Part shown: positions 1 to 64,000 of the stretch, piece after piece | Layout: each line of letters begins with the position of its first letter | How positions within the stretch are numbered: the stretch's first letter is position 1 | The notes under the pieces: model-generated | What the model was told of the DNA's origin: nothing | Databases searched by the model: none | Seen by the model: the letters and a program-made list of their open reading frames with translations, nothing else | Translations under genes and position numbers: made by a program | Assembly (NCBI GenBank): GCA_017442735.1 | Contig: JAFRZE010000023.1 | Location: 1 to 64,000 of the forward strand | Direction of reading: 5' to 3' | DNA: 64,000 nt | From: Bacillota bacterium | Lineage (GTDB): Bacteria; Bacillota; Clostridia; Lachnospirales; Bianqueaceae

Positions 1-241
1 AGATAGCTTGTCAAGTGAATATCTTATCCAAAAATCACAGGAGATTCTGGGTGGCGAAACAAGAAAAAAAGCTAAACACCCCAAAAGCTTTCAAGAATCG
101 CCTTTTACTGGTTTTTCTTCAGATATTTATCAGGTATTATGTGTGATTCATCTGCCGCTGATGGCATTTCAGAATAAAAAACAGGATTTCAGCCAAATAA
201 AAAGACCCGTAACAAAAAACTCATTTTGCTACAGGTCCTGT
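1..241 (+). repeat. Degenerate dispersed element, partial copy at window edge
   Basis: The first ~107 bases match, in inverted orientation, the segment near 42385-42490. Both read as protein with a shared pattern (DSxSSxYLIQK, then QxIL, then KAKxPK), so this looks like the 3' coding end of a decayed gene, possibly a transposase. The right end (about 221-240) carries TTTTGCTACAGGTCCT, a diverged form of the inverted terminal repeat of the 42.3-42.8 kb element. The left part lies outside the window. No intact gene is seen in 1-244. The element family was not identified. Confidence 0.5.
202..241 (-). terminator. Intrinsic terminator after the GH32 gene
   Basis: On the minus strand GACCTGTAGCAAAA, a short loop and TTTTGTTACGGGTC form a hairpin followed directly by TTTTT. 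It begins just past the GH32 stop codon. The same hairpin type sits at the end of the related element at 42.3 kb, so the terminator seems to be supplied by the repeat. Confidence 0.65.
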
Positions 242-244
242 TTA

Positions 245-1726
245 TCAGATCAGGAACTGGTCCTTGACCGCCGGTTTCAGGGTCCACATCCGGATGAACG
301 TATCGCCGGTGATCTTCGCGAAATGTTCTTCCTTCGTCGGGAAAACACGTGAAGTGAAGACAGCATCGCCGTCGTTCACAAAGATCTCGATACTGCTTCG
401 GTCAACAAAGATCCGCAGATGGAACAGGGAACTTTCCAGCGGACGCATACGGCTGTCACCTTCCGAAAGATTGAAACGGGTCTTCATACCGCTGCGATCT
501 ACCAGGATCTCTCGTGTCTCTTCTTTATAATCGATCGTGATGCCGCCCTCACCGGCCTCATCCGCCAGCAGCGACAGATGTACATCACCCGGCCGGCAGT
601 CGAGCTCCAGCTCTGCCGCCTCGGGCAGGCGGAAAGCGCCGGCTTCGTTTGTGGCTGTTTCCACTCTTTCATCCCGTAGTTTCTTCAGTTCCGGCAATGG
701 CTGCTGGATCAAACGGCGGCCTCTCACCGTCAGTTCCCTGGGCAAGGTCAGGCAACCGGCCCAGTCTTCTTCGTCGGTCGGATAGGAAACATCCGGCAGG
801 CCCATCCAGGCGATCAGGATCGCCTTGTCCGCATCCTGCAGGTTGTTCGCGCAGGCCGCGGCGTAGGAATCAAAGCCGAAATCCAGTACATGGAACTGGC
901 CGTCCGGGGTAAAGGTCAGGGTATCCCAGTCCATGGATCCCAGAATATAGCCATTATGATTCTGACTGCCGCCACGTCCCGGCAGGCTCATATGCTGCGG
1001 GCAGAACAGGAAAACATCCTTTCCCCCGATATGCTCGATCGACGGGCATTCCCACATATCTCCGAAGTGTTCGAAACCCGGCACTTTCAGTTCACCGGCA
1101 AACGTCCATCCATGCTGCAGATCTTCCGAGGCATAGATGAGCGCGCAGCCGGTTTTTTCTTTTGTCTGCGCTCCGATAATCATATAGTAGGTATCGCTGC
1201 CGGGCAGGCAGATGATTTTCGGGTCGCGCTGATGCTCGGTATAATTCGGATTCGCGCCGAAGAGCGGAAGCGGATATTTCTCCGTCCACCCGTCATCGCC
1301 CAGCCTGGCGAGGCAGGTATAGGCGTGCCTCGTCCAGTCGGCGTCCCGGTGATTGCCCGTATAATATAGATACATCTTATCACCGATAGGAAACGCGGAG
1401 CCTGAATAGGCGCCTTTATTGTCATAGCCGTCCCCGTCGTCCGGGATGAGGCAGATGCCCAGGTTTTTCCAGGTCACGAGGTCCTTCGAAACGATGTGGT
1501 ACCAGTACTTGAGCCCATGCACAGCGCCCCAGGGACACCACTGGTAGAACAGGTGCCAGCGGTTGTCGTGCCAGACGAAACCGTTCGGATCGTTCATGAG
1601 ACCCGTGACCGCCTGGTTGTGAAAGAGCTGGCGGTACGACGACTGGCTGATCCGCTCAAACAGCGGATACACTTCCTGCGGATCCCGCAGATAGCGGTAT
1701 CTCTCTTCTCTCGTCCATTCGCGCAT
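245..1726 (-). CDS. Glycoside hydrolase family 32 (sucrose/fructan hydrolase)
   Basis: A 493-residue GH32 enzyme that cleaves beta-fructosidic bonds in sucrose, sucrose-6-phosphate or fructo-oligosaccharides. The nucleophile motif NDPNG is at residues 45-49, the RDPK transition-state motif near residue 167 and the acid/base ECPS motif near 225, followed by the usual C-terminal beta-sandwich. There is no signal peptide, so it probably acts in the cytoplasm on imported sugar. The start follows a GGAGG site. No fructose transporter or kinase lies beside it, so sucrose-6-phosphate hydrolase versus fructanase cannot be decided here. A peroxiredoxin gene lies 30 bp upstream on the same strand. Confidence 0.9.
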   Translation of the reverse strand: MREWTREERYRYLRDPQEVYPLFERISQSSYRQLFHNQAVTGLMNDPNGFVWHDNRWHLFYQWCPWGAVHGLKYWYHIVSKDLVTWKNLGICLIPDDGDGYDNKGAYSGSAFPIGDKMYLYYTGNHRDADWTRHAYTCLARLGDDGWTEKYPLPLFGANPNYTEHQRDPKIICLPGSDTYYMIIGAQTKEKTGCALIYASEDLQHGWTFAGELKVPGFEHFGDMWECPSIEHIGGKDVFLFCPQHMSLPGRGGSQNHNGYILGSMDWDTLTFTPDGQFHVLDFGFDSYAAACANNLQDADKAILIAWMGLPDVSYPTDEEDWAGCLTLPRELTVRGRRLIQQPLPELKKLRDERVETATNEAGAFRLPEAAELELDCRPGDVHLSLLADEAGEGGITIDYKEETREILVDRSGMKTRFNLSEGDSRMRPLESSLFHLRIFVDRSSIEIFVNDGDAVFTSRVFPTKEEHFAKITGDTFIRMWTLKPAVKDQFLI

Positions 1727-1756
1727 GATTCTACCTCCGTTCGCGAAACACGCTGT

Positions 1757-2302
1757 TCAAATCATTTTGAGGAGTTCTTTGATCGTCGGCAGGCCCATGA
1801 TATTCTCGGCATAGATGGATTCGAGCACGGTCCCTTCCTGATCCACGATGAACATGGCCGGAAGCTGCTGCTCGTTGCCTTCATATTTGCCATGGGAGAA
1901 GCCCGCAAGCTTGGCCGCGGCGCCTTTCGCCATAAGAGCTGCCATCTTGCCGCCGGCGAGAGCCTGCATGGACTCGGCCGGCTTGATCTCCAGTTCTTCG
2001 TACAGCTTCATCGACGGGTCGCAGATGATGTCGAACGGAAGCTGGATGTCCTTCAGTTCTTCCTGCAGGACGCTCTTTTCGCTCTGCAGCATGAAAACGA
2101 TCTTCGCGCCTTTCTCGATGAAATCGTTATACTGTTTCGCCGCGAGGTGGATGTCGTACCGGCAGACAGTGCAGCCGATGTAGCGAAGACACCAGAGGAT
2201 CGTCTTCGGCGCGGTGAAAAGATCCTGCATCATTCCTTCGCCCTTATACAGGGTATCGATCGCGAGATTCGGGAATTTGTCTCCCACTTGTACTTTTGCC
2301 AT
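1757..2302 (-). CDS. Peroxiredoxin-like (AhpC/TSA) redoxin
   Basis: A 181-residue thioredoxin-fold protein of the AhpC/TSA-Redoxin type, expected to reduce peroxides or act as a thiol oxidoreductase. A CTVC motif follows the second strand (residues about 44-47), where bacterioferritin-comigratory-type peroxiredoxins have a TxxC motif. The C-terminal half has the thioredoxin-fold PAMFIVDQEG strand. An Ala/Lys-rich insert near residues 110-135 is not typical. The start has a good AGGAGG site. It lies between the zinc-ribbon gene and GH32 and may be cotranscribed with both. The exact substrate is unknown. Confidence 0.75.
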   Translation of the reverse strand: MAKVQVGDKFPNLAIDTLYKGEGMMQDLFTAPKTILWCLRYIGCTVCRYDIHLAAKQYNDFIEKGAKIVFMLQSEKSVLQEELKDIQLPFDIICDPSMKLYEELEIKPAESMQALAGGKMAALMAKGAAAKLAGFSHGKYEGNEQQLPAMFIVDQEGTVLESIYAENIMGLPTIKELLKMI

Positions 2303-2316
2303 GTTAAGTTCCTCCT

Positions 2317-3726
2317 TTAATATTTCTGTTCCGGGATCAGACTTGCCGGGTCAAGATTATCATAGTCATACACATAGATCGTCACTCTGGTAAAATACTC
2401 TTTTCCTTTTTCCGTATACTCGTCAATAAACGAATACGGATCCGTGCTCAAATCAACACCTACCGTGTATTCGTAGTGATAACGAACGTCTCCCCGATCC
2501 GTGTACTCATACACATCGGTCACCCAGGTGGCGTCAATGGGAGGGTTCGTACCGGGATTCACTTCGTGGCGAGTAACCAGAAGTATCCGCCCATTCTCAT
2601 CCAGCTCATTGGTGTACGTGACCGTTCCATCCAGTACTCCGGTGCCACCGTTCACTGTTTGGATCAGATTTCCGTATTCATCATATATATAGTCCACCCG
2701 GTTGGTGACCGTCCCATCGACCGTAAGGTTCTGGGTCCAGAGGATCTTCCCATCCTCGTCATATTCGGTTTCTGTGATCAGGTCGTTTTCACCCGAGCGG
2801 CTGTAGATGTGGCAGTAGATCTCGTTCCCGGCCTCATCATAGCGCCATTCCGTGGTCAGTCGGGTCACGCCGGTCTCGACGTTGTAGGTAGTCATCGCTT
2901 TATACAGCCCGTCCTCGCTGTATTCATAGGTCGCCTCGATCTGCAGTGTCTCCGTCCCATCGGCAAGCCGGGTATTCACTGTTTCTTTCGTGGGACGTCC
3001 CTGTGCGTCATATTCCATATAGTGGTGGGAGGACGGACCTATGGACTCGATCATGTTGCCGTTTTCATCATATGTTGTTTCCGCCACGTTGCCATATGCA
3101 TCCGCGGAAAGGATCTCCCGGCCTTCCAGATCATATTCCACGTAGGAACCGTCCGAATTGTCCCTGCGGCTGCGTTTGCCCAATGCCCCATACTGGTAGG
3201 TAGTCCAGCTGTTGGCATATCCGTCGGGCATGTCCGCGTATTCGACCCTTGTTGTCCGACCAAGTACATCATAGGTGTAGCGTGTCGTTTCGACTCCAAG
3301 GGAATCAACCTCGATGACATATGTCTTTTTCGCTTTCTTTTCTTCCTCTTTGGTTTCCGCCGAAGACGAAGTCTTTTTGTCGTCTTTCTCTTCTTCCTCT
3401 TCTTCGTCCTCCTCGTCTTCGTCCTCATCTTCATCCTCGTCTCTGTCGCGTGAAGCGTGAGACGGTCTGTAGCTCTCAGAGGGTTTAGGGCTCCCTCCCG
3501 TCCGGATCAGGATGACGATGATCGTCGTGATAAGCGCGACGACAATAAAGCCTATCACCAGCAGTAAAATCAGGACGCCTTTGCGGATGCCTTTCTTCGG
3601 TGGCTGCTGCGGTTCCCACGGCTGTTGGGGTTGCGGTTGCTGGACAGCCGGAAGCGGCTGACCGCAGAAGTTACAAAAATTATTGAGATCCGGGTTCTGA
3701 TTTCCGCATCGCGGACATATTTTCAT
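2317..3726 (-). CDS. Zinc-ribbon membrane protein with acidic linker and YD-like repeats
   Basis: A 469-residue protein in four parts. Residues 1-25 form a zinc ribbon (CPRCGNQN and CNFCGQ). A Gln/Pro-rich linker and one transmembrane helix at about 47-72 follow. Next is a strongly acidic Asp/Glu run (about 95-120) with a Lys-rich stretch. The remaining ~330 residues are YD-type repeats (YDxxGR, YDENGN, YDEDGK, YDEYGN), resembling RHS/teneurin beta-repeats but without a toxin tip. The N-terminus should be cytoplasmic and the repeats outside. The start has an AAGGAG site. The function is not recognised; zinc-ribbon membrane proteins with diverse outer domains are common in gut Bacillota. Confidence 0.75.
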   Translation of the reverse strand: MKICPRCGNQNPDLNNFCNFCGQPLPAVQQPQPQQPWEPQQPPKKGIRKGVLILLLVIGFIVVALITTIIVILIRTGGSPKPSESYRPSHASRDRDEDEDEDEDEEDEEEEEEKDDKKTSSSAETKEEEKKAKKTYVIEVDSLGVETTRYTYDVLGRTTRVEYADMPDGYANSWTTYQYGALGKRSRRDNSDGSYVEYDLEGREILSADAYGNVAETTYDENGNMIESIGPSSHHYMEYDAQGRPTKETVNTRLADGTETLQIEATYEYSEDGLYKAMTTYNVETGVTRLTTEWRYDEAGNEIYCHIYSRSGENDLITETEYDEDGKILWTQNLTVDGTVTNRVDYIYDEYGNLIQTVNGGTGVLDGTVTYTNELDENGRILLVTRHEVNPGTNPPIDATWVTDVYEYTDRGDVRYHYEYTVGVDLSTDPYSFIDEYTEKGKEYFTRVTIYVYDYDNLDPASLIPEQKY

Positions 3727-3930
3727 GATTCGGTCTCCTTATCTTATATTGCCTTTATTATCACAAATTTCCCCACTCTTTGCAAGCGTTAACGCTATGT
3801 TTTCCTTCTTTACTGCCCGGCCTGGAATTCACTTTTTCACAGCCACGCGGCGGCACAGATCGATCTTTTTTCAAAATCACGCGAGCAACGAGAAAGACAG
3901 ATTTGATATGTGGATGACATGAGAATATGG

Positions 3931-3936
3931 TATAAT
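3931..3936 (+). promoter_or_regulatory. Candidate -10 element for the aldo/keto reductase gene
   Basis: TATAAT preceded by TGG gives an extended -10 pattern 28 bp before the chosen ATG. No good -35 hexamer lies 16-18 bp upstream. It also overlaps an in-frame ATG at 3935, which argues against that upstream start. Confidence 0.4.
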
Positions 3937-3964
3937 GAAAGCACTTAAATTCAAGGAGGACCAT

Positions 3965-5107
3965 ATGCGATATAGAAAACTTGGAAAGACCGGCCTGATG
4001 GTCAGTGAGATCGGCTTCGGCGGTGAATGGCTGGAGCGCCATGAATTCGAAGAATCCGTCGAACTCATGAAATACGCCCACTCGCTGGGCGTGAATATCA
4101 TCGACTGCTGGATGCCCGATCCGAAATCACGCGATATCATTGGCGCAGCGATGGAAGGCTGCCGTGAAGAGTGGTTCGTCCAGGGCCACATCGGCTCCAC
4201 CTACCAGAACGGCCAGTATGTGAGAAGCCGCGATCTCGCGGTCGTCAAACCAGCGATCGAAGACCTCCTCGCACGCATGAAGACCGACTACATCGATCTG
4301 GGCATGATCCATTATGTGGACAGCCAGGATCAATGGGACGAGTGCATGAATACCGAGTATATTCATTATGTCAAGGAGCTGAAAAAAACCGGAACGATCC
4401 GGCACATCGGCATTTCAACTCACAATCCGCGGATCGCGAAAATGGCGGCTGAAAGCGGTTTTATCGAAATGATCCTCTTTTCCATCAACCCCGCCTTTGA
4501 TATGCGTCCCGCTACCGAGGATCTGGATTCCATGTTTGGCGACTACGATCAGAACCTTTCGGGCATCGATCCGGAACGGGCTGAGTTCTATCAGATCGCG
4601 GAGGAGAATGATGTCGGCATCACTGTGATGAAAGGTTTCTTTGGCGGCCGTCTGTTCGATTCGGAAAGATCTCCCTTCGGCGTGGCGTTTACGCCCCTCC
4701 AGTGCATTCACTATGCGCTCACCCGGCCGGGTGTGACTTCCATTCTGTGCGGGTTTGATACAAAGGAACAAGTGGCAGAGGCAGCATCCTATGAGAACGC
4801 CTCTCCCGAAGAAACCGACTACGCTTCTGTGATCGCCTCCGCGCCGCTGCACGCCTATTCCGGACAATGTACTTACTGCGGGCATTGTAAACCGTGTCCG
4901 ATGGACATTGATATCGCCATGGTGAACAAGTTCTATGATCTGGCCGTTCTGCAGCCGGAAGTGCCGGAAAGTGTCCGACAGCATTATCTGGATCTCGGTG
5001 TGACCGCATCCGCCTGTATTGGCTGTCAAAGCTGCGAATCCCGCTGCCCGTTCGGCGTGGCGATCGCGGATCGGATGGCCAAAGCCGCGGCACTGTTCGA
5101 AGGATAA
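3965..5107 (+). CDS. Aldo/keto reductase with C-terminal 4Fe-4S domain
   Basis: A 380-residue aldo/keto reductase. The TIM-barrel part begins MRYRKLGKTG, typical of the family, and includes DYIDLGMIHYVD. The C-terminal ~90 residues contain two CxxCxxCxxxCP cysteine clusters (CTYCGHCKPCP and CIGCQSCESRCP), a ferredoxin-like module expected to bind two 4Fe-4S clusters. Such fused enzymes are frequent in anaerobic Bacillota; their substrates are mostly unknown. An in-frame ATG lies 30 bp upstream, but AAGGAGG at 3954-3960 sits correctly only for the ATG at 3965. It is followed after 21 bp by a phosphoesterase gene on the same strand. Confidence 0.9.
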   Translation: MRYRKLGKTGLMVSEIGFGGEWLERHEFEESVELMKYAHSLGVNIIDCWMPDPKSRDIIGAAMEGCREEWFVQGHIGSTYQNGQYVRSRDLAVVKPAIEDLLARMKTDYIDLGMIHYVDSQDQWDECMNTEYIHYVKELKKTGTIRHIGISTHNPRIAKMAAESGFIEMILFSINPAFDMRPATEDLDSMFGDYDQNLSGIDPERAEFYQIAEENDVGITVMKGFFGGRLFDSERSPFGVAFTPLQCIHYALTRPGVTSILCGFDTKEQVAEAASYENASPEETDYASVIASAPLHAYSGQCTYCGHCKPCPMDIDIAMVNKFYDLAVLQPEVPESVRQHYLDLGVTASACIGCQSCESRCPFGVAIADRMAKAAALFEG

Positions 5108-5128
5108 TTCCTGTTTCGAGGACCTGTT

Positions 5129-5938
5129 ATGAGTTTATACACCATCGGGGATCTGCACCTTCATTTTCTCGCGCCGCTCAAAGCGCAGAATCAGCTGAAA
5201 GACCGGGTGTGGAAAAACCACGAGAAAAAGTTTGAAAAATACTGCCGCGCGCTGATCCGCGAGGACGACACGCTACTGCTCGCGGGCGACCACAGCTGGG
5301 GACGGACCCTTCAGGAAGCCATGCCGGATCTTAAGTACATCTCGGAATTGCCCGGCCGCAAGATCCTGCTGCGGGGCAACCATGATATGTTCTGGGACGC
5401 CGCGAAGACGGATCAGCTGAACGAGCGATTCTCCGCAAGCCCCGGAAGCACCGAGGCTGACTCTCCCGGCACCGCCGCCTGGCAGGACGCCGACCTGGCT
5501 TCGCCACTGTATTTCCTTCAGAACAACTATTATCCCTACGAAGATTATGCCCTGGTGGGCACCAAAGGTTTTACCTTCGAAGGTCCTTTCTACCTGAACC
5601 GGAGCGGCCGGATCATCGGCTGGGACGAAGAAAAAGAAACTCACGCCCGAAAACTGATCGAGCGTGAGCTTGGAAGACTTCGTATTTCATTTGAAAAGGC
5701 CCGGGCGGACGGCTACCGGAAGTTTATCATGTTCCTTCATTACCCGCCCACCGATATTCTGGAAGAAGAAAGCGTTTTTACCCGTATGGCCGAAGAATTC
5801 GGCGCGGAGCAGGTCATTTATGCCCACTCCCACGGCGAATCCCGCTTTCATGACAGTATCCTGGGCGAGATGAACGGCGTCCGTTACCAGCTGGTTTCCG
5901 GCGACTTTCTCAAATGGCATCCGTACCAGGTACTGTAG
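5129..5938 (+). CDS. Calcineurin-like metallophosphoesterase
   Basis: A 269-residue metallophosphatase. The metal-binding signature is present in order: GDLHLH (residues 7-12), LLAGDHSWG (near 50), LRGNHD (near 83), HYPP (near 203) and AHSHGE (near 231), giving the expected Asp, His and Asn ligands for a two-metal site. The third motif GDHSW differs slightly from the common GDxxD form. No signal peptide is seen, so it is cytoplasmic. The substrate cannot be inferred. It follows the aldo/keto reductase by 21 bp and converges on the minus-strand methylase gene, whose stop lies 6 bp away. Confidence 0.85.
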   Translation: MSLYTIGDLHLHFLAPLKAQNQLKDRVWKNHEKKFEKYCRALIREDDTLLLAGDHSWGRTLQEAMPDLKYISELPGRKILLRGNHDMFWDAAKTDQLNERFSASPGSTEADSPGTAAWQDADLASPLYFLQNNYYPYEDYALVGTKGFTFEGPFYLNRSGRIIGWDEEKETHARKLIERELGRLRISFEKARADGYRKFIMFLHYPPTDILEEESVFTRMAEEFGAEQVIYAHSHGESRFHDSILGEMNGVRYQLVSGDFLKWHPYQVL

Positions 5939-5944
5939 ATTCTA

Positions 5945-6679
5945 TTATGCCTTGCGCCAGACTTCTTTTGTAAATTCATACATCGCGATCCCCGCGGCCA
6001 TCGGCAGATTCAGACTGTCGATGTCATGGGAATGCTTGATGATGACTGGCCTGCAGAAATTCTTGAATTCATCCGGCAGGCCGGTCGCTTCATTTCCGAA
6101 GATCAGCGAATAGGGTTCTTTGATCCCGATCTCTGTCAGCGGCAGCGCCGCTTCGGAAAGCATAAAGGCATACCGTTCGTTTTCCGGGAAGCACCGGCAG
6201 TAATCTTCGATCGTGTCAAAATACTCTACCCGGACATGGAAAGCAGCGCCCATGGAAGCCCGGATCGTCCGGGGATCATAAAAGTCGACCGCGTTCCGGA
6301 TGATCGCGATATTGGTAAGTCCAAACCCCGTCGCCGTCCGGAGGATCGTTCCCAGGTTGCCGGCATCCGAAGGATTGACCAGTACGATGTGCGAACATTT
6401 CTCCAGCGGAAGTTCCTTTTTCAGGAACTCACCGATCACATAGCAGTTGCCTTTGGGCGAAAGGATGTTGAACGCTTTGTCATTCGTTTCACAACGGATG
6501 CCGTGACGGTCGCAAAGTTCTTTCAGCCGCGCGATGCCTTCAGTCTCCTCCAGAGAGGAACTCAGTAGTACCCTGGTCACCCATTCCGGGTGACTTTTTA
6601 TTAGTTCGAAAGTCAGCGTCGCTCCCAGGGCATAGGAGACGTCTGAGTCGTGTTTATATCGTTGGATCTTTCTCGTCAT
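5945..6679 (-). CDS. TrmH-family (SPOUT) RNA methyltransferase
   Basis: A SPOUT methyltransferase of about 244 residues, expected to 2'-O-methylate rRNA or tRNA using S-adenosylmethionine. The three family motifs are clear: NPSDAGNLGTILRTATGFG, then SLIFGNEATGLPDE, then DSLNLPMAAGIAMYE, which build the knotted cofactor site. A short N-terminal substrate-binding region precedes them. An upstream in-frame ATG exists at 6733, but AAGGAG sits 7-8 bp before the ATG at 6679 and that start clears the end of the upstream gene at 6699. The target nucleotide cannot be told. Confidence 0.88.
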   Translation of the reverse strand: MTRKIQRYKHDSDVSYALGATLTFELIKSHPEWVTRVLLSSSLEETEGIARLKELCDRHGIRCETNDKAFNILSPKGNCYVIGEFLKKELPLEKCSHIVLVNPSDAGNLGTILRTATGFGLTNIAIIRNAVDFYDPRTIRASMGAAFHVRVEYFDTIEDYCRCFPENERYAFMLSEAALPLTEIGIKEPYSLIFGNEATGLPDEFKNFCRPVIIKHSHDIDSLNLPMAAGIAMYEFTKEVWRKA

Positions 6680-6698
6680 GTTGATTACTCCTTGCCTC

Positions 6699-7208
6699 TC
6701 AGGAACGATGAATGATCGTTCCGAGCGGCACATGCGTCATCAGGTGGCCGCTTACCAGGTCCTTGTCCTCCGGCGGATAGTAGACCCGGAATTTCGTCAG
6801 CTTTCCTTTCAGTTCCGTATACGTGTCCGTGATCGTCATCTCCCTGGCCCGTTTCAGCGACCAGTATCCGCCCTTCGCCTGCGCGAGGCGGACGAAATCA
6901 TCGGTCATTTCATAGCCCTGCAGCGCTTTGTCCTTGTGCCGGGTGAGGAGCCAGCACAGAAGCAGTGTCAGTCCCATGATGACCACCACCGGGATCAGGG
7001 TCCAGAGAAAGCTGTCAAACCCATACTGGAAAGACAGCACCACCGAAAAAAGCAGCATAAACAGGCACATGCCTCCGACGACAATGATCGTGGTTTTGTA
7101 AGCGTTCATCTCGAAATCGCGATCGATCTCGGCGCGCCAGCAATAGTAACCATCATCATATTTCGTGACGCGCATCGGATAATCCCATGCATAGAATGGA
7201 TGTTGCAT
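6699..7208 (-). CDS. Two-helix membrane protein, unknown function
   Basis: A 169-residue protein with two adjacent transmembrane helices (about residues 41-62 and 68-89) flanked by soluble parts. The C-terminal half after the helices (about 100-169) looks like a small beta-rich cytoplasmic domain. The arrangement resembles YcxB-like/PH-type membrane proteins of Bacillota, but no motif proves it. It sits 14 bp downstream of the DUF218 gene and 19 bp upstream of the TrmH gene, so the three are likely cotranscribed. Confidence 0.7.
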   Translation of the reverse strand: MQHPFYAWDYPMRVTKYDDGYYCWRAEIDRDFEMNAYKTTIIVVGGMCLFMLLFSVVLSFQYGFDSFLWTLIPVVVIMGLTLLLCWLLTRHKDKALQGYEMTDDFVRLAQAKGGYWSLKRAREMTITDTYTELKGKLTKFRVYYPPEDKDLVSGHLMTHVPLGTIIHRS

Positions 7209-7222
7209 TTTTTCCCCGCTTT

Positions 7223-8725
7223 CTACAAAAGGATCGAGATATACACCAGTCCGATCAGGACGATGATCAGCAGGACGAGCGTTAAGAGCACCTTGATATG
7301 CGTCTTATATTCCGCATACATGTTCGCGATGAACTCACGGATAAAGGCGTTGATCCAGAAATAACTCTTCGTCCGGGCTCCGATGCCTTCCGCGTGGATG
7401 CCCTGCTCGGACGCCAGGATCCCGGAACGGAACACATGATAATTCGTCGTCGAGAAAGCGATCTTTATCGCATCTTTCGAAGACGTACCCGCGGAGCTTC
7501 CCGCATTTCCCGCCAGAGACTCCTGCCTTTTTCTGATCAGGGCAGCGGAATTGCGCAGGTTCTCGTAGGTGTTCTTCGACTGATCCTCCACCAGGATCTG
7601 CTCTTCCGGGATCCCGACGGATACCAGATAGTTGCGAATCGCTTCTCCCTCGCTCATCACTTCATCCGATCCCTGTCCGCCGGAAGGCACAAAGACTAGC
7701 TTCTTTCCGGTCTTCTCCTCCTGCTGACGGGCAAAGCGGATCGCCTTGTCCGCGCGTCCCTTCAGCAGATTCGTAAGGGATCCGTCATCCTGGATCTGAC
7801 AGCCGAGGATCAACATATAGTCCTGATCGAAGCTCGGCACATGTTTCGCCGCGCGCACCGCGTGGATGATGGAACTGATCAAAATGCATTCCAGATACGT
7901 CACGATGATGAAAATAGTCTCCTGAACAGCGATCAGCACATAGGTCAGGATGCCTTTTTCGTTGTGCACGTCGATCACAGTCTGATGATGCTGAAGGTAG
8001 TACTCAAGCACATCCGGAAACACGGTCATCACACAAAGCAGGATCCCTAACATCGCTCCCAGCATATTGCGCCACGTCCGGCCTTCCTTGCGCATCAACT
8101 GAATATTGCTCACCGTCACGAGCAGGAACGCGATGAAAGCCGCCGGGAAGACGAGAATAGCAAACGTGTTGGCGGAATTGATGATAGAACGCACCGCTTC
8201 CTCCAGTCCCATCGAACGGAATACATATGGGATCTGACTGAGCATGAGCGAAAAAAGAAAGATGATCAGGCCCAGGTTCCGCACATTTTTGTGCTGATAG
8301 AAATCCACACGGATATCCTTCCGGTAATCGTTGATCAGCCGCCAGAGCAGCAGCGCCAGGAAAAGGATGATCGCGACAGGGATGATCCGGCTGCCTGCAT
8401 TGGTCCCAAAATACGTATCATACGTGATCACGCCCGTCGAATGGACAAAGAGAACGAGCATTTGTGTCAATTTGTCCCCCGAATAGACATCGACAAATGT
8501 CTTTCCCGAGTGAACCGACGCAAACGTCAGGTAATGGACGCCCTCTCCCGGCTCATCCTTCATCAGCCGGACGCAGTCGTGCTCGATCTCCACGCGTATT
8601 TCCGGACCGCCTTCCACTTCGATGGTAAAGGTTCTTCCGAGCAGATAGATGGATGCCGCACACGCAAGAATGAGAAAAATTCCTGCGAGAAGCAGGAATT
8701 TATTCGTTGGAAAGTGGGTTTTCAA
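7223..8725 (-). CDS. Multi-spanning membrane protein with DUF218 (YdcF/SanA/ElyC) domain
   Basis: A 500-residue protein. About eight hydrophobic segments fill residues 1-295 (the first at 12-32) and one more is at the C-terminus (about 478-498). Residues about 300-470 form a DUF218 domain: MLILGCQIQDDG, then GRADKAIRFA, then PSGGQGSDEVMSEGEA, then EDQSKNTYENL. DUF218 proteins are linked to envelope and peptidoglycan precursor maintenance. Translation starts at a TTG overlapping the stop of homoserine dehydrogenase, behind a strong GAGGAGGAG site. The coupling suggests one operon, though the functions look unrelated. Confidence 0.82.
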   Translation of the reverse strand: MKTHFPTNKFLLLAGIFLILACAASIYLLGRTFTIEVEGGPEIRVEIEHDCVRLMKDEPGEGVHYLTFASVHSGKTFVDVYSGDKLTQMLVLFVHSTGVITYDTYFGTNAGSRIIPVAIILFLALLLWRLINDYRKDIRVDFYQHKNVRNLGLIIFLFSLMLSQIPYVFRSMGLEEAVRSIINSANTFAILVFPAAFIAFLLVTVSNIQLMRKEGRTWRNMLGAMLGILLCVMTVFPDVLEYYLQHHQTVIDVHNEKGILTYVLIAVQETIFIIVTYLECILISSIIHAVRAAKHVPSFDQDYMLILGCQIQDDGSLTNLLKGRADKAIRFARQQEEKTGKKLVFVPSGGQGSDEVMSEGEAIRNYLVSVGIPEEQILVEDQSKNTYENLRNSAALIRKRQESLAGNAGSSAGTSSKDAIKIAFSTTNYHVFRSGILASEQGIHAEGIGARTKSYFWINAFIREFIANMYAEYKTHIKVLLTLVLLIIVLIGLVYISILL

Positions 8726-10002
8726 ATCTCCTCCTCGTAGACGATCGGGATCAGTGAAAGGATCCGGACATGCTGCTTCTTCAGCCCCTTCACCAGCGCG
8801 TCCCTGTCGATATTGTTCTCATTGGAAATGAAGACAAAGGCGTCATACAGCCCGTTCGTCTTGCCCCTGGTAATAAACTTGTCGATATTGATACCCATAT
8901 GGGAAAGCAGCCCCGCGATATCGGCGATCACGCCGGGCTTATCATTGACTTTCAGATGCAGATACAGCGCCGTATTATCCTCGATGATCTCGCGGAACGG
9001 CTTCACGCCATTATATAAAATGAAGTTATTGCGGTAAAGCAGCGTATTCAGAAGATCGTCAAACATGACGCTGGCCGTGGGAGACTTGCCCGCGCCCTGG
9101 CCCGAGAAGGAAAGCTCGCCGCTCTTGCTGCCGATCACCGCGATGATATTGTTGTTCGCGTCGACGCCGCTCACGACATTATCCTCGATGGACACGACCG
9201 CCGGACCGATGATGTAGTACAGGTCTTCGCCCTTGATCTCCAGGCTCACTAAAGGCTTGATGGTATAGCCTTCCTCCTCCAGCATTTCGAAATCGAAATT
9301 GCTGATGCCGCGGATCGTGCGCGGTTTGACGGCGTTCAGATCAAAGATACGCTCCATGCACATGAGGGCCAGGATCTCCGCCTTGTACAGGGCGTCATAG
9401 CTGTCGATATCATCGCTCGGATCATTCTCCGCGTAGCCCAGCTTCTGCGCTTCCTTGAGCGCCTGCTTAAAGCTCTTGTGCTTCAGGAACATATTGGAGC
9501 AGATGAAGTTCGAGGTGCCGTTCAGGATACCGTAGATCTTGCGTATCTCCTGATAGTAAAAACTGTTCTCGACGACCTTCTCGATGGGGATGCCGCCGCC
9601 GACCGTCGCGTCGTAGCAAAGCACGGATTTATTCTTTCTGGACAGCTCCAGGAGCTCCTGTCCGTGCAGCGCCAGCACCTTCTTACTGGACATAACGACA
9701 TTTTTCTTCAGCTCAATGGCGCGTTTGATCAGGGGATAGGTGTGCTCAGTACCAGAACCGCCCATGCATTCCATGATCAACTGGACGTTCTCATCCTCGA
9801 TGATGCTTTCCGCGTTGTCTGTCAGCGGCAGGCCGGTGGTGTCGATCGCCCGTTTTTTCGTTACGTCACGTACAAAGATCCCACGGATCTGCAGATCGAT
9901 CCCGTAAAATTCGCGGATACGCGGCTGATTTTTCAAAATGATCTGTACGAGTTCGCCGCCAATGGTCCCAAGTCCTAAAATGCCGATCCCTACTGTCTTC
10001 AT
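8722..10002 (-). CDS. hom: Homoserine dehydrogenase
   Basis: A 426-residue enzyme reducing aspartate-4-semialdehyde to homoserine, the branch point for threonine and methionine synthesis. The N-terminal Rossmann motif GILGLGTIGG is at residues 8-17. The catalytic region contains GILNGTSNFI and AENDPSDDIDSYDALYKAEILA, both signatures of the family. An ACT domain for amino-acid feedback is at about 350-426 (KPGVIADIAGLLSHMGINID). Length is standard. The start has an AGGAG site. It overlaps the DUF218 start by three bases. No threonine synthase or aspartokinase gene is adjacent. Confidence 0.95.
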   Translation of the reverse strand: MKTVGIGILGLGTIGGELVQIILKNQPRIREFYGIDLQIRGIFVRDVTKKRAIDTTGLPLTDNAESIIEDENVQLIMECMGGSGTEHTYPLIKRAIELKKNVVMSSKKVLALHGQELLELSRKNKSVLCYDATVGGGIPIEKVVENSFYYQEIRKIYGILNGTSNFICSNMFLKHKSFKQALKEAQKLGYAENDPSDDIDSYDALYKAEILALMCMERIFDLNAVKPRTIRGISNFDFEMLEEEGYTIKPLVSLEIKGEDLYYIIGPAVVSIEDNVVSGVDANNNIIAVIGSKSGELSFSGQGAGKSPTASVMFDDLLNTLLYRNNFILYNGVKPFREIIEDNTALYLHLKVNDKPGVIADIAGLLSHMGINIDKFITRGKTNGLYDAFVFISNENNIDRDALVKGLKKQHVRILSLIPIVYEEEI

Positions 10003-10082
10003 AACTGATCTCCTAACTTTTTCCGAAAAATCGGATATTCTCTATCATATCACAAATATTACCGGATTGCATCTTTTTTTGC

Positions 10083-11012
10083 TCATATTCTGCCTTTTCG
10101 GTATTCCGACGGTGAAATGCCATAATAAGCCCGGAAACACTTCCCAAAGTAACTGGAACCGGAGAATCCGCAGCCCAGCGCGATATCCGTCACCGACCGG
10201 TCGGTTTCCAGCAGCATCCGGCGGGCCGTATCCAGCCGGTACTGCATCAGATGCTCAAAAGGCAGCAGATCGATCTGCCGCTTGAAGCACCGTTCGCACT
10301 CCTTCTTGCTGATATGCGCCGAAGCCGCGATGTCTTCCAGCGTGATCGGTTCGTCATAATGATCGATGATATACTGCAGCATCGTCATTAGCCGGACGCT
10401 GTCCGCGGGATGCTGCGCGTCCGTGGCCGGCGGCATTTCCCGAAGAAGCATGAGCCAAAGCCGGGTCATAGCTTCCCGGATCGTAAATTCCCAGCCTGCC
10501 TCTTCCTTCTGGGCCGCGTCGTAAGCCACATCCATCCAGCCTCTCGCCGTCTTCGCTTCTTCTGTCTCCACATCAAAATGCATAATGGAAGCGGCCTTAT
10601 TCGTTGTCAGCGGGACCGTATATCGCTTGGCGATCGAGTCCTGCAGATTCTCATGGATCAGGGCCGGATGGAAAATATGTACCTGCAGAATACAGGCTTC
10701 CTTTCCTTCCGGTTGGGTCGAGTGCAGGATCCCGGTATTCACAAAACCGACATCCCCGGGTCTGAACACGATCTCCCTGCCCTGCAGATGATAGACAAGG
10801 CTTCCCTGACGGATATAGAAGCATTCCACTTCGTCGTGCCAGTGCCAGGGAAAGGTCCTGCCCGGCATGGTCGACGGATTGTACCGGCTGTGCCGATAGG
10901 GAAAATCTGTAGCGAGCGTAGCCGCTTTCTCATGGCGGGTCTCCTGATCGATCTGTGTTCTCTGAGTATTACTAGATGACGATATTTTACCAATTGTTGT
11001 CGATGTACTCAT
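10083..11012 (-). CDS. AraC-family transcriptional regulator (cupin + HTH)
   Basis: A 309-residue AraC-type regulator. Residues about 50-130 form a cupin sensor (FPWHWHDEVECFYIRQG). The C-terminal ~100 residues hold two helix-turn-helix motifs, ending with DIALGCGFSGSSYFGKCF and GISPSEYRKG. The cupin usually binds a sugar or other small carbon source. A GGAGG/AAGGA site precedes the start. No catabolic operon is adjacent, so the target is unclear; sugar operons farther right in the window are possibilities only. Confidence 0.88.
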   Translation of the reverse strand: MSTSTTIGKISSSSNTQRTQIDQETRHEKAATLATDFPYRHSRYNPSTMPGRTFPWHWHDEVECFYIRQGSLVYHLQGREIVFRPGDVGFVNTGILHSTQPEGKEACILQVHIFHPALIHENLQDSIAKRYTVPLTTNKAASIMHFDVETEEAKTARGWMDVAYDAAQKEEAGWEFTIREAMTRLWLMLLREMPPATDAQHPADSVRLMTMLQYIIDHYDEPITLEDIAASAHISKKECERCFKRQIDLLPFEHLMQYRLDTARRMLLETDRSVTDIALGCGFSGSSYFGKCFRAYYGISPSEYRKGRI

Positions 11013-11131
11013 ATTTCCTTGCTCCTCCGTATGTTATGATAATAGCGTGATAAGAGCCGCTTGTCAAGAGAAAACAAGAAGGCGCAAGCGACTGCATGGT
11101 CTTTTATTTGCTATGGCGAAAGGAGAGAATT

Positions 11132-11296
11132 ATGCCAAAAGAAGTAGATGATGTCATGAAAAAGCAGGATGAGCTTTTGACTGAGCGTGAATTTAAGAAG
11201 AAAGAGGCCTTAAAAGCCAGGATCGCTGATGAAGAATGGAACGATGCTCTGCAGGGAGCGCTGAAACGTTCGGCAAGAAAGCATGACGAAGACTAA
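11132..11296 (+). CDS. Small charged protein, 54 residues
   Basis: A 54-residue, highly charged and probably helical protein (MPKEVDDVMKKQDELL at the start). It has a good AAAGGAGAG site before the ATG at 11132 and ends ~33 bp before a strong terminator, so it is a plausible single-gene unit. No family is recognised. An in-frame upstream start at 11096 lacks a ribosome binding site. Confidence 0.6.
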   Translation: MPKEVDDVMKKQDELLTEREFKKKEALKARIADEEWNDALQGALKRSARKHDED

Positions 11297-11328
11297 CCAC
11301 CTTTCGGACACGCACTGAAATACACACT

Positions 11329-11371
11329 AAACAGCAGCAAACATCAAAAGATGATTTGCTGCTGTTTTTTT
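11329..11371 (+). terminator. Intrinsic terminator after the 54-residue gene
   Basis: AAACAGCAGCAAA pairs with TTTGCTGCTGTTT, with inner CATC/GATG pairing, and ends in seven T. Strong and well placed. Confidence 0.85.
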
Positions 11372-11376
11372 GCCGC

Positions 11377-11406
11377 TTGACATTTTTGTCCGTTCGTGGG
11401 TATAAT
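11377..11406 (+). promoter_or_regulatory. Consensus sigma-A promoter, TTGACA-18-TATAAT
   Basis: TTGACA at 11377-11382 and TATAAT at 11401-11406 with an 18-bp spacer, the best promoter match in the window. Transcription should begin near 11413, only ~11 bases before the leader hairpin at 11424. Confidence 0.8.
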
Positions 11407-11423
11407 CACTTTATCAAGCAGTT

Positions 11424-11456
11424 GGGATGCCGAGCTTATGTCGGCATCCCTTTTTT
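11424..11456 (+). terminator. Leader terminator between promoter and ABC transporter gene
   Basis: GGGATGCCGA (11424-11433) and TCGGCATCCC (11441-11450) form a perfect 10-bp stem with a 7-base loop, followed by TTTTTT. It lies within the first ~45 transcribed bases after a consensus promoter and 27 bp before the ABC transporter start. It could be an attenuator; no competing antiterminator stem is obvious upstream because the leader is so short. Confidence 0.75.
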
Positions 11457-11482
11457 GTCCCATTCCCTGAAAGGAGATCTAT

Positions 11483-13228
11483 ATGAAATTACTGCTGCGC
11501 CTTTCGAAAGAAGCGATCCGCTACAAGAATCTGTACATCATCGCGATCCTCTCGACCCTCTGCCTGACGCTCGTCAACCTCGCCGCGCCCCGGGCGCTGT
11601 CCCGCATGACCGGCCTTGTCAGCGCCGGTGTCGACGAATCGTCACTCAGCCAGATCTGGGTACTCACCGCGGTGCTGATCGGACTCTACCTTCTGCGTAT
11701 CCTGTTCCGCTTCCTGAGCAATTATCTGGCCCATAAAGCCGCCTGGTACCTCGTGGGCGATCTGCGCACAAAGACCTATGACAAGCTTGAACACATGCAC
11801 CTGGGCTATTTCCATGACAAACAGACCGGTGACCTGATGAGCCGTGTCGTCAACGACACCCGTGACTTTGAGCTTCTCTACGCCCATATGATCCCGGAAA
11901 CCATCACGAACCTGGTCACCTTCGCCGGCGCTCTCACGATCCTGCTCACGATCAACTGGAAGCTGGCGCTCATCACCTGCGCGCCGATCCCGCTGATCAT
12001 GATCTCCGGTGTTATCTTTTCGAAAAAAGTCCGTCCCTTCTTCCGCATTTCGCAGAAGAAAATGGGCGAATTGAACGGTAAGCTGCAGGACAATCTGTCG
12101 GGTATGCACGAGATCCAGTCCTTTGGCCGCGAAGAGTATGAGACGGGCCGTGTCAACGAGCGCAACTTCGAACATGTCAAGGCCATGCTCAAAGCGCTGA
12201 AGATCAGCGCGGTCTTCCATCCGGCCGTAGAATTCATCTCATCGCTGGGCACGATCCTGGTCGTAGCCTTCGGCGGCTACCTGGCGTACCGCGAAGGTCT
12301 TGAAGTTGAAGTGGTCGTCGCTTTTTTGCTGTATCTGGGCCTCTTCTACGCCCCGGTCACGGGTCTTGCGAACCTGCTGGAAAGCATGCAGCAGTCTCTG
12401 GCTGGCGCCGAGCGTGTCCTGGCCATCCTGGACGCGCCGGTCGAGATCAAAAACAAACCGGACGCGAAAGATCTCGTGGATATCAAAGGCGGTCTGGCTT
12501 TCGATCACGTGAGTTTCTCCTATGAGGAAGGCATTCCGGTCCTGAAGGACATTTCCTTCGACTGTCCGCCAGGTAAAATGCTGGCGCTGGTAGGACCTAC
12601 CGGTGTGGGAAAAACTACCATGACGCAGCTGATCTCCCGCTTCTATGAACCAAACAGCGGCAGGATCCTGATCGACGGAATCGATATCAATGATGTCACG
12701 ATCGAGAGTCTGCGCAGTGTGATCTCCCCTGTCCTCCAGGATACGTTCCTCTTTAACGGAACCATCGCCGAAAATATCGGCTATGCCGCGGCGAACGCTT
12801 CCATGGAAGAGATCGAGGAAGCCGCCAAGGCCGCGAATATCCATGATGATATTATGGCGATGCCGGACGGCTACGATACACAGGTCGGAGAACGCGGTCT
12901 TCGTCTGAGCGGCGGTCAGAAACAGCGTGTCGCCATCGCCCGCGCGATCCTTCGCAAATCGCCGATCATCATCCTGGATGAAGCGACGGCTTCCGTGGAC
13001 GTGGAGACCGAACGTCAGATCCAGAAGGCGATCGCCGGTATTGCCGGCAGCCGGACGATCATCGCGATCGCTCACCGTCTTTCCACCATCCGCAACGCCG
13101 ACCAGATCCTGGTGATCGAGAACGGCGTCGTGACCGAAAGCGGTACGCATGACGAGCTTCTTGCCCTGGACGGCAGCTACGCCCGTATGCACCGGATCCA
13201 GTCGACTTCCATCGGCGGGGTAGCATAA
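11483..13228 (+). CDS. ABC exporter, fused membrane and ATPase domains (MsbA/multidrug type)
   Basis: A 581-residue half-transporter. Residues about 15-305 hold a six-helix exporter membrane domain. The ATPase domain follows with Walker A GPTGVGKTT (near 370), signature LSGGQ (near 475), Walker B IIILDEAT (near 494) and the H-loop AHRLST. It would act as a homodimer, or with a partner not encoded next to it, exporting lipid, drug or peptide. The start follows AAAGGAG. It is preceded by a consensus promoter and a leader terminator, so expression may depend on readthrough. Confidence 0.92.
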   Translation: MKLLLRLSKEAIRYKNLYIIAILSTLCLTLVNLAAPRALSRMTGLVSAGVDESSLSQIWVLTAVLIGLYLLRILFRFLSNYLAHKAAWYLVGDLRTKTYDKLEHMHLGYFHDKQTGDLMSRVVNDTRDFELLYAHMIPETITNLVTFAGALTILLTINWKLALITCAPIPLIMISGVIFSKKVRPFFRISQKKMGELNGKLQDNLSGMHEIQSFGREEYETGRVNERNFEHVKAMLKALKISAVFHPAVEFISSLGTILVVAFGGYLAYREGLEVEVVVAFLLYLGLFYAPVTGLANLLESMQQSLAGAERVLAILDAPVEIKNKPDAKDLVDIKGGLAFDHVSFSYEEGIPVLKDISFDCPPGKMLALVGPTGVGKTTMTQLISRFYEPNSGRILIDGIDINDVTIESLRSVISPVLQDTFLFNGTIAENIGYAAANASMEEIEEAAKAANIHDDIMAMPDGYDTQVGERGLRLSGGQKQRVAIARAILRKSPIIILDEATASVDVETERQIQKAIAGIAGSRTIIAIAHRLSTIRNADQILVIENGVVTESGTHDELLALDGSYARMHRIQSTSIGGVA

Positions 13229-13235
13229 AATGCTC

Positions 13236-13264
13236 TTGCACTATAAGACAGGGAAGACTATAAT
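13236..13264 (+). promoter_or_regulatory. Promoter of the DJ-1/PfpI gene, TTGCAC-17-TATAAT
   Basis: TTGCAC at 13236-13241 and TATAAT at 13259-13264 with 17 bp between them, 51 bp before the ATG at 13315. It starts just after the ABC transporter stop. Confidence 0.65.
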
Positions 13265-13314
13265 AAAATCAGGCTTTCTATGGAAAGCGAAACATCATTC
13301 ATGGAGGTATTGAA

Positions 13315-13893
13315 ATGGCTAAGAAAGTTCTTTTGCTCTGCGGTGATTTTACGGAAGATTACGAGACCATGGTTCCTTTCCAGTCTCTCGGCGTACTGGG
13401 TTATCAGGTAGATGCTGTCTGCCCGGATAAAAAAGCCGGCGAGACTGTCGCTACTGCTGTCCATGATTTCCTGGGTGAACAGACTTATACTGAACTTCGC
13501 GGACACAACTTCGCGCTGACAGCTGATTTCGACGCGGTCAAAACAGAAGACTACGAAGGCCTGTTTATCACAGGCGGCCGTGCTCCTGAATATATCCGTC
13601 TGAATCCGCGCGTGATCGAGATCGTGAAAGAATTCTTCGCTTCCGGCAAACCTGTCGCTGCGATCTGCCATGGCCCGCAGGTTCTGGCGGCTGCCGGTGT
13701 TCTGGCGGGTTACAAAGCCACCGCATATCCCGCGGTAGGTCCGGATGTCACGCTGGCAGGCGGCACATATGTACCGGTAGGCGTGGATGAGGCAGTTGTT
13801 GACCGCAATCTGGTCACTTCTCCGGCATGGCCCGGCGACACCGCGATCGTTCGCGAATTCGCGAAACTCATGGGCGCCAAAATAGAAATTTAA
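13315..13893 (+). CDS. DJ-1/PfpI family protein
   Basis: A 192-residue class I glutamine amidotransferase-like protein of the DJ-1/PfpI superfamily. The nucleophile elbow AAICHGPQ places the reactive cysteine near residue 119 with His next to it, and the conserved acidic residue lies in the FTEDYE segment near residue 14. Members act as glyoxalase/deglycase-type or chaperone-like stress proteins; the sequence alone does not say which. It has its own promoter, an AGGAGG-like site and a terminator at 13953, so it is monocistronic. Confidence 0.9.
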
Positions 13894-13952
13894 CTCTCTC
13901 TTTGATACTTTCGCCAGTGATAGCGCGCCTATGGCGCGTAATTCAAAAGCAG

Positions 13953-13979
13953 GCCGGCCCTTCGGGGTCGGCTTTTTTT
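13953..13979 (+). terminator. Intrinsic terminator after the DJ-1/PfpI gene
   Basis: GCCGGCCC, a TTCG tetraloop and GGGTCGGC, followed by TTTTTTT. Confidence 0.85.
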
Positions 13980-14045
13980 CATGCTTGCTTTCTCTATTCA
14001 TTTCGATTATGATAAGAGAAGTCATTATAACAGGAGTTGATCAAT

Positions 14046-15209
14046 ATGAAAAAATGTATGCTTTTATCTTTGCTCTTATGCGCGGCACTATTGCTGTCTT
14101 CCTGTACTTCACAGACCCCTATGCCGAAAAAACCCTCCGGAGACAAGTTCGCCGGAGGTGAATATGTGGAAGAATCCGTAAAGGAAGAAAGCTCTAAGCC
14201 GGTCGAAGAATCCAGCAAACCTGTCGAGGAATCCAGTGCGCCAGCCGAGGAGTCGTCTGCCGTAGAATCCAGCGCGCCGGTTGAAGAGTCGTCTGCCGCG
14301 GAGTCCAGTGCTCCGGTTGAGGAGTCCAGTAATCCCGCCGAGGAATCCAGCGCTCCGGTTGAGGAGTCCAGTAATCCCGCCGAGGAATCCAGCGCGCCGG
14401 TTGAGGAGTCCAGTAAGCCCGCCGAGGAATCCAGCAAACCTGCCGAGGAATCCAGCGCGCCGGCTGAAGAATCCAGCAAACCAGCTGAGGAATCCAGCAA
14501 ACCCGCTGAGGAATCCAGTGCTCCGGTTGAGGAATCCAGCAAACCCGCTGAGGAATCCAGTGCGCCAGCAGAGGAATCGTCCGCCCCCGCAGCCAAAGAT
14601 CCCGCCACATATACGATCGTCGACTGGCTTGGTACTACTGAAGCCGAAGCCGACTATATCATCGCTCAGACGATCGAGAATTATCTCTATGATTACGACA
14701 TGGAGGCGGTTCTGGATCATATGTCGAATCCTTCCTACTACAACTCTCAGACGGTTGCCTGGTATATCGACGATACCGGCGAGATTTATTACAGTATCCC
14801 CAATTTCAACAATACAGCGTATCTTGATATTCCTTCCGGTATCCTCGTTACCGGAGCTCTCTACAATATATCCGATTATTTCGAATGGACAGGCCGCTGT
14901 GTCGGGCCCTGGGCGACGAAAAATGCTGAAACCGCGAACTTCTTCTATATATCTTTCAGCGGCTCCGGTGACTTCTATCTTGGATATGGATGGCAGTACA
15001 GCGAGTTCTTTGGTTTCGATCAGGGGCCCTTCTCCTTCAACCAGGCAGGCACACAGGTCAGTATCGACCTGGCGGAACATGGGACCTGCACCTTTGATTT
15101 CTTTGTGAATTACGAACACATTATCCTGGTCCAGCGTTCGGATACCGGTCTGGTGACCGGCGATCCGGCCGGCACGATCTACGTCTTTACCATGATGAGT
15201 CCTTATTAA
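14046..15209 (+). CDS. Lipoprotein with Glu-Ser-Ser-rich tandem repeats
   Basis: A 387-residue predicted lipoprotein. The signal peptide MKKCMLLSLLLCAALLLSSC ends in a lipobox with the lipidated cysteine at residue 20. Residues about 40-180 are low-complexity repeats of EESSKPA / EESSAPV units (about twenty), a likely extended spacer from the membrane. The C-terminal ~190 residues (from YTIVDWLGTTEAEADY) form a folded domain rich in aromatic and acidic residues, not recognised. CAGGAG precedes the ATG; an in-frame TTG nine bases upstream is less likely. The repeat DNA is itself repetitive and may vary in copy number. Confidence 0.8.
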   Translation: MKKCMLLSLLLCAALLLSSCTSQTPMPKKPSGDKFAGGEYVEESVKEESSKPVEESSKPVEESSAPAEESSAVESSAPVEESSAAESSAPVEESSNPAEESSAPVEESSNPAEESSAPVEESSKPAEESSKPAEESSAPAEESSKPAEESSKPAEESSAPVEESSKPAEESSAPAEESSAPAAKDPATYTIVDWLGTTEAEADYIIAQTIENYLYDYDMEAVLDHMSNPSYYNSQTVAWYIDDTGEIYYSIPNFNNTAYLDIPSGILVTGALYNISDYFEWTGRCVGPWATKNAETANFFYISFSGSGDFYLGYGWQYSEFFGFDQGPFSFNQAGTQVSIDLAEHGTCTFDFFVNYEHIILVQRSDTGLVTGDPAGTIYVFTMMSPY

Positions 15210-15211
15210 GC

Positions 15212-15244
15212 GAAAAACGACCTCCTGCGCGAGGTCGTTTTTTA
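15212..15244. terminator. Bidirectional terminator
   Basis: AAAAACGACCTC and GAGGTCGTTTTTT flank a short loop, so a T-run follows the hairpin on both strands. It serves the lipoprotein gene from the left and the aldolase gene from the right. Confidence 0.85.
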
Positions 15245-15259
15245 TTGCTCTGTCTGTGA

Positions 15260-16144
15260 TCAGGCTAACCTGGGGATGATCTTTTCACGAACCAGCTGTT
15301 TCTGTTCCTCATTCAACGGCGCGAAAGGCGGCAGACACTCGCCAAGGTCGAAGCCCTGCTGATTCAGGATCTCCTTGCAGCCAGGGATCACGCCGATCCT
15401 AAGCAGGACCGCGATGATCTCATTCACACTATTCTGGATCTCACGGGCCTCCGCCAGGCGTCCTTCCTTCATCAGCTGACGCATCCGTACGAAGCGGTCA
15501 GCCATGAAGTTGTAAGTAGATCCAATACCTCCGTCGGCGCCCATGGCCAGGCCGGAAAGGAACATTTCATCAAAACCGTTCAGAACCACCTTGTCCGGAA
15601 AGGCTTTTTTCAGTCTCTCCATAAGGAAGAAATCATTCGAAGTGAATTTCACGCCGATAAACCGGTCATCCGCGAGGATCTGTCCAAGCTGTCCTTCACC
15701 CATGGTCACACCGGAGGAGCCGGGGATGTAGTAGACCAGTACCGGAACGTCTGTCACGCCGGCCAAGCGGAAGTAGTAATCACGGATCTCATCAAAAGAA
15801 AACTTATAATAGAACGGCGCGACGGAAGAGATCGCGTCATAGCCGAGATCCGCGGCGGCTTTTGCCAGATATTCCGCGTCCCGCACGTTCAGCGAGCCGA
15901 TCTGCGCGATCAGCTTCTTTCCGGGCGCGGTCTCTTTGACGATCTCCATCACTTCCCGGCGTTCTTCCTTCGACATCAGAAACGATTCACCGGTGCTGCC
16001 GCAGACATAGAAACCATCGGCGCCGAGATCCGTCTCATACCGGACCAGCCGTTCCAGGGACGTCCGATTGATGCGACCATCCTTTGTGAACGGTGTCAGC
16101 AGCGCGGGATAGATCCCGCCAAACATCTCCGCACAGGTTCCCAT
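15260..16144 (-). CDS. Dihydrodipicolinate synthase/N-acetylneuraminate lyase family aldolase
   Basis: A class I aldolase of about 294 residues. GSTGES is near residue 48, the catalytic YYIPGSS tyrosine near 139 and the Schiff-base lysine in GVKFTS near 165. YYIP followed by GVKFTSND resembles N-acetylneuraminate lyase more than DapA, so cleavage of sialic acid or a related keto-acid sugar is likely. It starts four bases after the stop of the esterase gene; ATG at 16144 fits the GGGGA site better than the GTG three bases upstream. Pairing with an esterase suggests processing of an acylated sugar. Confidence 0.8.
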   Translation of the reverse strand: MGTCAEMFGGIYPALLTPFTKDGRINRTSLERLVRYETDLGADGFYVCGSTGESFLMSKEERREVMEIVKETAPGKKLIAQIGSLNVRDAEYLAKAAADLGYDAISSVAPFYYKFSFDEIRDYYFRLAGVTDVPVLVYYIPGSSGVTMGEGQLGQILADDRFIGVKFTSNDFFLMERLKKAFPDKVVLNGFDEMFLSGLAMGADGGIGSTYNFMADRFVRMRQLMKEGRLAEAREIQNSVNEIIAVLLRIGVIPGCKEILNQQGFDLGECLPPFAPLNEEQKQLVREKIIPRLA

Positions 16145-16147
16145 CAC

Positions 16148-17014
16148 TTATCCCCAGAGATACGGAAGGAAGTTCCACACGTGATGATAAACTTCCTCGT
16201 AGGCGTGGACGGAATCGTCCTTCACGACGAAATGGAAGTTGCCCTCGGACAGATCATCGCTATATTCGAAGAAATCAGGGTGAGCTTTCATTGCCGCGAC
16301 CTGAGGTACCAGGTTGTTATACGCGATATCCTTGTCTCCGGTTCCTATGAAAATCCGGAAATCATCCTTCGTCATGCCGCGCTTCTTTGCCGCGTCGGCC
16401 AGAAGCTCTGCCGTCTCTTCCGGATGTAAGCGGCCGCCCATCGGCTCGATCACCCAGCAGTCACCGGAAAGCGGAAGGAATGTGGAAACATAGTCCAGGT
16501 TCTCCAGATAGTTATACCAGGTCGTGGAACCTCCCATGGAGAATCCGCCGAACGCGCGGTGATCACGGGAAGCTTTGAGCCCTTCCGGTGTAATGTTCTC
16601 CGCGTACGTATGGAAGCGGCCTTCCACCGCGGGCACCAGACGCTCCACGAATTCCTTCTGGAACTCATGCACCTGTTTGTCCATCCAGACCGCGTCGATC
16701 CCGGTCATGGGATGTTCCGAGGGATTCACACTGTAATAGGTGGGAAAAACCGCGATGAACGGCTCCGCTTTCTTATCGAAAAATCCCTGATCGAACGCAT
16801 TCTTGATTTGACTGCAGTCGACCCACGCGTCGGAATTGCCTCCGCCGCCGTGCATCAGATACAGCACATTGTAGGGTTTTGTCTCGTCATATCCGTAAGG
16901 AAGATAAACGAGCGCGTATTTCTTCCAGAGCTTGCCGTCCTCACGGGTGGCCATATACTCCACTTTCTCGATCGTTCCTCTGTAATTGATATCTTTCCAA
17001 CGATGCAGATTCAT
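16148..17014 (-). CDS. Alpha/beta-hydrolase esterase (esterase D/enterochelin esterase-like)
   Basis: A 288-residue serine esterase. The nucleophile elbow is GFSMGGS near residue 173, the oxyanion strand LMHGGGG near 53, and the likely catalytic His is in DDSVHAYEEVYHH near the C-terminus. This matches the putative esterase family used in feruloyl, acetyl-xylan and enterochelin esterases. No signal peptide is seen. It is the first gene of a two-gene operon with the aldolase, driven by a promoter at 17064-17093. It might remove an acyl group from a sugar before aldolase cleavage; that role is inferred. Confidence 0.85.
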   Translation of the reverse strand: MNLHRWKDINYRGTIEKVEYMATREDGKLWKKYALVYLPYGYDETKPYNVLYLMHGGGGNSDAWVDCSQIKNAFDQGFFDKKAEPFIAVFPTYYSVNPSEHPMTGIDAVWMDKQVHEFQKEFVERLVPAVEGRFHTYAENITPEGLKASRDHRAFGGFSMGGSTTWYNYLENLDYVSTFLPLSGDCWVIEPMGGRLHPEETAELLADAAKKRGMTKDDFRIFIGTGDKDIAYNNLVPQVAAMKAHPDFFEYSDDLSEGNFHFVVKDDSVHAYEEVYHHVWNFLPYLWG

Positions 17015-17063
17015 TTTTCTCCTCCCTTACTCCTGTAGCAATTTTACGAACTGATTTACCGTG

Positions 17064-17093
17064 ATTATACTCTCTCTCCCAGGATGCGGTCAA
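17064..17093 (-). promoter_or_regulatory. Promoter of the esterase-aldolase operon, TTGACC-18-TATAAT
   Basis: On the minus strand TTGACC (17093-17088) and TATAAT (17069-17064) are 18 bp apart, about 50 bp before the esterase start. Confidence 0.65.
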
Positions 17094-17136
17094 TCGTTTT
17101 TGCCATAAATGACCTTTCGAAACCCTTGTCCGACGC

Positions 17137-17165
17137 TTTACTTTTTCGTCTATAAGTGCTATATT
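17137..17165 (+). promoter_or_regulatory. Candidate aldA promoter, TTTACT-17-TATATT
   Basis: TTTACT at 17137-17142 and TATATT at 17160-17165 with 17 bp spacing, ~80 bp upstream of aldA and divergent from the esterase promoter. Confidence 0.45.
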
Positions 17166-17246
17166 CGATATATGAAGTAGTATGATTTTCATGCAAACTG
17201 CACCAACCAAAATATGAATGGCAATCTTGAAAGGAGGCTATGGTTC

Positions 17247-18689
17247 ATGAAGCAGTACGAGCTGTTTATTAACGGCGAATTTATCCCGAATGGCGACCGT
17301 AAAATGATCAATGTCATCAATCCGGCGACGGAAGAAGTGATCTCCCAGGTACCGCAGGCAACGGCGGAAGATGTCGAAGCCGCTGTCAATGCTGCCTATG
17401 AAGCACAGAAATCCTGGGCTAAACTGCCCGCGATCCAAAGAGCCGGTTATCTTCGCGAGCTGGCGAACCTGGTCGCGGAGAATATCGAACTCTTCGCGCA
17501 GACCACCGCTGAGGAAAACGGCAAACTGATCGGCCAGGCAAGAGACGAAGCCGGCTGGCTTCCCGAGTACATCAATTTCTATGCCAACCTGGCACGCCAT
17601 ATCAAAGGTGAGATCATCACCAGCGACCGTCCGAACGAGAATATTTACCTGTATAAGAGACCGATCGGCGTTGTCGCCGGTATCATGCCCTGGAACTTCC
17701 CGCTTTTCCTGATCGGAAGAAAAATGGCTCCCGCCCTGGTCACCGGTAATACCGTCGTCCTGAAACCTTCCAGCGATACCCCGAACGGCTGCTATGAATT
17801 TGCCAAACTCGTAGCAAAGAGCTCCCTGCCGAAGGGCGTCATCAATGTCATCACCGGTTCCGGCGCTGTCGTCGGCGAAGCCCTGGCCGCCAATCCGAAA
17901 GTCGGTATGGTCTCCATGACCGGTTCCACCGAAGCCGGCAGAAAGATCATGAAGACGGCGGCTGACCATATCGCCAAAGTTTCTCTGGAGCTCGGCGGCA
18001 AGGCGCCTGTCATCGTCATGGATGACTGCAAGCTGGATGAGACGGTCAACAACGTATTCGCTTCCCGTTTCATCTACAACGGCCAGGTTTGCAACTGCGC
18101 GGAGCGCATCTATGTCCAGGAAGGCATCGCTCCTAAGTTCATCGAAAAGATGACCGAAAAGATCAAGGCGGCGACCTATGGCGACCCCATCCAGAGCCCC
18201 GATTCCACCATCGGCCCGCAGATCAACAAGAACCAGCAGGATCATATCGACGATCTGGTACAGAAAGCGATCGCGGACGGAGCCACGCTTGTCTGCGGTG
18301 GTAAGAAGGCGACCGTGAACGGCAAGGGCTTCTACTATGAGCCGACGCTGCTGATCAACTGCAAACAGGATATGGCCGTCATGCGGGATGAGATCTTCGG
18401 TCCGGTCATGCCCATCATGACTTTCAAGACGCTGGATGAGGCGATCGAATACGCGAATGACAGTGTCTATGGCCTGACTTCCTCGATCCACACCACCAAC
18501 ACCGATACGATGATGCGCGCGATGAACGAGATCAAATTCGGTGAGACCTATGTCAACCGCGAACACTTCGAAGCCTTCCAGGGCTTCCACGCCGGTGTTC
18601 GTCAGTCCGGCAACGGCGGTGACGATGGTGAGCATGGCCTGGAGGAATTCATGGAGACCCAGGTCTGCTATGTGCAGTATGAAATGTGA
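17247..18689 (+). CDS. aldA: Lactaldehyde/glycolaldehyde dehydrogenase
   Basis: A 480-residue NAD-dependent aldehyde dehydrogenase very similar along its length to the E. coli AldA pattern as I remember it: LELGGKAP with the general-base Glu near 246, NGQVCNCAER with the nucleophile Cys near 281, and a C-terminus reading FEAFQGFHAG. AldA oxidises L-lactaldehyde to L-lactate at the end of L-rhamnose and L-fucose breakdown, and also glycolaldehyde. The alpha-L-rhamnosidase at 32-34 kb fits that role. AAAGGAGG precedes the ATG at 17247. A probable terminator follows. Confidence 0.9.
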   Translation: MKQYELFINGEFIPNGDRKMINVINPATEEVISQVPQATAEDVEAAVNAAYEAQKSWAKLPAIQRAGYLRELANLVAENIELFAQTTAEENGKLIGQARDEAGWLPEYINFYANLARHIKGEIITSDRPNENIYLYKRPIGVVAGIMPWNFPLFLIGRKMAPALVTGNTVVLKPSSDTPNGCYEFAKLVAKSSLPKGVINVITGSGAVVGEALAANPKVGMVSMTGSTEAGRKIMKTAADHIAKVSLELGGKAPVIVMDDCKLDETVNNVFASRFIYNGQVCNCAERIYVQEGIAPKFIEKMTEKIKAATYGDPIQSPDSTIGPQINKNQQDHIDDLVQKAIADGATLVCGGKKATVNGKGFYYEPTLLINCKQDMAVMRDEIFGPVMPIMTFKTLDEAIEYANDSVYGLTSSIHTTNTDTMMRAMNEIKFGETYVNREHFEAFQGFHAGVRQSGNGGDDGEHGLEEFMETQVCYVQYEM

Positions 18690-18715
18690 TCATCCTATGT
18701 AAACTTACTCTCTCC

Positions 18716-18757
18716 TCAAAAAAAGGCGACTCGGTGAAAACCGGGCCGTTCTTTTTT
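18716..18757. terminator. Probable bidirectional terminator after aldA
   Basis: A run of A, then CTCGGT, GAAA loop and ACCGGG, then TTCTTTTTT. The stem is modest with internal mismatches. It also lies downstream of the minus-strand pseudogene. Confidence 0.5.
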
Positions 18758-18768
18758 GTGAGAATTTG

Positions 18769-19053
18769 TTATTCGATTACGAGTCTGTCAGCGCTCTCCA
18801 GCATGAAATCGCTCCACTCGTTGCCGATACCCGGCTCATCCGGAATGCTCAGATATCCGTTCTTACAGTCATAATGCTTGACCGTCAGCGCGCGAAGGTC
18901 CGGGAACAGGGTATTGATATGCTGTTCATGGATCACAAAGTTGGGGATGCAAGCTTCCAGGATCGCCGAAGGAGGCGTCAGAAGGTGGGTCGAACAGGTG
19001 TGGATAAAAGAAGGACTTTTGTAATCTTCATATACTTCACCTCCTGTGTTTAA
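18769..19053 (-). pseudogene. C-terminal fragment of an enolase-superfamily sugar-acid dehydratase
   Basis: The minus strand encodes an ~85-residue stretch reading FIHTCSTHLL, ACIPNFVIHEQH, NGYLSIPDEPGIGNE. This is the pattern of the last quarter of mandelate racemase/muconate-lactonizing-type dehydratases (about 380 residues when whole). The N-terminal capping domain and metal-binding barrel are absent, and the sialidase-like gene ends immediately upstream. It is therefore a gene remnant, probably from a sugar-acid pathway like those nearby. Confidence 0.6.
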
Positions 19054-19054
19054 A

Positions 19055-20149
19055 TCAGAACACATTTCTGGTGGTCTTTTCCGTCACCGGCAGTTCGATA
19101 TCTTCCGGGTAGAAGCTGTAACCTCGAATGAAGGCTTTGTCGGCGTCATCTTTCAGGTAATTCACTACATAGATCTCTCCGTCCGCGAACTGGGTCCAGC
19201 CGGTATAGCCGATATCCGGCGAGGGATTGCGGTCATAGTCCAGCGGCATGATCCGGCATCGCTGGTTTTTCCGTTCGGTCTCCTTCAGCTGGTCTTCCCG
19301 CAGAAACGCCGCGAACATATTCTGGGCACCGCCGGAAATATAACGATAGGTCACCATGATCCTGCCGTCATTCAGATAGCCGGCCACCGGCCGATGACCG
19401 CAGTCCATGGGCGTCTCATAAACCGGCGTCCAGGTTTCACCGTGATCGAAGGATAGCGTTTTCAGAACATCCACGCCGATCCCGGAATTCTCTCGAAGGA
19501 AGCCGACCAGCGTCCCGTCCCGCATTTCCAGGATGGATATCTCACAAAGGTTATATCTGGGATCCGCTGCCACTGTCACCCGGTCCGACCAGGTCTTTCC
19601 ATGGTCATCGGAATACCAGAGATACTGCCGCAGCTTGCCTCTGGAGCCATCGGCGCCTCCGTTTTTCCCTTTACCTATCTCCTCCGCATCTGTCGGTTGT
19701 GATTCAAAATGGGCCGCGATGAGGATTCGCCCGGTGGATAACTCCTGGATCTTGTCCGGCACGATCCCACAGAAAGGCAGGATCTCTGGCCCTTCAAAAT
19801 GCTGTCCTTCGCTGTCGCCTCGCCAGATATACTGCTCCGCCTTTCTTCCTTTTTCCAGATAGGTGACCATCGTACAGATCACGAGCATCGTTCCATCCCG
19901 CAGCAGCGAAATGCGCGGACAGTCCAGAAAAGCTTTTCGGGTACCCGGCTCCGAAAGCGGTCGTTTCGGGCTCCATGTCCGGCCGCGGTCGAGGCTTTCC
20001 GTGATCATGACCCGCGCGTTCGTACGGTCGAGATGATGCTCGCACTCATTGAAGACACAGATCAGCTTGCCGCTTTTTGTCTGCACGATATCCGGAAATG
20101 CCTCGTAAATGGAATCATCCCGGCTGACATTGAATTTCTGTATCGCCAT
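19055..20149 (-). CDS. Sialidase-like (BNR/Asp-box) beta-propeller protein
   Basis: A 364-residue protein with at least three Asp boxes (SLDRGRTW, SDDHGKTW, SFDHGETW), the hallmark of six-bladed sialidase-type propellers. Proteins of this size without signal peptide occur in sugar-catabolism operons, as exo-sialidases or related glycosidases. The arginine triad of true sialidases cannot be assigned with certainty by eye. A longer upstream reading exists, but AAGGA before the ATG at 20149 and homology from AIQKFNV onward support this start. It follows the esterase gene by 28 bp on the same strand. Confidence 0.75.
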   Translation of the reverse strand: MAIQKFNVSRDDSIYEAFPDIVQTKSGKLICVFNECEHHLDRTNARVMITESLDRGRTWSPKRPLSEPGTRKAFLDCPRISLLRDGTMLVICTMVTYLEKGRKAEQYIWRGDSEGQHFEGPEILPFCGIVPDKIQELSTGRILIAAHFESQPTDAEEIGKGKNGGADGSRGKLRQYLWYSDDHGKTWSDRVTVAADPRYNLCEISILEMRDGTLVGFLRENSGIGVDVLKTLSFDHGETWTPVYETPMDCGHRPVAGYLNDGRIMVTYRYISGGAQNMFAAFLREDQLKETERKNQRCRIMPLDYDRNPSPDIGYTGWTQFADGEIYVVNYLKDDADKAFIRGYSFYPEDIELPVTEKTTRNVF

Positions 20150-20177
20150 ATCTTGTTTCCTTATCGCCCGATAAAGC

Positions 20178-21077
20178 TTACAGGCTCTCGATGAACGCGA
20201 ATGTCTTCGCGATGGACTTTCTGGCTTCCGGCAGCATGTTCGGGAGCATCTGGAACGCGTGACAGACGCCCTTGGCGACGTCCAGCTCGGTCTTATGCCC
20301 CGCACGCATCAGCTTTTCATAAAGTACCCGGGAATCATCATAGAGCGTTTCGGCGTCTGATACGGAAATGAAGATCGGCGCGATCCCCGTATAATCCGCC
20401 ATGATGGGCGAAGCGATGGGATCGAGCATGTCCTCTTCCGTTGTGTCCGCTCCGAAGACAGGTTCGGCAAGGCTTTTGGAAACGGCGTCTTTCAGCATGG
20501 TATCCGTCTTGATATTGTCAAAGTGTGAAGGGTAGTGGCCCGCCTGACGCACACAGGGCGAATAGGTCGCGACAGCCTTGGGCTGACCAAGTCCTTCCTG
20601 CCGGCAGAGTAGCGCCAGAGACAGCACCAGCGTTCCGCCCGCGCTTTCACCCATGAAGATCACGTCGGAAAGAGAAATACCCAGCTCCTCGAGGCCTTTA
20701 CAGCCAGCGAGGACGTCTTCCGGCATGGCCGGCCATTTGTTTTCCGGTGCCAGTCGGTAGTCCACACTGATCACGTTGTATCCACACTTGTCCGCAATAT
20801 ACAGTGTGATCGCCCGACGCTCCTTCGCGCTGCCGGTCGTGAAACCGCCGCCGTGGATATAGAAGACCCAGCCTTTGTCATTGCCGGGTTTCGTCGTCCG
20901 CTCCGCGTGCTGGCCTCCGACCGTGATCTCTTCCAGTATCACGCCGGCCGGCGTTTTAGGCGGTTTCCTTTCGGCATTTCTCGCTCTTTCGGCCACGTAA
21001 TCGTGCTCCGTTCCCGGTGGATCGCCTGGGATCTTCGCAAACAGTTTGTTCAGCATGATCGCTTGTAGACTTGGCAT
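20178..21077 (-). CDS. Alpha/beta-hydrolase, hormone-sensitive lipase family
   Basis: A 299-residue esterase. The HSL-family oxyanion motif YIHGGGF is near residue 75, the nucleophile motif GESAGG near 148, and DAETLYDD plus CHAF supply the catalytic Asp and His near the end. It should hydrolyse short-chain esters, perhaps acetylated sugars. AGGAGG precedes the ATG at 21077; the longer in-frame upstream extension reads like non-coding DNA. It lies upstream of the sialidase-like gene in what appears to be one operon. Confidence 0.85.
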   Translation of the reverse strand: MPSLQAIMLNKLFAKIPGDPPGTEHDYVAERARNAERKPPKTPAGVILEEITVGGQHAERTTKPGNDKGWVFYIHGGGFTTGSAKERRAITLYIADKCGYNVISVDYRLAPENKWPAMPEDVLAGCKGLEELGISLSDVIFMGESAGGTLVLSLALLCRQEGLGQPKAVATYSPCVRQAGHYPSHFDNIKTDTMLKDAVSKSLAEPVFGADTTEEDMLDPIASPIMADYTGIAPIFISVSDAETLYDDSRVLYEKLMRAGHKTELDVAKGVCHAFQMLPNMLPEARKSIAKTFAFIESL

Positions 21078-21112
21078 CGTTCGTCCTCCTGATATATGAA
21101 AATATTGTAGGA

Positions 21113-21577
21113 TCAGAGTCTCCGGATTGGGAAGAACATATAGCCTTTCCCTGTCCGTGGATCGGAGAAATCGTGCACCGCGCCGGCCAGCGAAAGATGG
21201 TTTTCTTCCATATACCGAATCATCTCGGTAAAGGTTTCGGGGCCTTCGTTTTCTACCCGAAGAAACTCGTATCCCGGGACCACCCATTTTGTCCAGCCTT
21301 CCGGCGCTTCCGCACCATCACGGCACTCAGCTCCGGCCAGATAGAGTCCTCGGCTGAATCCCTCTCCCCATGGCTGGAAGGAGCGTGTCGGATCACTCAT
21401 CGCTCCCCAGATACCGATCAGATTGCCCTGCTCGTCTCTCTTTGCAAGCGCCTCGATCTGATCAAAATGTTCATTTGCGTCCTGCCACAAAGCCTGAATA
21501 AATCCCGGCCCGTCCGCGGTCGAACCTTCTTTGCCGATGACCGTAAAGGATTCTTTGATCATTTTTTCGATTTTCAT
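21113..21577 (-). CDS. GyrI-like small-molecule-binding domain protein
   Basis: A 154-residue protein with the GyrI-like/SOUL fold pattern (MKIEKMIKESFTVIGKEG at the start, then GLYLAGAECRDG, and a terminal TGKGYMFFPIR). Stand-alone GyrI-like proteins bind hydrophobic small molecules or act as hydrolases of such compounds. The start overlaps the stop of the upstream AraC-GyrI gene by four bases, so it is translationally coupled to a regulator that carries the same type of domain. Confidence 0.75.
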   Translation of the reverse strand: MKIEKMIKESFTVIGKEGSTADGPGFIQALWQDANEHFDQIEALAKRDEQGNLIGIWGAMSDPTRSFQPWGEGFSRGLYLAGAECRDGAEAPEGWTKWVVPGYEFLRVENEGPETFTEMIRYMEENHLSLAGAVHDFSDPRTGKGYMFFPIRRL

Positions 21578-22467
21578 CTCTCAGCCCTCTTCCTCACAGG
21601 GATCCAGATAGCGCTTCGATAGTTCCTGTCTGTCGTATCGCCGGCGTCATACCATTCGACCGTTGTATTCCCACAGAGTTCATATTCCGGGTTTCCGGGC
21701 AGCCATTCCCTGTAGATCCGGGTATTCAGATCCTGGAATGTCTCCGGCAAAGGGCCGACGCAGCTGAACACCGCCCAGTCGGCTTTCGGCACTTCATATA
21801 GTACCATGTCTTCCGGGGCCTCGCCGCCTTTATACTCTCCGGCGATAATATACCGGAACCTGTCACCTTTGATATCATCGATGCAGACCGCGTATTCGCC
21901 GATGCGGTTGTCGATGATCGCTCTTTCTTCCGCGCATGCCGGCTCTTTCCCGGAAAAGATCCCGTCCGCGAACTTCTCAAAATAAACACCCCAGAACTTC
22001 GGGACCTCCTGATATGATGTCTCGGAATCAAACTCCTTCTGATAACCGATCACAGTAAATGGATCCATTGTCATGATCCTGCAGTCCATTTGACTACCTC
22101 CCTGAACGTTGATTTCGATTCTCAAGGGAAGAAATGTCCGGATCGCCGCTCCACCCTGTGCCTGCACGGGTGTTACGCCATGGAACCGGGAGAATGCTTT
22201 CGAGAAGCTTTCCGGCGTCTCATACCCGTACTTCAGTGCTATATCGATGACTTTTTCTTTCGTATCCTTCAGATCCAGCGCGGCCTTGTAAAGTCTGCGG
22301 CTGCGGATATATTCACCGATCCCGTATCCGGTCATCAGCGAAAACCCTTTCTGAAGGAAGAACGACGAAAGATACACCTGATCCGCGACATCCTGCGCAC
22401 TGATGTCCTCTTCCAGGTGTTCTTCCATGAAGTCGATCGCGCTTCTGATACTGGTAAGCCACTCCAT
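21574..22467 (-). CDS. AraC-family regulator with C-terminal GyrI-like effector domain
   Basis: A 297-residue regulator. Two helix-turn-helix motifs occupy residues 1-105 (SAQDVADQVYLSSFFLQKGF and DIALKYGYETPESFSKAFSRF, then HGVTPVQAQ). Residues about 125-297 form a GyrI-like ligand domain starting MDCRIMTMDPFTVIGYQ. This is the Rob/BmrR-type layout, usually responding to drugs or lipophilic compounds. GGGAGG precedes the start. It is coupled to the single-domain GyrI gene downstream. Confidence 0.88.
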   Translation of the reverse strand: MEWLTSIRSAIDFMEEHLEEDISAQDVADQVYLSSFFLQKGFSLMTGYGIGEYIRSRRLYKAALDLKDTKEKVIDIALKYGYETPESFSKAFSRFHGVTPVQAQGGAAIRTFLPLRIEINVQGGSQMDCRIMTMDPFTVIGYQKEFDSETSYQEVPKFWGVYFEKFADGIFSGKEPACAEERAIIDNRIGEYAVCIDDIKGDRFRYIIAGEYKGGEAPEDMVLYEVPKADWAVFSCVGPLPETFQDLNTRIYREWLPGNPEYELCGNTTVEWYDAGDTTDRNYRSAIWIPVRKRAER

Positions 22468-22550
22468 GAAAAATCTCCCTCCCTTGATGGATTCAGTATA
22501 GTCTCCTGGATAACGGTTTTCCTGTCATTTTCTGTCCGGTTTTGTCCGGT

Positions 22551-23963
22551 TCAGAGCGTCACGCCGTCCTTGAAGATGGCGATCTGCCGGCATCCGTTTA
22601 TTTCATTCTTCGCGCTTTTTCCGTCCGCTGTTTCCATGATCAACCGGACGAGCTCCTCATCCGAGCCGACCTGGGCGTCGAAGTCGATCCAGCTTCGCTT
22701 CTTCTCCGCCAGCACGGTATTCGTCGCGATCTTGAGCGTCGGCACCGGCGCGCCGAGCGGCGTCCCCCGGCCGGTCGTAAACAGGATCAGGTGACAGCCG
22801 GCCGCGGTCAGATTCGTGGTAGAAACGATGTCGTTTCCCGGTCCCCAGAGAAGATTCAGCCCACTTTTCCTGACCGGCTCGCCAAGCGCCAGTACATCGG
22901 CGACTGGCGCGCTGCCGCCTTTCTGTACACAGCCCAGGGATTTCTCCTCCAGGGTCGTAATGCCGCCGGCTTTATTACCAGGCGAAGGATTCTCTCCTAC
23001 CGGCTGGCCATGGGATATATAGTAAGCCTTAAAATCATTGATCAGACTGACTGCTTTTTGGAATATCGGCTCGCTGATGCAGCGATCCATCAGGATTTGC
23101 TCCGCGCCGAACATCTCCGGTACTTCGGTCAATACGCAGGAAGCGCCCATCTTTGTAAAATAATCTGTGATCCGGCCGACCATCGGGTTGGCGGTGATCC
23201 CGGAAAGTCCGTCACTGCCGCCGCATTTCAGACCTATGACAAGCCGGGATACCGGTACCTTTTCCCGCCTGTCCTCTTTCGCTTTCTCCTGTAGTTCGCA
23301 TACCAGACGGATGCCTTCTTCGATCTCGTCTCCGACGTCCTGGGCATTCAGGAACCGAACGCGGGAAAGGTCAGCGACTACGGTCTCGTCGATGCTTTGT
23401 TCCAGCATCTTTTTTAGTTCGCTGATCTGATTGTTTTCACATCCAAGACCCAATACCAGTACGCCGCCGGCATTCGGATGGCGGATCAGTCCGCAGAGCG
23501 TTTTCTGCGTATAACTATGATCATCTCCCAGCTGTGAGCAGCCATAGGGATGCGGAAAGGCCAGCGCACCTGTCGCTTCGGCGATTTTTTCCGCGATCTG
23601 GTCGACGCAGCCCACGGTAGGGATGATCCAGATATCGTTACGGATGCCGATCCGTCCGTCCGGGCGGACATAAGCGTTGATAGTGGGAACGGCGGTCTCG
23701 GCCGGATGAAACTGATCGGCCGGATGATAGGTGTATTCCATATGCGGCGCGATCTGACTTTTCAGATTGTGAGTGTGCACATGCTCACCGGCCGTGATAT
23801 CTCTCGTCGCGACGCCGATCGGGAATCCGTACTTGATGACTTCTTCGCCTTGCCGGATATCCCTGACAGCGTATTTGTGACCGTTTTCGAGATCGACCGC
23901 CACGTTGTCCAACGGGTGGATCCGCGTCATTGACGCATCTGGCTGGTTCATGTCATTGCCCAT
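22551..23963 (-). CDS. uxaA: Altronate dehydratase
   Basis: A 470-residue UxaA-type dehydratase, converting D-altronate to 2-keto-3-deoxygluconate in galacturonate catabolism. The N-terminal SAF domain (about 12-90: IHPLDNVAVDLENGH, then HVHTHNLKS) and the large catalytic domain (RNDIWIIPTVGCVDQIAEKIAE, HPYGCSQLGDDH, LGLGCENNQI, GLKCGGSDGLSGI) are present in order, so the gene is complete. AAGGAGG fits the ATG at 23963, which overlaps the end of uxaB by 16 bases. It is the last gene of the surE-dehydrogenase-amidohydrolase-uxaB-uxaA operon. Confidence 0.92.
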   Translation of the reverse strand: MGNDMNQPDASMTRIHPLDNVAVDLENGHKYAVRDIRQGEEVIKYGFPIGVATRDITAGEHVHTHNLKSQIAPHMEYTYHPADQFHPAETAVPTINAYVRPDGRIGIRNDIWIIPTVGCVDQIAEKIAEATGALAFPHPYGCSQLGDDHSYTQKTLCGLIRHPNAGGVLVLGLGCENNQISELKKMLEQSIDETVVADLSRVRFLNAQDVGDEIEEGIRLVCELQEKAKEDRREKVPVSRLVIGLKCGGSDGLSGITANPMVGRITDYFTKMGASCVLTEVPEMFGAEQILMDRCISEPIFQKAVSLINDFKAYYISHGQPVGENPSPGNKAGGITTLEEKSLGCVQKGGSAPVADVLALGEPVRKSGLNLLWGPGNDIVSTTNLTAAGCHLILFTTGRGTPLGAPVPTLKIATNTVLAEKKRSWIDFDAQVGSDEELVRLIMETADGKSAKNEINGCRQIAIFKDGVTL

Positions 23964-25345
23964 ATGAAGGCCTCCTTGAGTTTTCCTGCAGCGATCATAT
24001 CATATGCTGTTTTCACATCCTCCAGCATGTCTTCGAGCGAAGCGCCCCAGAGGCTGCTTTGGACGATCTCTTCCACGGAATGTTCGCGGATAAAGGCTAT
24101 CTGTGCCGGATCGTCCTGCGGCTTATCGGTCTTGTAGAAGCGGATCAGTGCCGCCAGCGAGAAAGCGGCAGCTTTTGGGAAATATCCGTTCTTCTGCCGG
24201 CAGTCGATCGCTGTCGGCAGGACACGAACGCTGAACTTACTGATCGAATTGAGCGCGATGGATCTCAGCTGATGGTGGATGAAGGGGTTCGCGAACCGTT
24301 CCAGAACCGCTTCGGCGAAAGCAAGATCATCAGGATGGGCGGCAGTTTTCCCTTCCTCTACTGAGGAAGAAGTGTCTGACTGATACGCATGCAGCAGCGG
24401 AACAGCATAAGTGAAGAGATAGTGCTTCAGAAATGCGCTGACCGTTTCATCCTCCAGGCATTCGCCCACGGTTTCCAGTCCGTAAAGCAGGGCCGGGAAA
24501 ACCATCGATGTATGGGCTCCGTTCAGGATCCGCACCTTGCGTTTTTTGATCGGGGCGATATCTTTGGTCCAGATGACATTCAGGCCTGCCGCCTTGAGCG
24601 GCAGCTCACTTTCAAAGTTTCCTTCGATCGCCCAGAGATGATAGGGTTCCGCCGTATCGATCAGCTGATCGTCCCATCCGATCTGCCGGCAGATGGCAGC
24701 CGCCTCTTCCTTTGGATAGCCGGTGACGATCCGGTCTACCAGCGTGTTCGCGAAGGTATTCTCTTTCTCGATCCAGCCCTTGAAGTCGTCTCCAAGCTCC
24801 CAGAGCTTGGCGTACTGCAGGACACAGTTCTTCAGTTCATCTGCATTATTGTCGATCAGTTCACATGGCAACAGGATAAAGCCCGGCAATCCGCTTTCAA
24901 AGCGCGCGTACAAAAGCTGTGTCAGCTTGCCCGGGAACGAGAGTGCCGGGCGATCGGTGAATTTACAGTTTTCATCAAAGACGATGCCCGCTTCTGTCGT
25001 GTTGGAAATGATAAACTTAAGATCCTTCTGTCGTGCCAGGCGGAGAAAAGCTTCAACGTCCTGGTAAGGGTCGATCGTCCGGCTGATGGAATGGATCTCT
25101 CTCATTCTTGAGACTGCCTGTCCGTTCTCGATCCCGCGCAGGATCAGGTTATAAACGCCGTGCTGCGTTGTGAGCTTTCGGAACGCACTGGGCTCCTGCT
25201 CCGCGGAGTCTTTTCGCTCCGGCCGGGGCTTCACGACGACAATGCTGCCGTCATACAGGCCTTTTCGGTTCAAAATGTCGATAAAATCATCGACGAAGCC
25301 CCTAAGGAAGTTCCCTTCGCCAAACTGAATGATCGTTTCTCTCAT
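23948..25345 (-). CDS. uxaB: Tagaturonate reductase (altronate oxidoreductase)
   Basis: A mannitol-dehydrogenase-family enzyme of 465 residues, reducing D-tagaturonate to D-altronate with NADH. The start IIQFGEGNFLRGFVDDFID is typical of UxaB, and KVRILNGAHTSMVFPALL is the family catalytic lysine-asparagine-histidine segment. It precedes uxaA, giving two consecutive steps of the isomerase pathway. The uronate isomerase uxaC and 2-keto-3-deoxygluconate kinase and aldolase are not in the window. An ATG 12 bases upstream lacks a site; GAGG fits the ATG at 25345. Confidence 0.92.
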   Translation of the reverse strand: MRETIIQFGEGNFLRGFVDDFIDILNRKGLYDGSIVVVKPRPERKDSAEQEPSAFRKLTTQHGVYNLILRGIENGQAVSRMREIHSISRTIDPYQDVEAFLRLARQKDLKFIISNTTEAGIVFDENCKFTDRPALSFPGKLTQLLYARFESGLPGFILLPCELIDNNADELKNCVLQYAKLWELGDDFKGWIEKENTFANTLVDRIVTGYPKEEAAAICRQIGWDDQLIDTAEPYHLWAIEGNFESELPLKAAGLNVIWTKDIAPIKKRKVRILNGAHTSMVFPALLYGLETVGECLEDETVSAFLKHYLFTYAVPLLHAYQSDTSSSVEEGKTAAHPDDLAFAEAVLERFANPFIHHQLRSIALNSISKFSVRVLPTAIDCRQKNGYFPKAAAFSLAALIRFYKTDKPQDDPAQIAFIREHSVEEIVQSSLWGASLEDMLEDVKTAYDMIAAGKLKEAFIWAMT

Positions 25346-25369
25346 GGTTTGCCTCATTTACATGTCTTA

Positions 25370-26239
25370 TCACAGCATGTTCCGGATGACCGGCAGCTCG
25401 GGCAGGGCGTCGAAGCCGTAGAAATCCCGCGCGTTCGAGAAGAGGAATGCCTCTTTTTCCGCCTCGGACAGTTCCGGTGACTTCAGGATAAAGTCGAAGC
25501 TCATTTTGTAGGTGATCTCCACCATCGTCCGCGGATAATCGCTGCCCCACATAAGCTTGTCCATACCGCAGATGTCTGCTGCCTCGCGGATCGCGCGAAT
25601 GGCAGACGGGTAAGGATAGAATTCTTCGTTGAAGAGCCAGGTGATCCCACCGCTTTCCACAAAAACGTTCGGCAGGCGGGCCAGTCGGATCTGTTCCTGC
25701 CAGTCGGGCATGGTGACCATTCCAAAGTGGCCTATGGCGATCCGAAGATCCGGCAGCTGCTCGGCGATCTCCCGAAGCTCCCCCGTCTGCTCCGTACCGT
25801 CCGCGAGCTCGATCGCCACAAACTTGCCGGCATCCCGCGCGGCCTCGAAGACAGGAAAGAGTTTCAGAAGTCCCGGCGTTTTCAGCTTGCAGGCACAGAT
25901 CTTGATCCCGTCAAAACCGTCCAGGGTATAGGGTTCACCTTCATCAAAGAAAGCGCAGATCTTCAGGCGGTCCGGGAACTTCGCCTTGGCCGCGCGGAAA
26001 TACTCATCCTGCCGTCCGTCCATCACCTCGCCCATGATCACCGCGCCGTTCACGCCGGCGTAGTTCATGTTCGCGATTAGCATCTCAGGTGAATTCTCGC
26101 CGGTCAGCATATAGGGCGGCATCATCTGACGGATCTCGCCGCCAAAGTCTGACAGCCCGTCCCGCAGCGAGCGCACCGGCCGGTTTTCCCGTCGTCCCGT
26201 CTGGGCTTTCCACAGATGAACATGCGCGTCAATGATCAT
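25370..26239 (-). CDS. Amidohydrolase family 2 (TIM-barrel) protein
   Basis: A 289-residue metal-dependent hydrolase. The N-terminal MIIDAHVHLWK supplies the HxH ligands (residues 6-8), GHFGM provides a further His, and LMWGSDYPRTM contains the conserved Asp. Members hydrolyse lactones or decarboxylate acids; in a sugar-acid operon a sugar-lactonase role is plausible but inferred. Its stop is shortly before uxaB and its start overlaps the stop of the dehydrogenase gene by four bases. Confidence 0.82.
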   Translation of the reverse strand: MIIDAHVHLWKAQTGRRENRPVRSLRDGLSDFGGEIRQMMPPYMLTGENSPEMLIANMNYAGVNGAVIMGEVMDGRQDEYFRAAKAKFPDRLKICAFFDEGEPYTLDGFDGIKICACKLKTPGLLKLFPVFEAARDAGKFVAIELADGTEQTGELREIAEQLPDLRIAIGHFGMVTMPDWQEQIRLARLPNVFVESGGITWLFNEEFYPYPSAIRAIREAADICGMDKLMWGSDYPRTMVEITYKMSFDFILKSPELSEAEKEAFLFSNARDFYGFDALPELPVIRNML

Positions 26240-27480
26240 TCCACAAACTCCTTATTCCAGATGACCGCCGTCTTGAGCGGCGCGCCTTTGGCATAGATCT
26301 TATTCAGGTATGCTCCCATCGGGTCCCGGATAAATTCTTCTTTATCGATCAGCCGGACGATCTCGTCGAAATGACTCTCCGAGAGGATACGGATCGCCTC
26401 TTCCATATGAGCCTGGCGGAAGTTGATCGAAGCAAAGATCAGCTGATTCTTGAAACCAAACGGCATCGAGTCAAAACTTACATGCGGTCCCAGAGAAAAG
26501 CTGTCGTAAATACCGTTGTTGCCCAATGCACCTTCCGCGAAGGCGATCCGGTGCTCAGCCTCGCTTCCGCTGGTTCCCACGAACAGGCTGGCCGTGCCGC
26601 CCAGCCTCTTTCGGATCGCCTCCGAGATCTCCTTCTCGGAAATTCCGTCGGCGCAAAGATAGTCCGATGGGATATATTTCTTCGTAAACTGCACCTTTTC
26701 ACTGCTCTCCCGGCTGCGGGCCACAAACAGGATCCGGGCATCCGGATGGTTCCGGCGGATCTGGTCACCGATAAAAAGACCGGTCGTACCAAGACCGTAG
26801 ATCACTGTCCGCGCGAAGGTCGCTTCGACCGCGGCCGCCATCAGGTCAGGCTGGGAAGCTGGTGCCTTTTCCGGGACCTGTGCCTTCCCGTCAGCCTTCT
26901 CTTTCGCACTCGCTTTTGCGAGTAATACCCGGAAATTCTGAGCTGCGCCAAGATCACACAAACGTTCGTGCTGGAAGATCGCACAGGCGTACGGGTCGCA
27001 GAAAACAAGCCGTTTCGCGAGCTGAAGGGGGAGCTTCTTCATTCCTTCATACTGCTCCGGCAGATGAAGCAGCATATCCGGATGGAAATAATTCTTCTCC
27101 GAAAACAACCCGTCCGCTCCGTCACATCCATATTCAAAGTAGGTCTCGTCTTCCGTAAACCTGGTCGGATCATAACTGTCGCCGCCGCGGATCAGCACGA
27201 TAGCAAAACGATTTTCAGAAGGTACCCAGACCACGCCTTCATGACCATTGATCAGCCGCTTTTCACCCTCCGGGAACTTTGGGCCAAGCTCTCTCCGCTG
27301 CCCCATCCGCATAAGTTCCAGATCTGTCCCGCAGAAACCGCAGAAGACCGGATAAGCCGGTATGCCTTCCCTGAGCTCCTCGCCCCGCAGGCGCTGCCTG
27401 GGCGGATTGATGAGATTGATCTCGCCGTAGCGAAGCGGGCTTTCGGGATCGTTCACAAAATAGGTTCCATTTGTTTTCAT
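26236..27480 (-). CDS. Zinc-type medium-chain dehydrogenase (glucose dehydrogenase-like)
   Basis: A 414-residue MDR-superfamily protein. The N-terminal catalytic part has FCGFCGTDLELM (zinc-ligand Cys, as in glucose 1-dehydrogenase) and NGHEGVVW with the conserved His-Glu. The nucleotide fold begins at VIYGLGTTGLFIGDQI near residue 217. A charged stretch near residues 195-210 is probably an extra loop. It should oxidise a sugar or sugar alcohol. It sits nine bp after surE and overlaps the amidohydrolase by four bases in the uronate operon. Confidence 0.82.
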   Translation of the reverse strand: MKTNGTYFVNDPESPLRYGEINLINPPRQRLRGEELREGIPAYPVFCGFCGTDLELMRMGQRRELGPKFPEGEKRLINGHEGVVWVPSENRFAIVLIRGGDSYDPTRFTEDETYFEYGCDGADGLFSEKNYFHPDMLLHLPEQYEGMKKLPLQLAKRLVFCDPYACAIFQHERLCDLGAAQNFRVLLAKASAKEKADGKAQVPEKAPASQPDLMAAAVEATFARTVIYGLGTTGLFIGDQIRRNHPDARILFVARSRESSEKVQFTKKYIPSDYLCADGISEKEISEAIRKRLGGTASLFVGTSGSEAEHRIAFAEGALGNNGIYDSFSLGPHVSFDSMPFGFKNQLIFASINFRQAHMEEAIRILSESHFDEIVRLIDKEEFIRDPMGAYLNKIYAKGAPLKTAVIWNKEFVE

Positions 27481-27489
27481 CGCACGTAC

Positions 27490-28203
27490 CTACATGATAT
27501 TGCTGACCGGGCCGATCGAGATATAGCCGTCACGGACCGCCATCAGGTCGGTCCCCTCTGAGGCCGCTTCCCAGTGCCGTTTATAATGTAAATGAAATTC
27601 ACTGGAGCCGTCGTCCAGGGCCTCTTCCTCGTAGGTGTCCTCATAGAAATCATCCTGTGAAACGACGCAGTTTCGCAGAATACCCTTACATTCGGCCAGA
27701 CTGCAGTCGGGGAAGTTGACATTCATGATCCGGTTCTTGCCGGGATCTGCCTTCATGCACTCTTCCATGATCTCTGTCAGATAACGATCCACGATATCCG
27801 CGTCTTTGAAGGAGCCCTGAGAGAACGCGATCGCCTTCACTCCCAGGAAAGTCGCTTCCAGTGCGGAACCTACCGTCGCCGAATACTGGATATCCGCGCA
27901 GATGTTATACCCCTGGTTGATGCCGGTCAGTACAAAATCCGGCTTTTCAGGCATCAGCTTCAAAACGCCGACCCGCACACAGTCCACCGGCGTTCCGCTG
28001 CACGCATATGCCTTTACTCCCTCCACGGGAAAAGGACAGGCTTTCAGGTTCACCGAGTGATGAAAGTTATAGCTGTGCGACGCGGCGCTGCGCTGTCCGT
28101 CCGGCGCGACGACCCACACCTCGCCAAATTCTTTAGCGGCCTCCGCCAGTTTCCGGATCCCGGCAGCCTCTATCCCATCGTCGTTCGTGATCAATATTCT
28201 CAT
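27490..28203 (-). CDS. surE: 5'/3'-nucleotidase SurE
   Basis: A 237-residue SurE phosphatase acting on nucleoside monophosphates. The signature MRILITNDDGIEAAGI with the metal-binding Asp-Asp pair, then VVAPDGQRSAASHS, GTPVDCVRVG and LTGINQGYNICADIQYSATVGSALE, cover all catalytic motifs. SurE is normally a lone stress or nucleotide-pool gene; here it is the first gene of an operon with uxaB and uxaA. The substrate might be a sugar phosphate in this context, which is a guess. Confidence 0.93.
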   Translation of the reverse strand: MRILITNDDGIEAAGIRKLAEAAKEFGEVWVVAPDGQRSAASHSYNFHHSVNLKACPFPVEGVKAYACSGTPVDCVRVGVLKLMPEKPDFVLTGINQGYNICADIQYSATVGSALEATFLGVKAIAFSQGSFKDADIVDRYLTEIMEECMKADPGKNRIMNVNFPDCSLAECKGILRNCVVSQDDFYEDTYEEEALDDGSSEFHLHYKRHWEAASEGTDLMAVRDGYISIGPVSNIM

Positions 28204-28256
28204 GAGTAAATCCTCCGTTTCAGCTTGATTGTACCAAAGCCATGCTCTGCCCGCAA

Positions 28257-28775
28257 TTACTTTCCATTCAGGATCTCGGCAGCCTCCTTCGTAAAGGGGC
28301 CGCTTTTCTCTATCATCTCACGGCAGAAATCTTCCACCTCCTGTTGATCCAGGTCCGGAAAACGCCCGACCTCGAAGGTACGATGGCTAAAGGCGTCACT
28401 CTCCGGCGCCGGATATCGATAGCCGGTCAGACGGCAGAACGCGAAATATCGTTTCTCGCCAAAAGCTTCGAAGGCGGCCCGCTTCAAAAGCTCGGGATCC
28501 TCCACGCGTAGGACCTGCTCCTCGGCGAGCCAGTACGCTTCATCGTATATATCGTCGGAAGTATAGCCTTCCGGAGCCTCACCCGCTTCCATGGCGCCCA
28601 GTTTCATCAGCGCCGCCTTCCGGCGAACGCCACTTGCGTTTCGCGCCAGATTGTTCAGAAGCAGTTTGTCCTTTTCCGGATCAAGATGACGGATCTCACC
28701 GGCTGAATAGGCATAATGCAGGGTCTCCGGATCATGAGATCCCCACAGATCCGGACAATATAGTTTGCTGTTCAT
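28257..28775 (-). CDS. Conserved hypothetical protein, 172 residues
   Basis: A soluble, acidic, probably all-helical protein of 172 residues with no signal peptide or membrane segment. It has a GGGGGA site before the ATG. No family is recognised; the regular helices (LLLNNLARNASGVRRKAALMK and KRAAFEAFGEKRYFAF) suggest a HEAT/ankyrin-like or adaptor helical fold. It lies 53 bp upstream of surE on the same strand. Confidence 0.6.
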   Translation of the reverse strand: MNSKLYCPDLWGSHDPETLHYAYSAGEIRHLDPEKDKLLLNNLARNASGVRRKAALMKLGAMEAGEAPEGYTSDDIYDEAYWLAEEQVLRVEDPELLKRAAFEAFGEKRYFAFCRLTGYRYPAPESDAFSHRTFEVGRFPDLDQQEVEDFCREMIEKSGPFTKEAAEILNGK

Positions 28776-28792
28776 CGGATTCCCCCTACGAA

Positions 28793-28817
28793 CAAGCCGG
28801 CAGAAAACCTGCCGGCC
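28793..28817 (-). terminator. Hairpin downstream of the 29-codon frame
   Basis: AAGCCGGCAG, four A and CTGCCGGCCTT form a 10-bp stem. On the minus strand it follows the small frame at 28826-28915 and precedes the 172-residue gene. The T-run is weak, so it may be only a partial terminator. Confidence 0.45.
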
Positions 28818-28825
28818 TTGCTGTT

Positions 28826-28915
28826 TTAGATGTGGATCTCGTTCTTGTTGTCCTCGAACTTCTTATCCTCATCTTGTTCTTTGATTTCTTCTTTGTAATG
28901 TGATTTATGATTCAT
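28826..28915 (-). CDS. Possible small charged peptide, 29 residues
   Basis: An ATG frame of 29 codons (MNHKSHYKEEIKEQDEDKKF, then EDNKNEIHI), highly charged. It is followed by a GC-rich hairpin 8 bp after the stop. There is no clear Shine-Dalgarno site before the ATG, which weakens the case. Unknown function. Confidence 0.3.
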   Translation of the reverse strand: MNHKSHYKEEIKEQDEDKKFEDNKNEIHI

Positions 28916-28951
28916 ATTGTATCATCTATCACATGAAAATCAATAGATTCG

Positions 28952-29111
28952 CTATGCCGTTTCTATGCCATTTCCAGCATCTGCCGAAGGTTCAGAAGAC
29001 TCTCGGCGCAGGCCGTCCGGCAGTTCCGGGTCATAACCGAGAGGGTTCGGCTTTCCCAGGAACAGTTCATTCAGCGGCAGCGCGAAGTCCGCGATCTCAC
29101 ACGATCCGCAT
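28952..29111 (-). pseudogene. Possible frameshifted small gene
   Basis: AAGGAGG at 29116-29122 stands five bases before an ATG that runs only four codons to TGA. One base out of phase, a frame of about 53 codons reads like protein (SCGSCEIADFALPLNE, then LFLGKPNPLGYDPELP) and ends at 28952. A single-base deletion just after the start would explain this. No family is recognised. The rest of the 28776-29179 interval holds only the hairpins listed. Confidence 0.3.
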
Positions 29112-29134
29112 GATTCCTCCTTATAAAATCAGGA

Positions 29135-29160
29135 ACGGCAGAAGCCTTCGCCTCTGCCGT
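29135..29160 (-). terminator. Terminator after the YbjQ-family gene
   Basis: ACGGCAGA and TCTGCCGT pair around a 10-base loop, 20 bp after the stop codon on the minus strand; the following bases are T-rich. Confidence 0.55.
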
Positions 29161-29179
29161 CCGGTTGATGAATGATGGA

Positions 29180-29491
29180 TTACTTGAATTTGACAGCGGT
29201 GCCGTAGGCCACGACCTCGGCCGCTCCCTGCATCACGGCGGAAGAACCGTAACGTACGCCGACGACCGCGTCCGCGCCGAGCGCCTCGGCCTCGTCGACC
29301 ATCCGCTTGGTAGCGATCGCTCTGGCTTCGTTCAGCATCTCCGTGTAGCTTTTGATCTCGCCGCCCACCAGGGTTTTCATTCCGGCCATAAAATCCTTGC
29401 CGAAGTTCTTCGACTGCACGACAGTGCCTTTGACCAGGCCCAGCGCCTCAAACTCGGTTCCCGGAATAGTCTCAATACTGACTAGCTTCAT
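29180..29491 (-). CDS. YbjQ-family (DUF74) protein
   Basis: A 103-residue YbjQ/DUF74 protein. The conserved features are TIPGTEFEALGLVKGTVVQSKN at the start, the central SYTEMLNEARAIATKRM helix and ALGADAVVGVRYGSS. Family members form pentamers and have been proposed to bind heavy metals; the role is not established. AAGGAGGAG precedes the start. The first 20 bases overlap the end of the membrane-protein gene upstream, so the pair is probably cotranscribed. Confidence 0.88.
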   Translation of the reverse strand: MKLVSIETIPGTEFEALGLVKGTVVQSKNFGKDFMAGMKTLVGGEIKSYTEMLNEARAIATKRMVDEAEALGADAVVGVRYGSSAVMQGAAEVVAYGTAVKFK

Positions 29492-29732
29492 CTTCTTCTC
29501 CTCCTTCGATTTCTTTGAATCTCTGTACCAGCGCCGCGATGCACCCGCCGATCACGGCCAGCGCGAGCACGCCGATAATGATCAGTATGACGGTCGGCAG
29601 TCCGCCTGACATACCGCTGATGATGATCCCCGCCACATAGAATGCCGCGTAGAGCACCACGATCAAACAGACGACGATCGCCGCGATCAGTGCACCGAAC
29701 TTCTTTTTTCTGTGCTGTTTGTCTGTGTCCAT
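29472..29732 (-). CDS. Small membrane protein, two helices
   Basis: An 86-residue protein with a Lys/Arg-rich N-terminus, two transmembrane helices (about 12-36 and 45-69) and an acidic C-terminal tail (EIEGGEEDEASQY). It overlaps the YbjQ gene by 20 bases. The only Shine-Dalgarno match is 27 bases from the ATG, separated by a perfect stem-loop (see the regulatory feature). Function unknown; coupling to YbjQ suggests a shared membrane-associated role. Confidence 0.6.
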   Translation of the reverse strand: MDTDKQHRKKKFGALIAAIVVCLIVVLYAAFYVAGIIISGMSGGLPTVILIIIGVLALAVIGGCIAALVQRFKEIEGGEEDEASQY

Positions 29733-29769
29733 GAGACGAGTCGAGTGCTCTTTCTCGACTTCCTCCTTT
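29730..29769 (-). promoter_or_regulatory. Ribosome binding site separated from its ATG by a stem-loop
   Basis: On the minus strand AAAGGAGG is followed by AA, then GTCGAG, an 8-base loop, CTCGAC, seven bases and the ATG. The linear spacing is 29 bases, far too long, but folding the 6-bp stem leaves nine bases between site and start, which is optimal. No other start codon lies in frame between the site and the ATG. Confidence 0.5.
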
Positions 29770-29792
29770 CCGAAAATGAAAAAGCGGAGATC

Positions 29793-29846
29793 GCCGGGGC
29801 TAAATTATCCATTGATTGATAGATTGTGACAGAAGGAAGCCCCGGC
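29793..29846 (-). terminator. Possible terminator after the TerD-like gene
   Basis: GCCGGGGCT (29793-29801) and AGCCCCGGC (29838-29846) form a perfect 9-bp stem with a 36-base loop. It begins 17 bp beyond the stop on the minus strand. The T-run is displaced by several bases, so termination strength is doubtful. Confidence 0.4.
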
Positions 29847-29862
29847 ATAGCCGCTGAAGATA

Positions 29863-32085
29863 TTATAGCATCTGACCCATGAAATAATCAAGGTCAAACG
29901 GTGTAATGATCGGGACATCTTTTCTTTCTTCGATATCCTCGAAGACGGTCCCGTCTTCTCTTTGGTTCTCGAAGATCCGCACAGGCAGGTCTGTGTTGGT
30001 ATCAAAGATGATATCCGCTTCATCGCGATCATTTGTGATCTCGCCTCTCGCCTGCGCGTTCAGTCGGATCAGGTCGTCCAGCATGGGTTTTCTCAAATGC
30101 GTCATCGCGTAGCCGATCGCTGTCACGCCGTGGAAGTTGCTCTCGAGATTGTTCCCGAAATACTCGTTGCGGCCCGGCTTGATGATATCGCACCAGATGA
30201 GTTTTCTCTTGAGGCAGTCCAGGATAGCCGGGATCACCACGGTGGAATCGGCTGAAAGATGAAACAGGTTTTTCACTGTCCTTGGCTCAAAGATCTCCCC
30301 GGATTCCGGTTTTTCGCGATACATCCAGCCGAAGCGCACGTTCGGCATGGTCTTGAAGGACTGTTCTGTATAGTTGTAGACCTGGAACACGACATATGGC
30401 GCGACCTCGGCCACTTTGTCGATGTCCACATCGAGAAACTCCGCGACGCCTTCTCCGCTTGCCGGTCCGCCGTTTACGATATCTCCCGAATGATAAGCTT
30501 CGATCCTCCCATCCCGCAGCTGCGTATAGGAAATGTGCGTCACATACTGCCAGTCCCTGTCATAGAACGCGGCGGACAGATCGATGTCCATCCGGGAACT
30601 ATCATCTTTCGAATCATCCAGGTTCGTCCAGTGAACGAAGGCACGAATCGTCCTGATATCACCGTCGATCGGAACCTGGCTGCCCCTAAGCAGTAGCTTC
30701 GCGCCGGAAGACGCGCTTCGCTGACTGAAGGGAACGGGATAGTTTTTTATATCCTCCGAGATAAAGACCTTGCCCATGGGCGGCCTTTCCCTGAACTGCT
30801 TACGGAGCAGATCCCGGCAGACGCCGGCTGTCCGAACGCGCAGCATGGAAAGCGGATTCAGACTCTTCAGATCATTACGGATCCCCATGGCTTTTGCCAG
30901 CATACCTTTCGGGAAAAACACGCGGATCTCATTATCGTCCCGATAGTCGAAATGCGTCATGGCCTGCAGGAGCACCGGTACGGAGACCTTATCTCCCACC
31001 TGCTCAAACAGATCCAGGATCTCTTCCTGCTTTTCCTCTTCCTTGGTCCGCCGAAGCAGCACATCCAGCCGGCGAACGAATTCTCCCGGCCGGCTCATCA
31101 GCAGCTTCGCTGCCGCCAGCGTATCTCCGGAAAGGAGCAGCTGTTCGACCTGGCCGCCGAAAAATAGGGGTCTTTCATTATTCCGGATCTTCCGGAAACA
31201 TTCCCGGATGGCAGCGTATTTTTCGTTCTGATATTCACCGGGATGGATCCTTTCTCCTGCCCGGATCCATTCTTCCCGGTAACGGAACATATCCTCCAGC
31301 GGGTTTCTGATCCCGGCCAGCAGATCCATGATCATCCGGCGTTCTCTGCGGGAAAGCCTGCAGATCCGCGGTGATTCCGCCAGCGAGATATCGCTGTCCG
31401 AGAGCGCCGCGATCAGCCGCAGTACATCCGTGGCGGTCTGAAAATACGGCTGCAGCAGTACGGCCAGTTCATCAGGCGTCCTGTTCCAAAATTCCTTCAG
31501 CAGAAACTGCGAGAAAAGGGCCAGAATCTCCTTCATGGGGATCTGGTCCGGCAGACAGTTTTCGATTCCCTGCTCCGCTATGATCGCTTTGAGATCATCT
31601 TTATCCTGTTCGGAAAGAGATGTTTTGCTGCCCAGCAGGTTTTTCGCGATCTCCCGGATATCCTCCTCTGTTCCGAGGCCCAGTTCCGTCTCAGCCGTCG
31701 TCTCATACAGCGGCAGGCGTTCCTTCTTTTCCGAAGCCGGCATCCAGTGTCCGTCCGTCACATAGTGGACGATCGCGTTAAAGAAAAGCTCCACTTCGTT
31801 CTTCTGTGCCACTTCTTCCGGAAAGCCTTTATACATCGGCTTATATTCTACATCCGCGCCTTTCAGCCATTTCAGCACAGGCAACAGTTCGAAATACAGC
31901 TCTTTCAGCTCTTCTTCGCTGTATTCCAGCAGGAGTCGCATGACGTCCGCGCTCAGGGAATAGCCCAGAGCCTCGATATTTTTCAGCATGCTGTATAAAA
32001 GGACCTGGGTATCCTTTTCGGCACCGCTGCCCGACTTCAGATTCAGTTTGTTCTTTCTTCTTACCAGTACTTCACTGATCCTCAT
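29863..32085 (-). CDS. Large protein with TerD-like C-terminal domain
   Basis: A 740-residue soluble protein. Residues 1-470 are mostly helical and charged, with no recognised motif. The C-terminal part (about 475-640) resembles the TerD/CABP1 beta-sandwich: IRAFVHWTN, then MDIDLSAAFYD with the Asp-rich calcium-site pattern, HSGDIVNGG, and VVFQVYNYTEQ before RFGW. TerD proteins bind calcium and belong to stress and tellurite systems. Here no terB, terC, MoxR or TerY-like partner is adjacent, so it is a stand-alone relative. GGAGG precedes the start. Confidence 0.55.
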   Translation of the reverse strand: MRISEVLVRRKNKLNLKSGSGAEKDTQVLLYSMLKNIEALGYSLSADVMRLLLEYSEEELKELYFELLPVLKWLKGADVEYKPMYKGFPEEVAQKNEVELFFNAIVHYVTDGHWMPASEKKERLPLYETTAETELGLGTEEDIREIAKNLLGSKTSLSEQDKDDLKAIIAEQGIENCLPDQIPMKEILALFSQFLLKEFWNRTPDELAVLLQPYFQTATDVLRLIAALSDSDISLAESPRICRLSRRERRMIMDLLAGIRNPLEDMFRYREEWIRAGERIHPGEYQNEKYAAIRECFRKIRNNERPLFFGGQVEQLLLSGDTLAAAKLLMSRPGEFVRRLDVLLRRTKEEEKQEEILDLFEQVGDKVSVPVLLQAMTHFDYRDDNEIRVFFPKGMLAKAMGIRNDLKSLNPLSMLRVRTAGVCRDLLRKQFRERPPMGKVFISEDIKNYPVPFSQRSASSGAKLLLRGSQVPIDGDIRTIRAFVHWTNLDDSKDDSSRMDIDLSAAFYDRDWQYVTHISYTQLRDGRIEAYHSGDIVNGGPASGEGVAEFLDVDIDKVAEVAPYVVFQVYNYTEQSFKTMPNVRFGWMYREKPESGEIFEPRTVKNLFHLSADSTVVIPAILDCLKRKLIWCDIIKPGRNEYFGNNLESNFHGVTAIGYAMTHLRKPMLDDLIRLNAQARGEITNDRDEADIIFDTNTDLPVRIFENQREDGTVFEDIEERKDVPIITPFDLDYFMGQML

Positions 32086-32121
32086 TCCTCGCCTCCCGTC
32101 TTATCTTTTTGTTATCTCTTC

Positions 32122-34467
32122 TTATTGTACCATACAACACGATTTCTCTGCCACAGGAAATCGTAGTACCTCGCAGGCATCGCCGGTGCCCGCGAAGACC
32201 CAGCCGGCGGGCAGGCGGATCATCCCATGGATCTTTTCCGGTACTTCGACCGTCAGGTCGATCTTTTCGCCGCTTCGCTGCCAGCTGATCCGGATCAGGC
32301 CCGCGGGATGCTGATGTTCGGCCCGTACCGAATCAAGCTGCGGGATAAACTTCGGCGAGATCTCGATCTCACAGAAATCCCGTTCATATGGATTGATCTT
32401 CAGACCGGCCAGTTCGCGGTAGAACCAGCCGCTGATATCTCCGAAGAAATGATGGTTCTTTGACTGAGGGATCTCTCCTGCCTTCTGGAACGACTCGAAG
32501 AGTGCCGTGCAGTCCTCCTCCAGGATCCAGTGTCCGTAGGACGGGAACTCCGGTCCCACGATCATCCGGTAGGCAAGCTCCGCCTCTCCGAACGCTGCCA
32601 GTACATGGAACAGCGGCCGAATGCCGATGCAGCCGCAGTCGATCTTATCGCCCGCTTCATGGATCACCCGGACGAGCACATCGAACGCCGCGCGTTTTTC
32701 CTCCTCTTCAAACAGGCCGTAAGCGATGCCCATGGCCTGTCCGGTCTGTGTCCGGCCAAGCACGGTCGCTCCGTCCGGGAGCAGCAACTCTCTGCGGGCG
32801 GAAGCTTTCAGCTTTTCGAACAGGCCTTCCGCGAAAACGGCCTGCAGCGGCTTTCTGATCACACGGAACATAAGCGCTGCCAGACGCGCGATGTGCATGC
32901 TCTTCAGGGTATCCGTCACTTCCAGCGGCGTCGCGGGTTCTTCATGGCCCACATGCAGCCAGTCGCCGAGCCCGATATGCACCAGGCCCTTCTCGTCCCG
33001 CCTGCCGGAGAGATAATCCAGGTACCGCATCATGGCATGGGCGTTTTCGCGGATGATCTGTTCCTCTCCTCGGTAGAGCCAGATATAGTAGGGAAGATAG
33101 AAAAGCACCGCGTCCCAGGAAGGTCCGTTGCCCCAGGCGAAGCCCCACCCGGCCGTCGGCACGATACCGGGGATCGCGCCTTCATCATTCATCGCTTTGC
33201 GGATCGAAAGAAGCCATTCTTTCAGGCTATTCTCCACACGGAAATTGAGGAGCATCTGTTCCGCCGAGAGATTGGCGTCGCCGGTCCAGCCGTTCTTTTC
33301 CCGGTGCGGACAATCCGTCGGAAAATAGAAAAAGTTCGAAAGATCCGCGTTTCTGGCAGCCGCCTGCAGCGCGTTCACCACCGGGTCCGAACAGGAAAAG
33401 GATCCCGCCGAGCCAAATCCCGAGTGCATGATCTCAAATCTCAGCAGGTCTTTGGTGGCCTGTGCCTCCTCGATACCAAGGACCAGACAGTACCGGAAAC
33501 CCATGTAAGAAAAGCGCGGGATAAAGATCTCCTCCTCGCCGCCTTTCAGGATGTAGATGTTTTTAAACAGATATTCCAGCGGCTCGAAGGTCATGCCGCG
33601 AAGATCGAGTCCTCCGTCCGGCGCCAGCACTTCGCCAAAGCGAAGGATCACTCTCTGTCCGCGCTGACCGCGGATCTTCAGCCGGACGTTGCCTGCGCTG
33701 TTCAGGCCGAAATCATAGATCCAGCCCTCTTTCGGTTCGTCCTCAGGTACCGGAAAGACGGGCAGGTTTTTTCGGGGATCGGGCCAGAGCGACACGCCTC
33801 CGCGGCGGATGCTGACCGGGGACAGTTCCCGCTCGGTCACGATCGGTTCCGCCGCGCAAAGGCGCATTTCTCCCCGCGGCATCTCAGCCGGGATCGCCGG
33901 ACTCCACAGCGAATCGTCGAAGCCGCGTTCGGCCCATCCGGGGATCTCCAAACGCGCGTCATAGAATTCCCCGCACCGAAGATCATCAAAGAGAAGCGGA
34001 GAGGGATGGGTCCGGAAAGTCTCGTCGGCTTCGAAAGATTCCTTCGTTTCGGATCCTCCATCCGGATCCGCGTAGGTCAGCTCGCAGAAAAGCGCCAGCT
34101 TAGGTGCTGAACGGAACCGTGCCTGATCAGGCAGGTCCAGATCCCAGACTTTGCCGCCCACGTTGTTCAGAAAACCGTTTCCGAGAATGAATCCCAGCAC
34201 ATTTTCGCCCGGTGAAAGATAGGGTGTCAGATCATATACATCATAGTAAAGAACATCATCCGGGTTTGAAATATAAGGAGCCAGCGGACCTTTCGTGATC
34301 CGCTGACCATTCACAAAAATATCATAAAATCCCAGGCCGCAGACGGTCACTTCCGCTTTTTTAAGCCCCGCATTGACGAGAAAGCTTTTCCTCAGATACG
34401 GCGCCGGCACGTGATGTCCGAAGTCCGCGTATTCTTTTCCCGCCGCGATAAACAGATGAGAAAACAT
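32122..34467 (-). CDS. Alpha-L-rhamnosidase, glycoside hydrolase family 78
   Basis: A 781-residue GH78 enzyme releasing L-rhamnose from plant glycosides or pectin side chains. The N-terminal carbohydrate-binding part has the family segment GLGFYDIFVNGQRI. The (alpha/alpha)6 barrel contains FPTDCPHREKNGWTGDA, which carries the catalytic acid residues, and a C-terminal beta-sandwich follows. There is no signal peptide. GGAGG sits eight bases before the ATG at 34467; the upstream in-frame ATG at 34512 overlaps the preceding gene. The aldA gene at 17 kb would serve the end of rhamnose breakdown. Confidence 0.92.
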   Translation of the reverse strand: MFSHLFIAAGKEYADFGHHVPAPYLRKSFLVNAGLKKAEVTVCGLGFYDIFVNGQRITKGPLAPYISNPDDVLYYDVYDLTPYLSPGENVLGFILGNGFLNNVGGKVWDLDLPDQARFRSAPKLALFCELTYADPDGGSETKESFEADETFRTHPSPLLFDDLRCGEFYDARLEIPGWAERGFDDSLWSPAIPAEMPRGEMRLCAAEPIVTERELSPVSIRRGGVSLWPDPRKNLPVFPVPEDEPKEGWIYDFGLNSAGNVRLKIRGQRGQRVILRFGEVLAPDGGLDLRGMTFEPLEYLFKNIYILKGGEEEIFIPRFSYMGFRYCLVLGIEEAQATKDLLRFEIMHSGFGSAGSFSCSDPVVNALQAAARNADLSNFFYFPTDCPHREKNGWTGDANLSAEQMLLNFRVENSLKEWLLSIRKAMNDEGAIPGIVPTAGWGFAWGNGPSWDAVLFYLPYYIWLYRGEEQIIRENAHAMMRYLDYLSGRRDEKGLVHIGLGDWLHVGHEEPATPLEVTDTLKSMHIARLAALMFRVIRKPLQAVFAEGLFEKLKASARRELLLPDGATVLGRTQTGQAMGIAYGLFEEEEKRAAFDVLVRVIHEAGDKIDCGCIGIRPLFHVLAAFGEAELAYRMIVGPEFPSYGHWILEEDCTALFESFQKAGEIPQSKNHHFFGDISGWFYRELAGLKINPYERDFCEIEISPKFIPQLDSVRAEHQHPAGLIRISWQRSGEKIDLTVEVPEKIHGMIRLPAGWVFAGTGDACEVLRFPVAEKSCCMVQ

Positions 34468-34499
34468 GAAAATGCCTCCAGGTTTTATTCCACCGGTCC

Positions 34500-34811
34500 T
34501 CAGTGATTCCACGGAAGATTGCTTTTCGGCGCGGCCTCGGCCTCTTTTTCCTTCTCTTCTTTTTTCAGGGATTTCTTCCGGTACTTCTTCTCCATCAGCT
34601 TGAAGAGCTTGGAGAGATAGCGCAGATACATCTTGTAAATCATTTCCGGATCGACGTCGAGGTCCTGCTCTTTTTTCTCTTTCTTGCCCTTCTTCTTCCG
34701 GATCTCGAATTCCAGGACAAAACGCATCAACCGCTCCCGTTCCTGGATCAGTTCTTCATAGGTACAGCCACTCAGACTGTTGATATAGCTTTCGGGATCG
34801 ATCAATGTCAT
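34500..34811 (-). CDS. Lysine-rich small helical protein
   Basis: A 103-residue protein with long charged helices (KKKGKKEKKEQ and KKYRKKSLKKEEKEKEAEA). AAGGAG fits the ATG at 34811, which overlaps the stop of the upstream DUF2974 gene as ATGA, so the two are translationally coupled. Not recognised. It lies directly upstream of the rhamnosidase gene. Confidence 0.6.
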   Translation of the reverse strand: MTLIDPESYINSLSGCTYEELIQERERLMRFVLEFEIRKKKGKKEKKEQDLDVDPEMIYKMYLRYLSKLFKLMEKKYRKKSLKKEEKEKEAEAAPKSNLPWNH

Positions 34812-35935
34812 GACTTGTTCTCCTTTTTCTTTTTCCATTCATCCAACCCGTCAGAGATCTTCTTTCGAAGATCGTCTATCCGGACTTTCATCGCGTATTT
34901 CGGAAGATCCGACAGGGTCTTCTTCGTTGTATCGCTGGCATCTCCCAGTCTTTTCAGGATCGCTTCCAGCCCTTCCCGTCCGCCGGTCTTCAGCGCTTCC
35001 AGGGTATCGGCTCCTCCCGCGGAAAGCGCGCCGAACAGCTCGTCAATAAAGATCGGCCGTTCTTCCTGAGAAATATCTCTGATCCATTCGTCCATAGTCC
35101 GGTTCACGATCAGGCTCTCCGGATCGTGTTCCTCCGAAAGCGCCAGCTTTCCATGATCGATCCCCCAAGTGATCATTGCGTGCTGCAGAAAAGTGAAGGC
35201 CGATGACTGAATGATCCGGGTATCCGTGATCTGTGGCGCGAACAGCTTTCCGACGACACAGAAGCGCGGAACGACCTGCACCGTCTTCGGATCGATCCGT
35301 TCGATCAGCGAGACGTCCATCACTTCCGGACAGAATCCCGGTCCGTCCAGCAGATATAGCCGCTCGACCGCGTCCCACTTTTCATCATCCAGCAGGCAGG
35401 AGGCGTACAACGCCAGATTGCTGCCCTTGGACTGACCGCCGATATACCAGCGCCGCCCGGGATGGATCTTAGCTTTCGCGTATTCCAGTGCCATCTCCTG
35501 CGCTTCTGTCCGGGTGAAGCTGATCATGAAATCCTCTTTCCAGCCCACCAGCGAGCTGTCAGTCCCCCGGTAGGCCAGGAAGGAAAAGTCCTGATCGTCA
35601 TGGAAACAGACCGCCGAGAACTGCAGCGGCGGCTCCGTGCGAAATACATCCCGGTAGTCACTCATCCGAAGATCCCCGAACCGTTTCGACCGAACCGCGG
35701 CAGCCAGAAGCTCTGGATATCCTTCATCCCCGCCGGTGATCATGACTCTGACCTGGTTTTCATCGATCATCTGCTGACAGTCCCGGACCTTATGATCCTC
35801 CGCACCGTCTGAAAAGACAGGCGATAGGTCAAAGTAGGAAAGCGCACAGAAGATCAGCGCGTCCGCGTCGAGAAATCCTGTCATCGAGATAGGAAAATCT
35901 CCCATCCACTGAACATAATCCACCAGCTTATCCAT
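34808..35935 (-). CDS. DUF2974 (Mbeg1-like) alpha/beta-hydrolase
   Basis: A 375-residue protein of the DUF2974 family. The lipase-type core includes [18 protein letters not shown] and [14 protein letters not shown], where the serine of GQSKG is the expected nucleophile, and LYLLDGPGF supplies the Asp strand. The C-terminal ~100 residues are charged and helical. Families with this layout are taken as intracellular lipases or esterases; the substrate is unknown. It overlaps the nucleoside phosphorylase gene by eight bases and the Lys-rich gene by four. Confidence 0.78.
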
Positions 35936-36704
35936 GGTTCGTCCTCTCCGCCCGGATCAGGTTCCGGACCGCGCAGATCGCAGTACGGATCGCGATGTCC
36001 GTATCATGGACCTGCGGATTATCCAGTCCGGCTTTCGCCCGTTCCTGATTCGCGCATACCAGGAAGCACGAACCTGCCCGTACGCCCAGACTCGCGGCCG
36101 CGATAAAAAGCGCCGCGGATTCCATCTCCGAAGCCAGCGTTCCCAGCCTCTTCCAGGCTTCCCACTTATTCAACAGTTCATAGCTGACCGGCATTCTCTC
36201 CGGTGCATGCTGACCGTAGAATGAATCCTTGCATTCCACAACGCCGACATAATGCGTGATCCCCAGTTCCCTGGCCGCCGAAACCAGCGCGCCGGTCACT
36301 TCATAGTCCGCTACCGCCGGGAATTCGATCGGTGCGTATTCCTTGCTCGTTCCTTCCATCCGGATCGCGCCGGTCGCGATCACCACATCACCGCCCTTGA
36401 TATCCAGGCGCATGCCACCGCATGTACCGACCCGGATAAAGGTATCGGCGCCGGCCTGTACCAGCTCTTCCATCGCGATCGCCGCGGACGGTCCGCCGAT
36501 GCCGGTGGAAGTGACGCTCACTTTCACACCGTCCAGCGTGCCGGTGTAGGTGATATATTCACGATTGTCCGCGACAAAGACCGGATCGTCGAAATACTGC
36601 GCGATCTTCGCGCAGCGCTTCGGGTCGCCCGGCAGGATCACATACCGTCCGACGTCGCCCTTCGCGATCTGAAGATGATAGAGTTTCTCCGTCCCTTCCG
36701 CCAT
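35928..36704 (-). CDS. udp: Uridine phosphorylase-type nucleoside phosphorylase
   Basis: A 258-residue nucleoside phosphorylase splitting uridine (or another nucleoside) with phosphate. Family motifs: [14 protein letters not shown] at the phosphate site, [24 protein letters not shown], and EMESAALF, with the ribose-binding Glu near residue 195. The Udp-like GDP start and length favour uridine phosphorylase over purine phosphorylase. AGGAGG precedes the start. It sits in a long minus-strand run with D-lactate dehydrogenase upstream and the DUF2974 gene downstream. Confidence 0.88.
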
Positions 36705-36731
36705 CCTCGTTTCCTCCTTTTGTTCAGTTCC

Positions 36732-37769
36732 TCAGAAGCACCGTTCTTTCCGCGCTTTTTTGCATTTCTCGATATTTCCGCATCGATAGCACAGTTCGTT
36801 ATCTAAAAGACCATCCTTCTCATAATAAGAAAGAATGTTCGCAATCGTCGTATCGGCGATATTCTCCAGTGCCTCTTCCGTCAGAAATGCCTGATGGGAG
36901 GTAACGATCACATTCGGCATGGAGATCAGGCGCGAAAGCAGCTCATCATCCAGAATGTGCCCGGATCGATCCTCAAAGAACACATCCGCCTCTTCTTCAT
37001 ATACATCCAGGCACGCCGCGCCAACCTTTCTTGCGCGAATCCCCGCGAGCAGCGCCTCCGCGTCGATCAGACCGCCGCGGGAAGTATTGAGGATCACTGC
37101 GCCCTTTTTCATCTTCTCAATGGCTTCGGCATTGATCAGATGCCGCGTTTCTTCGGTCAGCGGGCAATGCAGTGAAATAATATCGCTCTGGTCAAACAAT
37201 TCGTCGAGGCTCACATATTCGATCCCGCTTCCCTCGGCCGGAAACCGGTCATAGGCAATCACGCGCATACCGAAACCACGGCAGATGTCGATAAAGATCC
37301 GGCCGATTTTACCGGTCCCAATGACGCCGACCGTCTTACCGTGAAGATCGAATCCCGTGAGTCCGCCAAGCGAAAAGTTGAAATCCCTGGTCCGGTTATA
37401 AGCCTTGTGGATCCGCCGGACCGACGTCAGCAACAGCGCCGCAGTATGTTCCGCGACTGCGTACGGTGAGTAGGCTGGGACATGAACGACATGGACTTTT
37501 CCATATGCATGCCGGATATCCACATTGTTGTACCCAGCGCAGCGTAATGCGATCAATCGGACACCGCCCTCATAAAGCTTATCGATCACAGCCTCATTTA
37601 CTGTATCATTCACGAAAACACAGACCACATCATACCCTTTCGCAAGTTCGGCTGTATCCTCGGTCAGCTTGGTTTCCAGAAACTTGAATGTCAGGCCGGA
37701 ATCCCTTCCTGCCTTCTCAAAGGACTCTTTATCATAGGCCTTCGTATCAAAAAAAGCAACTTTGATCAA
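36732..37769 (-). CDS. ldhA: D-lactate dehydrogenase (D-2-hydroxyacid dehydrogenase family)
   Basis: A 345-residue NAD-dependent enzyme reducing pyruvate to D-lactate. The NAD fold has GVIGTGKIGRIFIDI, the catalytic Arg is in LNTSRGGLID, the Glu in the LDVYEEE segment, and the acid-base His in TSHQAFLTEEA. VDIRHAYGKVHVV and the LdhA-like length favour D-lactate over other acids. The last 20 residues are unusually Cys-rich (CYRCGNIEKCKK). Translation starts at TTG with GGAGG eight bases before it. Confidence 0.85.
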   Translation of the reverse strand: MIKVAFFDTKAYDKESFEKAGRDSGLTFKFLETKLTEDTAELAKGYDVVCVFVNDTVNEAVIDKLYEGGVRLIALRCAGYNNVDIRHAYGKVHVVHVPAYSPYAVAEHTAALLLTSVRRIHKAYNRTRDFNFSLGGLTGFDLHGKTVGVIGTGKIGRIFIDICRGFGMRVIAYDRFPAEGSGIEYVSLDELFDQSDIISLHCPLTEETRHLINAEAIEKMKKGAVILNTSRGGLIDAEALLAGIRARKVGAACLDVYEEEADVFFEDRSGHILDDELLSRLISMPNVIVTSHQAFLTEEALENIADTTIANILSYYEKDGLLDNELCYRCGNIEKCKKARKERCF

Positions 37770-37802
37770 TGATAATACCTCCGGATTTCAGTTCCAACCG
37801 GA

Positions 37803-38954
37803 TCAGTGTGTGATGACCCAGTCGATGTATTCGAATTCATCCATGCCGGGCGGCGGTTCGTCGTCCCGGTATTCCTTGCTGCGGCGAAGCTGCTCCCGGT
37901 GTTTCTTAAACTTTTTGATCCGTTTATCCATCCCGGCCATCAGGCCATCGGCCAGACTGGCGAATCCCTGCGCGTTCGCCCGGCAGGCCGTTCCGAGCAG
38001 CTGTTTCAGACAGATATGGAACAGGCCGTTCCGGCAGACGCCCTGCAGGCAGAAATTCCGGAAACGGACCAGCTCCGGCAGTTCACAGCCTTCCGGAAAA
38101 ACTTCACCCATCAGCTGCCGGTAGATCGGTTTCTCGATCTCGTTCTCTTCTTCCAGTCGAAATCCTTCGGCAAAGATGATCTCACGGCTCGTTCGGTCGC
38201 ATACGAACTGCCTGAACAGGATCCGTGCCTGCACTTTCTGCAGTTCTGTCAACGAGCAGGTCTCATCCAGTTCCTTCAGGGCAAATTCCGTCATGTCCCT
38301 GAGTTCATCCGTCCAGACGCGAATGGCCTCCTGCCTGTGAAGTGCTTCTCTCTTCGCGGCTTCTTCTTTTTCACGGGCTTTCCGCTTCTCTTCTATTTTC
38401 TTTTGTTCGTCCAGCCATGCGATCAGGATATCCATGCTTTCTTCCGGCATACAGAAACGTTCCCGGTTGTAGCGGATCTCTTCGCGCACTTCATCCAGAT
38501 CGAACCACTGTACTTCGTCTATTTCCGACTTCTGCAGGACGAGATCCCGGATCCATACGTGCTCCTGATAGATATAGACAAAGGTCACTTCATTGTCCCG
38601 GAAGGGTTTCCCGTGAAAGACCATTTCATACTCGTTCAGGAATTTCCCTATGTAGGTAAGCTCCTCCGGTTCCGCGCTGATGCTCAGTTCCTCTTCCATC
38701 TCCCGAATGGCCGAAGGCACGGGTTCACATCCGGCCGGAATATGTCCGGCTGACGAAGTATCATAAAACCCGGGGAATGAGTCCTTTTCCTGACTGCGCT
38801 TCTGCAGCAGGATCTGCATCTTTTCTCCCCGGAAATTCCGTACGATCCATACATGGGCGGTCCGGTGCCGGATCCCTCTTTGATGCGCCTCTTCACGGCT
38901 CACTGTTTCGCCGGTCGGCTGTCCGTTTTCGTCAACGATATCCAGATATTCCAT
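37803..38954 (-). CDS. Nudix hydrolase with unknown C-terminal domain
   Basis: A 383-residue protein. Residues 1-170 are a Nudix domain of the isopentenyl-diphosphate-isomerase-like/YfcD type, opening with EYLDIVDENGQPTGE; the Nudix box runs from GHIPAGCEP to REMEEELSI. A charged coiled-coil (about 178-200, KKIEEKRKAREKEEAAKRE) joins it to a ~180-residue C-terminal domain with several Cys residues that I do not recognise. Its start overlaps the metK stop by one base. Substrate unknown, possibly a housekeeping diphosphate. Confidence 0.8.
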   Translation of the reverse strand: MEYLDIVDENGQPTGETVSREEAHQRGIRHRTAHVWIVRNFRGEKMQILLQKRSQEKDSFPGFYDTSSAGHIPAGCEPVPSAIREMEEELSISAEPEELTYIGKFLNEYEMVFHGKPFRDNEVTFVYIYQEHVWIRDLVLQKSEIDEVQWFDLDEVREEIRYNRERFCMPEESMDILIAWLDEQKKIEEKRKAREKEEAAKREALHRQEAIRVWTDELRDMTEFALKELDETCSLTELQKVQARILFRQFVCDRTSREIIFAEGFRLEEENEIEKPIYRQLMGEVFPEGCELPELVRFRNFCLQGVCRNGLFHICLKQLLGTACRANAQGFASLADGLMAGMDKRIKKFKKHREQLRRSKEYRDDEPPPGMDEFEYIDWVITH

Positions 38955-40132
38955 CAGATCTCTGCTTTCAGTTCATCTACTTTATCCAGTCGCTCCCACG
39001 GAAGATCCAGGTCCATCCTTCCGAAGTGTCCGTACGCGGCCGTCTGGCGGTAGATCGGCCGTCTCAGATCCAGCTTGTCGATGATCGCCGCCGGTCTGAA
39101 ATCAAAGTGACGACTCACGATCTCCACCATCTTCTCATCCGGCACTTTTCCGGTCCCGAAGGTGTCCACCATGATCGAAACGGGACGGGCTACGCCGATG
39201 GCGTATGCCAGCTGGATCTGGCACCGTTCGCACAGTCCCGCCGCCACCAGGTTTTTCGCCGTGTACCGTGCCGCGTAGCAGGCCGAACGGTCGACTTTCG
39301 TGGGATCTTTGCCGGAGAAAGCACCGCCGCCGTGACGCGCGGCGCCGCCATAGGTATCCACAATGATCTTCCGACCGGTCAGACCGGTATCTCCCTGCGG
39401 TCCGCCGATCACGAACCGCCCCGTCGGGTTGATAAAGAATTTCGTGTCGCTGTCCAGATACTCGGCCGGAATCACAGCGCGGATCACCTTTTCGAGGATA
39501 TCGCGGCGCAATATCTCCTGGGAAACATCCGGGTCGTGCTGGGTGGAGAGGACGACGGTATCGATCCGCCTGACTTTTCCATCCACATATTCCACCGTGA
39601 CCTGGCTCTTGCCGTCAGGACGAAGGTATGAAAGCTCGCCGCTTTTTCTCACTTCTGCCAGTCTGCGGCAGAGTTTGTGCGCCATGGTAATGGCCAACGG
39701 CATATATTCCGGCGTCTCACTGCAGGCATAGCCGAACATCAGGCCCTGATCGCCGGCGCCGGTCTTTTCGTAGAGGTCTTCGCGCGCTCCCTGCTGATAC
39801 GCGTAGGATGCGTCCACGCCCATCGCGATATCTGGCGACTGCTCGTCAATGGAGGTGATCACCGCGCAGGTGTCCCCGTCGAACCCGTAATCCGAGCGGG
39901 TATAGCCGATCTCGTTGACGACGTTTCGGACGATCCGCGGGATGTCCGCGTAGGCTTCTGTCGTGATCTCGCCCATGACTGTGACCATACCGGTCGTGGC
40001 CGTCGTTTCGCACGCGACGCGGCTCTTGGGGTCCGCCGCGAGCAGCGCGTCGAGGATCGCGTCCGAGATCTGGTCGCAGATCTTATCCGGATGCCCTTCT
40101 GTTACCGATTCCGATGTAAATAAATATCTCAA
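38954..40132 (-). CDS. metK: S-adenosylmethionine synthetase
   Basis: A 392-residue methionine adenosyltransferase making S-adenosylmethionine from methionine and ATP. Signatures: [20 protein letters not shown] at the start, [12 protein letters not shown] near 115, and [17 protein letters not shown] near 258 (phosphate loop). The start is best placed at a TTG at 40132, nine bases after AAAGGA; this gives the canonical N-terminus MRYLFTSES. Upstream in-frame codons encode an unusual extension. I see no SAM riboswitch upstream. The neighbouring 650-residue gene is divergent. Confidence 0.96.
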
Positions 40133-40266
40133 TTTGTTCAATCCTTTCACTTTCCATCGGCCTGCCCGAGGCAAAGCCGTTCTAGCCTTTCCATTCTACC
40201 ATAATCCGTCCATGATTTCAGCAGAAAGTTTTTTATGCCACCTTTATGCCTGATTGGCCAAAAGTC

Positions 40267-40294
40267 TTGAAAACCCGAAGAAATGCTGTATGAT
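40267..40294 (+). promoter_or_regulatory. Promoter of the 650-residue gene, TTGAAA-16-TATGAT
   Basis: TTGAAA at 40267-40272 and TATGAT at 40289-40294 with 16 bp spacing, 40 bp before the ATG at 40335. Confidence 0.55.
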
Positions 40295-40334
40295 ATACAT
40301 ATCAGAATTAAATTTCCCGAAAGGATCATATATC

Positions 40335-42287
40335 ATGCCAAGATTAGAACAGATCGTAGCCCATATCGCCAATCAGTCCGGCGCCCAGGATCAGGGCCAG
40401 GACGTACAGAAGATCAACGCATATTTAAACACCCTTACCGCCCGCTACCAGGACCTTTCAGCCAGAGAAGACGACGAAGATTTCTCTCCCAATGAGGAAG
40501 CCGAGCTGAAACTGGTCGAGTATCTCCAGAATAAAACACAGGAATTCTTAGAGAAAGAACGCGAGCTCAAAGAAGCTCTCGACGCTCAGCCCAGAAATCA
40601 GGAAGCGATCCGCAGCGCCATGCGCGGCGCCATGCAGGCTTCTAACGAACTGGACAATATGTATACCCAGCTGAAGGACGTATATCCCAATTCTCCCGCC
40701 GTCACCGGTTCCGCCGAGTTTGATGCCTTATGGCAGACCGAGACCTTTGAAGATGCCGCCGAGACCCTGACGGATATCGGCAATTACCGCCGCAGCCGTG
40801 TAGCGCAGGATATTGAAGAAGGTGCTCCGGAAGATCTGTTTCGCGGACGTCAGAGAGAATACCGCCGCGGCGAACGTCATCAGTACTTTTCCGCGCTCAA
40901 TGATCCGTCCGATTATATCGACGAAAATGCCGAGCCGGAAGAATGTTCCATTATTTCCATGGAAGACCTGCAGGGCAAAAAGCGGACCGCCTACGGTGCA
41001 CTGGATGTACCGACCTCTGTCACCCTGCTTTCCTCACAGCTTCAGGTGGCCGGCCGTCTTATGAAGACCAAAGTCAGCAGAGATCCGGATCTCTCGGATG
41101 AGGATAATGAAATCTATCAGAAGGTAGGAGATAAACTGAACGAATACAGCGCCGCCCTCAATAATCTCGTTCACGTAGATCCGAAAGAAGAGCCGGAGCG
41201 TTATGCGCAGAATCTGAAGAAGGTCTCCACGCTGCCCGCTTTTCTCGGTCAGAGAAATCTGCAGAATCACCAGACCAACTACAAACTGATCGCGAATGTC
41301 CTCGATGAGCCCATCAGCAACTCCAGCAGCCGGCTCCTGGACAACGCGCTCGACGGGACCTCGAACTTCTTACAGATGGATCTGAACGTCCGCCATCTGA
41401 ATCCCGACTTTGATCCCATCAGAACTCCCGGCAAAGAGCCGGAAGCCGGATCAGCCGATGATCCGATCCTTTCCACCAAAGATGGTGATTATTTCTTTTC
41501 CGAGAACCCGAAGGAAGATCTCGCCAAGGGTCTTGCCGAGACGACTTTCCGTGTGCAGAACCCCAACGCGAATCCTTCCGAAGCGCAGCTGAAAAAGCGC
41601 GCGGCTCAGATCAAGGAAATGCCGATGTTCGTTCAGCTCTCCAAGAATCCGGCCCGGATGGAAAAGATCCTCCGCTCTAAAGACTTCACCCGCACCATGC
41701 AGTCCTTTGTTTCTCCGTTCAGCACCTGCACCACTGCCAGGAAAAAAGAAACGCTCGAGAAGCTGAAGATGCTGAAAGAGGCCGGCACGTTCGACTCCAA
41801 GCAGAATCGCTCCTCCAAATGGTGCAACCTGATGGACAGCCTGGACGCCATCGACACCAGCGATCCTGAAACCTATGACCGTCAGCTGCAGTCGATCTTC
41901 GACAAAACCGAGATCTATCAGAAAGGAAAGAAAGCCCTCGGCCGCGATGAAGGCGTCAACCGCCGGTTCGGTCAGAGTGTCAACATTCTCGGCGTCCTCG
42001 CGCAGGCCGGCGATGCCCCCAAGGATCGCTGCAACGTTCTCGTAGACCGGACCAACTACGTCCGTACCCGCTGGGGAAGAACGCAGCCCACGATCTCTCT
42101 TGCCGCGAGCACACTGCCTATGGTAGACAAGATCAACAAGGATTACAACGAGATCAAAGTCGCTGAGAAAGACCTCTACAAGCGTCATCAGCTGAAGAAT
42201 AACCAGCTCTTCCCCGACTACGGTCTGCTCCAGGCTCTGCCCGACGAAACCATCAAAAAGCAGCCCGAAAGAAATCTGAACATCTGA
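40335..42287 (+). CDS. Large soluble protein of unknown function, 650 residues
   Basis: A 650-residue protein with no signal peptide, transmembrane helix or recognised domain. It is rich in charged helices; residues 1-110 look like a coiled-coil (MPRLEQIVAHIANQ onwards, with KTQEFLEKERELKEAL). The middle has many Asp/Glu/Pro linkers; the C-terminal third is basic with two possible zinc-like Cys (FSTCTTARKK and SSKWCNLMD). It has its own promoter, an AAAGG site before ATG 40335, and a strong terminator, so it is a single-gene unit. Function unknown. Confidence 0.7.
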   Translation: MPRLEQIVAHIANQSGAQDQGQDVQKINAYLNTLTARYQDLSAREDDEDFSPNEEAELKLVEYLQNKTQEFLEKERELKEALDAQPRNQEAIRSAMRGAMQASNELDNMYTQLKDVYPNSPAVTGSAEFDALWQTETFEDAAETLTDIGNYRRSRVAQDIEEGAPEDLFRGRQREYRRGERHQYFSALNDPSDYIDENAEPEECSIISMEDLQGKKRTAYGALDVPTSVTLLSSQLQVAGRLMKTKVSRDPDLSDEDNEIYQKVGDKLNEYSAALNNLVHVDPKEEPERYAQNLKKVSTLPAFLGQRNLQNHQTNYKLIANVLDEPISNSSSRLLDNALDGTSNFLQMDLNVRHLNPDFDPIRTPGKEPEAGSADDPILSTKDGDYFFSENPKEDLAKGLAETTFRVQNPNANPSEAQLKKRAAQIKEMPMFVQLSKNPARMEKILRSKDFTRTMQSFVSPFSTCTTARKKETLEKLKMLKEAGTFDSKQNRSSKWCNLMDSLDAIDTSDPETYDRQLQSIFDKTEIYQKGKKALGRDEGVNRRFGQSVNILGVLAQAGDAPKDRCNVLVDRTNYVRTRWGRTQPTISLAASTLPMVDKINKDYNEIKVAEKDLYKRHQLKNNQLFPDYGLLQALPDETIKKQPERNLNI

Positions 42288-42310
42288 TCTTCCTGTCCCG
42301 TATAACAGAC

Positions 42311-42351
42311 GAGGGACTGTAGCAAAAAAGATTTGCTACGTCCCTCTTTTT
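42311..42351 (+). terminator. Intrinsic terminator after the 650-residue gene
   Basis: GAGGGAC-T-GTAGCAAA and TTTGCTACGTCCCTC pair with one bulged base, followed by TTTTT. The 5' arm is also the terminal repeat of the element that follows, and the same hairpin type follows the GH32 gene at the window start. Confidence 0.8.
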
Positions 42352-42774
42352 CCTTCTCCAGGTTGCAATTCACTGTGATGAAACGATTCTGTAAGCCTTT
42401 TGGGGCGTTTAGCTTTTATTCTTCTTCCGTCGTCCAAAATTGCCTGTGTTTTTTGGATAAGATATCGCCCTGACGAGCTATCTTATCTAAGAATTGGAAA
42501 AGCTAGTCTTTAAAAATCACTTCTTCGCCCAAACGAGTCGTCAGATCATTGAAATCTCTGGGCCAGATGCCAGTCAAGAGGCTCTTCTCGCCCAGGATTT
42601 AGAAAGGATAACTCCTCAAGTTGATCAGCCGCCCAATAATGCAAAAATGTACTGGGCGGCGAATCCTGAAAATGCACTAAACGCACCAAAGGCTTGGGGC
42701 AGATAAGGAAAAACATGAGAATATGCCCAATCTTTTCCCAAGTGAAATCGGAGAAGCTTTTTGCTACAGTCCCT
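42312..42774. repeat. Degenerate insertion-like element with 17-bp inverted ends
   Basis: A 463-bp AT-richer segment bounded by AGGGACTGTAGCAAAAA (42312-42328) and its exact reverse complement (42758-42774). No intact transposase is present. On the minus strand a fragment (YLIQKTQAIL, then KAKRPK) matches the reading at bases 1-107 of the window. A plus-strand frame of 70 codons at 42494-42706 has no ribosome binding site and is probably not a gene. The right end supplies the last codons of the DNPH1-like gene. Probably a decayed insertion sequence or MITE; no target duplication is obvious. Confidence 0.6.
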
Positions 42775-43186
42775 TTTTCAGGATCGTGTCCAGCAGAGGA
42801 TAGATCTCCTCTTCTGTTTCGTACGGATAGACTTTAAAATACGGATCGCCGGTCAGCATGGCGGAAAGCTGAGTCTTGGTCCGGTCATAGAAAAGATAGC
42901 AGGGAACGCCGATCTTCTCCGCGTAGGCCAGCTCATAACCGACGCCCAGCGACGGGCAGGTGCATTCGCCGATCAGCAGGTCGCTTTCCCGAAGCCAGCC
43001 CGTATCCTGCTGGTAGATCTCGACATCCTTGTTCCTGCCCTGTTCCAGAAGGTTCAGTTCCGGATGTCCGACATGTTCGGTCAGTACGATATCCGTCCGC
43101 TGGATATATTCGATCATTCGCTGATACAGTCCGGCGTCCACTCTTCCGCCCCGGATGGATCCGGCGAAATATACTTTCTGATTCAT
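42764..43186 (-). CDS. DNPH1/RCL-like 2'-deoxynucleoside 5'-monophosphate N-glycosidase
   Basis: A 140-residue protein of the nucleoside 2-deoxyribosyltransferase superfamily. KVYFAGSIRGGRVD, VLTEHVG, WLRESDLLIGECTCPSLGVGYELAYA and LSAML match the DNPH1 (RCL) pattern, with the catalytic Glu of GYE at residue 85. DNPH1 cleaves the glycosidic bond of (modified) deoxynucleotides. AAGGAG precedes the ATG at 43186, 11 bp after the TIR gene stop, so they form an operon. The final GL-stop is written by the inverted end of the adjoining element, so the native C-terminus has been changed. Confidence 0.82.
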   Translation of the reverse strand: MNQKVYFAGSIRGGRVDAGLYQRMIEYIQRTDIVLTEHVGHPELNLLEQGRNKDVEIYQQDTGWLRESDLLIGECTCPSLGVGYELAYAEKIGVPCYLFYDRTKTQLSAMLTGDPYFKVYPYETEEEIYPLLDTILKKGL

Positions 43187-43197
43187 GTCTTCTCCTT

Positions 43198-46100
43198 TCA
43201 TTCTTCCACAAAGGACCTGGCCCACTCGGTCAGGTCTTTTATTGTGTGGATCCGACAGGTACCGATCAGAGGTCCGGTTACGATGACTGCCTTTTCATGC
43301 TTGACTGACCACCAGCAGATGTCCTCTGTCCGGAGCGTGACCTCCCAGGAGGCTGTATCCAGCATTGTCGTCCAGTATTTGGCTCTGTAATCGTCCAGAT
43401 CTGTTTTTCCGCTTTCATTGGCGGCAAACAGGACCAGCCTCTCATTTTCCGGTTCTTCCACCGCGTAGAAGCGATCGATCAGATCCCCGGAGGAATCACT
43501 GAAACAATGTGTCAGAGAAAAGACCAGTTCTTTGGTCTCCACATCAAAGCAGTCCACCCGTCCGTTCACGGTCAGGATCAGCAGATACCTGTCGGAATCA
43601 GAGAAGCAGATCTCCCGGATCTCTCCCTTGGCATAATGGATCTTTTCGGTAAGAGAATCCGCTTTCTGTTTCTTCAGATCATACAGCGATACTGCCCCTA
43701 CATCGTAAACGACAGCCAGATACGGTTCCTGATTGGACAGGACCATATGGGTCACTGTGAACTCATCTACGTCCTCCGTGATCATCAGTTTATATCCTGT
43801 TTTCACGTTTTTCGCCACGAGCATCATTTTATCCGATACCACTGTCTGATAGAAAGCCGGTGTATACTCGGTAGCCGCGATCGTCTCCTCCAGCATCAAG
43901 GGATAGCCCCATCCGGCGATCCACCCGTTTTTCCCGACGGCAAAATGATCCAGAAAACTGTCGAACGCGTCATACTGCATGGCAATACCATCCTGGATCG
44001 ACGCGCATTCTTCCACTTTCCTGCCGTCCAGATAACAGTCGGCAGCTGCCCATACAGTCTTCGCCCCCAGTGCGCCGAATGACGGTACCGACGCTCCGGT
44101 CGGTTCGGTATAGCAAATATACAGTAGCTGCCCGTTTTCCAGCACCGCCGCCAGGTACTTCTCATCATCATCCGGCGTCTCGTCTATTTCTTCCACTGTC
44201 CCGTCCAGTCCGTAGATCCTTCCATAGAGCAGGAAATGACTTTCATCAGTCGGAAGCGGCCTGAAGTCCTGCTTGTGCAGGGGAAACGTATACGGAGCAA
44301 GACTGACCGTCGCGTCTTCCATGACTATCCCGGTCTCTATTTCAACGGTTCTCACATGCGCCAGATTTTCATCCTGACCGTCCGGAAAGAAACACATGAT
44401 CCTGTCCCCGGATGGGGTCGGCTCCGCAAAAGCGCAGTCGGTGTCGGATGACATGAAACTTTTTTCGTAATCCTTATCGCAAGCCAAAAACATAGCCAGC
44501 ATGAATCCGGGCTGTATCCTTGACGCGGCAAGAACATAATCACTGTAAAGATCCTTTGACTGATTAAAACAGCGATATACCGCAGAGAGATTCTCAACCG
44601 GCAGGTCCATGAAGAGCGCGCTTACAGATTTATCGTCTGTGTGATAAGGGATCTGATAAAAGATCAGCTTCCCGTCTTCCGTGATCAGTTCCAGCTCCCC
44701 GGCTTCTTTGTCTGACCATATCGCGGAAACGACCGGGCTTTCCAGTGTCCAGAAATTGTAAAGGCTCCCGTCTTTTTTATCGATCAGATAGACGCTGTTA
44801 CCCAGAATTACTACATACTGACTCTCACCGGAAACCAATGGTATGTAAGTTCTTTCCTTATATTTGTAATCACTTTTCATACCGGTGGATGAAGAGAGAG
44901 AACTGTACCAGCTGTTCTGGATCATTTCCTGAGCCGGATCCGGATAACAGATAAGCGAATACAGAAGTTTCCTGCAGATCATGGAAAAGTATACGGAGCT
45001 GTTGTCCGACGCGATCTCCATTCCCGGGATCATCTCCGGTGAAACGACCAGGTATTGGATCATGTTCAGCTGATATCCGTTTTCCCAGGTCCCCTGGAAG
45101 AGCAGCACACCCTGCCCGTCTTCCTGCAGTGTGGGAAGCGCGAAAGCCAGGATCGAATTGTCATCGGAAAAATCAGCGCTGTAATCAAAGATATGATCCT
45201 CCGCACTGATACAGATATGATATGGATCGTCCGGAAGGAGATAGCGGCAGACTGTTTCGCCGGTTTTGGTATCCAGAACTTCGATATACATATCCGCAGA
45301 TGATCCAGGCCGCATGCTCGCTTTATCCTTTTCCCCCGGTCTCAGTTCATTGGTGACGTCTTCCAGGCTCATGTTCCAGTCCAGTACCGCGAATAACGAC
45401 TGATCATCGGAGATGACCTGAAACTGATTGGGCAGACTGTATTCATACGTCCAGACGACAGACCCGTCGGTCATGGATAAAGCTGTCAGCTTTTCCGGAT
45501 ATTTGCAAAGTAGATATCCGTTTCCTACCGCGTACAACCGGGGCGTGCCTGTCGTATTCAGAGGGACGTTCCATATCGCCTCTGCGCTCGTCATATCCAG
45601 GGCCGCAATGTTTCCCACCTGGTCGGCGGTAAACGCGATCCTCCCGTCGGCCGAAGCGCACAGGCTCTCGATATCCGTCGGCTGCGAACCCATTGGTACA
45701 CATCGGTATTTCCCAGGACTATAAGCTCCTAACGCGTCATTCAGGAGTTTTTCCACCCGGTGATCGTAAATGTCCGGATCTTTTCCTTCCACCGCAGCCA
45801 ACGCGTCTCCCAGCGCACCGAACAAGTCATAGTTTTCCAGTTTGGAAATTCCGGCGTCCACCAACGCGGTGGAAAGATTCTTTTCCAGTTCCAGGTTCTT
45901 TTGAGAAATCTGCGCGTTTTTCACCAATACCACGCCGACAATGACGGCCATAACGGCAAGACCAGCCGCTGCCGCCATCAAAAGCCTTGTCGTCCTGGCT
46001 CGATGTTCGCGCTGCCACAGTGCGTCGAACGGACAGCCCAGGATAGCGGCGCAGAGCCGCAGACTCTCCTTCTTGAAGCTCTTCCTGTTGATCGTGTGGT

Positions 46101-46560
46101 CCGGGCTGGAGATATTCGCGGCCAGCGGCTCGACGTTCGCCAGGATATTGCCGTTTCTGTCCCGGATAAAACGCAGCATATCCGGAAAGGACTGTTCCGG
46201 ACTTCCATCCGCCAGCACGGCCAGTATATGATTCCGGTCGTGGGTCTGCAGGAAATACTGGATCTCCGCCATACACCACTGAGATAGCTGCAGCTGCGGT
46301 GTACAAATCACGATCAGATACTGTGAATGATCCAGCGCGTACTTGATGCTTCCCGACAGGCTCGCGGAAGCGGGAAGTTCGTCTTCGTCGCGGAAGCAAA
46401 GGCCGAGTTTCTTCCCTCCGGTACGGCTTTGGTATTCCTTCGGTACGACAAAGTTCTCGATCCTCTTCTGTATTTTGATGGCTGCTTCCCGATCCAGCGG
46501 CAGATGCCGATAGCTGATAAAAGCAGCGTACGAGCGCTCATCCGTTTTAGGTGTATTCAT
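43198..46560 (-). CDS. TIR-domain membrane protein with beta-propeller
   Basis: A 1120-residue protein. Residues 9-155 are a TIR domain (YAAFISYRH, then LCFRDEDELP, then SQWCMAEI), with the catalytic-type Glu of WCxxE at residue 99, so NAD hydrolysis is possible. A transmembrane helix is at about 193-213. A short helical region precedes ~850 residues of PQQ/WD-like beta-propeller repeats (for example GRIAFTADQVGNIAAL, YAVGNGYLL). The TIR should be cytoplasmic and the propeller on the other side, as a sensor. It overlaps the isomerase gene by 14 bases and is followed by the DNPH1-like gene. Confidence 0.85.
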   Translation of the reverse strand: MNTPKTDERSYAAFISYRHLPLDREAAIKIQKRIENFVVPKEYQSRTGGKKLGLCFRDEDELPASASLSGSIKYALDHSQYLIVICTPQLQLSQWCMAEIQYFLQTHDRNHILAVLADGSPEQSFPDMLRFIRDRNGNILANVEPLAANISSPDHTINRKSFKKESLRLCAAILGCPFDALWQREHRARTTRLLMAAAAGLAVMAVIVGVVLVKNAQISQKNLELEKNLSTALVDAGISKLENYDLFGALGDALAAVEGKDPDIYDHRVEKLLNDALGAYSPGKYRCVPMGSQPTDIESLCASADGRIAFTADQVGNIAALDMTSAEAIWNVPLNTTGTPRLYAVGNGYLLCKYPEKLTALSMTDGSVVWTYEYSLPNQFQVISDDQSLFAVLDWNMSLEDVTNELRPGEKDKASMRPGSSADMYIEVLDTKTGETVCRYLLPDDPYHICISAEDHIFDYSADFSDDNSILAFALPTLQEDGQGVLLFQGTWENGYQLNMIQYLVVSPEMIPGMEIASDNSSVYFSMICRKLLYSLICYPDPAQEMIQNSWYSSLSSSTGMKSDYKYKERTYIPLVSGESQYVVILGNSVYLIDKKDGSLYNFWTLESPVVSAIWSDKEAGELELITEDGKLIFYQIPYHTDDKSVSALFMDLPVENLSAVYRCFNQSKDLYSDYVLAASRIQPGFMLAMFLACDKDYEKSFMSSDTDCAFAEPTPSGDRIMCFFPDGQDENLAHVRTVEIETGIVMEDATVSLAPYTFPLHKQDFRPLPTDESHFLLYGRIYGLDGTVEEIDETPDDDEKYLAAVLENGQLLYICYTEPTGASVPSFGALGAKTVWAAADCYLDGRKVEECASIQDGIAMQYDAFDSFLDHFAVGKNGWIAGWGYPLMLEETIAATEYTPAFYQTVVSDKMMLVAKNVKTGYKLMITEDVDEFTVTHMVLSNQEPYLAVVYDVGAVSLYDLKKQKADSLTEKIHYAKGEIREICFSDSDRYLLILTVNGRVDCFDVETKELVFSLTHCFSDSSGDLIDRFYAVEEPENERLVLFAANESGKTDLDDYRAKYWTTMLDTASWEVTLRTEDICWWSVKHEKAVIVTGPLIGTCRIHTIKDLTEWARSFVEE

Positions 46561-47398
46561 AGCAGCTCCCTGTACAGTTTTCTTTCAGCCACTTTACGGA
46601 CTTTCTCAAAGCTTCGATCGTCTTTGTTTCGAGCACACAACGGGCATTTCTCTTTTCCGCCAGTTTCAGTCTGTCCGCGAGATCGATCTCTCCGTCTCCC
46701 AGCGCCAGATGATTCTTTGGCGGGTTTTCTTTGCCGTCATGCATATGAAAATGGATCAGCCGGTCCTGATGTTCCAGGATGAACGGGACGTCTTTCTCTC
46801 TTACCGCTTTAGAGTGACCGATATCCCAGGTCAGCCCGAATACCGGACTTTCCAGCAGATACTTGATGGCCTTTTTCTCAAATCCGTGAAATCCATCGGT
46901 ATTCTCCACCGTGATCCGTATCTCGCTGTCCCCGATCCAGTCCTCACAGAAAGAGCGAAAGACGGCAAAAGAGTTCATATAGGTATCAAAATCACGGTCA
47001 TACATCTGAACTTTCCGGTCCGGCAAAGTGATATAGATCCCGTGATGCATGTGCATGTTGATCGTCAGCGGCTGTGTTTTGTCTCCGTATCGATCCCGCA
47101 GACATATCAGCTTTTTTGACACATCGATCGTCCGCCTGACCGTTTCCAGATAGGCTTTCGAGACAAGCGGATTGAAGTCCGCGATATTCAGATTCTCATC
47201 CAGATGGATGGTATAATAGATCCCGGTCTTTTCTGCCAGATGCAAAAATCTGTCCGTTTCCTCCAGCTGATCGATCTGATATTCCGGAAAATTCATATTC
47301 AATTCAATGAACCGAAGTCCCAGTTCCCCGCAAAGCGCCGCGTTTTCCTCCAGCGTCCGGTTTTCGATCAGTGTGGGCATACCAAATTGTATCATCTC
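46547..47398 (-). CDS. Sugar phosphate isomerase/epimerase-type TIM-barrel protein
   Basis: A 283-residue xylose-isomerase-like TIM barrel (AP_endonuc_2 superfamily). Metal-binding positions are suggested by ITVENTDG, TWDIGHSK and IHFHMHDGKE, then CVLETK. Such enzymes isomerise or epimerise sugars, or act as endonuclease IV relatives. AGGAG fits the ATG at 47398; a longer in-frame upstream reading is not protein-like and runs into a terminator and the YciI gene. Its stop overlaps the TIR gene start by 14 bases, so the two are coupled. Confidence 0.82.
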   Translation of the reverse strand, partial: EMIQFGMPTLIENRTLEENAALCGELGLRFIELNMNFPEYQIDQLEETDRFLHLAEKTGIYYTIHLDENLNIADFNPLVSKAYLETVRRTIDVSKKLICLRDRYGDKTQPLTINMHMHHGIYITLPDRKVQMYDRDFDTYMNSFAVFRSFCEDWIGDSEIRITVENTDGFHGFEKKAIKYLLESPVFGLTWDIGHSKAVREKDVPFILEHQDRLIHFHMHDGKENPPKNHLALGDGEIDLADRLKLAEKRNARCVLETKTIEALRKSVKWLKENCTGSCYEYT

Positions 47399-47462
47399 AT
47401 CCGCTCCTGTTTTCTGTATGTGTTTCATCATAACACAAATCCGCCGGCATTTCATTTCTTTC

Positions 47463-47502
47463 CAAAAAAAATCGCAGGGGCCCTGTTCACAGGTTCCCTG
47501 CG
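47463..47502 (-). terminator. Strong terminator after the YciI gene
   Basis: CGCAGGG with inner CCTGT pairs with ACAGG and CCCTGCG, and the minus strand continues with a run of eight T. It separates the YciI unit from the isomerase-TIR operon. Confidence 0.85.
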
Positions 47503-47522
47503 GCTTTATTGTCCCTATGGCC

Positions 47523-47819
47523 TCAGACGCTCTTGTTATCCACAACGACCGCGTTGTACGGCTCGATGCGCACTTCCTGCCAGACATGTTCGGTATAATA
47601 AGGCTCATTGGCCAGATACTCATCCAGTTCCGCCTTGTTCTCCACCTTCAGAACGAGGACCGATCCTTTCAGTTTTCCTTCCTCATCCAGCATGCCGCCG
47701 GCAATGATCACCTGGCCTTTCTCTTTCATGCGCGCGATGTTCGCCAGATGTCCCGGACGGACGCTCATCCTTTTCTCGAGCATATTCGGGCCGTCAAATC
47801 CCATGATCACAAACTGCAT
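47523..47819 (-). CDS. YciI-family protein
   Basis: A 98-residue YciI-like ferredoxin-fold protein. MQFVIMGFDGP at the start, RPGHLANIARMKEKGQVIIAGGML in the centre with the conserved His, and FDxY-like LANEPYYTEHVW near the end match the family. YciI proteins are small dehydratase or hydrolase-like enzymes of unclear role. It lies 26 bp after the HxlR regulator and ends at a strong terminator, so the two form a short operon. Confidence 0.85.
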   Translation of the reverse strand: MQFVIMGFDGPNMLEKRMSVRPGHLANIARMKEKGQVIIAGGMLDEEGKLKGSVLVLKVENKAELDEYLANEPYYTEHVWQEVRIEPYNAVVVDNKSV

Positions 47820-47845
47820 GACATATCCTCCTTCTATGAGTGTTT

Positions 47846-48226
47846 TTACTCTTTTTCACAATTGCGGCTTTCTTCCCGGATCTGCTCCGCGCCCCAGTCC
47901 CGAAGCGCCAGAAGCGCGGGAAGAAGGGTCTTTCCCTTACAGCTCAGGGTATATTCCACTCTCGGCGGAATACAGTCATACTGAATCCGCTCGATCATTT
48001 TATGCTCTTCCAGCTCGTCCAGTGTCTTGGAAAGCATGGCATCCGTCAGCTTCAGCGCTTTTCGGATCTCGGAAAACCGCATAGGCTTTTCGCTTTTCGC
48101 CAGTTGCCAGAGGATCGGGATCTTCCATTTCTGTCCGATCACCGATACCGCGTACATGATCGGGCAGATGTTGCCTCCTTCCCGGATCCTGGCTAAAATC
48201 TCCTGATACTTTTCTTCCCAAGTCAT
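47846..48226 (-). CDS. HxlR-family transcriptional regulator
   Basis: A 126-residue winged-helix regulator. CPIMYAVSVIGQKWKIPILWQLA, then MRFSEIRKAL, then LSKTLDELEEHKMIERIQY and PPRVEYTLSCKG form the HxlR/MarR-like fold. The conserved early Cys may sense electrophiles or redox state. The ATG at 48226 is preferred over a GTG 18 bases upstream that lacks a site; both are possible. It is divergent from an amino-acid ABC importer across a 127-bp intergenic region with direct repeats. Confidence 0.88.
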   Translation of the reverse strand: MTWEEKYQEILARIREGGNICPIMYAVSVIGQKWKIPILWQLAKSEKPMRFSEIRKALKLTDAMLSKTLDELEEHKMIERIQYDCIPPRVEYTLSCKGKTLLPALLALRDWGAEQIREESRNCEKE

Positions 48227-48255
48227 TTGAAAAATAAACCTCACTATGAAAAAAG

Positions 48256-48296
48256 ATAGTACTTGTAAAAAGAATTGTTGTGTGATAGTATTGTAA
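48256..48296. promoter_or_regulatory. Direct repeats overlapping a promoter between HxlR and importer genes
   Basis: GATAGTACTTGTAA (48255-48268) and GATAGTATTGTAA (48284-48296) are near-identical direct repeats ~29 bp apart. They flank a plausible plus-strand promoter, TTGTAA (48263-48268) and TAGTAT (48286-48291), 17 bp spacing. Their position suggests an operator, perhaps for the HxlR regulator; this is inferred. Confidence 0.45.
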
Positions 48297-48353
48297 CCCT
48301 AAAGACTATTTTTTTCAAGATGTTTTTAGAAATCATTTTCAGGAGGAAAAACA

Positions 48354-49154
48354 ATGATGAAAAAGTTCCTGGCTCTGCTGCTCGTAGCAGTCCTGTGTGT
48401 CACATTAAGCGGATGTGCTCAGAAGTCAGCGGAAAAGAGCCTTCTTGATACCATTAAGGAACGCGGCACCCTCATCGTCGGTACGGAAGGGACATGGAGC
48501 CCCTACACGTACCACGATACAGCGACAGATGAACTCGTCGGCTTTGAAGTCGAAGTTGCCAAGTACATCGCTGATTATATGGGCGTAAAAATCGAATTCG
48601 TCGAGACCGCGTGGAGCTCGATCTTCGCCGCACTGGACGCCGGTCAGATCGATACCGTAATCAACAGTGTTTCCTATAACGAGGAAAGAGCCCAGAAATA
48701 CGACTTCTCTGAACCCTATAACTATACCCAGTACGCCATTATGACCCTTGCGGACAACGACGAGATCAATTCTCTCGCCGACGTGGCAGGTAAAGTTTCC
48801 GCCAACGATCCCACCAGTACGATCGGTATGTTCGCCGAGAAAAACGGTGTCATCTTTGACGAAGTTAAGGAAGCCGCTCAGGCGATCAGCGAAGTCAAGA
48901 ATGGTCGTGCCGAAGTCACCTTCAGCACTACTGTCGGTTTTGCGGACTACTTCAAGAACCATCCGGAAGAAGCAGCTCTGTTCAAAGTGATCGTTGTCAG
49001 TGATCCCGAACCCAACGCCTATGTCCCCTGCCTGAAAGGCAACGAAGACTTCATCGCTATCGTCAATGAAGCCCTGGCACAGGCCAAAACGGACGGCACC
49101 CTGTCTGCCCTTGCCCTGAAATATTTTGATGTCGATACTACTACCGGAGAATAA
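48354..49154 (+). CDS. Amino-acid ABC transporter substrate-binding lipoprotein
   Basis: A 266-residue lipoprotein of the polar-amino-acid family. The signal peptide ends in LSGC, placing the lipidated Cys near residue 22. The mature protein has the family pattern GTLIVGTEGTWSPYTYHD, GFEVEVAKYIADYMG, WSSIFAALDAGQIDTVIN and YNYTQYAIM. It delivers its ligand to the permease and ATPase encoded next. The operon context with D-cysteine desulfhydrase suggests cystine or another sulfur amino acid. AGGAGG precedes the start. Confidence 0.92.
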   Translation: MMKKFLALLLVAVLCVTLSGCAQKSAEKSLLDTIKERGTLIVGTEGTWSPYTYHDTATDELVGFEVEVAKYIADYMGVKIEFVETAWSSIFAALDAGQIDTVINSVSYNEERAQKYDFSEPYNYTQYAIMTLADNDEINSLADVAGKVSANDPTSTIGMFAEKNGVIFDEVKEAAQAISEVKNGRAEVTFSTTVGFADYFKNHPEEAALFKVIVVSDPEPNAYVPCLKGNEDFIAIVNEALAQAKTDGTLSALALKYFDVDTTTGE

Positions 49155-49165
49155 TTGAGTTTACA

Positions 49166-49828
49166 ATGACTGAACGAATCCTCACCGAACTCGTAGAGTC
49201 CTTCTGGAAACTGTTCATGGTCGGCCTGAAAGTCACGATCCCGCTGACGCTGGCCGCCTTTTCCACCGGACTTCTCATCGCTTTTCTCGTCGCGCTCGTA
49301 CAGATCGCCAAAGTGCCGGTCATGAAGCGCCTGGTCAGGGTCTATATCTGGATCATCCGATGCACTCCCATGATCGTACAGCTGTTTGTCGTGTACTTCG
49401 GCCTTCCTACGATCGGGATCAAGTTCAATTCCTTTACCAGCGCATGGATCGTCATGTCGCTCAGTATTGGCGCGTACTGCTCGGAAACCGTCCGCGCGGC
49501 GATCGAATCTGTGCCGGTCGGACAGCTCGAAGCCTGTTACTGCGACGGCCTTACCTTCTGGCAGGCGATGATCCACGTCATCGTGCCGCAGGCACTTCGG
49601 ACCGCGTTTCCACCCCTTTCCAACTCGATCATCGGTCTTGTCAAGGATACTTCCCTGGCCTACAGTGTCGCGCTGGTCGAGATCCTGGCCACGGCCCAGC
49701 GTATCGCTGCCCGGACCTATGACTACTTCTGGCTCTATCTTGAAGCCGGTCTGATCTATCTGATCTTCTGTTCGATCCTGACCGTCCTCCAGCGAAAAGC
49801 GGAAGCCGCCCTGGAGAGGAGACGATAA
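49166..49828 (+). CDS. Amino-acid ABC transporter permease
   Basis: A 220-residue His/Glu/Gln/Arg/opine-type permease with about five transmembrane helices. The EAA loop FWQAMIHVIVPQALR lies near residue 140, followed by LVKDTSLAYSVALVEIL. Length is standard. It begins 11 bp after the binding-protein gene with a weak ribosome site and ends one base before the ATPase gene, so translation is likely coupled. Confidence 0.93.
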   Translation: MTERILTELVESFWKLFMVGLKVTIPLTLAAFSTGLLIAFLVALVQIAKVPVMKRLVRVYIWIIRCTPMIVQLFVVYFGLPTIGIKFNSFTSAWIVMSLSIGAYCSETVRAAIESVPVGQLEACYCDGLTFWQAMIHVIVPQALRTAFPPLSNSIIGLVKDTSLAYSVALVEILATAQRIAARTYDYFWLYLEAGLIYLIFCSILTVLQRKAEAALERRR

Positions 49829-49829
49829 G

Positions 49830-50630
49830 ATGCTGAGCCTTCGAAACGTGTATAAAAAGTTCGGTGACAATGTCGTTCTGAACAATGTCAGCCTGGATGT
49901 CAATCAGGGTGACGTGGTCGCTATCCTCGGCCCCAGCGGCTCCGGCAAAACGACCCTGCTTCGCTGTGCCGGATACCTGACTAAAGCGGACAGCGGCACG
50001 CTCATCCTGAATGATCGTCAGTATGATATGAAAAAGATCTCTTCCAGGGATCTTCGGGAATATCGCCAGAAAGTCGGTTTTGTTTTTCAGAACTTCAATC
50101 TGTACGGAAATAAGACCGCCCTCGGAAATGTGACCTTAGGTCTTCGGGTATCTCAGAAGATGCCGAAAGCCCAGGCCGAGGAGATCGGCAGGAATCTGCT
50201 CGAACGGGTCGGCCTTGCGGACAGAATGGACTATTATCCTTCCAAGCTCTCCGGCGGTCAGCAGCAGCGTGTAGCGATTGCTCGCGCGCTCGCGACCAAT
50301 CCGGAAGTTGTATTCTTTGATGAGCCTACTTCGGCGCTCGATCCGGAGCTGACCGGCGAGGTTCTGAACGTCATCAAACAACTGGCCGATGAAGGCTGGA
50401 CGATGCTGGTAGTCACCCACGAAATGGAATTCGCGAAGAAGGTCGCGACCCGGGTCGTGTTCATGGAAGACGGCGAGATCGTGGAAGAGAATACCGCGAA
50501 AGAGTTCTTCGAGAACCCTCAGAAAGAACGGACGAAAGAGTTTATCTTCAAATCAACGACCTGGGCGTCCACGACGAAAAAGGATGATCCCGCGGTCGAA
50601 AGCACGGCACAGGAAACAATCGAATCATAA
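49830..50630 (+). CDS. Amino-acid ABC transporter ATPase
   Basis: A 266-residue ATPase of the polar-amino-acid importer family. Walker A GPSGSGKTT is near residue 34, signature LSGGQQQR near 140 and Walker B VVFFDEPTSALDP near 160, then the switch His in VTHEMEFAKKVA. The last ~30 residues are a charged tail. It energises the adjacent permease. The next gene (VOC) starts 15 bp after its stop. Confidence 0.94.
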   Translation: MLSLRNVYKKFGDNVVLNNVSLDVNQGDVVAILGPSGSGKTTLLRCAGYLTKADSGTLILNDRQYDMKKISSRDLREYRQKVGFVFQNFNLYGNKTALGNVTLGLRVSQKMPKAQAEEIGRNLLERVGLADRMDYYPSKLSGGQQQRVAIARALATNPEVVFFDEPTSALDPELTGEVLNVIKQLADEGWTMLVVTHEMEFAKKVATRVVFMEDGEIVEENTAKEFFENPQKERTKEFIFKSTTWASTTKKDDPAVESTAQETIES

Positions 50631-50645
50631 TCGGAGGAAATGATC

Positions 50646-51032
50646 ATGTATCTCAGAAATGTAGGTATCTTCGTCAAAGATCTGGAAGGAGCCAAGGCCT
50701 TCTTCGAAAGCTATTTCGGAGCCAAAGTTCTCAAGACCTATGACAATCCGGAGAAAAACTATTATTCTTACATCATGCATATGGACGGAGCCGGCTGGAT
50801 CGAGCTGATGTGCAAGCCGGAGACCGTCGATCTTCCCAAGGATCCGAATCGTCTGGGCCTTGCTCACATTTGCATCTGCGCAGATACCCGCGAGCAGCTG
50901 AACACCATTATTGCCCGGTTCAAGGAAGACGGTTATCTCATTCAGTATGAGCCCTCTTCACCGGAAGGCCCCGGAGAAGTCCGCGCGGTCACCTTCGAGG
51001 ATATCGTCATCGAAGTCAACTACGGTTATTGA
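50646..51032 (+). CDS. VOC-family (glyoxalase-fold) protein
   Basis: A 128-residue vicinal-oxygen-chelate protein. YLRNVGIFVKDLEGAKAFFESYFGAKV, then GWIELM with the metal-ligand Glu, LAHICICADT with a His, and EDIVIEVNYGY form the paired beta-alpha-beta-beta-beta units. AGGAGG is nine bases before ATG 50646, better than the ATG six bases upstream. Substrate unknown; it is embedded in the amino-acid import/desulfhydrase operon, its stop one base before the next start. Confidence 0.85.
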   Translation: MYLRNVGIFVKDLEGAKAFFESYFGAKVLKTYDNPEKNYYSYIMHMDGAGWIELMCKPETVDLPKDPNRLGLAHICICADTREQLNTIIARFKEDGYLIQYEPSSPEGPGEVRAVTFEDIVIEVNYGY

Positions 51033-51033
51033 T

Positions 51034-52032
51034 ATGCTGACGGAAAAGCTCGATCAGATCGACCGGATCTCGCTCGCCTCTCTTCCCACGCCCATCTATC
51101 CGCTGAAGAATGTTTCCCGGGAACTGGGCAAGTCCATCTGGATCAAACGGGATGACTTCACCGGTGTGGAAATGTCCGGAAACAAAGTCCGGAAGCTGGA
51201 ATTTTCCATCGCTCAGGCTTTAAAGGAAGGCGCGGATGTACTGATCACGGCCGGAGGGATCCAGTCCAATCACGCGCGGGCGACCGCCGCGGCGGCTGCC
51301 AGGCTGGGACTTTGTTCCCATCTGGTACTGGAGATCTCCAAAGATCCGGATACCGAAGGCAATTATCTGCTGGATCAGATGTTCGGTGCGAAGATCACCC
51401 TGCTGGATGAAAACGGAGATGTTTCCGTTTCCGAAAAGATCGAAGAGATCGCCGAAGCGTACCGGCAGGAGGGCAAAAAGCCCTATATCATTCCCGTCGG
51501 CGCGTCGAACGGCATAGGCAACTTTGGCTATCTGAACGCTTTCAGGGAGATCATGGCTCAGGAAGAGAAGCTGGGCGTCACCTTTGACGCGATCGTCTGT
51601 GCCACCGGATCCGGCGGTACTTACAGCGGCCTGTATCTTGGAAACAAGCTGTTTGACCGGAAGAAAAAGATCGTTGGCGTCACGGTCTGCTACAACAAGG
51701 ACCATTTTACCGAAGTCTGCGGGACGATCGTTAATGAAACGCTCTCTCTTCTGGGAGAAAGCCCGGATGAAGATAAGGATTTTACCTTTATCGACGGATA
51801 TAAAGGCCTGGGATACGCAATCTCCAAACCCGATGAACTGAGATTTATCGCGGACATCGCCGCGAAAGAAGGGATCATCCTCGATCCCGTCTATACCGGC
51901 AAAGCTTTCTACGGACTATACAGTGAAGTAAAGAAGGGAACCTTTGATTCCTGCGAAAACATCCTGTTCATCCATACCGGAGGCCAGTACGGCCTCTTCC
52001 CCAAGCAGGGACAGATGGCCGAGGTGCTGTAA
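51034..52032 (+). CDS. dcyD: D-cysteine desulfhydrase / ACC deaminase-family PLP enzyme
   Basis: A 332-residue fold-type II PLP enzyme of the D-cysteine desulfhydrase family, converting D-cysteine to pyruvate, ammonia and sulfide. The PLP lysine is in SGNKVRKLEF (residue about 51). GGIQSNHARATAAAAARLG binds phosphate, and CATGSGGTYSGLYLG is the serine/threonine loop. The N-terminal LPTPIYPL is typical. The start at 51034 follows the VOC stop by one base and lacks its own site, so it is translationally coupled. A sulfur-amino-acid role for the operon is inferred. Confidence 0.85.
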   Translation: MLTEKLDQIDRISLASLPTPIYPLKNVSRELGKSIWIKRDDFTGVEMSGNKVRKLEFSIAQALKEGADVLITAGGIQSNHARATAAAAARLGLCSHLVLEISKDPDTEGNYLLDQMFGAKITLLDENGDVSVSEKIEEIAEAYRQEGKKPYIIPVGASNGIGNFGYLNAFREIMAQEEKLGVTFDAIVCATGSGGTYSGLYLGNKLFDRKKKIVGVTVCYNKDHFTEVCGTIVNETLSLLGESPDEDKDFTFIDGYKGLGYAISKPDELRFIADIAAKEGIILDPVYTGKAFYGLYSEVKKGTFDSCENILFIHTGGQYGLFPKQGQMAEVL

Positions 52033-52047
52033 AACGACCGAAATTCA

Positions 52048-52087
52048 AAAGGACTGAAAAACGAATCCTTCGTTTCTTCAGTCCTTT
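52048..52087. terminator. Terminator after the desulfhydrase gene
   Basis: AAAGGACTGAA with inner AAACGAA pairs with TTCGTTT and TTCAGTCCTTT, followed by ATTTTATT. The A-rich 5' side gives a T-run on the minus strand too, so it likely ends the methyltransferase gene as well. Confidence 0.75.
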
Positions 52088-52090
52088 ATT

Positions 52091-52951
52091 TTATTCTTCC
52101 GCTTTCTCCCCTACAAACACACCGATGATCGGCGTATCCAGTTCATATCCCTCCACGATCTTCGCGAAATACCTGGGATATTCCTCGTAGGATTCCACGT
52201 TCACCGTCAGCCGGAACCCGGCATCGCTGATCGATTTCTGCCACTCCTGAAAAGTCATATAACAGAACCTCTCCTCGACCTCCCGCGGCCAGGAAGCCGG
52301 GCCCCAGGTCCACGTACAAAGAAATTCCCGGATGACATTATTGGGCATTCTAAGGGGATCCTCCTCCAGCCGGCGCACCAGTTCTTCCCGTGAATATACG
52401 TCAAATTCAGCCATGGGCCGCTCTTTGATAAAGCGCCGGAGCGCCGCAAAATCTTCCTTCGTCTTCAGAGACAGCGGCACGTCCGCCTGATAGGAAGAAG
52501 CCAGCCCGTCCCGGATGATCACATGTCCGCCCTCTTTCAGGATCGTATGCGTGATCTTCAATGCCTCGGTAATATGATAGATCGCGAACCGGTCACGCTC
52601 CGCGTACGATCCGATCTCATGCAGCACCGAAGAAAAAAGAACAACATCAAAGTCCATCTTCATCGGCACCTGGGCGATCTCCTGGAGCTTTACGCAGTAC
52701 AGTTCATCATAGATGCCTTCCGGCGCGTCGTCGATGTTTTTCTGGACTATATCGATCCCGCAGATCACCGCCTCCGGCAGCACCTGCCGGATCGCCTGAC
52801 CAACCACGCCCGAACCGATCCCCACATCCAGGATCCTTGGCTTTTCGATGCCGCGCGTCATCTGCAGCGCGTAGTACGGGATCAGGCTTTTCGTGGTCTT
52901 ATCGAAGCTCTTCGTCATACGCTCGATATACTGCTGATAGTTACCGATCAT
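52091..52951 (-). CDS. SAM-dependent methyltransferase
   Basis: A 286-residue class I methyltransferase. Motif I is ILDVGIGSGVVGQAIRQ near residue 45; GIDIVQKN is motif II; DVVLFSSVLHEIGSYAERDRF marks the active region. The C-terminal ~110 residues form an additional domain. Substrate unknown. GGATAAGGG precedes the start. It follows the carbonic anhydrase gene by 19 bp on the same strand. Confidence 0.82.
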   Translation of the reverse strand: MIGNYQQYIERMTKSFDKTTKSLIPYYALQMTRGIEKPRILDVGIGSGVVGQAIRQVLPEAVICGIDIVQKNIDDAPEGIYDELYCVKLQEIAQVPMKMDFDVVLFSSVLHEIGSYAERDRFAIYHITEALKITHTILKEGGHVIIRDGLASSYQADVPLSLKTKEDFAALRRFIKERPMAEFDVYSREELVRRLEEDPLRMPNNVIREFLCTWTWGPASWPREVEERFCYMTFQEWQKSISDAGFRLTVNVESYEEYPRYFAKIVEGYELDTPIIGVFVGEKAEE

Positions 52952-52970
52952 CCCTTATCCTCTTCTCTTC

Positions 52971-53513
52971 TCAAGAAAGCCACCGTACTTCGCCGGTCTG
53001 GATATCGTACATCGCACCGGCGATCTTTACATCCTGCATTTCAGGATGCCCGCCAAACTCTTCTTCCAGCCGCTTCACTCCGTGAAGCACATTCAGCTCG
53101 CTTGCCCGGACGGGATCCTTTTCCTCCCCGATCGCTTCCTGAATATCTTCCGTAATAAACCGTATAAATCCGTCCGCTTCACCGCTGAGCGCCGCACCTA
53201 CAGCGCCGCAGTTCGTGTGTCCCAGCATCACGATCAGCCGGACCTGGAGATGTGCCGCCGCGTATTCCACACTGCCTAACAGGTGATTGTCCAGCACATT
53301 GCCTGCCACCCGCATGACGAACAGCTCTCCGATGGAAGCCGAAAAGATCTGCTCGGGGATCACCCGTGAATCTGAGCAGCAGATCACGATCGCATAGGGA
53401 TGCTGTCCGTTTTTCGTCGTTTCTTCCCTCAGCGTCCGCAGCTTGATATCTGCCGACGACAGATACCGCTGATTCCCATCTTCCAGACGTCTTTTTTCTC
53501 TCAGCTCTTCCAT
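52971..53513 (-). CDS. Beta-carbonic anhydrase
   Basis: A 180-residue beta-class carbonic anhydrase, interconverting carbon dioxide and bicarbonate. Zinc ligands: Cys46 in CCSDSRV, with the Asp48-Arg50 dyad, and His99 and Cys102 in LGHTNCGAV. Length is at the short end of the family. GAGG precedes the start. It follows the remnant of a macro-domain gene. Confidence 0.93.
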   Translation of the reverse strand: MEELREKRRLEDGNQRYLSSADIKLRTLREETTKNGQHPYAIVICCSDSRVIPEQIFSASIGELFVMRVAGNVLDNHLLGSVEYAAAHLQVRLIVMLGHTNCGAVGAALSGEADGFIRFITEDIQEAIGEEKDPVRASELNVLHGVKRLEEEFGGHPEMQDVKIAGAMYDIQTGEVRWLS

Positions 53514-53520
53514 TTTTTCC

Positions 53521-53695
53521 TCAGTTCTTCTCTTCTAAAGCCTTATCATAGGCGGCTTTCGTCCACGGATCAAACAGGACCCAGACCACCGCCGCCAAGC
53601 AGCGAATTGTTTGCCGCGTTGACGATCGCTGTCACATTACTTATCTTCGTGATATCGCCCTTGATCGAGCGGATCACTGTTTGTCTCTGTTCCAT
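53521..53695 (-). pseudogene. Macro-domain gene with internal deletion
   Basis: The minus strand begins with an AAGGGA site and ATG, then reads SIKGDITKIS and AIVNAANNSLLGGGG, the start of a macro (ADP-ribose-binding) domain. After this it jumps out of frame and ends with VLFDPWTKAAYDKALEEKN, which fits a macro-protein C-terminus. The central ~100 residues expected for the fold are missing. An internal deletion of a few hundred bases is the simplest explanation; the gene is not functional. Confidence 0.6.
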
Positions 53696-53708
53696 CTTGT
53701 TATCCCTT

Positions 53709-53933
53709 CTAATAGATCGTCTGGATCTCTTCCGTGATCCCATACTCATGGATGAACTTCTGTAAATCCTGATCGCTCCCGATCAGCATGACCTCGGTGA
53801 AATGACCGGTCGTTTTATCCCGGAATCCCGCCGCCTTTTCTCCGGTACAAATGCTGCTTCGGATCACCGGTTCCAGATTATCCCGGTCATAGGTGCGCGT
53901 CTTTTCCTTCTTGTGAAATAGCGATATTTTCAT
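53709..53933 (-). CDS. Small conserved protein, 74 residues
   Basis: A 74-residue basic protein (MKISLFHKKEKTRTYDRDN, then EPVIRSSICTGEKAAGF, then VMLIGSDQDLQKF). Related short proteins in Clostridia are sometimes labelled aspartate dehydrogenase, but the length and sequence show no dehydrogenase fold. It overlaps the acetyltransferase gene stop by four bases. Function unknown. Confidence 0.65.
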   Translation of the reverse strand: MKISLFHKKEKTRTYDRDNLEPVIRSSICTGEKAAGFRDKTTGHFTEVMLIGSDQDLQKFIHEYGITEEIQTIY

Positions 53934-54406
53934 CCTATTTTCATCTCCATTTCAATCTCGTGTTTGATCGGGATCCCATGATCTCCGATCAGCGGGATCT
54001 CCGGCTTGATCTTTCTGGACTCGTCCACCGCGTTCCGGTAGATCCTGACCATATCGAATCCGCGCTTCTGATAAAACCTCAGCGCGCGCAGATTGTCATT
54101 GGTCGTGATCAGCATCACTCTCGCGCATCCCGCGCGGCGCGCCTCCTCCACAGCTTCACCAAGCAGCCTGCTCCCGATCCCGCGGTTTTCCTTCAGGCTG
54201 TCCAGGGAGAGGATCTCCATCTCATCTCCACTGACCCGATAAGTGATCAACCCGACGATCTCACCTTCCTCACAAGCGATCCGGCCATCGGCGCTGCCCA
54301 GGTCGATGCGTTCACCGTGAACGACCATCTCCATGGTATACCATTGCTGCAGGATGAATTCATCCACATATGCTCTGTCAGCCTGATCGATCCGCTTGAT
54401 TTCCAT
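53930..54406 (-). CDS. GNAT-family acetyltransferase
   Basis: A 158-residue GNAT N-acetyltransferase. The acetyl-CoA motif is LDSLKENRGIGSRLLGEAV (Q/RxxGxG/A pattern RGIGSR), followed by LITTNDNLRALRFYQKRGFDMV. Substrate unknown. The gene is two bases after the metallo-beta-lactamase-fold gene and overlaps the 74-residue gene by four bases, a tightly packed operon. Confidence 0.88.
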   Translation of the reverse strand: MEIKRIDQADRAYVDEFILQQWYTMEMVVHGERIDLGSADGRIACEEGEIVGLITYRVSGDEMEILSLDSLKENRGIGSRLLGEAVEEARRAGCARVMLITTNDNLRALRFYQKRGFDMVRIYRNAVDESRKIKPEIPLIGDHGIPIKHEIEMEMKIG

Positions 54407-54407
54407 G

Positions 54408-55130
54408 TCAGATCACGACCTCCATCCCGTCGTACACCGAACCGTATTCATACGGATGCGGGAGGGCGAGCTGCCTGGCAAGCGACTCATAACGTCGCGG
54501 CGCGATATGGGTATGCAGGATCTTCTTCGCTTTCGTCTTATCAAAGACCGGGATACAGTCGTCCGCCGGGAAATGCGCCAGTTCGCAGACGATCAGATCC
54601 ATCTCCTGTTCGAACGCTACAGGCGGAAAATCGATGCTCGGATGTTTGAGATCGCCCGTGAAGAGCACTTTCTTTCCTTCTGCCTCCACAAAGAAGGAAT
54701 AGGAGCTCCAGCAATGCTGGCCTTTTACAGCCGTGATCCGGATATTCTCATCCTCATAGGTCACGCCTTCCCGAATCGTGGAGATCGTGATCCCTTCTCT
54801 CAGCCCGTAGCCCTCCGTGGCTTCATTCCAGGCCTTCAGCGGCGCGATCATGTTTTCATCGGGCAGGAGAATGAGTGGTGTTGCCTTCTTGTAATACCAG
54901 TTGCACAGATCCACGAAAGAGATCAGTCCGTTCGTATGATCCCCATGGGGATGCGTACAGATGACCAGACGCACATCTTCCACGCGAACGCCCAGTCTTC
55001 TGAGTTCCTCAATGGTCTGGGTACCCATGTCGATGATATAGTAAGCTCCGTTGACCTCCAGAAGATTCGAACTGCACCGGCGATGCGGTTCCGGAACTCC
55101 GTGACTCGTACCAATAAAAGTCAGTCTCAT
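54408..55130 (-). CDS. Metallo-beta-lactamase-fold hydrolase
   Basis: A 240-residue MBL-fold protein. MRLTFIGTSHGVPEPHRRCSS at the start and the metal motif CTHPHGDHTNG near residue 60 match tRNase Z-like or PhnP-like phosphodiesterases. FTGDLKHP gives the bridging Asp and HTHIAPRRY a later His. No exosite arm of RNase Z is evident, so a phosphodiesterase role is more likely. GGAGG precedes the start. First gene of the operon with the acetyltransferase. Confidence 0.85.
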   Translation of the reverse strand: MRLTFIGTSHGVPEPHRRCSSNLLEVNGAYYIIDMGTQTIEELRRLGVRVEDVRLVICTHPHGDHTNGLISFVDLCNWYYKKATPLILLPDENMIAPLKAWNEATEGYGLREGITISTIREGVTYEDENIRITAVKGQHCWSSYSFFVEAEGKKVLFTGDLKHPSIDFPPVAFEQEMDLIVCELAHFPADDCIPVFDKTKAKKILHTHIAPRRYESLARQLALPHPYEYGSVYDGMEVVI

Positions 55131-55170
55131 GATCTATACCTCCATTTGGGATATTCCATACAGTTCTTTC

Positions 55171-55758
55171 TTACTCTACCCATGTCACCGGGTTTCCCGT
55201 CCGGGGCAGCGGTGTCCGCACAGGCATGCCATCGATCCCGTATCCCAGGATCAGCCCGCCCGTGATCGTTTCATCATCAGACAGTCCATAGGCTTTCAGG
55301 TACTCACGGATCCCTGAATCCTCATCCAGCCAGTGCAGCTGATTGATCCAGCAGGAGCCAAGATCCAGCGCGTTAGCGGCGATCATCATGTTTTCAAGCG
55401 CGCATGCGCTGTCCGCCATGGCGTTCCCATATCCTTTTCGATTCGCTGTCACGATCAGGACCGGGGCGTTATAATAGAATACATACCCGCCTTTCTTGGA
55501 TGCCATGATCGAATTACGAAGCGACTTATATGTGTCCGGACCAGGTTCCATCGCGGCGAAAGCTTTCTCTGCCAGTACTGCCAGATCCTCCAGGACCTTT
55601 TTGTTGGTGATCACAATCACATGTGTCGTCTGATTGTTTCCGCCGCTGGGAGCAGTTCGTCCGGCTTCCACCACTTGTTCGATCAGTTCCCTCGCAGGCA
55701 TTTCACTGCTCATTCTGCGGGTGCTTCTTCTTGTCTGAATTGCCTGTAATGCGTCCAT
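55171..55758 (-). CDS. Nitroreductase-family flavoprotein
   Basis: A 195-residue FMN-dependent nitroreductase-type protein. The FMN-binding RRSTRRMSSEMPARELIEQ region and APSGGNNQT at the start are typical, and ADSACALENMMIAANALDLGSCWIN is the central signature. The C-terminal GLILGYGIDG completes the fold. GAGGA fits the ATG at 55758; the in-frame upstream extension is not protein-like. Reductant and substrate unknown. Confidence 0.88.
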   Translation of the reverse strand: MDALQAIQTRRSTRRMSSEMPARELIEQVVEAGRTAPSGGNNQTTHVIVITNKKVLEDLAVLAEKAFAAMEPGPDTYKSLRNSIMASKKGGYVFYYNAPVLIVTANRKGYGNAMADSACALENMMIAANALDLGSCWINQLHWLDEDSGIREYLKAYGLSDDETITGGLILGYGIDGMPVRTPLPRTGNPVTWVE

Positions 55759-55893
55759 TTTTCTTCCTCGCTTTTCTTCTCGCCCGGGCGGTATCCCGGT
55801 TGCCGGCAAAACAACTCTGTTACATGTATACCTGATTATATCGATAAAACAAAGGTCACGCAAGTGATTCGCAAGATTCGTAGTAAAAAGCAC

Positions 55894-55923
55894 AACACCT
55901 TGCCAAAGCTGTAGCAAGGTGTT
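55894..55923. repeat. Perfect 10-bp hairpin in the tRNA-operon trailer
   Basis: AACACCTTGC and GCAAGGTGTT pair around a 10-base loop. On the minus strand it is followed by GTGCTTTTT, a terminator-like tail. It begins the series of related stem-loops to 56107. Bases 55759-55893 hold no gene that I can see. Confidence 0.6.
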
Positions 55924-55938
55924 CAGTAAAAAGAGGCT

Positions 55939-56107
55939 GACCTTGCTATAGCTTCACCCAAAAATAGCAAGGTATCAGATATAATGGTAGAAATCTTGCT
56001 AGTAGATTGGCAAGGCATACGTCAAAAATGGGGCGGCCTTGCTATAGCTTGCCCGAAGAATAGCAAGGTATCCGCTAAAACAGTAAAAATCTTGTTAGTT
56101 CCATTGA
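55939..56107. repeat. Tandem 97-bp repeat of CCTTGC/GCAAGG stem-loops
   Basis: A unit of about 97 bp starts at 55939 and again at 56036. Each has CCTTGCTATAGCTT, a short spacer and AATAGCAAGGTATC (perfect stem CTTGCTAT/ATAGCAAG), then CTTGCTAG-type or CTTGTTAG half-stems ~54 bases later. The second copy stops at the 3' end of tRNA-Glu. On the minus strand at least one stem is followed by CTTTTT, so they may end or protect the tRNA transcript. Confidence 0.65.
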
Positions 56108-56181
56108 TGACCCCTGCCGGATTCGAACCGAGCATCGCCAGCGTGAAAGGCTGGTGTCCTGACCGATTAGACGAAGGGGCC
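56108..56181 (-). tRNA. tRNA-Glu (UUC)
   Basis: GGCCCCT pairs with AGGGGTC; the anticodon stem CCAGC/GCTGG encloses CTTTCAC, anticodon TTC. D-arm and T-arm (GGTTCGAATCC) are regular. No CCA is encoded. It is the last tRNA of the array, downstream of the XRE gene. Confidence 0.93.
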
Positions 56182-56204
56182 TTATGAGGCTGAACGTGCC
56201 AGCC

Positions 56205-56426
56205 TCAGATCATTTTGGTCACGATGATATCATCGATAGATACACCGAAGATAGATGCTAATACGACGAAATTATCGATGGACGGCATCGTGTCTCCTCT
56301 TTGCCACTTACAGACAGAACCTTTGGAAATGCCGCAGGTATCTACGATCTGACTGATCGTCACGCCTGCGTCTTTTCTTATTTTTCTGATATTCTGCCCC
56401 GTGGCGACCATGTCGATCACAGGCAT
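56205..56426 (-). CDS. XRE-family helix-turn-helix regulator inside the tRNA array
   Basis: A 73-residue single-domain Cro/CI-type regulator: NIRKIRKDAGVTISQIVDT, then CGISKGSVCKWQRGDTMP and FGVSIDD. No effector domain. AAGGAGG lies nine bases before the ATG at 56426. It sits between the tRNA-Leu-like (CAG) gene (70 bp upstream) and tRNA-Glu (23 bp downstream), on the same strand, so it is probably cotranscribed with the tRNAs. Its target is unknown; autoregulation of the array is possible. Confidence 0.85.
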   Translation of the reverse strand: MPVIDMVATGQNIRKIRKDAGVTISQIVDTCGISKGSVCKWQRGDTMPSIDNFVVLASIFGVSIDDIIVTKMI

Positions 56427-56495
56427 TTTCTTTTTCTCCTCCTTTCTTTTTCAGAATCATATTTGCTTTTCCGAACGATCAAACTGTCCGGAGAA

Positions 56496-56569
56496 TGCCA
56501 TCGATTGGATTCGAACCAACACTGTTGGCGTTCTGAACGTCTTGTCTCCTTCCTCTGGACTACGATGGC
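56496..56569 (-). tRNA. tRNA with Leu anticodon (CAG), short variable loop
   Basis: Acceptor GCCATCG pairs perfectly with CGATGGC, discriminator A. T-arm GTTGG/CCAAT with TTCGAAT loop. Anticodon loop TTCAGAA gives CAG, reading the leucine codon CUG. The variable region is only five bases, whereas bacterial tRNA-Leu has a long arm. The anticodon stem has mismatches (AGACG against CGCCA). The D-arm GTCC...GAGAC is shared with two other tRNAs of the array. Lies four bases after tRNA-Tyr. Confidence 0.65.
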
Positions 56570-56573
56570 AAAG

Positions 56574-56656
56574 TGGGCCGACCTGGACTCGAACCAGGAA
56601 TGTCCGAAGACGGCGGATTTACAGTCCGCTGCGTTACCAATTCCGCTCACCGACCC
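56574..56656 (-). tRNA. tRNA-Tyr (GUA)
   Basis: Acceptor GGGTCGG with TCGGCCC (one G-U), anticodon stem GCGGA/TCCGC with CTGTAAA loop, anticodon GTA. It has a long variable arm (GTC-TTCG-GAC), as expected for bacterial tRNA-Tyr, and T-arm CCTGG/CCAGG. No CCA encoded. Confidence 0.93.
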
Positions 56657-56683
56657 GTGCTTTTTACCGGCATGCCGGCAAAG

Positions 56684-56757
56684 TACTCTCGATGGGATTC
56701 GAACCCATACTGGCACGGTCCTTAGCCGTGTGTCTCCTTCCTTTGGACTACGAGAGC
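56684..56757 (-). tRNA. tRNA with Leu anticodon (AAG), short variable loop
   Basis: Acceptor GCTCTCG with CGAGAGT (terminal G-U), discriminator A. Anticodon stem CACGG/CCGTG is perfect; loop CTAAGGA gives AAG, for leucine CUU/CUC after A34 deamination. T-arm ATGGG/CCCAT. Five-base variable loop CCAGT, not the long arm of tRNA-Leu. Shares the D-arm GTCCAAAGGAAGGAGAC type with its two relatives, including a C13-A22 mismatch. Confidence 0.7.
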
Positions 56758-56760
56758 CTG

Positions 56761-56833
56761 TGTTTCCGGCGGGATTCGAACTCGCACTTCTCAGGGTTTA
56801 AACCTGATGTCTCTTCCATTGGACTACGGAAAC
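56761..56833 (-). tRNA. tRNA with Leu anticodon (UAA), short variable loop
   Basis: Acceptor GTTTCCG with CGGAAAC is perfect, discriminator A. Anticodon stem TCAGG/CCTGA with loop TTTAAAC gives TAA, reading leucine UUA. T-arm GCGAG/CCCGC has one mismatch. Variable loop of five bases, GAAGT. D-arm GTCCAATGGAAGAGAC. First tRNA of the array, only 12 bp after the leader terminator and three bases before the AAG tRNA. Confidence 0.7.
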
Positions 56834-56844
56834 TGAAAAACGGA

Positions 56845-56883
56845 CAGAAAAAGACCCGTCGCGGAACAGTCCGTAACGGGTCT
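56845..56883 (-). terminator. Intrinsic terminator before the tRNA array (attenuator)
   Basis: AGACCCGT and ACGGGTCT form a perfect 8-bp stem with further pairing in the loop, followed on the minus strand by TTTTT. It lies between the 41-codon leader frame and the first tRNA gene. The loop segment TGTTCCGCG can instead pair with CGTGGAACA in the leader frame (56958-56966). Confidence 0.75.
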
Positions 56884-56920
56884 CATCTGTTTGCAAATAT
56901 GATTCTGAATCGGAGAAAGA

Positions 56921-57046
56921 TCACTTCCGCCGCAGTATTCGCGATCCCATTCGGTTTTGTTCCACGCAAACCAAGCCCTTATACTCAAGATACAGGGCTT
57001 CCGTTAGTTCCGCGTATAAACCGATAACATGGAAATTGCGAATCAT
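56921..57046 (-). CDS. Leader peptide, 41 residues, Leu/Tyr/Glu-rich
   Basis: An ATG frame of 41 codons after an AAAAGGA site and a consensus promoter. Residues 10-25 read LYAELTEALYLEYKGL, 11 of 16 being Leu, Tyr or Glu. Codons for leucine include UUA, CUG and CUU, those read by the three Leu-anticodon tRNAs downstream. A hairpin (AAGCCCT/AGGGCTT, 56973-57000) spans codons 17-25. Not related to known proteins. Best read as a regulatory leader rather than a working protein. Confidence 0.5.
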   Translation of the reverse strand: MIRNFHVIGLYAELTEALYLEYKGLVCVEQNRMGSRILRRK

Positions 57047-57080
57047 GGCTTCTTTTTCCTTTCTTTTGGATTCTATGGCA

Positions 57081-57109
57081 ATTATATGCGATTCTTTACG
57101 ATTTCACAA
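57081..57109 (-). promoter_or_regulatory. Promoter of the leader/tRNA unit, TTGTGA-17-TATAAT
   Basis: On the minus strand TTGTGA (57109-57104) and a perfect TATAAT (57086-57081) are 17 bp apart. Transcription would start near 57074, ~28 bases before the leader ATG. Confidence 0.7.
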
Positions 57110-57140
57110 GTGTCTTCCCAGGTAACCTATAAAACATGTA

Positions 57141-57169
57141 TTGTCATCCCTCATGGCAAATGATATGAT
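57141..57169 (+). promoter_or_regulatory. Promoter of the DUF1284-oxidoreductase gene, TTGTCA-17-TATGAT
   Basis: TTGTCA at 57141-57146 and TATGAT at 57164-57169 with 17 bp spacing, 36 bp before the ATG at 57206. Divergent from the leader/tRNA promoter. Confidence 0.6.
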
Positions 57170-57205
57170 GGGAACAAAAGAAAACCAAAGGGGAGGTCAG
57201 ATATA

Positions 57206-58660
57206 ATGAAGGCTACCTTCAAACCTCATCATTTTCTTGATTTTTTGTATGAACTGGCGGAAAATGGCGGTGTCTTCGATACATTCAGCCCTTACGGACA
57301 TATCATGGGCTACTACGGCAACCTGTTATCTGCCGGAAAGATCGATACGATCGTCTTCACTTCAGGGGCGGATGATCCCTGCGCACCGTGTCGGAAACTG
57401 AATGAGGGTATCTGCGCGGATCTGTTCCCGCCGGATGTTGCCGCCCGTTACGGTGTAGATCGAAAATATGACTACAATCTGAAACTGGATCTGACCTTCC
57501 ATCACGCGCTCCCTGACGTTTTTCCCTTTGACCAGGAAAGGAGCATCGATGAAGTTTTCTCCATGCTTCAGGAAAAACTGACCCCAGAGATCATTCTGCT
57601 CAACTGGCCCCGGGAAAACAGAGTGAAACTGACTTACCGCGGTCTTGCAATGGCGATCTCAGCCAGAGCCAATCATAAAAAACAAGAGGAGGGATCCCGA
57701 ATGAAAATCGCGATTCTGGGCGTATGGCATGTCCATGCGGCAGGTTACTGCAAAACAGCTATGGAAAACGGAGAAGTCGTCGGCTTTTATGAGCCGGATG
57801 ACGCGCTCGCGGCGGAGTTTCAGAAGGAATGTCCGGTACCCCGCTTTGCCAGTCTGGATGAACTCCTGACATCCGATGCGGAAGGAGTCATCGTCTGTTC
57901 CGCCACTAATGAACACCCGGATACCATCATCCGGGCAGCGAAAGCCGGCAAAAGGATCTTTACGGAGAAGGTGCTGGCGCTCACTTCAGCGCAGTGCGAG
58001 GAGATCGAAACCGCATTTAAAGAGAACGGTACGTTCTTCACCATATCCTATCCGCAGAAATACTTCCGGGACAATCGTGCCGTGATCGAAGTTGCAAAGA
58101 GCGGAGAACTGGGAAAGATCAATTTCGTCCGTTTCCGGAACTGTCACAACGGAAGCAGCCGCGACTGGCTTCCCCCTCACTTCTATAACCAAGCGCAGTG
58201 CGGCGGCGGCGCGATGATCGATCTCGGTGCCCACGGCATGTATCTGATCCATCAGCTTCTGGGCCTGCCCTCTTCCGCCGTCTCTCAGTTTACCAGATCC
58301 TGCACGGATCCCGGCGCCAACGCGAAAAATACCGATGGCGTGGAAGACAACGCGGTCACCGTCATGCAATATGAAAACGGCGCGATCGCGGTAAACGAAA
58401 CAGGATTCGTCACCAGCTACGCGCCGCCCATCTTCGAAGTCTATGGAGAAAAGGGCTGGGTAAAAAAAGAAGGGAAAGGAATCGGAGAAGTCACGAAATG
58501 CACCGAGACAACAAACGGAGAAATCGTTTCCGTCCCACTCGCGGCGTCCCTTCCGTCTCCTCTGGAACAGTTCCTCTCGGGAGAGCCCGCGGAAGGCTGC
58601 GGCATTACCGAGGCCAAAGCCCTGACCCGTATGATGGAACTGGCTTACGGTCAGTTCTAG
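57206..58660 (+). CDS. DUF1284 domain fused to Gfo/Idh/MocA oxidoreductase
   Basis: One 484-codon frame. Residues 1-155 match DUF1284 (PHHFLDFLYEL, then SGADDPCAPCRKLNEGIC with the Cys cluster). Residues 166-484 are a complete Gfo/Idh/MocA dehydrogenase: AILGVWHVHAAGY in place of the usual glycine-rich loop, TEKVLALTS with the EK motif near 250, and GGGAMIDLGAHG. An internal ATG at 57701 has its own GAGGAGGG site seven bases upstream, in frame. So this is either a fusion or two overlapping products. Substrate unknown, probably a sugar. Confidence 0.82.
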   Translation: MKATFKPHHFLDFLYELAENGGVFDTFSPYGHIMGYYGNLLSAGKIDTIVFTSGADDPCAPCRKLNEGICADLFPPDVAARYGVDRKYDYNLKLDLTFHHALPDVFPFDQERSIDEVFSMLQEKLTPEIILLNWPRENRVKLTYRGLAMAISARANHKKQEEGSRMKIAILGVWHVHAAGYCKTAMENGEVVGFYEPDDALAAEFQKECPVPRFASLDELLTSDAEGVIVCSATNEHPDTIIRAAKAGKRIFTEKVLALTSAQCEEIETAFKENGTFFTISYPQKYFRDNRAVIEVAKSGELGKINFVRFRNCHNGSSRDWLPPHFYNQAQCGGGAMIDLGAHGMYLIHQLLGLPSSAVSQFTRSCTDPGANAKNTDGVEDNAVTVMQYENGAIAVNETGFVTSYAPPIFEVYGEKGWVKKEGKGIGEVTKCTETTNGEIVSVPLAASLPSPLEQFLSGEPAEGCGITEAKALTRMMELAYGQF

Positions 58661-58680
58661 AGATTTTCTGATTCGTTCCT

Positions 58681-58718
58681 ATACAAGAGGCCTATCTTCC
58701 GGGCCTCTTGTATTTTTT
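58681..58718. terminator. Bidirectional terminator
   Basis: ATACAAGAGGCC and GGCCTCTTGTAT form a perfect 12-bp stem with a 9-base loop, then TTTTTT on the plus strand. The stop codon of the minus-strand membrane gene lies inside the hairpin. Confidence 0.85.
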
Positions 58719-59024
58719 ATAGATCTTCTGGTAGACCATTGGCAGGACCGGTACCGCGATCAGCATCAGCGCGATCAGTGTATATCCCGCTGCTTCTACC
58801 TTGAAAAGTCCGAGAATGGCACACACCCAGAACACCAGCGAAAAACAGATCCACATGATCGCATTCGCACGGTTATACGCAGGGATATCCGCGATCTCCC
58901 GCTCTTTTACTGTGGTCCCCGACCAGAACCACATGGGTTTTTTCTTCTTCCAGGCCATGATCCCTATTCCCGCGAAGAACAGACCCATCACGATCATAAT
59001 AGCGGAAAAGATATTGAACTCCAT
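58692..59024 (-). CDS. DUF3784-like small membrane protein
   Basis: A 110-residue protein with three transmembrane helices (about 4-24, 53-73, 77-97). The segment GIMAWKKKKPMWFWSG between the first two and a basic tail fit DUF3784-type proteins of Bacillota. Function unknown. Start has a GGAG site. It lies 20 bp after the alpha/beta-hydrolase gene on the same strand, and its stop falls inside a terminator. Confidence 0.68.
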   Translation of the reverse strand: MEFNIFSAIMIVMGLFFAGIGIMAWKKKKPMWFWSGTTVKEREIADIPAYNRANAIMWICFSLVFWVCAILGLFKVEAAGYTLIALMLIAVPVLPMVYQKIYKKYKRPGR

Positions 59025-59044
59025 CTTATTTCTCCATAGAAAAA

Positions 59045-60184
59045 TCAGATTTCATCTTCACTCAGATCCGGATCGCAGACAGATACCGTGATGGCCTCAT
59101 TGGTCCGGATCTGCGGTTCTTCCTTGATCTTTTTCAGATAAGCATCAAAGAATTCCAGGTGGCAGCGGCAGAGATTCTCATGCATCACATCAGGATCCAG
59201 CTTGCCTACCACCGATTTCATCGGGATCATATGTTTCGCGTCGGCGAACCCCATATGCCTCATATCATTGAAAAGCACCCTGTATACCGGCTTTGTATGA
59301 CGGACATAGACCCTTGTTGCCACCGACGCGTTGTCCTTGCAGCTGATCTGCATGAATGGTTTTGTCAGCACATCCTCCGAATAATCCCCAAACAGCGCTC
59401 CATCCATGTTGATGCCGCAGACAAATCTCTTGTCCCTCGCGCAGAGCGCGTACGCCGTGTCGCCGCCAAAGGAGTGCCCGGCCGCGCCGATCCCTTGATC
59501 AAAATCGATCAGATCCGTAAGATGCTGTTTCGCGTATTCCAGCGCTGCCTCCGTATCTTTCACCCATTCAGGAAGCCGCTTCATCATGAAAGTGCAGTAC
59601 TTTCTCTGTACCTCATCAAACCGTTTCGCCAGTTCTTCGTCCGTACCGCTGGCCTTCGTCAGCTTATACATGGCCATGATCCCGCCCAGCATGGGCTGAT
59701 ACATCTTCTTCGAGATGTTTTTGTCAAAGAAAACCGCGGTTCCGTCATCGAACTCCGTGCACATGGCCTCCATGGAATGGGCCACACAGATCACCACATA
59801 CCCATGCGAAGCCAGCTCGATACAGAGAAATGAATTCCCTTCCCGGTAAGAATTATGACCGGGGTTGAACATGATCAGCGGAAACTTCTTTCCTGGGATC
59901 TTCTCGGCATCCGCATAACAGGCAGAAAGGTTAGCTTCCGGGTCTTTTTTGAAATTCGGGGCTACCATAAAAGAATCCTTAAACCCTTTAATCATGTTGT
60001 CTGACAGCGCCACCGTCCTGGAAAGGCCTTCCACGCTTTCCTTCAGCACAGGATAATACACTCTCGCCGCCACGCTGCGCATGGTACCCGGCGCCAGGAC
60101 TTCTTCTCTGTCATCTTTTACTGTATAGGTCAAAGTTCCGACCGCGTATTCTCCTGTGGGTACGGGCAGTTTTTTCTTACTCAT
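59045..60184 (-). CDS. Alpha/beta-hydrolase (platelet-activating-factor acetylhydrolase-like)
   Basis: A 379-residue hydrolase. VRVYYPV near the start, FPLIMFNPGH (oxyanion), GHSFGGDTAYAL near 235 with the nucleophile Ser, and a later DMRHMGFAD-type His follow the PAF-acetylhydrolase/dienelactone-type order. No signal peptide. Substrate unknown, possibly an ester. AAGGA precedes the start. Confidence 0.8.
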   Translation of the reverse strand: MSKKKLPVPTGEYAVGTLTYTVKDDREEVLAPGTMRSVAARVYYPVLKESVEGLSRTVALSDNMIKGFKDSFMVAPNFKKDPEANLSACYADAEKIPGKKFPLIMFNPGHNSYREGNSFLCIELASHGYVVICVAHSMEAMCTEFDDGTAVFFDKNISKKMYQPMLGGIMAMYKLTKASGTDEELAKRFDEVQRKYCTFMMKRLPEWVKDTEAALEYAKQHLTDLIDFDQGIGAAGHSFGGDTAYALCARDKRFVCGINMDGALFGDYSEDVLTKPFMQISCKDNASVATRVYVRHTKPVYRVLFNDMRHMGFADAKHMIPMKSVVGKLDPDVMHENLCRCHLEFFDAYLKKIKEEPQIRTNEAITVSVCDPDLSEDEI

Positions 60185-60208
60185 GGCTTCTCTTCCTTGT
60201 AAAGTCTA

Positions 60209-61240
60209 TCAGTGATCGATCAGGCAAAGCAAGGTCCCGCAGACACCAAAGACCCAATGTACGATCCACACACCGAAGAGATTCTTCTGCTTATTATAGA
60301 GGATACCTTCCAGTCCTGCCAGGACCGCCGCACCGATCATAAATACAAAGCCAAAATGAATGTGCATCGCGGCAAAGATCAGGGACGAAAGAATAAGGGC
60401 CCGCGCCTTTGGGTGCCTTCCCACGGTGATTCGGTTGAGGTTCCCCTGCACGACGCTGCGCGCGAGAAACTCCTGAATGCCCGCAGTGAAGATATACAGG
60501 ATCTGCCGCAATTCGAACCGACGAATATCAAAAAACGGGGCGTCCGGTTCGAAACAGCCGGGATCGACCAGCCGGCACACCACCTTGAATCCACAAAGGA
60601 CAACAAAGCAGCATCCCGCGACGATCAGCGCCGTCCGGACGGTTTTCTTCAGACTGTGGGTCCGTATACCCAGATCCCTCCAGGTGAGGCTCGTCCGCTT
60701 TACGATGAATACCAGCATAATAATGCCCAGGATCTCCACACTGTGGGTCAGGAAATCCGCGGGGAAAGGATGTCCCAGGAATTCCCAGAGCGCATAGAGC
60801 AGGATCGATCCGCAGAAACCGAAAAGGAACGTGCTGAACGTCTGCGAGGAATCATTGAATTTCTCGGTCATCTCCTCCGCTGTCGTCTCATCGCTCAGCG
60901 TGACGACCAGCTGAGCGACGTCCGAATCATACAGAAGAGAACTGGAAAGGACAAAGACATATTTCCTCCCGGACCGTGCCATATAGGGGACTTTTCTGAC
61001 AGTCGTTTCATCCTTGTTTTCCAGCGCGGAGAAAATGGCTTCCCTGAAACTGTTGTTATATTCATTATCCGTCAAAAGCGAAAAGTATTCGCTCGTTTCA
61101 CGGTAGCCCTCGTCCACCTCCAGCATCCGGGAGGCAGGTCCGTTGACATACAGGATATTTCCCTCGCTGTCAAGCACCAGGACCGCATCGTACATATCCC
61201 TGAGGACTCGTTCCGAAAATGCGTGTTGAACCTGTTCCAT
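60209..61240 (-). CDS. PAS domain fused to CPBP intramembrane protease
   Basis: A 343-residue protein. Residues 15-120 resemble a PAS sensor (DAVLVLDSEGNILYVNGPA). Several transmembrane helices follow from about 133, and a CPBP/Abi domain with AGIQEFLARS (Glu257 and Arg261 of the ExxxR motif) and FAAMHIHFG (His293). A CPBP protease would cut within the membrane. The first Glu of the usual EExxxR is Gln here. A PAS domain fused to CPBP is unusual and suggests signal-controlled proteolysis. 24 bp upstream of the hydrolase gene. Confidence 0.75.
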   Translation of the reverse strand: MEQVQHAFSERVLRDMYDAVLVLDSEGNILYVNGPASRMLEVDEGYRETSEYFSLLTDNEYNNSFREAIFSALENKDETTVRKVPYMARSGRKYVFVLSSSLLYDSDVAQLVVTLSDETTAEEMTEKFNDSSQTFSTFLFGFCGSILLYALWEFLGHPFPADFLTHSVEILGIIMLVFIVKRTSLTWRDLGIRTHSLKKTVRTALIVAGCCFVVLCGFKVVCRLVDPGCFEPDAPFFDIRRFELRQILYIFTAGIQEFLARSVVQGNLNRITVGRHPKARALILSSLIFAAMHIHFGFVFMIGAAVLAGLEGILYNKQKNLFGVWIVHWVFGVCGTLLCLIDH

Positions 61241-61291
61241 CTCTTCACCGCCTTCCCTTATTGTTTCATATTGTTATATGGTGATCTTCGT

Positions 61292-62254
61292 CTATCTATA
61301 TAAGAGATCTTCGCAGAGGCTGGCAATCAGCTCATCTCTGTCCCAGCGTTTTTCGATTGTTTCTATTACCTTATAATCATCAGGACTCAGCTTAAAGCTT
61401 TTTGCCTGGTTCAGGAATTTGTGTATTGCAGTCTCAGGCTCTTCAACAAGGCTGATGCCGCGGCATGGTACTTCGTCGAGAAGTGCTGCCATAATTCTGC
61501 TGATGCAGGTAAAACCTTCCTGACTCAGGCGGCAGTCCAAAAGTGACGCTGCGTCAGATTTGTTCCACGTCTCCAGCGCTGTATAAGGCGGTATCACGCC
61601 GTTGTCCACTCCTTCTGTCAGAAACCACTGCTTTATTTCCCATGTCTCTGGCTCCAGGAACACACATGCATGTACCCTGCCCCAGCCGTATACATGTTTT
61701 GCAATCTCAAATATCAGGTCGTTGCCGCCGTCCCATTTCTGGATAATGGGCAGGCAAAACCAGGTAAATTCATTGCAATAAGCGAGGTCTGTGATGATTT
61801 GCTTAAAGCCCTTTAGATGATCTTCCGTTGCTTTATGATGCAGCACAAGACCTATTTTGACAAGTTCTTTGTCTTTTGCCATGGTAATCAGATGCATGCC
61901 GTAAGAATACGCATGTATCGGATTGATCCTGTCAACATTTTCTTCTACGATGTCACATAAAGCTCCGCCAAATTCAAGGACTCTCCGGGTCTTTGTAAGC
62001 TTCAGAAAGAGTTCGTCCGCAGTATCGATATGCCCTCCCAACATTGCATTCAAAGCATCTACAAGAAGGTCTGCCTCTTCATCGTTTAGTTTCCCCGGCT
62101 GCGTATGAAAGTAAATGATCCCGTCTTGTGCACCATCAGCGAAAAGAAAGCTGCTTTCATCATCTGGATCTTTCGGCAGACTAAAATCGCGAGGAAGCCT
62201 CCCTTCACTGAATAGGTTTTCTCTGATAATCGCTAGAATCGGCCTGTCGTACAT
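61292..62254 (-). CDS. Conserved hypothetical protein, 320 residues
   Basis: A soluble 320-residue acidic protein with no recognised motif. It starts MYDRPILAIIRENLFSEG with an AGGAG site. Mixed alpha/beta by eye, with aromatic-rich central strands (FTWFCLPIIQKW). Base use is somewhat more AT-rich than its neighbours, which may indicate recent arrival. It lies 20 bp after the cation-efflux gene, possibly cotranscribed. Confidence 0.65.
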   Translation of the reverse strand: MYDRPILAIIRENLFSEGRLPRDFSLPKDPDDESSFLFADGAQDGIIYFHTQPGKLNDEEADLLVDALNAMLGGHIDTADELFLKLTKTRRVLEFGGALCDIVEENVDRINPIHAYSYGMHLITMAKDKELVKIGLVLHHKATEDHLKGFKQIITDLAYCNEFTWFCLPIIQKWDGGNDLIFEIAKHVYGWGRVHACVFLEPETWEIKQWFLTEGVDNGVIPPYTALETWNKSDAASLLDCRLSQEGFTCISRIMAALLDEVPCRGISLVEEPETAIHKFLNQAKSFKLSPDDYKVIETIEKRWDRDELIASLCEDLLYR

Positions 62255-62274
62255 TTTTTCTCCTGTACTTTTTA

Positions 62275-63399
62275 TTATTCTTCCGCAAAGTTTGTATCCA
62301 TCACGACCTGCAGTTTATAATCCGGGAACTCTTTCTGCACGTCGGCCAGGACTTCGCAGTATACGGCCTTGCGGTCCTTCGCGTCGAAACTGACCACGAT
62401 ATCGAACCTGATCGTCTTTTCTTCCTTTATAAGATAGAAGGCATGCATCTGCAGGACATGCTCGTGAGCGAAAACGATCTCGCGTACTTTCTTCTGCATC
62501 TCGATGACTTCCTCATCCTTCGTATTGATGGAGTATACACCCACCGCGGTCAGAAGGACATGGTGTTCCTGTAGCACCTTCACACTGATCTCGCGGATCA
62601 GCTGATCCAGCTGCGCTGCCGAATACGTATCCGGGACTTCGATATGGATGGACCCGTTCCAGGTGTCCGGTCCGTAATTGTTCAGAACCAGATCATACGC
62701 GCCATGGACGTCAGGGAAACTTATGACCGTTTCCTTGATCGCTTTGGCAAGCTCCGCATCATTGCGTTCCCCAAGGATCTGTGAGATCGTTTCCCGCAGC
62801 ATCTCTATGCCGGATTTGATGATCACAACCGAAATGATAGCGCCGAGCCAGGCCTCCAGCGAGATATGGAAGATCATAAAGATCCCTGCCGCGACCAGCG
62901 TAGACAAAGAGATAATAGAATCCAGCGTCGCGTCTTCACCGGAGTTGATCAGTGAATCCGAATTCACTTTGACGCCTACGCTTTTGACATACCGTCCCAG
63001 CACGATCTTGACTACTACGGCAACGCCGACAATGATCAGCGAGACGGTGGTATAATCCGGCGTCTCCGGATGAATGATCTGCTTCACGGATTCAATAAAG
63101 GAAGTGATACCCGCATACAACACGATCACGGAAATGATCATGGCGCTCAGGTATTCGATCCGCCCGTATCCAAAGGGATGCTTTTTGTCCGGCTCTTTAC
63201 CTGCCAGCTTCGTCCCGACGATCGTGATCAGCGAGCTTCCCGCGTCGGATATATTGTTGACCGCGTCCAGTACGATCGCGATGGAATTCGTCATCAATCC
63301 GATGACCGCTTTGAATCCGGCCAGGAAGACATTCGCGATGATTCCGATGATACTGGTCTTTACGATGGTTTTTTCCCGTGAATCTTTTTGAGTCGTCAT
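62275..63399 (-). CDS. Cation diffusion facilitator (divalent metal efflux)
   Basis: A 374-residue CDF transporter. About six transmembrane helices fill residues 15-205, with metal positions in DAVNNISD (an Asn replacing the usual His) and KKHPFGYGRIEYLS. A cytoplasmic C-terminal domain of ferredoxin fold lies at about 210-290, and a further ~75 residues extend beyond it. It exports a divalent metal such as manganese, zinc or iron; which one cannot be told. AGGGAAAG precedes the start. Confidence 0.9.
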   Translation of the reverse strand: MTTQKDSREKTIVKTSIIGIIANVFLAGFKAVIGLMTNSIAIVLDAVNNISDAGSSLITIVGTKLAGKEPDKKHPFGYGRIEYLSAMIISVIVLYAGITSFIESVKQIIHPETPDYTTVSLIIVGVAVVVKIVLGRYVKSVGVKVNSDSLINSGEDATLDSIISLSTLVAAGIFMIFHISLEAWLGAIISVVIIKSGIEMLRETISQILGERNDAELAKAIKETVISFPDVHGAYDLVLNNYGPDTWNGSIHIEVPDTYSAAQLDQLIREISVKVLQEHHVLLTAVGVYSINTKDEEVIEMQKKVREIVFAHEHVLQMHAFYLIKEEKTIRFDIVVSFDAKDRKAVYCEVLADVQKEFPDYKLQVVMDTNFAEE

Positions 63400-63519
63400 T
63401 GCTGTCTTTCCCTTTCAGCATTTTTTGATATGAGTAGTTCCCGTTCTGTATGAACAATGAACCCCTGTTTCAGTATACACCACAGGAGTTCATTTGAAAA
63501 ACGTTATTTTCTTTTTTTC

Positions 63520-64000
63520 TCAGCATTGATTTCCTTCTGTCAGACAGATCCGGTCCGCCTCCACGAAGCAGCTGTGATAATTGACTTTTACACCTGCTTC
63601 TCTGGCTCTTTCGAGCGCTCGACCGAATTGTGGTTGCGTCTGATCGTTCGGAAGGACAAGATGGATCCCATTCATCTGGATGACAAAATCAATACTGCAG
63701 AAATATCCTTCCTTTACTGCTTTGGCCAGTTCCTCCAGATGTTTGACTCCCCGCTCTGTAGGAGCGTCCGGAAAGTATCCGATCCCCGATTGCCTGTCAT
63801 AGGAAAGAGTACACCCCTTGACTTCATGCAGAAAATGGTTTTCGCCTTTCTCTGCGTAGAAATCAAACCGTGAGTTTCCGTATGTATATTCCGGTTTTAC
63901 CCGTTCATAAAGAGATTCCAGGTACAGCTTCATGAGCGCATTCGGCGCCAGAGAGTCTACATTGATCCACTCAAATCCCGGTCTGTATACGGAAATCAGA
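63520..64000 (-). CDS. sfsA: SfsA DNA/RNA nuclease family protein, 5' end outside window
   Basis: The C-terminal ~160 residues of SfsA are present. GNSRFDFYAEKGENHFLHEVKGCTL, with the nuclease-like Asp and Glu-Lys, and GYFPDAPTERGVKHLEEL are family signatures. The frame stays open to the window edge (LISVYRPGFEWINVDSLAPNAL), so the N-terminal ~70 residues are cut off. An internal Met exists at 63933 but is not the true start. SfsA is a PD-D/ExK-fold nuclease first linked to maltose regulation. Confidence 0.88.
   Translation of the reverse strand, partial: LISVYRPGFEWINVDSLAPNALMKLYLESLYERVKPEYTYGNSRFDFYAEKGENHFLHEVKGCTLSYDRQSGIGYFPDAPTERGVKHLEELAKAVKEGYFCSIDFVIQMNGIHLVLPNDQTQPQFGRALERAREAGVKVNYHSCFVEADRICLTEGNQC

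What the first reader, a model, noticed from the sequence alone, without database searches (positions are those of the whole stretch)
42764..47398. TIR-propeller plus DNPH1-like hydrolase operon
An isomerase-fold gene overlaps a gene for TIR (WCxxE catalytic Glu at 99)-transmembrane-propeller, followed 11 bp later by a DNPH1/RCL-type nucleotide N-glycosidase. Both TIR and DNPH1 enzymes break N-glycosidic bonds of nucleotides. A membrane propeller as sensor, a TIR NADase as effector and a deoxynucleotide hydrolase as partner would suit a stress or phage response. The function of TIR-propeller proteins in gut Bacillota is, to my knowledge, undescribed.
Basis: partly seen in the sequence, partly recalled or inferred. 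Interest (0 to 1): 0.62.

Follow-up and report, generated by a model that had tools for sequence, protein, structure and literature searches.

The report
Membrane TIR receptor beside DNPH1-type enzyme
A gut bacterium carries a likely inside-out relative of Toll-like receptors, with an enzyme of the immune TIR kind inside the cell and a large propeller-shaped sensor apparently outside; such receptors occur in several bacterial groups, but the neighbouring nucleotide-cleaving enzyme is a local companion and not a fixed partner.

Summary
The three genes are as described. 43198-46560(-) encodes a 1120-aa protein: TIR domain, one transmembrane helix, then a PQQ/WD40-type propeller region. Glu99 is invariant in 41 of 41 relatives. 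Family-wide charge bias at the helix and an acidic C-terminal part predict TIR inside, propeller outside. Against the sister species dN/dS is 0.03 for TIR, 0.18 for the rest. The downstream gene is a true DNPH1-type enzyme (all five human catalytic residues kept). The pairing is local: 2 of 39 TIR loci, both in one genus; three other DNPH1-like genes have no TIR neighbour. The overlapping isomerase-fold gene is not next to TIR in the sister species. The same TIR-TM module carries propeller, TPR or RHS-repeat regions and is linked elsewhere to a DHH phosphoesterase (9 of 39 loci) and RyR-domain proteins (3 loci). I read it as a receptor whose cytosolic TIR makes an NAD-derived signal. Activity, ligand and any phage role are untested, and the linked partners exist in relatives only: the window's genome has neither the long DHH gene nor RyR. 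New variant of a known kind.

The parts
43198..46560 (-). TIR-transmembrane-propeller protein, 1120 aa
45991..46560 (-). TIR domain and post-TIR helical segment (residues 1-190), predicted cytosolic; Glu99 codon at 46264-46266
   Evidence: TIR_2; profile matches to Roq1, AbTir and Cat1 TIR structures; F14, Y17, D58, E99 in 41 of 41
45922..45978 (-). single transmembrane helix (residues 195-213)
   Evidence: hydropathy; K/R summed over 21 members 117 before, 58 after (in this protein only 4 vs 3)
43201..45915 (-). propeller-type region (residues 216-1120), predicted extracytoplasmic
   Evidence: PQQ_2 and WD40-type matches; acidic, faster evolving
42764..43186 (-). DNPH1/RCL-type 2'-deoxynucleoside 5'-monophosphate N-hydrolase, 140 aa, 11 bp after TIR, AAGGAG before its ATG
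   Evidence: Y6, E37, H38, D61, E85 match human Y24, E55, H56, D80, E104
46547..47395 (-). AP_endonuc_2 TIM-barrel gene overlapping the TIR start; juxtaposition not conserved
   Evidence: (CbiR model 46 bits, cut-off 105)
42300..42755 (-). copy of a dispersed repeat just downstream of the DNPH1-like gene (neighbour, not part of the system)

Best explanation
The large protein is most likely a single-pass membrane receptor of the opposite polarity to Toll-like receptors: N-terminal TIR in the cytosol, C-terminal propeller outside. A ligand or envelope change sensed by the propeller would cluster the TIR domains, which then cleave NAD+ and make ADP-ribose or a cyclic variant as a signal, or deplete NAD+. 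In related loci, linked channel-like proteins and a phosphoesterase would read out or remove the signal. Here the DNPH1-like enzyme is co-transcribed by position but probably works as a nucleotide-pool hydrolase (5-hydroxymethyl-dUMP type) and is not an obligatory partner. Shown: sequences, domain matches, conserved catalytic residues, one transmembrane segment, gene linkages. Inferred: polarity, NADase activity, signalling, ligand, cellular role, co-transcription.
For: E99 with F14, Y17, D58 invariant in 41 of 41 relatives, including a Sinorhizobium protein. Profile matches to plant and bacterial TIR structures, several of which are NADases by annotation or my recall. A hydrophobic helix after TIR in all 21 members of A1 (one below the 1.6 threshold) with K/R 117 before and 58 after; C-terminal part net charge -26 to -80. 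TIR far more conserved than the rest. The same TIR-TM module bears propeller, TPR (Sinorhizobium, L085) or RHS-repeat (L084) regions, as expected of a receptor whose sensor is exchanged. DHH/DHHA1 gene downstream in 9 of 39 loci from three GTDB families, both orientations; 9 of 12 long DHH genes of TIR-bearing genomes are linked against 0.07 expected. RyR matches in 6 of 22 TIR-bearing and 1 of 74 other genomes, 3 of 7 next to TIR against 0.04 expected. Some gut Clostridia TIR_2 domains are NADases in vitro (PMC9092222 section 8, read).
Against: No activity, topology or ligand data. In PMC9092222 only 28 of 152 bacterial TIRs tested were active, so conserved residues do not guarantee activity. 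In this protein itself the K/R bias at the helix is only 4 vs 3. No structure model: full length pLDDT 28, TIR alone 46. The window's genome has no RyR match and no long DHH gene, so the linked partners are seen only in relatives. The RyR-linked members are the most divergent of the TIR family and two carry TPR or RHS regions, not propellers. The SLOG reading of the L075 neighbour is by eye; Pfam and PDB do not confirm it. Fisher p-values ignore shared ancestry. WD40 propellers are commonly cytosolic (recalled), which would contradict the polarity.
Confidence: 0.5

Rival explanations
1. TIR and DNPH1-like enzyme form one functional unit, for example a defence or stress system in which TIR consumes NAD+ and the DNPH1-like enzyme removes deoxynucleotides or processes a TIR product.
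For: 11-bp gap and same strand; pairing kept in both genomes of the ortholog group although the part after the helix diverged to 78% identity; both families share a fold superfamily and glycosidic-bond chemistry (PMC7159879 and PMC11204291 passages).
Against: 2 of 39 TIR loci, both in one genus; DNPH1-like genes without TIR neighbour in G005, G233, G049; G005 has no TIR-propeller.
Confidence: 0.15
2. A scaffold TIR: the protein is an assembly platform without NADase activity, its propeller binding other proteins, possibly on the cytosolic side.
For: Many TIRs assayed in vitro were inactive (PMC9092222); many propellers are binding scaffolds (recalled).
Against: Glu99 and neighbours invariant in 41 of 41; acidic, fast-evolving C-terminal part and family-wide K/R bias favour an outside location.
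Confidence: 0.2
3. A housekeeping envelope-stress or cell-wall sensor unrelated to phage, with TIR acting as a metabolic brake.
For: Most neighbours look metabolic by eye, one clade sits 28 bp after a MurE-like ligase; only scattered defence-like neighbours, such as an AbiLi-type ATPase at L035 and TIR/RT-protease-type matches at L044 and L045.
Against: Patchy distribution (22 of 96 relatives), several paralogs per genome, fast-evolving region after the helix.
Confidence: 0.3

Closest known systems
Toll-like / IL-1 receptors of animals
   Same: single-pass receptor layout with a cytosolic TIR and an extracellular sensor
   Different: here TIR is N-terminal and the sensor C-terminal, a propeller and not LRR or Ig; polarity is predicted only; no adaptor signalling shown
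Thoeris (ThsB TIR with ThsA SLOG or TM-macro effector)
   Same: TIR with catalytic Glu; ThsB_TIR profile matches 13 of 21 members; one related locus has a SLOG-like two-TM neighbour (by eye)
   Different: ThsB is not fused to TM and propeller (recalled); no ThsA-like gene at the window locus
Gut bacterial TIR_2 NADases (PMC9092222)
   Same: Pfam TIR_2 domains, some from gut Clostridia, making ADPR or variant cADPR
   Different: the passages read do not say whether any of those proteins has this architecture
Human/rat DNPH1 (RCL)
   Same: E 1.7e-25 to 1.7e-22 to solved DNPH1 structures, five catalytic residues kept
   Different: substrate not tested; gene context unrelated
TIR-NBD-WD40 proteins of bacteria, and DUF4062-NACHT-WD40 proteins such as TEP1
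   Same: TIR or TIR-like domain with WD40 propellers
   Different: those have a central NTPase in place of a transmembrane helix (passages of PMC9153377, PMC13174449)

Membership tests
TIR domain (NADase type) | significant TIR profile match | tested here: met
   TIR_2 3.5e-7; 21 of 21 members; PDB profile hits to Roq1 5e-8, AbTir 3.8e-6, Cat1 9e-5
TIR domain (NADase type) | catalytic Glu in SxWCxxE-type motif | tested here: met
   E99, 41 of 41
TIR domain (NADase type) | NAD+ cleavage | not testable with these tools
   needs an assay
DNPH1/RCL | homology to solved DNPH1 and residues Y24, E55, H56, D80, E104 | tested here: met
   residue mapping is mine from the alignment
DNPH1/RCL | hydrolysis of 5-hydroxymethyl-dUMP | not testable with these tools
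   needs an assay
Toll-like receptor layout | TIR inside, sensor outside, single TM | tested here: inconclusive
   one TM and K/R bias over the family; orientation not measured
Thoeris | ThsA effector next to the TIR gene | tested here: not met
   no such gene seen at the window locus or its sister locus
Known anti-phage system in PADLOC | strong model match for the locus | tested here: not met
   only weak TIR-type matches, best E=0.0015, for the large protein and none for the other two
TIR-DNPH1 conserved operon | pairing in independent genomes | tested here: not met
   2 of 39 TIR loci, one genus
CbiR cobamide remodelling enzyme (isomerase-fold gene) | NCBIfam cut-off of 105 bits | tested here: not met
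   46.4 bits

The most novel reading that the evidence does not exclude
Bacteria have a family of Toll-like receptors of inverted polarity: a conserved cytosolic TIR-TM signalling module with exchangeable extracellular sensors (propeller in Bacillota, TPR in Sinorhizobium and one Bacillota genome, RHS-repeat in another), which turns outside signals into an NAD-derived messenger read by RyR-, SLOG- or RCK-type membrane proteins and removed by a DHH phosphoesterase; the DNPH1-type enzyme takes a similar place in this genus.
Probability: 0.3. Interest if true: 0.85.

Novelty: new variant of a known kind. Interest (0 to 1): 0.52.

Why it matters
Bacterial TIR proteins studied so far mostly respond to events inside the cell (recalled). 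A receptor that joins an extracytoplasmic sensor to a TIR enzyme would let a bacterium turn outside cues into NAD-based signals, would resemble Toll-like receptors in plan, and would tie gut and rumen Clostridia, where up to five such genes occur per genome in the set searched, to NAD metabolites already seen in the gut. The linkage to RyR-domain membrane proteins gives a concrete test of whether cyclic ADP-ribose-type messengers gate channels in bacteria.

Tried and rejected
Conserved three-gene operon: rejected. The isomerase-fold gene sits 4.3 kb away in the sister species, on the other side of the ABC operon.

The 677-aa convergent neighbour as partner, because a ~960-980-aa protein lies next to a paralog (L031, L036): BLASTP finds no significant similarity; set aside. 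Its matches lie in 3 of 10 genomes searched, all of the genus.

Structure prediction: full length with two sequences pLDDT 28, pTM 0.22; TIR alone from one sequence pLDDT 46. A Foldseek search with the latter returned mostly TIR domains but none at E<=0.001; weak support only.

TIR-propeller in viral contigs: none confirmed. DNPH1-like protein in phage records: none. A genome-contig scan with the single protein found only the sister species. A search of the order of G480 for more loci of the SLOG-like kind found none beyond G480 itself (1 of 10 genomes).

SLOG/SLATT naming of L075:4360-5991 is by eye; weak DUF4231 match (E=0.02, below cut-off) and no PDB match. Burroughs et al. 2015 could not be read (not held); its ideas on SLOG, RyR and SLATT are recalled, save what the PMC7159879 passages say about TIR, DRHyd and SLOG.

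Literature: the searches listed no paper that, from the listing or the passages read, describes a TIR-transmembrane-propeller protein in Bacillota. Two of them returned nothing. The library lacks most subscription papers, so this is no proof of absence. Papers seen: PMC7159879, PMC9153377, PMC7075850, PMC11204291, PMC13174449, PMC10603095 (passages); PMC9092222 (outline, section 8, passages); all others only as search listings.

Full report
What is there. On the minus strand lie, in order, an HxlR regulator (47846-48244), a YciI-type gene (47523-47819), an AP_endonuc_2 TIM-barrel gene (46547-47395), the TIR gene (43198-46560) and a PF05014 gene (42764-43186). The TIR ORF starts inside the end of the TIM-barrel gene (14 nt overlap) and the PF05014 ATG follows the TIR stop by 11 bp behind AAGGAG.

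The large protein. Residues 14-120 match TIR_2; 302-390 match PQQ_2 and about 910-1020 match WD40-type models. In an alignment of 21 relatives (window protein included) TIR_2 matches all 21, PQQ_2 19 and the Thoeris ThsB_TIR model 13. A TIR profile matches solved TIR structures, best Roq1 5e-8, also AbTir, Cat1 and TLR. In a wider set of 41 (39 loci plus a Butyrivibrio and a Sinorhizobium plasmid protein) F14, Y17, D58 and E99 are invariant. PMC11204291 (passage) says that NADase TIRs usually have Phe or Ala where DNPH1 has its active-site Tyr; that F14 is that position is my inference.

Topology. Hydropathy finds one main helix after TIR in all 21 members of A1 (one below threshold; three show a second weaker peak), residues 195-213 here. 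Lys/Arg in the 18 residues before it sum to 117 and after it to 58; in the window protein alone the difference is small (4 vs 3). The part after the helix is acidic in all 21. Against the sister species (G006, a water-buffalo rumen MAG) dN/dS is 0.03 for residues 1-190 and 0.18 for 216-1120. This fits a cytosolic enzyme with an exposed, faster-changing sensor, but is not proof. Structure prediction failed for lack of a permitted alignment.

Spread. With the TIR-TM profile 22 of 96 relatives have 36 matches, the window's genome 3 and G006 5. In 398 genomes across the phylum 6 match, two outside the class. Distant members carry other regions after the helix: TPR in Sinorhizobium and L085, RHS repeats in L084.

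The DNPH1-like enzyme. It matches rat and human DNPH1 structures at 1.7e-25 to 1.7e-22. Human catalytic residues Y24, E55, H56, D80, E104 (PMC10603095 passages) correspond to Y6, E37, H38, D61, E85, present in all five homologs found. Those come from 5 of 295 genomes of the order: own, G006, and G005, G233, G049, where no TIR gene lies in the stretches fetched. Of 39 TIR loci only the window and its G006 ortholog have it. So the pair is shared by two species of one genus and could be functional there, but it is no general system.

The isomerase-fold gene. In G006 HxlR is directly upstream of TIR; the AP_endonuc_2 gene is 4.3 kb away beyond the ABC operon, and YciI is not in between. The overlap in the window is a lineage-specific juxtaposition. 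In G004 and G002 the HxlR-SBP block is conserved without the TIR or DNPH1-like gene within the stretch fetched (the G002 contig ends early).

What is linked to TIR elsewhere. Within 6 kb of TIR genes one neighbour recurs that caught my eye: a DHH/DHHA1 protein of about 500 aa, downstream in all cases, in 9 of 39 loci from families f5, f6 and f24, in both orientations. The same clustering also listed ABC-transporter-type genes in 7 loci and some smaller groups, which I took for common genes. Long DHH genes occur in 10 of 14 TIR-bearing and 7 of 63 other genomes outside the window's family, and in 0 of 19 inside it. Nine of the 12 in TIR-bearing genomes are linked; 0.07 expected by chance. They lie on at least two branches of the TIR tree. 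The DHH model was built from linked genes, which favours finding such genes. RyR domains match in 7 of 96 genomes, 6 of them TIR-bearing, and 3 of the 7 are within 3.5 kb of a TIR gene; L085's is fused to an Ion_trans_2 domain. At L075 the TIR gene overlaps a protein that I read by eye as SLOG plus two TM helices; no library confirmed it. L047 has a Castor/Pollux-like match (E=0.00056, below cut-off) in the gene 58 bp upstream. Relatedness was not corrected for in the p-values.

Interpretation. The most economical reading is a family of TIR receptors with an outside sensor, signalling through NAD-derived nucleotides. The partners suggest that the messenger is read by channels or removed by phosphoesterases, but in relatives only: the window's genome has no RyR match and no long DHH gene. 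In-vitro data on other TIRs warn that only 28 of 152 tested were active (PMC9092222 section 8).

Novelty. TIR NADases, WD40-TIR fusions with NTPases, and DNPH1 are known. A TIR-TM-propeller receptor family was not described in the papers I found. I file it as a new variant of a known kind; the bolder inverted Toll-receptor reading is left open at 0.3.

Noticed in passing
window 42300-42755: Copy of a dispersed repeat with 41 matches (67-82% identity besides itself) in the genome, several at contig ends; rich in conserved hairpins, no clear ORF, no Rfam hit at gathering threshold; missing at the sister locus, where the gap is about 70 bp. RNAalifold gives 68 pairs, 6 with a two-sided change, but the covariation term is near zero.
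   Followed up: partly
window 40254-42287: 677-aa protein without a Pfam call above cut-off, convergent to the DNPH1-like gene; relatives in 3 of 10 genomes searched, all of the genus, with shorter paralogs.
   Followed up: partly
L043, L044, L045, L046, L077, L080, L082, L086, L087: DHH/DHHA1 protein of about 500 aa with an extra C-terminal part, recurrently downstream of TIR-propeller genes; function unknown.
   Followed up: partly
L075:4360-5991: Protein containing IIGVTGHRDI near its start, with two TM helices, overlapping a TIR-propeller gene; SLOG/SLATT-like by eye only.
   Followed up: partly
L084:9537-10934, L085:3149-4705: RyR-domain proteins next to TIR-TM genes, one with an ion-channel domain.
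   Followed up: partly
L044:11099-12952, L045:4938-12909, L087: Further TIR-like and trypsin-like protease genes flank the TIR-propeller gene in family f24.
   Followed up: partly
L086:6458-9559: TIR-TM ORF (396 aa) and propeller ORF (632 aa) lie 12 bp apart on one strand: a split gene, frameshift or assembly error.
   Followed up: no
L058:2095-3601: A 44% DNPH1-like homolog sits beside a thymidylate-synthase-like gene and ATP-grasp-like genes (by eye), perhaps a nucleoside biosynthesis cluster.
   Followed up: no
L033:15873-18145: In the sister species the AP_endonuc_2 gene neighbours a methyltransferase-like and a macrodomain-like gene (by eye).
   Followed up: no

Follow-up and report, generated by a model that had tools for sequence, protein, structure and literature searches.

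We analysed a stretch of 64,000 nucleotides (the window, meaning the whole of this stretch) and identified on its minus strand a spare tRNA operon that is likely to be preceded by a ribosome-mediated transcription attenuator. Four components of this reading were shown by computation: the anatomy of the locus, its conservation, the competing folds and the match between leader composition and array. Translation of the leader, stalling-dependent readthrough and the trigger are inferred, there being no expression or ribosome data. A sequence-only reading of the window had proposed leader-peptide attenuation of a tRNA operon driven by lack of charged tRNA, and this interpretation was supported, with corrections to the antiterminator and the trigger. 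Leader attenuation is textbook knowledge for amino-acid synthesis; we found none described for tRNA genes. Neither leader-peptide attenuation nor ribosome stalling at tRNA operons appeared in the open-access literature searched (subscription papers and preprints were outside the search), so the earlier remark that no such case was known met no precedent within that scope.

The operon reads, on the minus strand, leader, terminator, Leu-UAA, Leu-AAG, Tyr-GUA, Leu-CAG, HTH ORF and Glu-UUC, with the first tRNA starting at 56833, 3' of the intrinsic terminator. The promoter, the 41-codon frame, the terminator and the tRNA array had all been named beforehand, and each was confirmed at its position on the minus strand. 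Missed at that stage were the short form of the Leu tRNAs, the status of the array as an addition to the normal set, the HTH gene before tRNA-Glu, and the relatives. The features are as follows; G006 is a water-buffalo rumen MAG (RGIG8018).

57081-57109, minus strand: promoter TTGTGA-17-TATAAT (TTGTGA 57109-57104, 17-nt spacer, TATAAT 57086-57081)
57057-57064, minus strand: strong Shine-Dalgarno sequence AGAAAGGA, 10 nt 5' of the leader ATG
56921-57046, minus strand: leader ORF MIRNFHVIGLYAELTEALYLEYKGLVCVEQNRMGSRILRRK, 41 codons
56972-57019, minus strand: sensor block, codons 10-25, 11/16 Leu/Tyr/Glu
56943-56966, minus strand: antiterminator segment CGUGGAACAAAACCGAAUGGGAUC, pairing with 56882-56860
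56893-56909, minus strand: 17-nt leader segment perfectly complementary to 56466-56450
56848-56884, minus strand: intrinsic terminator (stem-loop 56884-56851, U run 56852-56848)
56760-56833, minus strand: tRNA-Leu(UAA), short form without long variable arm
56683-56757, minus strand: tRNA-Leu(AAG), short form
56573-56656, minus strand: tRNA-Tyr(GUA), resembling phage tRNA-Tyr
56495-56570, minus strand: tRNA-Leu(CAG), short form
56470-56492, minus strand: hairpin TCCGGAC..GTTCGGA without U run; a different hairpin stands in its place in G006
56450-56466, minus strand: part of the HTH 5' UTR that is complementary to the leader and lies a few nt 5' of the HTH Shine-Dalgarno sequence
56205-56426, minus strand: Cro/C1-type HTH protein of 73 aa (Pfam HTH_3), marker gene of related tRNA operons
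56185-56207, minus strand: hairpin TGAGGCTG..CAGCCTCA between the HTH gene and tRNA-Glu, with a compensatory change in G006
56108-56181, minus strand: tRNA-Glu(UUC), identical in G006

The array is an extra tRNA set beside a complete housekeeping set, since a whole-genome search and ARAGORN located tRNA-Leu of the usual long form (five anticodons), tRNA-Tyr and tRNA-Glu at other places in the genome. The three Leu tRNAs of the array are 73-74 nt long and lack the long variable arm. By wobble, anticodon UAA reads UUA and UUG, CAG reads CUG, and AAG reads CUU, CUC and CUA if its A is edited to I. Under these standard rules, and assuming the editing of AAG, the array decodes all Leu, Tyr and Glu codons. 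In G006 the first tRNA of the array, Leu(UAA), carries a compensatory C-G to G-C change in its acceptor stem; on this ground the array tRNAs look functional, although charging of the short Leu tRNAs is inferred. The same kind of short Leu tRNA (GTAGTCCAnnGGAAG(G)AGAC) was present in 55 viral contigs; Streptomyces and Kitasatospora have it as tRNA-Leu(CAA), and their chromosomal loci L042-L060 except L056 resemble both the window Leu tRNAs and the phage ones. Among phage records, the nearest to the array Tyr was a phage tRNA-Tyr. As a family marker the short-Leu pattern was rejected, for it returned the Streptomyces tRNA-Leu(CAA) and phages. A search with a short-Leu model recovered two further arrays, in G291 and G383. 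Loci L153 and L154 are phage-like arrays of about 17-26 unusual tRNAs, with short Leu tRNAs for several successive anticodons; this pair also hints that changes in array content may be accompanied by changes in leader residues. A prophage tRNA array was considered for the window and set aside: this would call for phage-gene surroundings, and the neighbours look metabolic, as judged from their sequences without a scan of the whole region against phage families.

Conservation of the locus was assessed against G006. Over 163 nt of leader and terminator there were 0 substitutions, the terminator being identical; the flanking CDS were 92.5% identical and the spacers 70-84%, the spacer before the HTH gene being at 70%. 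The leader frame counted one synonymous and one non-synonymous change per 41 codons. Silent sites were conserved as well, which points to RNA constraint. In the promoter, the -10 element was unchanged and the -35 element read TTGTGG. The locus was present in 2/7 same-genus genomes, and across 392 genomes of the order the window leader was found outside its source genome in G006 only; it was not found in phage records or viral contigs. Array-bearing relatives without a Leu/Tyr/Glu-rich frame would have refuted the proposal, but the sole other genome found with this array retains the frame.

Leader composition and competing RNA folds

The amino-acid set for the composition test was fixed beforehand by the tRNA identities of the array. 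Among all 969 amino-acid triples, Leu/Tyr/Glu was the most enriched for a dense block in the window leader, and a block of at least 11/16 such residues occurred in only 69 of 20,000 random 41-aa pieces of window proteins. The count of 11/16 for residues 10-25 had been made from the sequence alone and held. So did the presence of UUA, CUG and CUU in the block, which also contains CUA and UUG and therefore has five different Leu codons; three of these are rare in this DNA, at 2.7%, 2.4% and 5.8% (together 11% of Leu usage). In the window, as in the operon family described below, the control codons correspond to the amino acids of the tRNAs that the operon encodes. The window leader peptide had no match to a Pfam family, and leader peptides gave no convincing match in NCBIfam or PHROGs.

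The default predicted fold consists of a long leader hairpin, which sequesters 56966-56943, together with the terminator. The sequence-only reading had named a hairpin over codons 17-25 and a nine-base pairing between leader and terminator; both held, but the antiterminator extends beyond those nine pairs, which are embedded in a longer complementarity of 56966-56943 with 56882-56860. The full leader:terminator duplex reached -33.9 kcal/mol, equalled in 21 of 3000 codon shuffles. The self-fold of the ORF reached -38.5 kcal/mol, with 5/500 codon shuffles as stable, and overall folding of the leader was strong (z -3.96). Synonymous recoding produced similarly strong duplexes in 29% of cases, so that this null was not discriminating. 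As sole evidence the nine-base pairing was rejected, since, on a rough estimate, chance alone would yield about one match of this kind in a leader this long. Evidential weight rests only on the extended pairing and the family data.

We modelled stalling at equilibrium by masking the RNA up to the ribosome and placing the RNA 3' end at 56846. Modelled termination fell from about 1.0 to 0.2 with the ribosome at codons 16-17, and a stall-dependent switch this strong was seen in one of 200 codon-shuffled leaders. The equilibrium switch depends on the assumed 3' end: it was present at or before 56846 and lost at 56844. When upstream RNA was allowed to pair around the ribosome, termination was hardly altered at most positions. 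In a co-transcriptional model with nascent chains ending at 56862-56854, the predicted probability of the nine-pair helix was 0.87-0.99 for P-site codons 8-22, a range that covers the Leu/Tyr/Glu block, and near 0 with the P-site at codon 24 onward. As a general proof the equilibrium stall model was rejected, because it needs a 3' end at or before 56846 in the window and breaks down for other leaders, those of the NKQF family among them. The window leader is known from two close species only, which puts its folds beyond covariation testing.

Related tRNA operons with leaders and terminators

Using the HTH protein as query against the 392 genomes of the order, we found that about half of its best homologues sit in tRNA arrays, which makes the protein a useful family marker. 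Members of the family share a layout in which leader ORF and terminator are followed by tRNAs and HTH, with the RNA ligase RtcB added in some. With larger flanks and with phage and viral records included, 24 leader-terminator-array units were found, all detected without use of leader composition. Many related leaders are also preceded by AGAAAGGA. A member in another genus of the same bacterial family (G012) has a 40-aa leader MIFRNFPLYKLESLLESLRERTGS..., a terminator, HTH, tRNA-Glu and tRNA-Ser, the contig ending soon after. Two related leader peptides had no match in phage and plasmid records.

Comparison of leaders across relatives, which had been proposed as a check, showed that compositions follow the tRNA identities of each leader's own array. 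All 19 of 19 residues of leader NKQFNNKQFMQFCKNQKCF belong to its array set (Gln, Cys, Phe, Lys, Lys, Gln, Asn, Met). The proportion was 18/23 for SYCLHSESYQSSLLKYSEWGLHS, which precedes Glu, His, Tyr, Leu, Leu, Ser and Ser; 10/15 for YYFYSESYKSSLQYY, preceding Tyr and Ser; 13/14 for QISCSSQRNHQISR, preceding Ser, His, Ser, Ile, Gln, Cys, Arg, Gln and Arg; and 13/19 for FYMSEWQAIFQCEEYSFSE, preceding Glu, Gln, Cys, Glu, Trp, Gln, Phe and Tyr. In the G383 homologue of the QISCSSQRNHQISR leader the His residue is lost, and the array there is without tRNA-His. Weak leader-array matches were seen at L202, L201 and L190. A single related leader would watch as many as six unrelated amino acids together.

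When leaders and arrays were permuted across ten leader families, the observed match was reached in 3 of 200,000 permutations, or in 8 of 200,000 when best blocks were scored. Merging possibly homologous leaders to seven families with random representatives gave a median exact p of 0.0002 (maximum 0.0006), and without the window family the median exact p of this merged-family test was 0.0028. Indels in related leaders preserve the frame, and substitutions within the largest leader family were distributed over the three codon positions as 199/145/265, the third position taking the largest share. In the largest family (14 sequences), compensatory changes were present in the terminator and in a 5' UTR hairpin. 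A conserved late-ORF segment of this family pairs with the 5' arm of the terminator in 92.9% of cells, compared with 17-52% in a slid control; the columns vary too little to test covariation. Modelled termination dropped to about 0 with the ribosome on early or sensor codons at L186, L188, L191, L193, L194, L196 and L201, and the simple fold model showed no switch in several relatives (the NKQF family, L185, L202).

RtcB lies between terminator and HTH at L188, L195, L197 and L201, and also at L217, a viral contig, with Pfam PF01139 scoring 1e-54 for L201 and 1e-56 for L197. It is absent at the window, and no match was found in the window's genome (89% complete), so for that genome any link to repair is by analogy only. 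Three viral contigs (L217-L219) have a leader ORF, terminator and HTH without tRNA genes. At L194, ParA-like and replication-initiator-like genes, recognised by eye at about 323-3436, adjoin an attenuated tRNA array, and this array may possibly reside on a plasmid or other extrachromosomal element.

Proposed mechanism, trigger and rival explanations

In the mechanism we propose, a leader translated without delay, or bearing no ribosome, would fold into the long leader hairpin, the terminator would form and transcription would stop before the tRNAs. Under a scarcity of charged Leu-, Tyr- or Glu-tRNA, the ribosome would stall within codons 10-25, freeing 56966-56943 to capture the emerging terminator, and RNA polymerase would continue through the first tRNAs and the HTH gene to tRNA-Glu. 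As the array tRNAs are predicted to decode all Leu, Tyr and Glu codons, the operon would thereby replace what the leader found missing.

The trigger, inferred throughout, may be tRNA cleavage, starvation or antibiotics. We consider a signal in which the matching tRNAs are collectively lost or uncharged to be more likely than ordinary starvation for a single amino acid, because the array is spare and phage-like and several related operons add RtcB. It is known that RtcB rejoins cleaved tRNAs, so its presence in related operons makes tRNA cleavage a plausible signal. Since those operons carry a repair ligase and monitor up to six amino acids, cleavage or loss of host tRNAs (by toxins, or by phage or anti-phage nucleases) is inferred to be likelier than simple starvation.

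The strongest competitor concerns only the trigger and does not exclude our main reading: the attenuator works, and the signal is a shortage of free Leu, Tyr or Glu. This classical starvation remains possible, as attenuators of the trp/his/leu type act in this way and uncharged tRNA is the common intermediate. Nevertheless, an output of extra tRNA gives no relief of an amino-acid shortage, and related leaders monitor several unrelated amino acids, some with RtcB co-encoded. Alternatively, the leader may sense general translation stress such as ribosome-targeting antibiotics, its Leu/Tyr/Glu bias being incidental or secondary. Antibiotic-sensing leader attenuators are known, namely BmrB of B. 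subtilis (PMC4191407) and msrD (PMC10314930), and translation-targeting antibiotics induce the spare tRNA operon of Anabaena (PMC10272220). We regard this as unlikely, however, because leader composition tracks array identity across families, a match that a general stall sensor does not need.

More doubtful still is a constitutive RNA element (a processing stem, a terminator-derived sRNA or an HTH-controlled region) in which the ORF is no sensor. The perfect 17-nt complementarity between leader and HTH 5' UTR, the strong overall folding and the HTH regulator within the operon speak for it; the strong Shine-Dalgarno sequence, the frame-preserving indels and third-position-rich substitutions of related leaders, and the identity matching speak against it, and we hold it to be very unlikely. 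A T-box riboswitch sensing uncharged tRNA in place of the leader peptide can be practically ruled out: TGGAACA and TTCCGCG are faintly reminiscent of T-box/antiterminator sequence, but no Rfam 15 T-box match with E <= 1 was obtained in the window or in one related leader.

Attenuation by a ribosome stalled on the leader, our preferred reading, shares parts with several known systems. The trp, his, leu and pheST attenuators comprise a short leader ORF with control codons, competing hairpins and an intrinsic terminator before the operon, matching the sequence anatomy and predicted folds here; their output is biosynthetic enzymes or a synthetase, whereas that of the window is tRNAs matching several control amino acids. 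The nearest known spare tRNA operon, trn of Anabaena, is likewise a normally silent, stress-induced spare tRNA operon with rtcB in its regulon, repressed by TrcR and released by translational stress (PMC10272220). It differs in using an RHH repressor at the promoter, and that paper contains neither the word leader nor the word attenuation. In Salmonella, tRNA fragments activate the RtcB repair operon via RtcR (PMC7790460). The induction of a ligase by tRNA damage is similar, but there the CARF domain of RtcR senses the fragments, the window's genome has no RtcB match, and the words 'tRNA genes' and 'leader peptide' are absent from the paper. Phage arrays that evade tRNA-targeting defences (PMC10264068, PMC11555353) also supply additional tRNAs able to stand in for host tRNAs that have been depleted, and the type of short tRNA-Leu seen in the window array occurs in viral contigs too. 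By contrast, their abstracts name no leader attenuator, and the window array is chromosomal, among metabolic genes.

A bolder reading, which we would neither back nor dismiss, is a modular rescue from tRNA loss. The leader peptides would be exchangeable sensors listing the watched tRNAs, and the operons would supply replacements of the same identity, some with repair by RtcB; such modules would have spread over Clostridia-like chromosomes and mobile elements against tRNA-cleaving toxins, phages and anti-phage systems. If attenuation of this kind is true, peptide and products share one amino-acid list, and the sequence reveals a closed loop in which a shortage of tRNA calls up its supply. The conditions under which spare tRNA arrays switch on would also be suggested; what these arrays are for is debated. 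From the peptides one could further predict the tRNAs under attack in such bacteria, which may point to tRNA-cleaving toxins or immune systems not yet known.

The HTH gene and neighbouring elements

The 17-nt inverted repeat linking leader and HTH 5' UTR is retained in G006 with one G-U pair. Conceivable roles are an operator, an antisense element (the terminated leader acting on HTH mRNA) or a processing stem closing the four-tRNA cluster. The two hairpins flanking the HTH ORF are both without U runs, and their structure is kept in G006 despite sequence change; they could be processing sites. The region 3' of tRNA-Glu (55894-56100) contains direct and inverted repeats CCTTGCTA..TAGCAAGG, one of which forms a strong terminator at 55923-55894 on the minus strand. 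A second HTH locus of the same genome (L233, contig C9; minus strand, about 4583-5043 of the reverse complement) has its own leader ORF (MINNLYFSVNIIRKPAVRMNMQC..) and terminator without tRNAs, and its counterpart in G006 is L199.
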